In this document: positions 1 to 21,633 of the stretch, piece by piece
Position numbering within the stretch: position 1 is the stretch's first letter
How the letters are laid out: each line of letters starts with the position of its first letter
DNA from: a virus
Direction: 5' to 3' (one strand)
Length of the DNA stretch: 21,633 nt
IMG/VR virus record: IMGVR_UViG_3300021138_000197
Coordinates: 1 to 21,633 of that record
The notes under the pieces: generated by a model
What the model saw: the letters and a program-made list of their open reading frames with translations, nothing else
The model's database searches: none
Told to the model about the DNA's origin: nothing
Translations under genes and position numbers: made by a program

Positions 1-2
1 GC

Positions 3-548
3 ATGCAGTATCGGTCTAGCTCATCGGAAGTCGCGAAGGCAATTGGTAAAACTGCAGATGTATCACCTATAAAAGTTGATAATTGGATTCGGGGTACTTT
101 TGGCTTGATGGGATCGTCAGCGTTATTGGTTGCAGACTCTATGATAAACCCAGCGCTAGTTGACAAGTCATTATCACAAATGCCGTTTGCTAATATCGCA
201 TTAGTAAATCCAGCAGGCTCACGGGTTAAAGATGAGTTCTATGAGTTCCGCCAGCAAGTAACTGAAGCTGTGGCAGCAAAGAATAAGTTGCAAAAAGAAA
301 ACCCTGCGCAGTTAGAATCTTTCATGCGCAAGAATAGTTATCTCGTTGCAGCGGCGCCATATATCAATGGCAGAGTAGAAGCTCTATCGCACTTACGTGC
401 GATGCGGACCATGTATGAAAACACGCCAGACCCTAGCATATCTTCCGCAGAACGGCGCAGCAGAATTGACGAGATCAATCAGACAGAAAAAAGTGTGTTA
501 AAAGATTTCCGTGAATTCCGTGCGGCAATACTGAAACAGAAGTCATAA
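3..548 (+). CDS. C-terminal part of a large polyvalent virion-type protein (LPD38-like), truncated by the window edge
   Basis: The frame is open to the left edge, so this is almost certainly the last 181 residues of a longer protein rather than a gene starting at position 3; no ribosome binding site is visible. The stretch SSSEVAKAIG followed by SPIKVDNWIRG and a small-residue-rich helix resembles, from memory, the 'large polyvalent protein-associated domain 38' found at the C-terminus of very large phage proteins packaged in virions. The rest is helical and charged, ending in a lysine-rich tail. It is the only clearly supported rightward gene and converges on the leftward operon across the terminator at 551-577, consistent with a boundary between virion and replication genes. 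The family call is moderate; the truncation is clear. Confidence 0.6.
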   Translation: MQYRSSSSEVAKAIGKTADVSPIKVDNWIRGTFGLMGSSALLVADSMINPALVDKSLSQMPFANIALVNPAGSRVKDEFYEFRQQVTEAVAAKNKLQKENPAQLESFMRKNSYLVAAAPYINGRVEALSHLRAMRTMYENTPDPSISSAERRSRIDEINQTEKSVLKDFREFRAAILKQKS

Positions 549-550
549 TA

Positions 551-577
551 AAAAAATACCCCGGTACAGGACCGGGG
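551..577 (-). terminator. Rho-independent terminator of the leftward operon
   Basis: A perfect 7-bp GC-rich stem, CCCCGGT (559-565) paired with ACCGGGG (571-577), closes a 5-nt loop. Read on the minus strand it is followed directly by TATTTTTTT (551-558 as complement), the U-tract expected of an intrinsic terminator. On the plus strand there is no T-run after the stem, so it should act mainly on leftward transcripts, just past the stop of the 79-aa gene at 631. It sits between convergent genes. Confidence 0.85.
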
Positions 578-603
578 CTAAAGGGACTACCAAGGAGAAC
601 AAC

Positions 604-693
604 ATGGACGTGTTGAACACAACAATTATATCAACACATTCGCCAAACACCAACACCCCAAAGCCCATTACGTTCGCCTATTACAATATGTAA
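604..693 (+). CDS. Possible 29-aa rightward micro-ORF with a strong RBS (doubtful)
   Basis: ATG at 604 is preceded at a 6-nt spacing by AAGGAG (592-597), a near-ideal Shine-Dalgarno. The frame then runs 29 codons (MDVLNTTIIS..., ending AYYNM) to TAA at 691-693. It would follow the left-edge rightward gene, separated from it by a hairpin that does not terminate plus-strand transcription well. Against it: it lies antisense to the 79-aa leftward gene over most of its length, has no recognisable composition, and may be the leftover start of a gene lost by rearrangement. Confidence 0.2.
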   Translation: MDVLNTTIISTHSPNTNTPKPITFAYYNM

Positions 694-870
694 CTTGATT
701 CGGCGTTTACGTGCGCTATGTATCAGCATTTCTTTTACGCGGTCCGTGGCAACACACGGTATAAATATATTTGCACCTACAGAGAAAGCCGCCCAATCAA
801 ATGAGTAAGTGACTCCCTCTGCGTCGATGATGCAGTATGTAGATTGTTTAGGCTTTGTCTTTCTGCTCAT
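631..870 (-). CDS. Small phage protein of unknown function, 79 aa
   Basis: Last gene of the leftward operon. It overlaps the 3' end of the primase-helicase gene by 23 nt (start codon at 868-870, primase stop at 848-850), which suggests translational coupling; no good Shine-Dalgarno precedes it. The basic N-terminus (SRKTKPKQ) is followed by an alternating hydrophobic pattern and a basic RKRRIK segment, compatible with a small nucleic-acid-binding fold, but no family can be named. The segment VGANIFIPC...RVKEML is reminiscent of small uncharacterised phage proteins. The strong terminator follows 54 nt after its stop. Confidence 0.7.
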   Translation of the reverse strand: MSRKTKPKQSTYCIIDAEGVTYSFDWAAFSVGANIFIPCVATDRVKEMLIHSARKRRIKLHIVIGERNGLWGVGVWRMC

Positions 871-3682
871 CTAGTTCTGCACCCATATCGAACACACGGC
901 TATGCGGATCGTGGATAGCTAATACATTGGCAGGAGGCGTACTCAACTCTGTGCCTTTAGCCATGCGTTTTTTAGTGGTAGTAATATCAAGCCCACTGTC
1001 TTTGAGCCCGTTAATCAACTCGTTATAACCCACCTGACGTTTAACACACCATGCCTTAAATGGTGGCGCAGCAAGGAAGATCGTCTTGGTATTAGGTTCA
1101 TAGCGAATCAACAACTCACCCCGGGGTTCACGCACTGCGATGGGTTTGTATGCAGTATCGCTATCGTCAATGATAAGCACGTTATTGATGTTTTGGTTAA
1201 TGTACGCGGCTAAGCTATCTGAACCATCTGCGGAGCTCTTTGTATTAGCCGCAGCCGTTGCCAAGAATGTAGATGCCCACCGTGCTACACGCGCAATGTC
1301 GATATTGTGCAAGCCTAACCCAGCCGCGATCGTACCACCAGTCAGTGCAATAGCTGCCATGTTTGACCAGATACGCTCGCGCTGATTAAGTTTTGCATTC
1401 AGATCAGTCTGCGCTTGTATTTCGCTAAGCATAGTCTTGGCAATATCTACGTTATTAACGATATAGGCCATAAGGGTTTCACCAGCTAGCCCATAATTAT
1501 CATGCAGCTTCGAGAATAAATGATCCGTCTGTGATTTTGTGAACAGCGTATTGCGCTGCACGGGTACTTCCATCACGCGCATCAACTCACCTTCTGGAAA
1601 ATCTTTTTCAGCAGACAGCTTATCGACAATACTGCTATTAGATGATGTGATGGTTGGGGCCTGCCACGTAGTATTATTTACGCGCTCGGCATTTGTACTG
1701 GCCTGCAAACGGTTTTTACCCCGCGCAGCAGTAGCCGCATACACCATGTTCGACATCTCGATTGGGGATAAGTTTGTAATCTCGTCGATCGTAATAGGTA
1801 AGTGCTGCAGAACACCCATACGGTGGATGCGTGCGTTATATGTATCATCCTTTTGCAGTAGTAAATCAATCGGATGGCCCCAGATGCTATTAGCTACCAT
1901 GAGTGCTGTGGATTTACCGATACCCGATTTGTTGCTCATAAGATTATAGATACCGCCCCGATGCTGCGTCAGGTGCATAAGCGGTGCGCCAAAGCTCAGG
2001 AATATAGCAAATGCAAAAGGTTCAAGTCCGGGTGTGTCATAGAAGTTAACAACCTTGAGCCACTCCTCTAGTGTGCCTTTCTTTTGCAGCAAACTAGTTA
2101 CCTTTAATGTGGCAGCAGAGGGTGGACTATAGCGGCTCGCTTCAGCAGGGGTTGCGGCTTGCGCAACAGGTAGGATTTCTCGATCGCCAATTAAGAACGA
2201 CCCTTCGGCAGTCCAACCCATTTGGGTTCTCATATTGTCTGTCTTTTCACGCATTTGTAGCCTCTTTACGGATTTCTGGATGTAGGTCATTAAGGCATCA
2301 AAGTTTTTACCACTTGCCATAACACCGTACTCTGCAACGGCATCACGAAATTTATCTTTGGATACGACTACGGCGAGCGGTACATTAAATTCACGTATGC
2401 CATCATGGGGCAACTTCAATCGCAACAATATAGATTCCCCAAGCATAGGGTCTTGTATACGCTTAACTACATAGAAGTCATGTTCATACACGCATATCTC
2501 AGCACGGCTCTCACCCTCGCCAACTTCCGTATATACACCGCCAGTTTTGCCACGAAAGAACGGGAAAGGGAATGGCTCAATAACTTCCTGCGCAGGTTGT
2601 TTTGTAAGTGGATCAACAACCTTGACTATATTATCTTCTTCAGTTGCGCGTAATACTTCGCGCCCAAGCACTACAGGTGTCGTGATCTTGCCCTGCATGG
2701 GGCAGTCTTTACAGCCTTCGGGATTCAAGCCTTCAAATGTTTTGCAATATTGTGGCCCTTCAGTCTTGCTGGCTTTGCTTTCGGTTTCTACGTGCGAGTA
2801 CTGTGGGTGCTGGTTGGACATTGCATGAATAGCTTCGTCACGATCTACACAGACCTGTGCAATAGATAATCCTGCACGCCACAATGGTTCACTTATCGTT
2901 GCTTGGTTTTCGCAAATATGTTTTAGCTGTGTACAAGTCTCTGTACGTACAAGTATATTTTTAAATCGGGTGACATGGTTTTGCAAGAACGCTTTAGTTG
3001 TAGCGTCCATGGTGTACTTAATATTTTTGGGCACATCAAACGGCAATGCGTTATCGGCCACAATGGATTCACCCGACCCAAGTTTTTCTGCAAAAGCTAC
3101 GAGTTTAATCGCGGTCTTGCGTGACTTAAGTATTTCGACAGGCTTGGGTTCATCAGGGTTACTGTAATTGAACGTGCCCGGTATGCGCAGTATGCGTGCA
3201 GAATCCGATGTGCATGATGGGTCAGCACGAAGCCCATGCTCTGTGCACACTGCTTTAAGCCGCTTGGCTATAGGTAGCCATACCTCAGATGTAATCTCTT
3301 TGTCCAGAGGCCAATACAAGTGCAAGCCATTACCTGAACTCACGACTACGGGCTGTGGTAATCCTGTGGCTTTGATGAATGCCATGACAGCGCTAGCAGC
3401 TTCGGCTTGTGTGGGATAACCACTACCGTCTGCCTTGTTGCTGTCCACATCCAACCAAAACGATTTTACAAATGCTACGTTAGATTGCTTACGTTCCGAT
3501 CCGTCGATAAACGACGCGCAAGCAAAGTACTGATTAACCGGTGCGTCAATAGCGTTACTCGCAGGCTCAAAATCCGCGATAGCCGGTAAGAATAGATGTT
3601 CAACTTTCTTGCCCAATATGGCTGCTAAGCAGTATGTTCCCGATTCAGGAAGCACAAAGCGCAGAAATTCTGTTGGTGTCAT
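848..3682 (-). CDS. Bifunctional AEP-type primase / DUF927-like helicase
   Basis: A 944-aa replication protein expected to make primers and unwind DNA at the phage fork. The N-terminal third carries archaeo-eukaryotic primase features: FWLDVD with acidic D78 and D80, the SSGNGLHLYW motif with H121, and ADPS (D154) followed by RILRIPGTFNY. A cysteine cluster around residues 315-335 (YCKTF... then CKDC) could bind zinc. The C-terminal half resembles the DUF927 helicase-like module: Walker A SGIGKST near residue 585 and Walker B ITIDEI near 632. It lies downstream of the XRE-type regulator and SSB-like genes and is probably transcribed from the 5.55-kb promoter. The Shine-Dalgarno is weak (AGAAG before the ATG at 3682). 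The length suits a fused primase-helicase. Confident on primase and ATPase; the helicase direction cannot be read. Confidence 0.9.
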   Translation of the reverse strand: MTPTEFLRFVLPESGTYCLAAILGKKVEHLFLPAIADFEPASNAIDAPVNQYFACASFIDGSERKQSNVAFVKSFWLDVDSNKADGSGYPTQAEAASAVMAFIKATGLPQPVVVSSGNGLHLYWPLDKEITSEVWLPIAKRLKAVCTEHGLRADPSCTSDSARILRIPGTFNYSNPDEPKPVEILKSRKTAIKLVAFAEKLGSGESIVADNALPFDVPKNIKYTMDATTKAFLQNHVTRFKNILVRTETCTQLKHICENQATISEPLWRAGLSIAQVCVDRDEAIHAMSNQHPQYSHVETESKASKTEGPQYCKTFEGLNPEGCKDCPMQGKITTPVVLGREVLRATEEDNIVKVVDPLTKQPAQEVIEPFPFPFFRGKTGGVYTEVGEGESRAEICVYEHDFYVVKRIQDPMLGESILLRLKLPHDGIREFNVPLAVVVSKDKFRDAVAEYGVMASGKNFDALMTYIQKSVKRLQMREKTDNMRTQMGWTAEGSFLIGDREILPVAQAATPAEASRYSPPSAATLKVTSLLQKKGTLEEWLKVVNFYDTPGLEPFAFAIFLSFGAPLMHLTQHRGGIYNLMSNKSGIGKSTALMVANSIWGHPIDLLLQKDDTYNARIHRMGVLQHLPITIDEITNLSPIEMSNMVYAATAARGKNRLQASTNAERVNNTTWQAPTITSSNSSIVDKLSAEKDFPEGELMRVMEVPVQRNTLFTKSQTDHLFSKLHDNYGLAGETLMAYIVNNVDIAKTMLSEIQAQTDLNAKLNQRERIWSNMAAIALTGGTIAAGLGLHNIDIARVARWASTFLATAAANTKSSADGSDSLAAYINQNINNVLIIDDSDTAYKPIAVREPRGELLIRYEPNTKTIFLAAPPFKAWCVKRQVGYNELINGLKDSGLDITTTKKRMAKGTELSTPPANVLAIHDPHSRVFDMGAELDEQKDKA

Positions 3683-3722
3683 AGGTGCTTCTTTTTATAC
3701 GATGACAAACCCGCTATGGGGA

Positions 3723-3941
3723 CTATTTATCTAGCAACTTTTGTAATTGCTTTAGTTTGTCCGGGGCAGGTTTATAGCGCCCAGTAAACCAATCGTATAC
3801 GCACGTACGTGAAACACCTAGATATGCGGCAATCTCTGCTACGCTTATTTCTTTTTGTACTGCTGCCTTACCCAGCGCACCGCCTATGGTTTTGCTTGCG
3901 GCGTTAATGCGTTTGGCTAATGTAATTGAATACCCACTCAT
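3723..3941 (-). CDS. Small XRE/Cro-like helix-turn-helix regulator, 72 aa
   Basis: The segment SVAEIAAYLGVSRTCVYDW is a classic helix-turn-helix (helix, LGVS turn, recognition helix SRTCVYDWF), followed by GRYKPAPDKLKQLQKLL, as in Cro/XRE proteins. I place the start at the ATG at 3939-3941, because GGAG (3948-3951 as complement) lies 6 nt upstream; a TTG four codons earlier is in frame but overlaps the RBS. It is small enough to be a dimerising repressor without an extra domain. It sits between the SSB-like gene, from which a strong hairpin separates it, and the primase gene. It is the best candidate in this window for the protein that binds the 13-bp near-palindrome found at all three promoters, but that link is inference. 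Confidence 0.8.
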   Translation of the reverse strand: MSGYSITLAKRINAASKTIGGALGKAAVQKEISVAEIAAYLGVSRTCVYDWFTGRYKPAPDKLKQLQKLLDK

Positions 3942-3964
3942 GCATATCTCCAAGGTTCAAAGCA

Positions 3965-3988
3965 GGGCTACTGCGCATACAGTAGCCC
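3965..3988 (-). promoter_or_regulatory. Perfect 9-bp intercistronic hairpin between SSB-like and XRE genes
   Basis: GGGCTACTG (3965-3973) pairs perfectly with CAGTAGCCC (3980-3988) around a 6-nt loop. It lies 9 nt after the SSB-like stop in the direction of transcription and 24 nt before the regulator start. No U-run follows on the minus strand (CTGCTTTG follows), so it is not a standard intrinsic terminator. Likely roles are mRNA 3' end protection or partial attenuation, giving more SSB-like protein than regulator and primase. Confidence 0.6.
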
Positions 3989-3996
3989 CATAAAAC

Positions 3997-4908
3997 TTAC
4001 TCGTCGTCGTCAGCCCACTGATCTAACACTGACTTAACATCGGCAGCTTTACCTTTGCCGCGCACCTTGGGTGGAGTATCTGGGGTAGTATCTTCTGCAG
4101 GTGCCGCCTGTGCTTGCTTGGCAACTGCCGCAGCGATAACCGAATTTGTTTCTGCATCAGCCTCGAATGGTTCATCATCTTCAGACTTCTCGGTCTTGGG
4201 TGTGAATGTCATCGTAACCGCAGCAGTAGCCTCGGGGCTTTCTGCACGTTCCATAACGGTTGTGTACTCATCTTGCTCAAGCGGACGGATCGGTTTGAAT
4301 GTCAACTTAGGTGTCGCAGATGTGGTATCAAAACGCATCTCAGTAACCACAGCAGTAACCGGCAACGAATGCCCTGCAAGAAACTTAACATAAGCTTCAA
4401 GTGGCAACTTGCCTTTCTCGCCCTTACCAAAAATAGATTGCGATGGCAGTGCTAACTGAAGCACATCACCTGAAATATCGTTATCCAATACTACTGCAAG
4501 CCTACGGGTATAGCGGCATGCGCGTGACTCGCCTTGACCGGAACCTTTAATGTTCTGCGGACACGTTGCGCACTTTGGGCTCTGTGGTTTACGTACGATC
4601 GCATCAGGTGTTTCGTTATTTGTTGACCAGCAATCAGGTGCAGCGTTCTCGCCTTCCTTGTATGTACCCGCATAAAACGTACGATGCACACTTGCGGCGC
4701 TCTTGACAATCACGACATTCATGGCGCGGTCATCATTCTGCATAACTTCTTCGCCATTTACAATCTTGCGAAACACACCACCGCGAATAGAGATACGCGA
4801 TACTGAATCACCACCACCACCCATGAGGTTACGCGTGGTCTCGTCCATTGTAATGCCCTTGAGGTATGCGGGCAGTTTAGCGGTATTAAAAAGAGTGAGT
4901 TCACTCAT
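3997..4908 (-). CDS. Putative phage ssDNA-binding protein with Cys4 motif and acidic tail
   Basis: A 303-aa protein that probably coats single-stranded DNA during replication and recombination. Seen directly: four cysteines in the middle (C93, C113, C116, C131) that could hold a zinc ion, with basic residues around them (CRYTRRLAV); a beta-rich core; a long low-complexity Ala/Pro/acidic linker from about residue 235; and an acidic C-terminus DQWADDDE. Acidic tips of this kind are the partner-docking element of E. coli SSB, T7 gp2.5 and T4 gp32. It is made in the same operon as the primase-helicase, and its start overlaps the stop of the HTH gene by 8 nt (ATGAGTGA) with GGAG 6 nt upstream. Sequence alone does not place it in a named SSB family; another ssDNA- or RNA-binding role is possible. 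Confidence 0.65.
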   Translation of the reverse strand: MSELTLFNTAKLPAYLKGITMDETTRNLMGGGGDSVSRISIRGGVFRKIVNGEEVMQNDDRAMNVVIVKSAASVHRTFYAGTYKEGENAAPDCWSTNNETPDAIVRKPQSPKCATCPQNIKGSGQGESRACRYTRRLAVVLDNDISGDVLQLALPSQSIFGKGEKGKLPLEAYVKFLAGHSLPVTAVVTEMRFDTTSATPKLTFKPIRPLEQDEYTTVMERAESPEATAAVTMTFTPKTEKSEDDEPFEADAETNSVIAAAVAKQAQAAPAEDTTPDTPPKVRGKGKAADVKSVLDQWADDDE

Positions 4909-5125
4909 GAGTTACTCCGATTGGTTGGGGGTTAGATTCTACTAGCTTGTCGTCAGAAATGCCAAAATATGTTTTTACATCACTTAAAAAGAAACGGTAG
5001 TGCGTGCCGATACGGATTGATGGCAGTGGGTTGGACTCCTTCTTTGCTAAATTTACAACAGTGGCCTTGCTTATATTCATTACTTGCGCTACCTGCGCAG
5101 TGGTCATGGGACGTTCAAGCATCAT
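4901..5125 (-). CDS. HTH_17/excisionase-like DNA-binding protein, 74 aa
   Basis: MTTAQVAQVMNISKATVVNL is a helix-turn-helix of the MerR/excisionase (HTH_17) type, followed by the wing-like segment PSIRIGTHYRFFLSDVKTYF in which R and YRF typically contact DNA. The frame is open further upstream, but that region is coding in another frame for the preceding gene. The start chosen is the ATG at 5123-5125, with GGAG 6 nt upstream, whose ATGA overlaps the stop of the preceding gene by 4 nt. It ends in an 8-nt overlap with the SSB-like gene. Family members act as excisionases, recombination directionality factors or transcription regulators; nothing here shows which, and no integrase is present in the window. 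Confidence 0.8.
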   Translation of the reverse strand: MMLERPMTTAQVAQVMNISKATVVNLAKKESNPLPSIRIGTHYRFFLSDVKTYFGISDDKLVESNPQPIGVTHE

Positions 5126-5517
5126 TTGCGGCTCCGGGTAACTGTTATAGCGTACTGACTCGTGACATTCAAGCCGGGTGGCATTAACTCCGGATTGTTT
5201 TCGATAAATTCTTTCATCGCACGTTGCGCAACACGTCGCTCCAGCAGATCGGGTACTTGATTGTCCAATACGAATTTGTGCATAGCTGCCCAATCGGTCG
5301 CATCGTAGCGTGTTTTCACTGATCGTGATACTGTACCGAATGGGGTCTTTAATCCGTCAGTGCCAGTGGTTTTGCACAAGCCAAGCAGTTCGCCTTCGAT
5401 AGCATCCATCTGTTCTTTGATCTCGGCATCGCTGCTCTCATACTGTGCTTTTAGTTCTGAACGGCGGTCACGCATTTTTATGTATGCTTTGACCATTTTG
5501 TCTACGGTTATGTCCAT
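5122..5517 (-). CDS. Gp157-like phage protein, 131 aa
   Basis: First gene after the 5.55-kb promoter, with AGGAG 6 nt before its ATG. Residues 1-45 form an amphipathic, probably coiled-coil helix (KMVKAYIKMRDRRSELKAQ...). A compact domain follows with KTPFGTVSR and a C-terminal PPGLNVTSQYAITVTR strand. This layout (coiled coil, then a 'TpfGt' strand motif and a short C-terminal beta unit) resembles the Siphovirus Gp157-type proteins often encoded next to phage SSB or recombination genes, but the match is distant and from memory. Its stop overlaps the next gene by 4 nt (ATGA), so expression is likely coupled. Unknown molecular function, perhaps accessory to replication. Confidence 0.7.
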   Translation of the reverse strand: MDITVDKMVKAYIKMRDRRSELKAQYESSDAEIKEQMDAIEGELLGLCKTTGTDGLKTPFGTVSRSVKTRYDATDWAAMHKFVLDNQVPDLLERRVAQRAMKEFIENNPELMPPGLNVTSQYAITVTRSRK

Positions 5518-5538
5518 GTAATTCTCCTGTGAGCTTTC

Positions 5539-5567
5539 ATAATATCTTCATATATTTACATTGTCAA
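5539..5567 (-). promoter_or_regulatory. Sigma-70 promoter with overlapping operator-like near-palindrome (P3)
   Basis: On the minus strand, -35 TTGACA (5562-5567) and -10 TATTAT (5539-5544) are separated by 17 nt. The 13-mer TTGACAATGTAAA (5555-5567) over the -35 box is a near-palindrome (TTGACA-N-TGTAAA) shared with the promoters at 18.18 and 21.43 kb. It lies between the SNF2 helicase stop and the Gp157-like gene and should start the SSB/primase transcript. Confidence 0.85.
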
Positions 5568-5570
5568 GTA

Positions 5571-7124
5571 TTAGTTGTTGATAATCTCCTCATAAAGCGC
5601 AAGTAAACTTACATTGGTGTCTTCGCAATTATCTAATGCCTTGTATCTTTTCTCCTCTACGGGACTGCCTTGCAATTTCACAATTAGGCATTTGTTCTTT
5701 TGCCCCGCGCGGTGGATACGGGCATTAGCTTGGGCGTAGGTTTCATACGACATGATCGGGCCCCACCATACGATCGTATTGGCAGCATGCAGAGTAATTC
5801 CGTGCGATGCAGCCTGTGGTTGAATGATCAACACTTTTGGATCGGCTTGCTCTTGGAATGTTTTTATAACTGCCGCGCGTTTGTTGGCATTCACACCGCC
5901 ATGTATCGTATCCACAGCATAACCATCGGCGGTCAGCTTCTCAATCAGTAGTTCAATAGTATGCGTGTATGGCACAAACACCAGCACCTTATGTGGAGTG
6001 TCATCAATTACTTCGCGTAGCACATCGTAGCGTGGGCGTATATCAAGTTCAACTGTCTGATGGTCATCGGTATATACCGCCCCGCATGAAATCTGCAGCA
6101 GCTTATTAAGGCCGGCGGCGGCGTTGACCGCAGAGATAATTTCACCTGCTGCGAGTACAGCTAAGTTCTTGCGAAGATCATCGTACAATTTTTTCTGTTG
6201 GCGGGTCAAAGGCACTTCGCGGGTTGTATAAATTATGTCTGGTAGGTCTAGGCATTGCTCCTTAGTGAACCGTATAGCAGGCTGTAGCATTTTGTTAACT
6301 ACCGCCACTGCCGATTGTTTGGGTACCCATTTAAAGTTTGTAATCTTTGTCATTACAGAATCACGGAACATACCGAATGATCTGGGCGCCGTGCTCGGGT
6401 GCATCATCTTAACCAAACCAAACGCATCAAGCGGTGACTGCGAGGCTGGCGTACCGGTCATCATCCAAACCCATGTATCTGGGCGAATTAATTTATTGAT
6501 ACTTTTCCAACGTTCGGTCGTAGCGGTCTTTACTGCGTTCGCCTCGTCAATGATGATCAGGTCAAAACCACCTGCCATAAGTTCTTTTTGTATAACTGCA
6601 ACACCATCAAAATTAATAATCACAAACTCTGTATCGGCTTCAAGAATCTTTTTACGTTTTTCTTTACTACCGTGTGCAACAGATACCGTGCGATGCATGA
6701 CACACAAAAACAAATCGCTCACCCACGTTGCCTGCATCACAGATACCGGGCAGATAACCAATACGCGTTTGATGCGCCCTATGGTCATTAGGTAGTCTGC
6801 GGCCCAGATAGCCGATGCGGTTTTGGCAGTGCCTTGCTCGTTGAAACAGAATGCCCTGCGGTTAAGGGTGAGGAACGCTGCAGTTTGTTTTTGGTGTGTG
6901 AAAGGTGCGCGTGATCCTGTCCACTTATATTTGGCAATGATAGGCGATGGTACATTGCGGATGTTCAGATTCTTTAGCACCTGCGCAGTATCAATATCCC
7001 AATGTACAAGTACCTCAGACATACCATCGACTTCGCCGACTATTGCGCTTTTCGGTATAACGTTGAGTACCCTAGCTGGATTGCGCAATAGTAACTTCAG
7101 AGCTCGATTGTCAATAATTTCCAT
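5571..7124 (-). CDS. SNF2-family (SF2) DNA helicase/translocase
   Basis: A 517-aa single-chain SF2 ATPase expected to translocate on DNA during phage replication or recombination. Motifs in order: Q-like FTHQKQTA (75-82); Walker A EQGTAKT (96-102; phage homologues usually have GLGKT or GTGKT, here GTAKT); DEAN as motif II (193-196); MTGTP as motif III (222-226); LVFVPYTH in the second RecA lobe; and QANARIHRAGQ as motif VI ending at 475. The last is diagnostic for SNF2-type proteins. No chromatin-type accessory domain is present, as is usual for phage forms. The ATG at 7122-7124 has only a weak upstream CGGAA. It is preceded by a long, highly folded non-coding region, and the promoter P3 begins immediately after its stop. 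Confidence 0.93.
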   Translation of the reverse strand: MEIIDNRALKLLLRNPARVLNVIPKSAIVGEVDGMSEVLVHWDIDTAQVLKNLNIRNVPSPIIAKYKWTGSRAPFTHQKQTAAFLTLNRRAFCFNEQGTAKTASAIWAADYLMTIGRIKRVLVICPVSVMQATWVSDLFLCVMHRTVSVAHGSKEKRKKILEADTEFVIINFDGVAVIQKELMAGGFDLIIIDEANAVKTATTERWKSINKLIRPDTWVWMMTGTPASQSPLDAFGLVKMMHPSTAPRSFGMFRDSVMTKITNFKWVPKQSAVAVVNKMLQPAIRFTKEQCLDLPDIIYTTREVPLTRQQKKLYDDLRKNLAVLAAGEIISAVNAAAGLNKLLQISCGAVYTDDHQTVELDIRPRYDVLREVIDDTPHKVLVFVPYTHTIELLIEKLTADGYAVDTIHGGVNANKRAAVIKTFQEQADPKVLIIQPQAASHGITLHAANTIVWWGPIMSYETYAQANARIHRAGQKNKCLIVKLQGSPVEEKRYKALDNCEDTNVSLLALYEEIINN

Positions 7125-7142
7125 AGTTATTCCGATAGGAAG

Positions 7143-7451
7143 TAGGCCGAATACACAATGTGCATCGGCCTAAAATGTGTGGGCTCCCATAAAGCAGGGT
7201 GGTCAAAGATACACCATACTACACGCTAAGTCGCTAACACTCTAGCACCCACAGGTATTCGTCTTTCCGAATCGTCATGTTGGCGAGTGCAAGCGCCTGC
7301 CAAGGAACTTTTTTCACCAACACGGATTAGGACTAAAGGTACGACCTGCACGTTACTTTAACTTCCCTGCAGTGACCTTTCGGTGGTGGGAAAGCCTGTA
7401 ATCCTAATGCGTGTTGGTGCTGGTTACGTTTATCCAGCGTCCTGTGCGGAC
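7143..7451 (-). ncRNA. Highly structured, unrecognised RNA element upstream of the SNF2 helicase gene
   Basis: About 310 nt with no convincing reading frame, in an otherwise tightly packed operon. Read on the minus strand it holds a succession of stems: GTCC/GGAC (7448-7451 with 7439-7442); GCTGG/CCAGC (7434-7438 with 7419-7423); an 18-bp stem with one mismatch (7402-7419 with 7315-7332) enclosing nested stems AAAGGT/ACCTTT, CTGCA/TGCAG and GTTA/TAAC; TTGGC/GCCAA with a bulge; ATTCG/CGAAT; GCTA/TAGC; a longer-range TGTGGG/CCCACA; and finally an 8-bp perfect stem (7143-7150 with 7165-7172). I recognise no tRNA, tmRNA, RNase P, SRP, 6S, group I or group II core, or known riboswitch. It could be a leader regulating the helicase, a processed small RNA, or a DNA-level signal such as a replication start. 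Its promoter is not evident. Confidence 0.6.
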
Positions 7452-7466
7452 CGATGCAACTATTAT

Positions 7467-7766
7467 CTACTTCTTTTTACGTTCGCGCTTGCTTACTTCA
7501 GATACTAAATTACCTTTGGAGTCACGCTTAAATGAACGATTACTGTTTGAATCTTCAACCTTGATACCGTCTTTGATAGAGCCACCCTTGTCGATAGCTT
7601 TAACGTGAGCAGCATCCTTACCATCACCCTTACGCAACTTGCCAACTTTTACTAATGCGTTACGTGCTTTGTTGCGCTCATCACGTTTCTTGATCTGATC
7701 GGGCCTGCCTTGGTACGATTCATACTCATGCTTGTAATCACGATCAGCTTTATTTTTATATGGCAT
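7467..7766 (-). CDS. HNH-like phage protein, possibly catalytically degenerate, 99 aa
   Basis: The sequence opens MPYKNKADRDYKHEYESY, very basic, and carries GDGKDAAHVKAIDKGGSIKDG followed by SNSNRSF. This is the layout of small phage HNH proteins: the first His in a D-H pair, a KGG turn, then Asn residues before RSF. Here the usual D-H of the first motif reads A-H (A53-H54), so nuclease activity is doubtful and a purely DNA-binding role is possible. The start is the ATG at 7764-7766, overlapping the preceding stop by one base (TGATG), with GGAGG 5 nt upstream; a GTG just before it is too close to the RBS. It lies between the Cas4-like nuclease and the structured RNA element. Confidence 0.75.
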   Translation of the reverse strand: MPYKNKADRDYKHEYESYQGRPDQIKKRDERNKARNALVKVGKLRKGDGKDAAHVKAIDKGGSIKDGIKVEDSNSNRSFKRDSKGNLVSEVSKRERKKK

Positions 7767-8443
7767 CACGTCCTCCGTGGCTCGTAGTGTTCACACTTAG
7801 CTACAGGGCACCATCCCCGGCATAAGCCTGACGGGTTAGCGTTCCATACGTTATGCTTGTATGCACCCTCAAGGCGCTTTACTTCTGGTAGCCAATCCAT
7901 CCACATCGTTGGTGCATCGTCCATTGCGTACTTCGTGGGTACTAACTTATCTTCTTGGCAAAACAGCAATCCAGCCTTGATCGACTTGATATGCGGATAT
8001 AGCTTGAACACTGCCAATGACATAAGCTGTAACTGACTGCTATCGGCATTCTTAGATTTGCCAAACTTGTAGTCAATCATGCGGGCTGTGCCCTTCTCGT
8101 GATTCAGTATAAGCAAATCAACTGCACCGCGCAACCATACGCCTTTGTCAAAGAATCCACAGGGCTCCATATCCGCAGTCAGACCAAACTTTAATTCGCA
8201 TAGCTTCTCGCCTTCAAGTGCTTTAAGCCGATCTAGTTGATCTTTCATATACGCAAACTGTGTAGGTATTGGTTTGCCTTCTTTGATATACAACTCAGCA
8301 GCTTTGTGCGCCGCAATCCCATACAGCATTATCTGTGTGGGTGATTCTTTTATGTCCTTAACAACTTTCAAATGGTAGTACTTTTTAGGGCACGATTGAA
8401 ATGTTTTAAGTGCCGAATACGACCATGCTACTGCGTTGTCCAT
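7766..8443 (-). CDS. Cas4/RecB-like PD-(D/E)XK nuclease with probable Fe-S cluster
   Basis: A 225-aa nuclease of the PDDEXK_1 type. Seen: SYSALKTFQSCPKKYY with C18 at the start; H46 in GIAAHKAAE; D109 in GAVDLLIL; the D124-Y-K126 core (MIDYKFGK); Q139 in SQLQLMS; and a C-terminal triplet C208, C212, C217. Four cysteines split as one N-terminal and three C-terminal are the arrangement that binds an iron-sulphur cluster in Cas4, AddB and related phage exonucleases. No CRISPR array or cas1 is nearby, so the role is likely recombination or end processing with the polymerase and SNF2 genes. It starts 1 nt after the polymerase stop (TAATATG). Confidence 0.88.
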   Translation of the reverse strand: MDNAVAWSYSALKTFQSCPKKYYHLKVVKDIKESPTQIMLYGIAAHKAAELYIKEGKPIPTQFAYMKDQLDRLKALEGEKLCELKFGLTADMEPCGFFDKGVWLRGAVDLLILNHEKGTARMIDYKFGKSKNADSSQLQLMSLAVFKLYPHIKSIKAGLLFCQEDKLVPTKYAMDDAPTMWMDWLPEVKRLEGAYKHNVWNANPSGLCRGWCPVAKCEHYEPRRT

Positions 8444-8449
8444 ATTAAC
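8437..8449 (-). repeat. 13-nt direct repeat at the 3' edge of the polymerase gene
   Basis: GTTAATATGGACA on the minus strand, spanning the polymerase stop and the Cas4-like start. An identical copy spans the polymerase start at 10316-10328, so the polymerase gene is bracketed by the repeat. Confidence 0.7.
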
Positions 8450-10322
8450 AATCCGCTAGAGTTTTGCCAAACTTAACTGTGGCATTTAAAGGTATATCAG
8501 GCATCCACTTAGGTGCTTTACACATCTCAGTATACACAAAGGCTTTAGCTGCATCAACATCAGCCTCGGGGGCTAAGACATAATCTGCATCATGTATGGT
8601 AAGCAATGTAGGGTAACGCTTATCAATGCGAATCATGCTCTCACCAATTACGCACCGGGCAAGTGACTGTACTACGCCTTGGAAAAACTTAGCACCATAG
8701 ATATGCTCTACGCCTTTGCGGGTGGTGTATGCCCATTTGGTCTTACCATTTACTGAAACCCTGCACAACTGCGGGTATCGCAGCACCAGTGTGGATGGCA
8801 ATAGCACACCCGACTCACCCAATACCTGTACTAGTCCATGCCGGCCATACCCCATCTGCCGATTCTGCATGATTGCAGTTAGTGCGCGTTCACCATGATC
8901 CCATGCAGCCTTTACGTGGGCGTATTCTTGGCGGTACAAATCTACAATACGCTGGCTTTCTGTTTCACCAATATCCACACGGGAACCTGATTTGATCGCA
9001 GCTCTTAACTTCTTAGCCCCTACGCCATAAATTAAGGATAGTTGCGAGGTCTTGCCAATGAAGCGTTGATCATCTGTGACATCATCATATGCAACACCGA
9101 ACACCGTAGACGCAAAGTCTTTATACAGATCGCGACCCTCACCCAATGCTTTAAGTTTATCTATTTGCCCTGCCAACCATAGCCCCACACGCAATTCAAT
9201 GTTCGATAAGTCAGCACCTACGATGGTGTATCCCTCTGGTGCGTGTATCGCTTGTTTGATCTTGGACTTACGTGGCAAGTTTTGCAGGTTCACACTGTCT
9301 GCACCCGACCAACGATATGTACGGGCGCCCGCATAACGTAAGGGGATAGCCAATCTACCGCGCTCACCCATGGCAATAAAACGTTGCGTGCGTGTTTCCT
9401 CAAGCGTGGACTTCAACCCTAAACGCGCAGCGCACACAGTCTGCACACGTATATCATCATGCTCAGACAGCGCACGAAATCCCTCATCGGTCTTTGCGAA
9501 TGCCCAAACTTCTTTGCCCGTAGTGGGGCTAGTCTTGCGCGGTGGGCTCACACCTAAGTTCGTCAACATCGCTGCAAATTGATCATTAGATCGCAAGGCT
9601 TTTTGCACATGCTCGTGGTCAGCACCACCAACGATAGCTACTGCGGCTAAGTCATCGCGCCCAATCGCCTGTAGTGTGTGTATTAAGTGCGTGCGTTTAG
9701 ATTCTTTGACATCAACTAAGTGCGCATTGAGCATGTCGATATCAAGCTCCAGCAGTGGGCGCGTGAACATCCTGATTGTCATATCAATTAGCTTAAGCTC
9801 TGCCTTGGGAAACCCTGCATCCATCATGCGGTTAAAAATCGCGTGTGTCAGGTTTACATCGTTAATGCAATACTTGCCATATTGTGCCAGCTCCTGATCA
9901 CTGAAGTCTGATATGTGCTTACCCTTAGCATCCAATACTTCTGTGCCTTTTTCCCCGGCTTTATAGTGCAAGGCCATATTAGCTAGGGACACACTCGCAT
10001 CCACACCTAACGCCGCACGCCCCATGCTCATCGTGTCCATAATGACTTTAGGGTGTATGTTGTATTGAAACGCCAGTATGCCCGCATCAAACGCTGCGTT
10101 GTGCGCGATAAGCGCGGTGTTAGCCCAATCAATAGCGTGAAGCGCATCAATAACATTTGCCTCATCACGGCCATCTACCCACACCGTAGGTTCATCGTTG
10201 CGCTTGTATGCAAAGCCAATCACTTCAAACTGACCGTCATGGATGTAGGCCTCAGTAGTCATCTTGGTCAGGCTATACATGTTGTCGTAATACGTTTCGA
10301 AATCCAAAGCAACTATGTCCAT
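8445..10322 (-). CDS. Family A DNA polymerase with 3'-5' exonuclease domain
   Basis: A 625-aa replicative polymerase of the Pol I/T7 type. The exonuclease is intact: LDFET (D7, E9), HNAAFD (D79) and YCIND (Y151, D155). Polymerase motif A is GADLSNIELR with D371; motif B lies in GKTSQLSLIYGVGAKKLR (K, R/K and Y present); motif C is HDAD with D578 and D580. There is no 5'-nuclease domain, as in phage enzymes. The start is taken as the ATG at 10320-10322, 1 nt after the preceding stop (TAATATG), with AGGAG 10 nt upstream; a TTG three codons earlier is in frame but abuts the RBS. Motif B retains a Tyr. Processivity factors such as a T7-style thioredoxin-binding insert cannot be judged. Flanked by the VRR-NUC and Cas4-like nuclease genes. 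Confidence 0.96.
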   Translation of the reverse strand: MDIVALDFETYYDNMYSLTKMTTEAYIHDGQFEVIGFAYKRNDEPTVWVDGRDEANVIDALHAIDWANTALIAHNAAFDAGILAFQYNIHPKVIMDTMSMGRAALGVDASVSLANMALHYKAGEKGTEVLDAKGKHISDFSDQELAQYGKYCINDVNLTHAIFNRMMDAGFPKAELKLIDMTIRMFTRPLLELDIDMLNAHLVDVKESKRTHLIHTLQAIGRDDLAAVAIVGGADHEHVQKALRSNDQFAAMLTNLGVSPPRKTSPTTGKEVWAFAKTDEGFRALSEHDDIRVQTVCAARLGLKSTLEETRTQRFIAMGERGRLAIPLRYAGARTYRWSGADSVNLQNLPRKSKIKQAIHAPEGYTIVGADLSNIELRVGLWLAGQIDKLKALGEGRDLYKDFASTVFGVAYDDVTDDQRFIGKTSQLSLIYGVGAKKLRAAIKSGSRVDIGETESQRIVDLYRQEYAHVKAAWDHGERALTAIMQNRQMGYGRHGLVQVLGESGVLLPSTLVLRYPQLCRVSVNGKTKWAYTTRKGVEHIYGAKFFQGVVQSLARCVIGESMIRIDKRYPTLLTIHDADYVLAPEADVDAAKAFVYTEMCKAPKWMPDIPLNATVKFGKTLADC

Positions 10323-10328
10323 ATTAAC
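10316..10328 (-). repeat. 13-nt direct repeat at the 5' edge of the polymerase gene
   Basis: GTTAATATGGACA on the minus strand, identical to 8437-8449. It contains the stop of the VRR-NUC gene and the start of the polymerase gene. Confidence 0.7.
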
Positions 10329-10617
10329 CAAGCTCCTGTAGCATACGCTGTACGTCTTCTATATTGTTTTCATTCACAACAATGGCCCTACCGCCTGCAT
10401 CGCGTATCTTCTGCAACTCACGTTCCTGCAACATTGTGGTCGTGCCTTTGCCCGCCTTGCATTCAATACCAAAGAAGTGCTCGTTATAACACCCTATGAT
10501 GTCTAGAATCCCCGAACGCCCATAGCCACCCGTTGCCGGCATGAAATAGTACACGCCGTGCGCATCCAGTATGCGTCTGACTTTCGCTTTGACTTTACCT
10601 TCGGGCGTGAGAGCCAT
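10324..10617 (-). CDS. VRR-NUC domain nuclease, 97 aa
   Basis: A stand-alone VRR-NUC protein, a PD-(D/E)XK relative that in phages is thought to cut branched DNA (Holliday junction-like) intermediates. Seen: MPATGGYGRSGILDIIG with D39; FFGIECKAGKG with E52 and K54; then the helix TTTMLQERELQKIRDAGG with Q64; and AIVVNE. These are the standard motifs in order, and the length is normal for a single-domain phage version. The start is the ATG at 10615-10617, sharing one base with the stop of the 43-aa gene upstream (TAATG) and preceded by AAGGTG. It lies directly before the polymerase gene and is presumably part of the same replication and recombination set. Confidence 0.92.
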   Translation of the reverse strand: MALTPEGKVKAKVRRILDAHGVYYFMPATGGYGRSGILDIIGCYNEHFFGIECKAGKGTTTMLQERELQKIRDAGGRAIVVNENNIEDVQRMLQELG

Positions 10618-10748
10618 TATGCACCTTCGCGCAGTCTGTGTAGGGCATCCCACAGGCGATTGGCAAGTTCTTCGATCAGTTCCTTTGATGGCGCATCGTT
10701 GTCAGCAGCGCGGATTAGCTCTTTGTCAGTCAGTGTTCTATATATCAT
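10617..10748 (-). CDS. Small acidic/helical protein, 43 aa
   Basis: A short reading frame (MIYRTLTDKELIRAADNDAP...) fills the whole space between its neighbours. Its ATG overlaps the previous stop by 4 nt (ATGA), its stop overlaps the next ATG by one base (TAATG), and GGAAG sits just upstream of the start. The residues predict one or two amphipathic helices (KELIEELANRLWDALHRL). No family is recognised, but the TDxELI...LANRLWDAL type of short phage peptide is common in phage accessory regions. The coupling at both ends makes it convincing as a gene. Confidence 0.75.
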   Translation of the reverse strand: MIYRTLTDKELIRAADNDAPSKELIEELANRLWDALHRLREGA

Positions 10749-10945
10749 AATTCTTCCTTTGGTTTACGTTTTCGTTTTGGTGCTGTGGCGATGCCAACTT
10801 CTTCAGGTACCGCGTACTTCGCTTCAATCATTGCATCTGCCATGCGGTAACATCTTTTTGCATCAACATCTTCCTGTCCCAGCATCCACATCTTAGATAC
10901 CATAGCAAACGCAGCAAACAAATCTCTCAGGTCATCATCGTCCAT
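10745..10945 (-). CDS. Small phage protein of unknown function, 66 aa
   Basis: It starts at the ATG at 10943-10945 (TGATG overlap with the DUF3310 stop) with a strong GGAGGGG upstream; a GTG one codon earlier is inside the RBS spacing. The N-terminus is acidic (MDDDDLRDLF), the middle is a hydrophobic helix with Met and Trp (AFAMVSKMWMLG), and the tail is strongly basic (PKRKRKPKEEL), which suggests contact with nucleic acid or another protein. No family is recognised. Overlaps the next gene by 4 nt. Confidence 0.75.
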   Translation of the reverse strand: MDDDDLRDLFAAFAMVSKMWMLGQEDVDAKRCYRMADAMIEAKYAVPEEVGIATAPKRKRKPKEEL

Positions 10946-11262
10946 CACCCCTCCGCTATTTCGATTAACTTATGTATGTAGTGCTGTGCCTTTCGCAAGT
11001 CATCTATGCCACCCTTATCTTTCCAACGGGATACGTACTTTACAACATTACCTTCCAGATAGCCAAGGTTATTGCTCACGATATAGTCCCAAGGCTGTAT
11101 AGCTTTTTTGCTATAGTGGTCGCTGCCTACCTGCATCGCATTGGGCACTCCCCGACGTTTTTTAGCTAGCTGTGCTTGGTCTTGAAGGCTGGCTAGGCGT
11201 TCTTGTTGCGCTTCATTTGATTCCCCTACTGTGCGCCAGTACTCCGGTGGTTGCAGATTCAT
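10945..11262 (-). CDS. DUF3310 family protein
   Basis: The C-terminal half reads SDHYSKKAIQPWDYIVSNN, then YLEGNVVKYVSRWKDKGG and IDDLRKAQHYIHKLIEIA. This is the hallmark of DUF3310, a very widespread small phage and prophage protein sometimes labelled nucleotide kinase-like without good evidence. The N-terminal 40 residues are a charged coiled-coil-like extension (ESNEAQQERLASLQDQAQLAKKRR) that is longer than in many members. The ATG at 11262 overlaps the previous stop (ATGA) and has AAGGA 9 nt upstream. Its function is not established. Confidence 0.9.
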   Translation of the reverse strand: MNLQPPEYWRTVGESNEAQQERLASLQDQAQLAKKRRGVPNAMQVGSDHYSKKAIQPWDYIVSNNLGYLEGNVVKYVSRWKDKGGIDDLRKAQHYIHKLIEIAEG

Positions 11263-11474
11263 TTTTTAGTGTCCTTAGTAAACATATACCCACGGATAAA
11301 CCCAAGCTCAAATGCTTTGCGTAGCGTATAGATACCTAATTCTGAAGCGGTCATCTCATTGATAAATTGTTGGGCCTCTGCAGTGGCATGCAGTTGTGCC
11401 ACATGAAACGGAGCGCTATTCACCCGGGCTTGTAACTCGTCGAATGCTTCATCAAATGCTTTATCTGAATTCAT
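11259..11474 (-). CDS. Small phage protein of unknown function, 71 aa
   Basis: Start chosen at the ATG at 11472-11474, which overlaps the stop of the 32-aa membrane peptide (TAATG) and has GGAG 8 nt upstream; upstream extension is open but lies in that peptide's territory. It is mostly helical and acidic at the N-terminus (MNSDKAFDEAFDELQARV), with LHATAEAQQFINEMTASELG in the middle and a basic end. No family is recognised. The stop overlaps the DUF3310 start by 4 nt. Confidence 0.75.
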   Translation of the reverse strand: MNSDKAFDEAFDELQARVNSAPFHVAQLHATAEAQQFINEMTASELGIYTLRKAFELGFIRGYMFTKDTKK

Positions 11475-11572
11475 TAGTCCAACTCCATAAATAAAATTAA
11501 ACCTAACAGTACCCACCAACCCCATCCAGCGTCGCTATACAGCAACACGCACATCACTAGGAAACTGTACAT
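11474..11572 (-). CDS. 32-aa single-span membrane peptide
   Basis: The frame runs MYSFLVMCVLLYSD, then AGWGWWVLLGLILFMELD, and occupies what would otherwise be an 80-nt gap. It has two hydrophobic stretches broken by a short polar turn, either one long span or a hairpin. The ATG lies within the last 16 nt of the wHTH gene; the stop shares a base with the next ATG (TAATG). The RBS is poor (GGATGATGAA), so translation may depend on coupling. Phage peptides of this kind include holin-like, lysis-inhibition or exclusion factors, but nothing specific can be assigned. Confidence 0.55.
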   Translation of the reverse strand: MYSFLVMCVLLYSDAGWGWWVLLGLILFMELD

Positions 11573-11892
11573 GGGTTCATCATCCAAGCTGCAGCAACAT
11601 CACACTTTATGGGTTCTGCTACTTCTTTTTTAGTCTTCAACTTCATCGGTTGTGGTACGTCTTTGCCCTTACCCCATGAGTATAGACGCATTTGCAAGCC
11701 TGACAACTCATTGCGTTTCCACCCACTAATATGCACCTGCTTGTCGTCATGTAAAAGCCTAAGCGCTTGCACCACGGTAGTCCGACCGTACTTAGTTTGT
11801 GCCGCCAATGCAGTTGCACTGATACGCTCATGTTGTTTTAATGCTTGTACGATCTCGTAGGTTGACTTTGTTTTTAAGTGCGCGAATGTCAT
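11557..11892 (-). CDS. Winged-helix DNA-binding protein, 111 aa
   Basis: Residues 8-50 (KSTYEIVQALKQHERISATALA then AQTKYGRTTVVQALRLLHDD) form a winged helix-turn-helix of the MarR/ArsR/replication-initiator style, and KQVHISGWKRNE is the wing. The remainder is basic (KLKTKKEVAEPIKCD) and probably flexible. It may act as a transcriptional or replication regulator; its place inside the accessory operon gives no target. The start ATG overlaps the previous stop by 4 nt within the junction AAGGAGATGAAATGA, which is itself repeated at 12848-12862. Confidence 0.8.
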   Translation of the reverse strand: MTFAHLKTKSTYEIVQALKQHERISATALAAQTKYGRTTVVQALRLLHDDKQVHISGWKRNELSGLQMRLYSWGKGKDVPQPMKLKTKKEVAEPIKCDVAAAWMMNPCTVS

Positions 11893-11903
11893 TTCATCTC
11901 CTT
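11889..11903 (-). repeat. Junction linker A, copy 1
   Basis: AAGGAGATGAAATGA on the minus strand: codes the C-terminal KEMK of one gene, provides the Shine-Dalgarno, and starts the next gene. Identical over 15 nt to 12848-12862. Confidence 0.75.
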
Positions 11904-12347
11904 AGGTATTTTAGGTAAAGCGCACCATGCCCTAAACCCAATTAAGTTATCTTCAGTCATCACTGCAATCACAGCAACATCACCCGTTGTTAAACCCAGT
12001 AGCTTTCTATTGCGTGGTGCGTTTGCCATATCAAAGTTCCATTCAGGGTTGTGGCTTGTTACTGGTATCATTTTTTCCTTGGGTCTAGCTTTGGGCCGTT
12101 TGTTTTCATTCATTCCCATGAGCTTAGATTTAAGCAATTTGTTTTCATCCATTACATCTTGCAACATATTTATATGCTCCCTATGCCGGGCTTCCATCAC
12201 ACTGACCAGCTTTTCAAAATCAGCCGCCCATGACTGCATGCCTCGTTTTAATAGTTGGGCGTTATACCATACGTAGTCAGGCGTAATACCTTCAACGGTA
12301 ATGTTATCTTTGAGGTTAAATTCGTCTGCGTCTGTTTCATCATTCAT
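11889..12347 (-). CDS. Phage protein of unknown function, 152 aa
   Basis: Two parts are visible. Residues 1-80 are acidic then helical (EKLVSVMEARHREHINMLQDV, MDENKLLKSKL), probably a coiled coil. The C-terminal part has MANAPRNRKLLGLTTGDVAVI and GFRAWCALPKIPKE, a small beta domain resembling the 'PkdRkvl...W..LP..P' pattern of DUF551-type phage proteins. A basic linker (KRPKARPKEK) joins them. Good RBS (AAGGAG, 7 nt); the start lies in an 8-nt ATGAATGA overlap with the upstream gene. No function is known. Confidence 0.75.
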   Translation of the reverse strand: MNDETDADEFNLKDNITVEGITPDYVWYNAQLLKRGMQSWAADFEKLVSVMEARHREHINMLQDVMDENKLLKSKLMGMNENKRPKARPKEKMIPVTSHNPEWNFDMANAPRNRKLLGLTTGDVAVIAVMTEDNLIGFRAWCALPKIPKEMK

Positions 12348-12756
12348 GGTTCTTCTCCTTTAACTTGGCTTCGATTAACCGCATAAAACCCTCAACATCA
12401 AATGAGTCTTCAAAATCCCACCACTTACGATCTAAAACATCTGCTTGATCTTCCACCGTCAAACCTTGCCATTCTTTGCGTGGTGGTGATGTGTAATCCA
12501 AAGCAAAATCAGTCATCCAACAAGCTATATCGTTTTCTAATGGTGTGCCATCAATAAAACGCTTGAATAAAAACTTTTCTTCTACGATAGATTGAGCTAA
12601 TTTATTAAGTGTTACCCACGTTATTGGCTCTTGCTCAGGCTTGGCGAGTTCTGCTTCTAGTGCTGCGATCAATTGCTGTTCCACAGAGCGGTCATAATAA
12701 TTACGTTGCTCTGCAATTTTTATAAAGTTCAACGCTTGCTGTAATAGTTCTTTCAT
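12340..12756 (-). CDS. Phage protein of unknown function, 138 aa
   Basis: Begins with a coiled-coil-like helix (MKELLQQALNFIKIAEQRN) and contains QQLIAALEAELAKPEQEPIT, a pattern common in uncharacterised phage accessory proteins with a C-terminal globular part (here TPPRKEW-like SPPRKEWQGLTVEDQADVLD and FMRLIEAKLKEKN). The LTVEDQADVL segment resembles a small helical motif often found near the C-terminus of such proteins. Its ATG overlaps the stop of the 32-aa peptide upstream (ATGA) and has AGGGGA 5 nt upstream. Cytoplasmic, function unknown. Confidence 0.75.
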   Translation of the reverse strand: MKELLQQALNFIKIAEQRNYYDRSVEQQLIAALEAELAKPEQEPITWVTLNKLAQSIVEEKFLFKRFIDGTPLENDIACWMTDFALDYTSPPRKEWQGLTVEDQADVLDRKWWDFEDSFDVEGFMRLIEAKLKEKNHE

Positions 12757-12851
12757 ATCGTTCCCCTGTTACCCGATGGCAAAACAATCACTAATTTTCC
12801 GTCAATTACTCGCAGATATTGTCTACACCAACTTGCTCCATATCCGTTCAT
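12753..12851 (-). CDS. 32-aa basic peptide filling an intergenic space
   Basis: The frame MNGYGASWCRQYLRVIDGKL continues to LPSGNRGTI. It overlaps both neighbours by 4 nt (ATGA at each end), and its start lies in junction linker A with AAGGAG 9 nt ahead of it (a nearer in-frame start is lacking). It has a beta-strand-like core (LRVIDGKLVIVLP) and net positive charge. No family is recognised; the double coupling is the main evidence that it is translated. Confidence 0.6.
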   Translation of the reverse strand: MNGYGASWCRQYLRVIDGKLVIVLPSGNRGTI

Positions 12852-12862
12852 TTCATCTCCTT
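12848..12862 (-). repeat. Junction linker A, copy 2
   Basis: AAGGAGATGAAATGA on the minus strand, identical to 11889-11903; here it ends the DUF2591-like gene (KEMK) and starts the 32-aa peptide. Confidence 0.75.
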
Positions 12863-13186
12863 TCCAATCTCTGCCGCTGCTCTCACGATTGCTCTGCGTG
12901 TTGCTGCGTAGGGATCATTGCCGTGTGCTTCACAAATGCTGATATGATTTTGCTGGTATCTCCAAACATCAGATTCATTCCCTGAAAGATCAATTGAAAC
13001 TGTTAACCCCAAACATATCAATAAGCTAAAAGAATCGCCGTTATCATCAAGTGGATTCCAATTTAAGGTTTTAGTTAGATTAGTTCCAACTTCAAGACCA
13101 AGTGATCCGTCATAACATTCAGTAGGTTTAAGATATGGAAGATTTACAGCTTTAGCCGCAAGTTCTAATAGCTCACGATCATTCAT
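12848..13186 (-). CDS. DUF2591/NinX-like phage protein, 112 aa
   Basis: Begins MNDRELLELAAKAVNLPY, has a beta-rich middle (NPLDDNGDSFSLLICLGLTVSI) and ends HGNDPYAATRRAIVRAAAEIG. That ending and the WNPLdddgda segment are typical of phage proteins placed in DUF2591 (NinX-like) and related accessory families; function is unknown. The ATG at 13184-13186 is chosen because the upstream stop overlaps it (ATGA) and GGGGAAAG lies just before it; the longer frame upstream belongs to the 30-aa peptide region. Confidence 0.8.
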   Translation of the reverse strand: MNDRELLELAAKAVNLPYLKPTECYDGSLGLEVGTNLTKTLNWNPLDDNGDSFSLLICLGLTVSIDLSGNESDVWRYQQNHISICEAHGNDPYAATRRAIVRAAAEIGKEMK

Positions 13187-13275
13187 TTCTTTCCCCATAG
13201 CCACCACCCAAGATATAAACCGTTCGCATAACCCACTGCTATGCACATAAGATCAAACCAGTCGTTGCTGTTCAT
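13183..13275 (-). CDS. 30-aa membrane-type peptide
   Basis: Frame MNSNDWFDLMCIAVGYANGL followed by YLGWWLWGKK. One hydrophobic segment rich in Trp and Gly, polar N-terminus, two C-terminal lysines: compatible with a single short membrane span with the lysines on the cytoplasmic side. GGTGA precedes the ATG; the stop overlaps the next start (ATGA). It fills a space that would otherwise be non-coding. No family is recognised. Confidence 0.6.
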   Translation of the reverse strand: MNSNDWFDLMCIAVGYANGLYLGWWLWGKK

Positions 13276-13295
13276 TTCATCACCAGAATAAATAT

Positions 13296-13502
13296 TTAAT
13301 AGCCGCCAACGAAAGCGATACCCTGAATACGCCTATCGCAACAGTGCATATCAAAGTCAAATCCACCAAATGATGGTCTGAAATATTTGCCATCCAAATC
13401 TTTAAGCGAACGGATTGCTATAAGGATCGCTTCTTTCTGACCTCGCAAAGTGTTTTGTGCCAGACAAACATTGATATTATTTTGTGTAAGTTCATCATTC
13501 AT
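13296..13502 (-). CDS. Small phage protein of unknown function, 68 aa
   Basis: An N-terminal polar helix (MNDELTQNNINVCLAQNTLR), then GQKEAILIAIRSLKDLDGKYF and a C-terminal part with FGGFDFDMHCCDRR and GIAFVGGY. The two adjacent cysteines and a His could bind metal, but too few ligands are seen to claim it. The start overlaps the upstream stop (ATGA) within junction linker B. A 20-nt gap follows before the 30-aa peptide. Confidence 0.7.
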   Translation of the reverse strand: MNDELTQNNINVCLAQNTLRGQKEAILIAIRSLKDLDGKYFRPSFGGFDFDMHCCDRRIQGIAFVGGY

Positions 13503-13513
13503 TTCTCACCCCT
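13496..13513 (-). repeat. Junction linker B, copy 1
   Basis: On the minus strand AGGGGTGAGAAATGAATG: end of one gene (RGEK), Shine-Dalgarno and start of the next. It matches 13900-13917 at 17 of 18 positions. Confidence 0.75.
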
Positions 13514-13906
13514 TGTGGGTATTGCGTTTGAAATCCACAGATTTATCCTGTCAACTTCTTTCTGTAGCGCATCACGAATATTTTTAAACAGCGGCACAGA
13601 GTCTTCTTCTATTGCGTTTTCACTTTCATGGCACGACTCGTGAAGTTCAAAAGTATCATCTAGTAACTTACCAACAGTTGTTTTATATGTAATTCTGTCA
13701 TCGCACCCGCTTACGTCCGCAGTCCAGTAAATAGTTAATATGTCTTCAGGCAGTTGGTTTCCGATACCATCGCCCATCGACCACTGATGGGGCAAGTAAA
13801 AACTTATATATTCACAATCTTCAACAATATCCCTTACTGTGCAATCTAAAATTTCTTCTGGCGGATAACCCACCAACTGCGCTGTTCCATTATCACCAGC
13901 ATTCAT
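13499..13906 (-). CDS. Acidic phage protein of unknown function, 135 aa
   Basis: An acidic protein with a beta-rich first half (LDCTVRDIVEDCEYISFYLP, then LTIYWTADVSGCDDRITYKT) and a helical second half (HESCHESENAIEEDSVPLFK, then RDALQKEVDRINLWISNAIP). Five cysteines are scattered without a clear motif. No signal peptide or membrane span. It starts in junction linker B (GGGGTG 6 nt before the ATG at 13906) and ends in the other copy of the same linker. Function unknown. Confidence 0.7.
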   Translation of the reverse strand: MNAGDNGTAQLVGYPPEEILDCTVRDIVEDCEYISFYLPHQWSMGDGIGNQLPEDILTIYWTADVSGCDDRITYKTTVGKLLDDTFELHESCHESENAIEEDSVPLFKNIRDALQKEVDRINLWISNAIPTRGEK

Positions 13907-13917
13907 TTATCACCCCT
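13900..13917 (-). repeat. Junction linker B, copy 2
   Basis: On the minus strand AGGGGTGATAAATGAATG: end of the 87-aa gene (RGDK) and start of the 135-aa gene; 17 of 18 positions equal 13496-13513. Confidence 0.75.
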
Positions 13918-14166
13918 CGCTCTGATTGCTGTACCAATTAACGATTTAAATTGAGGTAGTCTTGGATCACCGACTGCTTCATATTCTTTCTGCTGAAAAT
14001 CATCACACAACTTCGCACAAGCCTCACGTTCATCAGAACGTCCTTGCTCATACAGGTTTTCAATATGCTGAATCAATTTAATGACGTTAATATCAGAGTC
14101 ACTAGTTGACCTATTGCAAGCCCTGATCATTTTGTACATCCACGTTTCTAATTGGTCTTCAGTCAT
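13903..14166 (-). CDS. Phage protein with an EREACAKLC motif, 87 aa
   Basis: A mostly helical protein: MTEDQLETWMYKMIRACNRS, a middle helix (VIKLIQHIENLYEQG) and RSDEREACAKLCDDFQQKEY. The ER-x-x-CA-x-L-C helix occurs in many uncharacterised phage proteins and appears three times at a 23-residue period in the 183-aa protein encoded at 14784-15335. AGGA lies 4 nt before the ATG, which falls within the last codons of the 27-aa peptide. Function unknown. Confidence 0.75.
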   Translation of the reverse strand: MTEDQLETWMYKMIRACNRSTSDSDINVIKLIQHIENLYEQGRSDEREACAKLCDDFQQKEYEAVGDPRLPQFKSLIGTAIRARGDK

Positions 14167-14242
14167 ATCGTCCTCGCTCTAAATGCATTACAAACGTACC
14201 AGATTGCAGCGCATCAGCCAGTCTCAATGCTTCGTTACTCAT
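14159..14242 (-). CDS. 27-aa peptide of the 'ALRLADAL' phage type
   Basis: Frame MSNEALRLADALQSG followed by TFVMHLERGRYD. The start ALRLADAL is a recurrent opening of short uncharacterised phage proteins, so this may be a shortened member. GGAG lies 6 nt before the ATG; the start overlaps the upstream stop by 8 nt (ATGAGTAA) within junction linker C, and the stop lies inside the first codons of the next gene. Confidence 0.65.
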   Translation of the reverse strand: MSNEALRLADALQSGTFVMHLERGRYD

Positions 14243-14252
14243 TTGTATCTCC
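14235..14252 (-). repeat. Junction linker C, copy 1
   Basis: GGAGATACAAATGAGTAA on the minus strand; codes the GDTNE end of the upstream gene, its stop, the RBS and the next start. It differs at one of 18 positions from 14530-14547. Confidence 0.75.
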
Positions 14253-14537
14253 AATAGCTTTAGCAAATGCTGCCTGTGCCTTCCTAACCGTTTCAGGACT
14301 AGGTGTATTAGGCCAACACAGCATTCCTTTCAGTGCTTCTAGTAGCTCAGGTGCAGCGGCTATTAGGCGAGCGTTGGCTTCCCAATTGACAAGAGTTTCG
14401 TCATCGTCTGTGACGGCAATCAAAGGGTTCCATTCATCACCATCTGCGTCACGTACTTTTTTATTTGCATAGATATGTCTGCATTGATCCCCATAGTCTG
14501 TACCGACATACCAAGGCCCCGGTGTATGTTTACTCAT
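14235..14537 (-). CDS. Widespread phage protein with 'NARLIAAAPELLEAL' motif, 100 aa
   Basis: Opens MSKHTPGPWYVGTDYG and contains NWEANARLIAAAPELLEALK, two landmarks of a very common but uncharacterised family found in phages of many proteobacteria: an N-terminal 'TPGPW' beta unit with a short linker to a helical 'ANARLIAAAPELLEAL' unit. Length and order are normal for the family. AGGAG lies 6 nt before the ATG, which overlaps the upstream stop within linker C. Function unknown. Confidence 0.9.
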   Translation of the reverse strand: MSKHTPGPWYVGTDYGDQCRHIYANKKVRDADGDEWNPLIAVTDDDETLVNWEANARLIAAAPELLEALKGMLCWPNTPSPETVRKAQAAFAKAIGDTNE

Positions 14538-14547
14538 CTGTATCTCC
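14530..14547 (-). repeat. Junction linker C, copy 2
   Basis: GGAGATACAGATGAGTAA on the minus strand; codes GDTDE of the upstream gene and starts the TPGPW gene. 17 of 18 positions equal 14235-14252. Confidence 0.75.
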
Positions 14548-14787
14548 TAATAGGAAAAGAGGTTTAACCCAATCACAACCGTATAGATCGACTTTTTTGG
14601 CTTTAAGATAGGTGTCGAACCTGCCTCCTGCTACAACACCAATGTATGCAACAGGCTTCATATCCCGCAACTCACGGGCGGCGGCAAGTGCTGCATCGAG
14701 ACGTGATTTTGTTAGCCCCATCACGGCGGTGTCGTTAGTACAATGCGCCGACTCAAGCGCATCAACAATCAAATCAAGTTTGTTCAT
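14530..14787 (-). CDS. Phage protein of unknown function, 85 aa
   Basis: The start at 14785-14787 is supported by the 4-nt overlap with the upstream stop (ATGA) and GGAG 8 nt upstream; an earlier in-frame ATG lies within the upstream gene. It begins with MNKLDLIVDALESAH, has TKSRLDAALAAARELRDMKP and ends in a small beta part (VAYIGVVAGGRFDTYL...DWVKPLFLLG). The helix plus 'MkPVAy...W..PLf' pattern is frequent in short phage proteins whose C-terminus lists a hexapeptide-like PLY/PLF ending. Function unknown. Confidence 0.8.
   Translation of the reverse strand: MNKLDLIVDALESAHCTNDTAVMGLTKSRLDAALAAARELRDMKPVAYIGVVAGGRFDTYLKAKKVDLYGCDWVKPLFLLGDTDE
14544..14557 (-). repeat. Junction element D, copy 1 (TTTCCTATTAGGAG)
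   Basis: A 14-nt element on the minus strand containing the Shine-Dalgarno AGGAG and an 11-bp near-palindrome (TCCTATTAGGA). The same 14 nt occur at 15342-15355, read in a different codon frame, so the match is at the nucleotide level. Confidence 0.7.
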
Positions 14788-15335
14788 TTTAATTTCTCCA
14801 GCACAAATGCACGACCCGTAGTTACGGTGCAATCAAGCATTGTTAAAGCAGTTAACGCCACTTCCTGCATTTCGCCGTGGCACTTTACTCTAAAGATTCG
14901 AGAATCAAAATTGATGTCATTGCGCCCATCCATATATTCGACTGGTTTGTTGCATACGTCACAAATTGGCAATTCAAATATGGGTTGGTTAGTTGCTACA
15001 CGGCCATTCCAATAAGATTTTTTATCACATAACTTCGCACAATTGTCACGCTCCCTCAAGATAGCCTTTTCAACCGCATTACGCATTATTCCAAGGTATT
15101 GTTCGGCACAGGCTTGGCGTTCTTTATCTACCGCAGCGTCTATAGCACTGTTGCAATCCTGCAAATAATCTTGGGCACACTTGTCACGCTCATCTTGGCG
15201 CACCAAATCTGCGAATGCCTGCAAAGCATCGAGAGTATTTGCGTATTTTTCTGACCGAACAAAAAGAAGTTCACCGTCAGTGTGGGTTACAACCAAAGCA
15301 ACCCGCATACGCAATTCGTTATCTTTTGGTGTCAT
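14784..15335 (-). CDS. Phage protein with three 23-residue Cys repeats and a C-terminal CxxC domain, 183 aa
   Basis: After a small N-terminal beta unit (RMRVALVVTHTDGELLFV), three helical repeats share the pattern xER(D/Q)xCAxxY/L at exactly 23-residue spacing: DERDKCAQDY (48-57), KERQACAEQY (71-80) and RERDNCAKLC (94-103), placing C53, C76 and C99 on a regular helical register. The C-terminal 60 residues contain C125-x2-C128 and C152-H153, possible zinc ligands. It is longer than its neighbours. AGGAG lies 6 nt before the ATG in element D; the stop overlaps the next gene by 4 nt. No family is recognised. Confidence 0.78.
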   Translation of the reverse strand: MTPKDNELRMRVALVVTHTDGELLFVRSEKYANTLDALQAFADLVRQDERDKCAQDYLQDCNSAIDAAVDKERQACAEQYLGIMRNAVEKAILRERDNCAKLCDKKSYWNGRVATNQPIFELPICDVCNKPVEYMDGRNDINFDSRIFRVKCHGEMQEVALTALTMLDCTVTTGRAFVLEKLK

Positions 15336-15598
15336 TCGTTACTCCTAATAGGAAATTCTGTCCAAATAACTGGTATTCCTATCAAATTAGGTGCTTTGCT
15401 TGCAGCAGCAATAAACTCGTTAACACTAACTTTTACGCCCATTGACTTACGCTCATCATCACGGATTAGTTCTGCAAATTGTTCAATGATAGTTTCGTCG
15501 ATAGGTTTAATAATCTGATTCCCAGATGTTTCGACGGTGCATATCCATGTCGGGATAAGTCCGGATCGTTCAGCAAGTTCTTTTGTGCGCTCGTTCAT
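15332..15598 (-). CDS. Phage protein of unknown function, 88 aa
   Basis: The start is the ATG at 15596-15598, overlapping the upstream stop (ATGA) with GGAGG 6 nt upstream; a TTG two codons before it is less likely. It is helical at the N-terminus (MNERTKELAERSGLI), with PIDETIIEQFAELIRDDERKS, a pattern seen in many short phage proteins ('FAeLIrdDER'), and a C-terminal strand (APNLIGIPVIWTEFPIR). No membrane span or metal site. Function unknown. Confidence 0.75.
   Translation of the reverse strand: MNERTKELAERSGLIPTWICTVETSGNQIIKPIDETIIEQFAELIRDDERKSMGVKVSVNEFIAAASKAPNLIGIPVIWTEFPIRSNE
15342..15355 (-). repeat. Junction element D, copy 2 (TTTCCTATTAGGAG)
   Basis: Identical 14 nt to 14544-14557 on the minus strand; supplies AGGAG for the 183-aa gene while coding the C-terminus (FPIR) of the 88-aa gene. 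Confidence 0.7.
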
Positions 15599-15813
15599 TT
15601 CCAACCTCCATTCTCAGGGTCTTGTATGGCTTTCTCTTTTAACCACACTTCAATCATTCCCCAGCACTCATCTTCCCACGCCCTTGGTAGCCTGAACTCA
15701 AGCCACGTTGTATCAACTTTCGGTGGAGTAGGAACATAGTCTTCAGAAAATCCATACTGGGTGTTTGAACTCATACCTTCACCCTTGACGGGCGCATCAC
15801 CAAATCCGCTCAT
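15595..15813 (-). CDS. Small phage protein of unknown function, 72 aa
   Basis: Start at 15811-15813, overlapping the upstream stop (ATGA), with GGAG 5 nt upstream; an earlier ATG in frame lies inside the upstream gene. Gly/Pro-rich N-terminus (MSGFGDAPVKGEGMSSNTQ), then DTTWLEFRLPRAWEDECWGM and a helix IEVWLKEKAIQ. Several tryptophans; no recognised domain. Function unknown. Confidence 0.72.
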   Translation of the reverse strand: MSGFGDAPVKGEGMSSNTQYGFSEDYVPTPPKVDTTWLEFRLPRAWEDECWGMIEVWLKEKAIQDPENGGWK

Positions 15814-15980
15814 TTCTTCTCCACACAAACAAAACGAACCTCATTAGTGATTTTGACAAGTTCTGTTTTAAATTTACTGCCTGCTTCGTAACAACCTTGT
15901 TCAGTTCGCATCGGTATACTCTCTAACGCTACTCTGTTGTTACCAAAGCCAGTCACGAAAAGTATTAGTATCCAGTTCAT
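15810..15980 (-). CDS. 56-aa small protein with hydrophobic N-terminus (possible exported or anchored peptide)
   Basis: Frame MNWILILFVTGFGNN continues through RVALESIPMRTEQGCYEAGS to VRFVCVEKK. The first ~12 residues are hydrophobic and could be a short signal or membrane anchor; the rest resembles small phage/plasmid periplasmic peptides with 'EQGCYEAGSKF...VC' (two cysteines that could form a disulphide). AAGGA lies 6 nt before the ATG at 15978-15980, which overlaps the upstream stop (ATGA), and the stop overlaps the next start (ATGA). It exactly fills a 165-nt space. Confidence 0.75.
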   Translation of the reverse strand: MNWILILFVTGFGNNRVALESIPMRTEQGCYEAGSKFKTELVKITNEVRFVCVEKK

Positions 15981-16327
15981 TTCTTTTCCTTCAGCAGTAC
16001 GTCAAGATACTGTTCAACCACTTGCACTGATTTACTTGTAATACGCTTGGCATCGTCTGTCTTAGCTATTGATACGATGGTGCTGCCAGCAAGGATGAGA
16101 GCTACATCTTTTTGTGTGGGCGTAATTATATTAAGGATAGTTATTACCGCACACGCCCACCACAATTTGTGAAATGCGGTAGGGTACGTATCGCCATCGG
16201 ATGCATATATTAATGCAGCAACTACCACAACAATGCTGCTAATACCTGTTATGAAACAAAGCATATCTAACAAGTTAGACAACGAATTCAATCGTGTGAA
16301 TAAGTACAGCATAAAAGTTTCGTTCAT
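15977..16327 (-). CDS. Membrane protein with two or three spans, 116 aa
   Basis: Opens MNETFMLYLFTRLNSLSNLL; hydrophobic segments at about 17-41 (NLLDMLCFITGISSIVVVVA) and 53-68 (HKLWWACAVITILNI), with a third weaker one at ~75-86 (VALILAGSTIVSIA). The C-terminal 30 residues are a charged helix. The 'MNE..YLFTRLD' start is familiar from uncharacterised phage membrane proteins of similar length. GGGGTG lies 5 nt before the ATG, which overlaps the upstream stop by 4 nt. Function unknown; inner membrane. Confidence 0.82.
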   Translation of the reverse strand: MNETFMLYLFTRLNSLSNLLDMLCFITGISSIVVVVAALIYASDGDTYPTAFHKLWWACAVITILNIITPTQKDVALILAGSTIVSIAKTDDAKRITSKSVQVVEQYLDVLLKEKK

Positions 16328-16554
16328 TTCAGCACCCCATAATCTTCTTCGTACGTTGCGATATAAGCCTTTGCCTCGTAGTACTTTTTCTGACGCTCCG
16401 CATCCTCTCTTGCTTGATTGACCTGCATTATGATTCGCAATGCTCCGGGTTTATTTGCGTCAGCAACAGCTTGATATTCTAAAAATGACATGATTGCCAT
16501 TACATCAGCACGTAGCCATTTAAATTCTTTTTCTAAATCTTTTATATCTTTCAT
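16324..16554 (-). CDS. Coiled-coil phage protein of unknown function, 76 aa
   Basis: The start is the ATG at 16552-16554 because its ATGA overlaps the stop of the 33-aa membrane peptide; an ATG two codons earlier lies inside that gene and has no better RBS. Mostly one long charged helix (MKDIKDLEKEFKWLRADVMA ... VNQAREDAERQKKYYEAKAY), likely a coiled coil. It sits between two membrane proteins and could be a cytoplasmic partner of one, which is inference from position only. Confidence 0.72.
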   Translation of the reverse strand: MKDIKDLEKEFKWLRADVMAIMSFLEYQAVADANKPGALRIIMQVNQAREDAERQKKYYEAKAYIATYEEDYGVLK

Positions 16555-16652
16555 AAGCATTCACGAATAATCAAGTAAATTAGACCAATCGCTGTAACCC
16601 AAATTACTGCGATCAAGGGAGTGAAAATTAACCACAAAAAAATCTCATTCAT
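16551..16652 (-). CDS. 33-aa single-span membrane peptide
   Basis: Frame MNEIFLWLIFTPLIAVIWVT then AIGLIYLIIRECL. Nearly the whole peptide is one hydrophobic span of about 25 residues with a short charged end (RECL). It overlaps both neighbours by 4 nt (ATGA on each side), with AAGG about 7 nt before the ATG. Similar size and style to the other membrane peptides in the window (11474-11572, 13183-13275, 21445-21546). Function unknown. Confidence 0.7.
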   Translation of the reverse strand: MNEIFLWLIFTPLIAVIWVTAIGLIYLIIRECL

Positions 16653-16828
16653 AGCGCCGCCTTGAGAATATCGATAGCCATTGGGACATCCAATTCATTA
16701 CCTCGCTGCAAAGCCTTTAGCGCCATCGAGATACCTGAGTGTTGTTTGCGCAACATATCAGCGGCCTCATGTGCGAGCGGTAGCGTGTATTTATCTTCTA
16801 ATACCTGAGCAAGTTCGATGGCGTTCAT
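16649..16828 (-). CDS. Helical phage protein of unknown function, 59 aa
   Basis: Frame MNAIELAQVLEDKYTLPLAH continues through EAADMLRKQHSGISMALKAL to the end ...DVPMAIDILKAAL. All helical, amphipathic; 'ElAd.Led.ytlpla.eAAdmLR.qh' is a familiar opening for short phage proteins of unknown function. GGAG is 8 nt before the ATG at 16826-16828; both ends overlap neighbours by 4 nt. It fills a 170-nt space completely. Confidence 0.8.
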   Translation of the reverse strand: MNAIELAQVLEDKYTLPLAHEAADMLRKQHSGISMALKALQRGNELDVPMAIDILKAAL

Positions 16829-17163
16829 TCCTCAATCTCCACAGGCCAAGCTTTACCGATTCTGATACTACAAGAAGATTTATCAGCTTGCTCCTGTGTA
16901 TCGTAATAAGATGCACAAGTATGGCCGTAAAAATTTACCCATACAGTGCGTTTTTTTGGAGACATAAAAAGATCAAGTTTGTGCCACCCACGACCATAAT
17001 ACATACCATTTTCTGCTGCACTTTTAATATCGTTAGACACTAAATATAAAATTCTACTTGTTTCATTTGTTTCAGGAACATGGGCAATAAATTTTGCTGA
17101 TGTGCCATCACGACATACAATCGGGTCACCACGCATCGCGGCTTCTAAGTCAAAAGGTTTCAT
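16825..17163 (-). CDS. 'MKPFDLEAA' family phage protein, 112 aa
   Basis: Opens MKPFDLEAAMRGDPIVCRDG and continues SAKFIAHVPE, the recognisable start of a widespread uncharacterised phage/prophage family with small beta repeats ('dG..v.f...'). A central segment MYYGRGWHKLDLFM and VWVNFYG follow the same pattern, consistent with repeated beta hairpins. Length is normal. GGGAG lies 5 nt before the ATG; the gap to the upstream stop is 9 nt. Function unknown. Confidence 0.85.
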   Translation of the reverse strand: MKPFDLEAAMRGDPIVCRDGTSAKFIAHVPETNETSRILYLVSNDIKSAAENGMYYGRGWHKLDLFMSPKKRTVWVNFYGHTCASYYDTQEQADKSSCSIRIGKAWPVEIEE

Positions 17164-17172
17164 ATCATCTCC

Positions 17173-17421
17173 CTAAAACAATAAACCATATATGTGCAGT
17201 ACATAAAAACCCACTGCAATACAACCTACAGTGGTCGCTATTTTTGTTTTCCACAGTCGCGCCACACCCTTACCGATCAAGGCATTCTGCAACCACATAG
17301 CGTCCTCATCCAGTGGTACGTTCTTGCCAGAGTATGTGCCTTGCGTCTGGCGCTTCTCAAACCATTTGGGTTCATATGATGAACCGATCTTTACTTTACA
17401 TTGCAGTTTAGTGGAGGTCAT
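17173..17421 (-). CDS. Small protein with a C-terminal membrane span, 82 aa
   Basis: The N-terminal 60 residues are soluble and basic (KLQCKVKIGSSYEPKWFEKR), and a hydrophobic segment (TTVGCIAVGFYVLHIYGLLF) ends the protein, i.e. a tail-anchor topology with the bulk probably in the cytoplasm. It overlaps the upstream gene by 14 nt; AAGGT precedes the ATG. No family is recognised. Confidence 0.72.
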   Translation of the reverse strand: MTSTKLQCKVKIGSSYEPKWFEKRQTQGTYSGKNVPLDEDAMWLQNALIGKGVARLWKTKIATTVGCIAVGFYVLHIYGLLF

Positions 17422-17659
17422 GTGCGTCTACCTTTTCAGCGGTATTTTGTGTGTACTCAAAAATTTCCAGCACGTCTGCAACATACTCAATGTCACGCAT
17501 ATCCAGTTTGGTAGCCAGTTGCGCAGCCAGTGAAAGAAGCACGTGCAATGCCATCATCGCGTGGTAGCGTGTATTAATTTGGTTTGCCTCTAAGTGCTCT
17601 ACTATGCCGCTATAAAGCACTCCATAGCGTTGTCCGTCTTCAATATCAGTGGTGTTCAT
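17408..17659 (-). CDS. Helical phage protein of unknown function, 83 aa
   Basis: Begins MNTTDIEDGQRYGVLYSGIV and is then almost entirely helical (RYHAMMALHVLLSLAAQLAT, RDIEYVADVLEIFEYTQNTA). AAGGA lies 6 nt before the ATG, which overlaps the upstream stop by 4 nt. The hydrophobic helix contains His and Gln and looks more like a buried helix than a membrane span. Function unknown. Confidence 0.75.
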   Translation of the reverse strand: MNTTDIEDGQRYGVLYSGIVEHLEANQINTRYHAMMALHVLLSLAAQLATKLDMRDIEYVADVLEIFEYTQNTAEKVDAHDLH

Positions 17660-17835
17660 TTTGCGTCCTTGAGGATAGTTCCGTTTGGGTAGAACAGTGT
17701 TTGAGCAATGCGGCTAGGTTGTGCCAGTACATCTAGCGAACCCGGACGTGATGCGATCTTATTCATATCCAGACCTTTATACGCGTTGTATGCGCCAGTA
17801 AGTCGGTCTTTGTTTGATTTTATTCTGTGTGCCAT
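17656..17835 (-). CDS. Small basic phage protein, 59 aa
   Basis: Start at the ATG at 17833-17835 with AAGGAG 8 nt upstream; the longer upstream frame overlaps the preceding gene and has no RBS. Basic N-terminus (MAHRIKSNKDRLTGAYNAYK), then GLDMNKIASRPGSLDVLAQP and a short C-terminal segment. No motif is recognised; the charge suggests possible binding to nucleic acid. Overlaps both neighbours (16 nt and 4 nt). Confidence 0.72.
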   Translation of the reverse strand: MAHRIKSNKDRLTGAYNAYKGLDMNKIASRPGSLDVLAQPSRIAQTLFYPNGTILKDAK

Positions 17836-18149
17836 GCTGGTAACTCCTTGATGTGTGTAAGTTCTGCGTCTGTAAATTCCATTGCATCTAACCAAACTAC
17901 TGCGCCGTCATACTCTAACCACCGATCAGGTACGCGGTTATACCAATTACCCACTGAAGGCACGCGATCCTTTGCGATGAACATCACTGCCAAAGGCGCT
18001 AGCAATTTGGGGGGTAGTACTGTTATAGCTTGTGGGCCTATATATACTGAATGCCCTATACAAACCCCCCGTTTAGCTGTGTACAAACTCCACTGAATAA
18101 CACAGTGATTTTTATCGAGTATTATGCTTGCTTGCAAGTTATAGCTAAT
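17820..18149 (-). CDS. First accessory gene after P2, unknown function, unusual start codon
   Basis: About 109 aa with a beta-rich pattern (ASIILDKNHCVIQWSLYTAK, GVCIGHSVYIGPQAITVLPP), a middle with PSVGNWYNRVPDRW and a C-terminal helix (TDAELTHIKELPAW). No in-frame ATG lies near the 5' end. AAGGAG (18156-18161 as complement) sits exactly 6 nt before an in-frame ATT at 18147-18149, whereas the first TTG (18135-18137) is 18 nt from the RBS. I therefore propose ATT (or the preceding ATC) as the start, a rare choice known from infC and pcnB; TTG is the alternative. No family is recognised. It is the first gene of the accessory operon. Confidence 0.65.
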   Translation of the reverse strand: MSYNLQASIILDKNHCVIQWSLYTAKRGVCIGHSVYIGPQAITVLPPKLLAPLAVMFIAKDRVPSVGNWYNRVPDRWLEYDGAVVWLDAMEFTDAELTHIKELPAWHTE

Positions 18150-18171
18150 GATCTTCTCCTTGATTTTGATC

Positions 18172-18201
18172 AGTATAAGTTCGTTATATTTACATTGTCA
18201 A
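18172..18201 (-). promoter_or_regulatory. Sigma-70 promoter with overlapping operator-like near-palindrome (P2)
   Basis: On the minus strand, -35 TTGACA (18196-18201) and -10 TATACT (18172-18177), spacer 18 nt. The TTGACAATGTAAA element (18189-18201) is identical to that at P3, and the identity extends to TTGACAATGTAAATATA. The stop codon TGA of the VWA gene (18198-18200) lies inside the -35 box. A start point near 18165 would give a leader of only about 16 nt before the ATT start. Confidence 0.88.
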
Positions 18202-19346
18202 GCCCAAGTTTTAGGTATGTGTATCGTGACGCCTGTCGGTGCCACTGCCTTAGTTGTCATCAGCCACACCACCGGGCAAGGCCAGTCCTTACCCCAGTCC
18301 GATACATCACCATCTGTAATCATCACCACACACTCAGGCGCTAGGTTGTGCTTGGCTATATAGTTGACCACGCACTGTGGGTGCGTACCCCCACCGCCTT
18401 TGGGTTTAGTAGTGCTGGCTATATTGGCAATGTCACTGCGTCCATACACTTCATGTGCAGCGATAGCAGAGTCCCAGTATACGAGGTCAAGGCGCTCAGG
18501 ACGTACCATCTCACACACACCTACGAGCTCACTCAATGCAACACGCAGCGCACCATTAGATACCGAACCTGAAGTATCTACACCAACTAGCAATGAACCA
18601 ACTGCTTCGCTATAGCGTGTAGGCATATACAAATCTTGAGCGAGCCAGCGACGCGATACCTTGCGCCACGTAGACATATCATTACCCATGCAAACAGATA
18701 CCATCACATCACGCAACGCCTCACGTGCATCTACAGTGGGCGCAAGTAACTCCCTGACAGACCGATCAATCTTATGGCCTAGAATGCCCGCTACCAACGC
18801 ACCTTGACGCACTGCTGCATTGATATCCTTTGCAACAGCCTCGACCTCCTCCTTGGTCATTGCATCAGCCGCATCCCAATCGTGCTCATCAAACTCATAG
18901 CCACCACCATCGTCGCCCTCTGCTTCAAGGATACGGAACACTTGCCCTGCATCCATGCCACGGAACCGCTCATCAACTAAGCCGCCCTTGGGTAGACGGA
19001 TAAACTTCGGATCATTGAAGTCCTCGATCTGCAAGTTGATTACATAGTCCATAGCTTTATTAGCAAGGCTTGCGTTGATCTTTGACAGATGTTTCCATGT
19101 GCTTAGATGTCGGTACAAAATATGCCCGCCCTTCTCGTGATAAATAAGCCCACGAAGTTCTGCCGCATCCAAGGACGCAACAAATGCAGAACCATACACA
19201 GTGTTTACGCCATCGGTATACGCTGTATCTACATCATCACGCACCTCGGTACTGCCTATCATAAATATCCCTGCCAGCGCAGAGAATCTCGGATCATTCA
19301 TAAGCGATACTTGCATGCGCTCGACATACTGAAGGGGGGTATACAT
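18198..19346 (-). CDS. DUF2201-like pseudo-metallopeptidase plus VWA domain protein
   Basis: A 382-aa protein. The N-terminal half resembles the 'putative metallopeptidase' part of DUF2201: GSAFVASLDAAELRGLIYHE then KGGHILYRH. The zinc motif reads H70-E71-K-G-G-H75, i.e. HExxxH with one extra residue instead of HExxH. The C-terminal half is a VWA-like domain with an intact metal-binding MIDAS: VGVDTSGSVS (D257, S259, S261) and ITDGD (D345). An acidic linker (AEGDDGGGYEFDEHD) joins them. The start is the ATG at 19344-19346 with GAGGT just upstream; earlier in-frame ATG codons fall in the previous gene. It follows the MoxR-type ATPase by 7 nt, as VWA partners usually do. It is likely an adaptor that the ATPase acts through; protease activity is doubtful. 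Confidence 0.88.
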   Translation of the reverse strand: MYTPLQYVERMQVSLMNDPRFSALAGIFMIGSTEVRDDVDTAYTDGVNTVYGSAFVASLDAAELRGLIYHEKGGHILYRHLSTWKHLSKINASLANKAMDYVINLQIEDFNDPKFIRLPKGGLVDERFRGMDAGQVFRILEAEGDDGGGYEFDEHDWDAADAMTKEEVEAVAKDINAAVRQGALVAGILGHKIDRSVRELLAPTVDAREALRDVMVSVCMGNDMSTWRKVSRRWLAQDLYMPTRYSEAVGSLLVGVDTSGSVSNGALRVALSELVGVCEMVRPERLDLVYWDSAIAAHEVYGRSDIANIASTTKPKGGGGTHPQCVVNYIAKHNLAPECVVMITDGDVSDWGKDWPCPVVWLMTTKAVAPTGVTIHIPKTWA

Positions 19347-19353
19347 ACTGACC

Positions 19354-20421
19354 TCAACTAAACAAATAGTTATTAGCAATTGCAAACTGAGTAAACGAAT
19401 CGTTCTTGCTCATCCACTCCAGCATGCCCTTCTGATCCTTAGCCTGCAAGGTAAATAGTGCTTGGGCTTCCTTATGCTTGAACCGCTGCATATAAGTCAT
19501 CCACGCTGTCAGGTTCGATGCATCAACCCATTTCAACGCTTGGCACACCAACATAACCACAGCCGCAGGTGATGTGGGTACTACTGCACGCTTAGGGTTA
19601 GCAATAATCTCCTGCTTAGTAGGCAACTCAGGCGCAAGCTGCTCGAATGTCATCAAGTCCAATGCCGCAGCCTCACCGATCGTACCGATCAACAAGTGAG
19701 TAAGTACCTCAGGCGACAACACATCACGCTGCTTGAGTATGGTACTGGCACGTGTAATCGAGCGGTGCGTAGTGAATGCCTTGCGCTTAGCCTTGGGGTG
19801 CCATATGTAATAGTTCGCATCAGGATTAGGTATATCATCGTGCTCGGCAAAACACTGCGGGTTACGTGATACCCATGCTGCAACCACAGAGTCAACATCA
19901 TTTACAAATGCCCACGGCAACCACTCAGGCGCCTGCATCTTAGCCATAGTCGCAAATGACATACGGTTACGCTGGTGGTCTTTGAACATATCGCCCAAAT
20001 TCTCTGCGCCCGTGTTGCTTGTAGCCAGCACGATGGTCTTAGGGTGAAAGTACCGATTGCCCCACCGTCTGTCATTGAGCACAGGCAAAATGGTATTGAT
20101 CAAGTCTTGCCGCTTACCTAACTCATCAAACATAATAATGCTCGGCATATCTAAATGCACGCCCAGTACTTCATTCGGATAAAAGCTAGATGTACGTGTG
20201 GTGTGGTCAACCGCAGGGATTTGGAAGTCACCGCTGTCACTGATCTGTGTCATGTCAATATACACCGAACGGTAATCCGGAAACGCTGCCTGTATGTCAT
20301 CCTTGAGTGCAGATTTACCCGAACCTATTGGACCTTCAACCATGAATGTAACCTCATGCCCCAGTGCGATAACAGCTTCAGATATTTGCTTGCGTGTGAG
20401 TCGTTTGTATAAGTTGTCCAT
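19354..20421 (-). CDS. MoxR-type AAA+ ATPase
   Basis: A 355-aa AAA+ protein: Walker A GPIGSGKSA (30-38, K36), Walker B IIMFDE (95-100), sensor 1 VLATSNTG (N136), and an arginine pair in HQRNRMS (R151, R153) as candidate finger. Residues DMTQISDSGDFQIPAV match the pore/insert region of MoxR proteins. In characterised MoxR-VWA pairs (RavA-ViaA, NorQ-NorD, CbbQ-CbbO) the ATPase remodels a target protein, often to insert metal or cofactor. AAGGAG lies 6 nt before the ATG. It is flanked by the 297-aa protein (14-nt gap) and the VWA protein (7-nt gap), so a three-protein unit is likely. The target is unknown. Confidence 0.92.
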   Translation of the reverse strand: MDNLYKRLTRKQISEAVIALGHEVTFMVEGPIGSGKSALKDDIQAAFPDYRSVYIDMTQISDSGDFQIPAVDHTTRTSSFYPNEVLGVHLDMPSIIMFDELGKRQDLINTILPVLNDRRWGNRYFHPKTIVLATSNTGAENLGDMFKDHQRNRMSFATMAKMQAPEWLPWAFVNDVDSVVAAWVSRNPQCFAEHDDIPNPDANYYIWHPKAKRKAFTTHRSITRASTILKQRDVLSPEVLTHLLIGTIGEAAALDLMTFEQLAPELPTKQEIIANPKRAVVPTSPAAVVMLVCQALKWVDASNLTAWMTYMQRFKHKEAQALFTLQAKDQKGMLEWMSKNDSFTQFAIANNYLFS

Positions 20422-20435
20422 GTCGATCTCCTTGA

Positions 20436-21329
20436 TTAGTAATCAAACTTGCTAAGTAATGCGTCCATTTTGATGCGTACTGAATCACGTACTTCGTCGC
20501 TGTCGCGCAATGAATCCCGATCTACCGGGTCGAGTGCATTCTTTAACGCAACGCGTGCTTCTTCTAGCTGTGGATCATTGGTGATATTTAATCCAATCAG
20601 CAACTCAGTTAGTTCTTTGGCTTGCTCGATACTTGATGCAAAAATGCGTGGCTTGGTACCGTCCTCACCTGTCGTGACTTTAGCTTTTATGTACCGCGCC
20701 ATCTCTAGCACACGATCCCATGCGTCAGCCATTGCCGCTTCCAAGCGCTTGTCAGCTACTTTGGCATACTGCGCACGTACAGCGTCTAATGCCTCTGCCG
20801 GTAAATCTACACGCATATCACCCGCCGACGGGATAGGGCTAAACACATACTCGAACGTAAACTTGGAGCGTACCTGATCGGCTGACGGGTACTCATTGCG
20901 ATCAAACGATTCACCTAATGCAAACGCGGCATTGCTCACCTTGAGCGCGAAGTTATCTACGAAGCGATCGACCAATACGTAATAATCTGCACGCCATAAG
21001 GATAGTAGCTTTGACAGATCAAAGAATGTTTTGGTTGACAGCATACGTGAGCCTGAGTCTGACCATGGCAGCGTAGCTGCAAGCAAGCGTTTACGAGTCT
21101 GTGCAATATATACGTTGATTGCGTCTAGGTCTGCATCACCAGCAAACAAATGCTTACGTACTGAATGTGCACGCTTATTGCCGGCACGCTTTGCTGCTGT
21201 TACTTCGTCACGTGTCTGGTTGTCGGTCTTGCTGCCTGTGTAGGTGCCAATGTGTAGGTCGATTAACATGGCACTGGATTGTAAAGTAGGTACGGTTGTT
21301 GTATCTATGTTGTATGTGTGTTCGTACAT
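20436..21329 (-). CDS. DUF3150-like protein encoded with the MoxR/VWA pair, 297 aa
   Basis: A soluble, helical protein. The start has MLIDLHIGTYTGSKTDNQTR and VTAAKRAGNKRAHSVRKHLF, then LPWSDSGSRML and FFDLSKLLSLWR. This resembles, from memory, phage proteins in DUF3150, which are often found beside a MoxR ATPase and a VWA protein; I am only moderately sure of the family name. The C-terminal two-thirds is a long helical region with no catalytic motif visible. AAGGAT lies 7 nt before the ATG at 21329, which follows a promoter leader of about 80 nt. It is plausibly the substrate or substrate-adaptor of the ATPase; that is inference from position. Confidence 0.75.
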   Translation of the reverse strand: MYEHTYNIDTTTVPTLQSSAMLIDLHIGTYTGSKTDNQTRDEVTAAKRAGNKRAHSVRKHLFAGDADLDAINVYIAQTRKRLLAATLPWSDSGSRMLSTKTFFDLSKLLSLWRADYYVLVDRFVDNFALKVSNAAFALGESFDRNEYPSADQVRSKFTFEYVFSPIPSAGDMRVDLPAEALDAVRAQYAKVADKRLEAAMADAWDRVLEMARYIKAKVTTGEDGTKPRIFASSIEQAKELTELLIGLNITNDPQLEEARVALKNALDPVDRDSLRDSDEVRDSVRIKMDALLSKFDY

Positions 21330-21354
21330 GGTTAGTATCCTTTTTTATTTGCCA

Positions 21355-21374
21355 TCCTCATAACGGTATGAGGA
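21355..21374 (-). promoter_or_regulatory. Leader hairpin in the 5' UTR of the MoxR/VWA transcript
   Basis: TCCTCATA (21355-21362) pairs perfectly with TATGAGGA (21367-21374) around a 4-nt loop, 8 bp. It lies some 38 nt after the expected start of the P1 transcript and 25 nt before the ATG at 21329. No U-run follows, so it is not a terminator; mRNA stabilisation or translational control is possible. Confidence 0.5.
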
Positions 21375-21419
21375 CAGCGGGTTGTGGGTTTGTTTACTTG
21401 TGTATTGTTACGAATATCT

Positions 21420-21448
21420 ATTATAGTCTAAAACCTTTACAATGTCAA
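21420..21448 (-). promoter_or_regulatory. Consensus sigma-70 promoter with overlapping operator-like near-palindrome (P1)
   Basis: On the minus strand, -35 TTGACA (21443-21448), 17-nt spacer, -10 TATAAT (21420-21425): exact consensus in both boxes. The overlapping element TTGACATTGTAAA (21436-21448) equals the P2/P3 element except for the central base. The TGA of the 33-aa peptide (21445-21447) lies in the -35 box. Drives the 297-aa/MoxR/VWA genes. Confidence 0.9.
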
Positions 21449-21546
21449 TACCCTCCAGTTAGTTCAAGAAAAAACCACAGGCCAATGCCTACAGTTAACA
21501 GCACACAGGCAAGCGCGGCTGCAAGTTCGAGCAATATGCGATTCAT
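21445..21546 (-). CDS. 33-aa membrane peptide
   Basis: Frame MNRILLELAAALACVLLTVG followed by IGLWFFLELTGGY. A single hydrophobic span of about 22 residues with Arg at the N-terminus, compatible with a short inner-membrane peptide or signal-like sequence. Its ATG overlaps the stop of the upstream gene by 4 nt (ATGA), and its stop codon is contained in the -35 box of P1. The RBS is moderate (AAGGA, about 9 nt before the start). No family is recognised. Confidence 0.65.
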   Translation of the reverse strand: MNRILLELAAALACVLLTVGIGLWFFLELTGGY

Positions 21547-21632
21547 AACAGTATTCCTTCGTTCTCAAGAATTTTAATTACACGGTGGTACTCGTCGTTT
21601 GACCACATGGCATGAATACCTGCGGCAAGCAA
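21543..21632 (-). CDS. 3' end of a leftward gene cut by the right window edge
   Basis: An open frame enters from the right edge and ends at TGA 21543-21545, coding LLAAGIHAMWSNDEYHRVIK then ILENEGILL. The stop overlaps the ATG of the 33-aa membrane peptide (ATGA), the same junction style as the other genes. Too little is visible to name a product; the residues look like a normal helical soluble domain. Confidence 0.55.
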   Translation of the reverse strand: MLAAGIHAMWSNDEYHRVIKILENEGILL

Positions 21633-21633
21633 C

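Follow-up and report, generated by a model that had tools for sequence, protein, structure and literature searches.

On the leftward strand of the window, by which we mean the whole 21 633-nt stretch of viral DNA that was analyzed, the largest gap between genes very probably holds a conserved modular RNA (we put the probability at about 0.93), and comparison with related sequences suggests a widespread class of viral RNA that has yet to be named. In the ORF map of the window the gap spans 342 nt (7125–7466) in a replication operon, and the remaining leftward genes overlap or lie within ∼90 nt of each other. Downstream is a gene for an SNF2-type helicase (5571–7124, minus strand; Pfam SNF2-rel_dom, E 2.4e-21, and Helicase_C, E 1.6e-16), while upstream is a 100-aa gene (7467–7769, minus strand) that belongs to a family of unknown function (phrog_4590, E 1.9e-10) and had no match in a Pfam search. 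The same strand also encodes a DUF927 domain protein at 848–3682 and a family A DNA polymerase at 8445–10331. Leftward frames in the gap are neither long nor conserved. Folding of the minus strand of the gap gives −118.8 kcal/mol compared with −97.4 for shuffled sequences (z −3.56), with none of 100 shuffles as good; the plus strand gives a z of −2.81. These results bear out the initial annotation of a tight leftward operon with a non-coding, folded gap. A search for promoters and terminators near the gap found none.

What had been described as one element of ∼310 nt is in fact a series of modules that are conserved separately, arranged 5′ to 3′ on the minus strand as M1, M2, M6 and M3, followed by a separate hairpin and the start of the SNF2 gene (all on the minus strand). 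M1 (7418–7457), supported by covariance model R3, a stem test and covariation, has a 5′ CG, a stem I of GUCC/GGAC, and a stem II of GCUGG/CCAGC with the conserved loop AUAAACGUAA. A CG in the loop could pair with the 5′ CG as a candidate pseudoknot. A single compensatory case was seen in L121, which has tandem M1 copies at 4052 and 4247 and in which the first copy combines a loop CA with a 5′ UG; it was the one useful case from a search with the loop variant CA, whose matches were mostly due to chance. M2 (7315–7419), supported by model R2 and covarying free pairs, has a long closing helix around a variable insert. This helix is the 18-bp stem with one mismatch that was noted before, and it is present at 7419–7402/7332–7315 with C.C as the mismatch. 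In relatives, the M2 consensus is CACYAACACGCAU-NNNGRUUG ... CAGYCNNN-AGYCGUGUUGGUG with a conserved internal loop. Between M2 and M6 lies the piece CCUUGGCAGG (7296–7305), common to the relatives L004, L005, L144 and L206. M6 (7257–7277; UGAC-G-AUUCG-GAAAGA-CGAAU) consists of UGAC and then a 5-bp hairpin with a GAAAGA loop. It stands directly upstream of M2 in 18 relatives, 13 of which have exactly 5 bp; exactly 5 bp were found at 46 of 247 GGAAAGAC sites. M3 (7177–7252), supported by model R1 and covariation, has an outer stem P1 (GUGGG/CCCAC) that encloses P2, with the loop GUUAGCG, and P3 (CCC-UGCUUUAU-GGG). The 8-bp hairpin UAGGCCGA/UCGGCCUA before the SNF2 start (7143–7172), also described initially, was confirmed by alignment. 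It is kept with compensatory changes in two relatives (L003 and L068) that both lack M1 to M3, which sets it apart from the modules. In Iodobacter phage phiPLPE (L594:500–760), a stretch with no annotated genes has an M6-type hairpin and then a long stem, CACCAACATTGCATCGT/ACGATGCAATGTTGGTG, with sequence unlike M2.

Covariance models built from other phages, with the window excluded, each find their module in the window as the sole match in 21.6 kb: R1 finds M3 with 44.3 bits (E 3e-12), R2 finds M2 with 40.9 bits (E 1.1e-9), and R3 finds M1 with 47.8 bits (E 6.9e-10). Compensatory changes are strong and abundant in the module stems. For M3, which was harvested with a pattern that fixes mainly loop motifs, 90.3% of the cells are paired, compared with 66.1% in shuffled alignments and 29–43% when slid, and 87 cells are double-changed against 23.4 in shuffles. 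In M2, many positions were fixed by the search pattern and carry no weight in covariation. The two variable inner pairs that are free of the pattern are paired in fractions of 1.00 and 0.98 compared with 0.69 and 0.67 shuffled (231 distinct stems among the matches listed), and the M2 alignment A5 has 28 double changes compared with 5.4 shuffled. Because alignment A6 of M1 had been selected for pairing, the unbiased test of this module is the first set of 14-mer matches, in which 39 of 103 gain three further pairs compared with 9.0 expected. Of the 39 matches having stem II, 32 also have stem I and the 5′ CG, compared with only 5 of the other 64. Because MAFFT misaligned stem I in an alignment across all M1 lengths, only short M1 copies were modeled. 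At least four RNA motifs are thus recognized, with covariation measured for three of them.

The family was first reached by a BLAST search in which a 24-nt sequence, GACGCTGGATAAACGTAACCAGCA, had an exact match in Klebsiella phage Carvaje, within a gap that bears tRNA and lacks annotation. It was then widened by core scans of viral contigs and side-by-side reading, which gave a second and a third common piece. Relatives of the modules occur in hundreds of viral contigs and in shuffled orders. The long-stem pattern of M2 is present in at least 239 viral contigs and in seven bacterial contigs, six from beta-proteobacterial genera (Variovorax twice, Chromobacterium, Paraburkholderia, Polynucleobacter and Caballeronia) and one from an unplaced Pseudomonadota genome. 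Among the matches listed, the gene after M2 most often encodes a terminase subunit, and in the window it is the SNF2-type helicase. The inserts of 258 M2 copies among the matches listed fall into 154 clusters; their length varies regardless of codons, and the same insert families recur in different flanks. Where M1 adjoins M2, it is usually directly upstream. At one terminase junction, the relatives are alike through M1 and then continue directly with the terminase, with a GIY-YIG-like gene (judged by eye), with M2, or with M2-tRNA-M2. The relatives L003 and L068, with 92% identity in SNF2, lack M1 to M3 at the same site. L004 and L005 have there, by eye and below the R1 threshold, an M3-like sequence with a GUUAGC loop and CCCG-UGCUUUAU-CGGG. 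BLAST searches of module arrays against phages gave no match for L302 and only partial matches for L280, L372 and L257. Downstream of the modules, L144, L164 and L206 have a common structured stretch with a terminator-like end stem, CCGCTTTAGT...ACTAAAGCGG, followed by T. L169 also has an int-alpA RNA (RF02996) above the gathering score at 1584–1651.

The island is probably an operon-embedded, trans-acting RNA that displays a variable insert. The full proposal, a structured non-coding RNA of independent, widely shared modules that is co-transcribed with the leftward replication operon and acts in trans, has in our judgment about an even chance of being correct, and the trans-acting mechanism, somewhat below that, is best regarded as tentative. 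Under this proposal, the RNA would be transcribed within the leftward operon, and the near-continuous long helix of M2 may stabilize it or mark a site at which it is cut from the operon transcript, with RNase P and RNase III considered as candidate enzymes acting on the stem. The same helix would serve as a constant scaffold for the hypervariable insert. M1 might help the polymerase through the untranslated stretch or mark the site at which cassettes are gained and lost. Once released, the RNA would act in trans, most likely as a ligand or decoy of host factors, for example nucleases or further components of defense. The decoy role is perhaps the case, as suggested by the hypervariability of the inserts and the tRNA-cluster neighborhoods.

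The main rival, less probable than the trans-acting RNA and still a serious possibility, is a cis-acting leader, in which M1 and perhaps the whole stretch would control read-through or translation of SNF2 and the genes after it. The modules share the strand of the genes that follow them and often head terminase operons, and in several phages M1 occurs alone 6–25 nt before start codons, which favors a cis role for at least M1. One form such a leader could take is an antiterminator like the put RNA of phage HK022, protecting untranslated RNA from Rho. The put RNA brings about read-through of terminators by contact with the zinc-binding domain of the RNA polymerase beta′ subunit, and M1 resembles it in being two adjacent stem-loops upstream of phage genes. 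However, put measures ∼74 nt, has a longer stem II and forms a triple helix (PMC9378689), whereas M1 is ∼40 nt with a 20-nt stem II, and the M1 core in its M1 arrangement has no match in HK022 25000–40751, so that identity by sequence was rejected. Hypervariable inserts, shuffled module orders and the wide variety of downstream genes would also be unexpected of a leader. Of the options offered by the initial annotation, a new non-coding RNA and a leader acting in cis both stay in play, and an origin-like DNA structure is disfavored by the evidence given below.

It is rather unlikely that the modules are selfish or passenger RNA cassettes, with M1 as an insertion hot spot after which M2, M3, tRNAs and homing-type genes come and go without benefit to the phage. 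The varied content after M1 at the terminase junction, the relatives without the stretch and the recurrence of the same insert families in different flanks are what such cassettes would produce, but strong covariation of the stems over a wide diversity of phages suggests that the RNA has a function of its own, and the modules are not associated with any mobility protein.

It is very improbable that the stretch acts at the DNA level by folding as single strands, for example as a replication origin or a site of recombination, even though it is in a replication operon, the palindromes are long and presence among relatives is sporadic. Among the free M2 pairs in the matches listed, G-U and A-C occur in a ratio of 149:8, beyond the shuffled ratio (p 1e-9). 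Since G-U pairs far outnumber A-C, function at the RNA level is indicated. In the same set of matches, the next ORF of at least 900 nt is on the same strand as M2 in 147 cases and on the opposite strand in 15, with only one copy of M2 overlapping an ORF of that size. This strand bias and the G-U excess, together with a conserved U.G pair, point to RNA and not to origin-like DNA, and the many relatives that have the modules before a terminase gene argue in the same direction. Chance folding or an unrecognized coding sequence can be dismissed, given the independent model matches (E 3e-12 to 1e-9), the covariation of M3 and M2 and the lack of a conserved frame, although a z of −3.6 taken by itself is arguably modest.

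As initially suggested, the RNA matched no recognized class in the searches run. With the gathering score as criterion, none of the 4227 families of Rfam 15 matched the window, and 12 relatives were likewise without a match. The sole permissive match within 7100–7480 at E values up to 10 was RT-6 with 13.2 bits (E 2.8), as expected by chance. In several phages, modules are located within or next to tRNA clusters, but they differ from phage tRNA arrays in that their conserved part is the scaffold stems, while the inserts do not score as tRNAs: ARAGORN and Rfam did not score the M2-insert loci L204, L322 and L400 as tRNA, and a search of the window with RF00005 and ARAGORN found no tRNA. Two M2 inserts (L204:4427–4521 and L169:6664–6772) are tRNA-like by eye and are not scored as tRNA. 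GOLLD and ROOL are large structured phage RNAs that are often found in tRNA-rich regions. The module island is likewise a structured phage RNA, a likeness in layout only, yet it consists of short interchangeable modules in contrast to one long conserved fold, and the GOLLD and ROOL models of Rfam had no match in the window, in 7100–7480 or in the 12 relatives. Integron cassette arrays are also alike in layout only, in that a constant leader is followed by exchangeable units that come and go. The units here, in contrast, are structured RNAs and not genes, no integrase was seen, and the evidence favors RNA over single-stranded DNA. A literature search confined to open-licence papers found no description of the module RNAs, and parts of the set may already be listed as unnamed candidates in earlier genome-wide screens.

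One broader reading, which we consider speculative, is that phages share a system of interchangeable structured-RNA cassettes behind the constant leader M1, with scaffolds that would carry hypervariable inserts in an arms race with the host. Equally conjectural is that, with this system, phages of Burkholderiales and of enterobacteria would possess an RNA equivalent of gene-cassette arrays. If the variable inserts do oppose host defense, they would represent a new route of RNA-based counter-defense. The modules expose a large unannotated layer of phage genomes: four or more RNA motifs recur across hundreds of viral contigs as well as cultured phages, and the 4227 Rfam families include none of them.

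The modules recur in cultured phages of Escherichia coli, Salmonella and Klebsiella. BLAST matches to M1 were found in related Klebsiella phages, in Sashavirus and in E. coli phage Bas82, and M1 is also present in Taipeivirus; its occurrence in Bas82, Sashavirus and Taipeivirus makes the function experimentally accessible. In Bas82 and Sasha, an unannotated gap that closely follows the gene for the major capsid protein holds M1 and then a long stem with a variable insert, which by eye has an M2-like layout and a sequence unlike M2. M2 itself occurs in the Podoviridae isolate ctfne034, and a linker of M2 arrays is common to E. coli phages Bas77–80. About 800 phage records match the 3′ half of the Carvaje RNA; in Carvaje itself, L002:4128–4390 is part of the tRNA-adjacent, non-coding stretch with these matches and has the T-arm-like GGGTTCGAGTCCC. 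For M3, the enterobacterial loci gave one weak, tRNA-like R1 match, in Vi01 (E 0.32), which we do not claim. In Klebsiella phage UPM2146 (L596:400–3094), M1 lies in a region where no gene is annotated over more than 2.6 kb. This region also holds a linker module and several inverted repeats of 17–18 bp, and Vi01 (L590) has a similar unannotated stretch, as does the VpaE1 tRNA cluster (L591).
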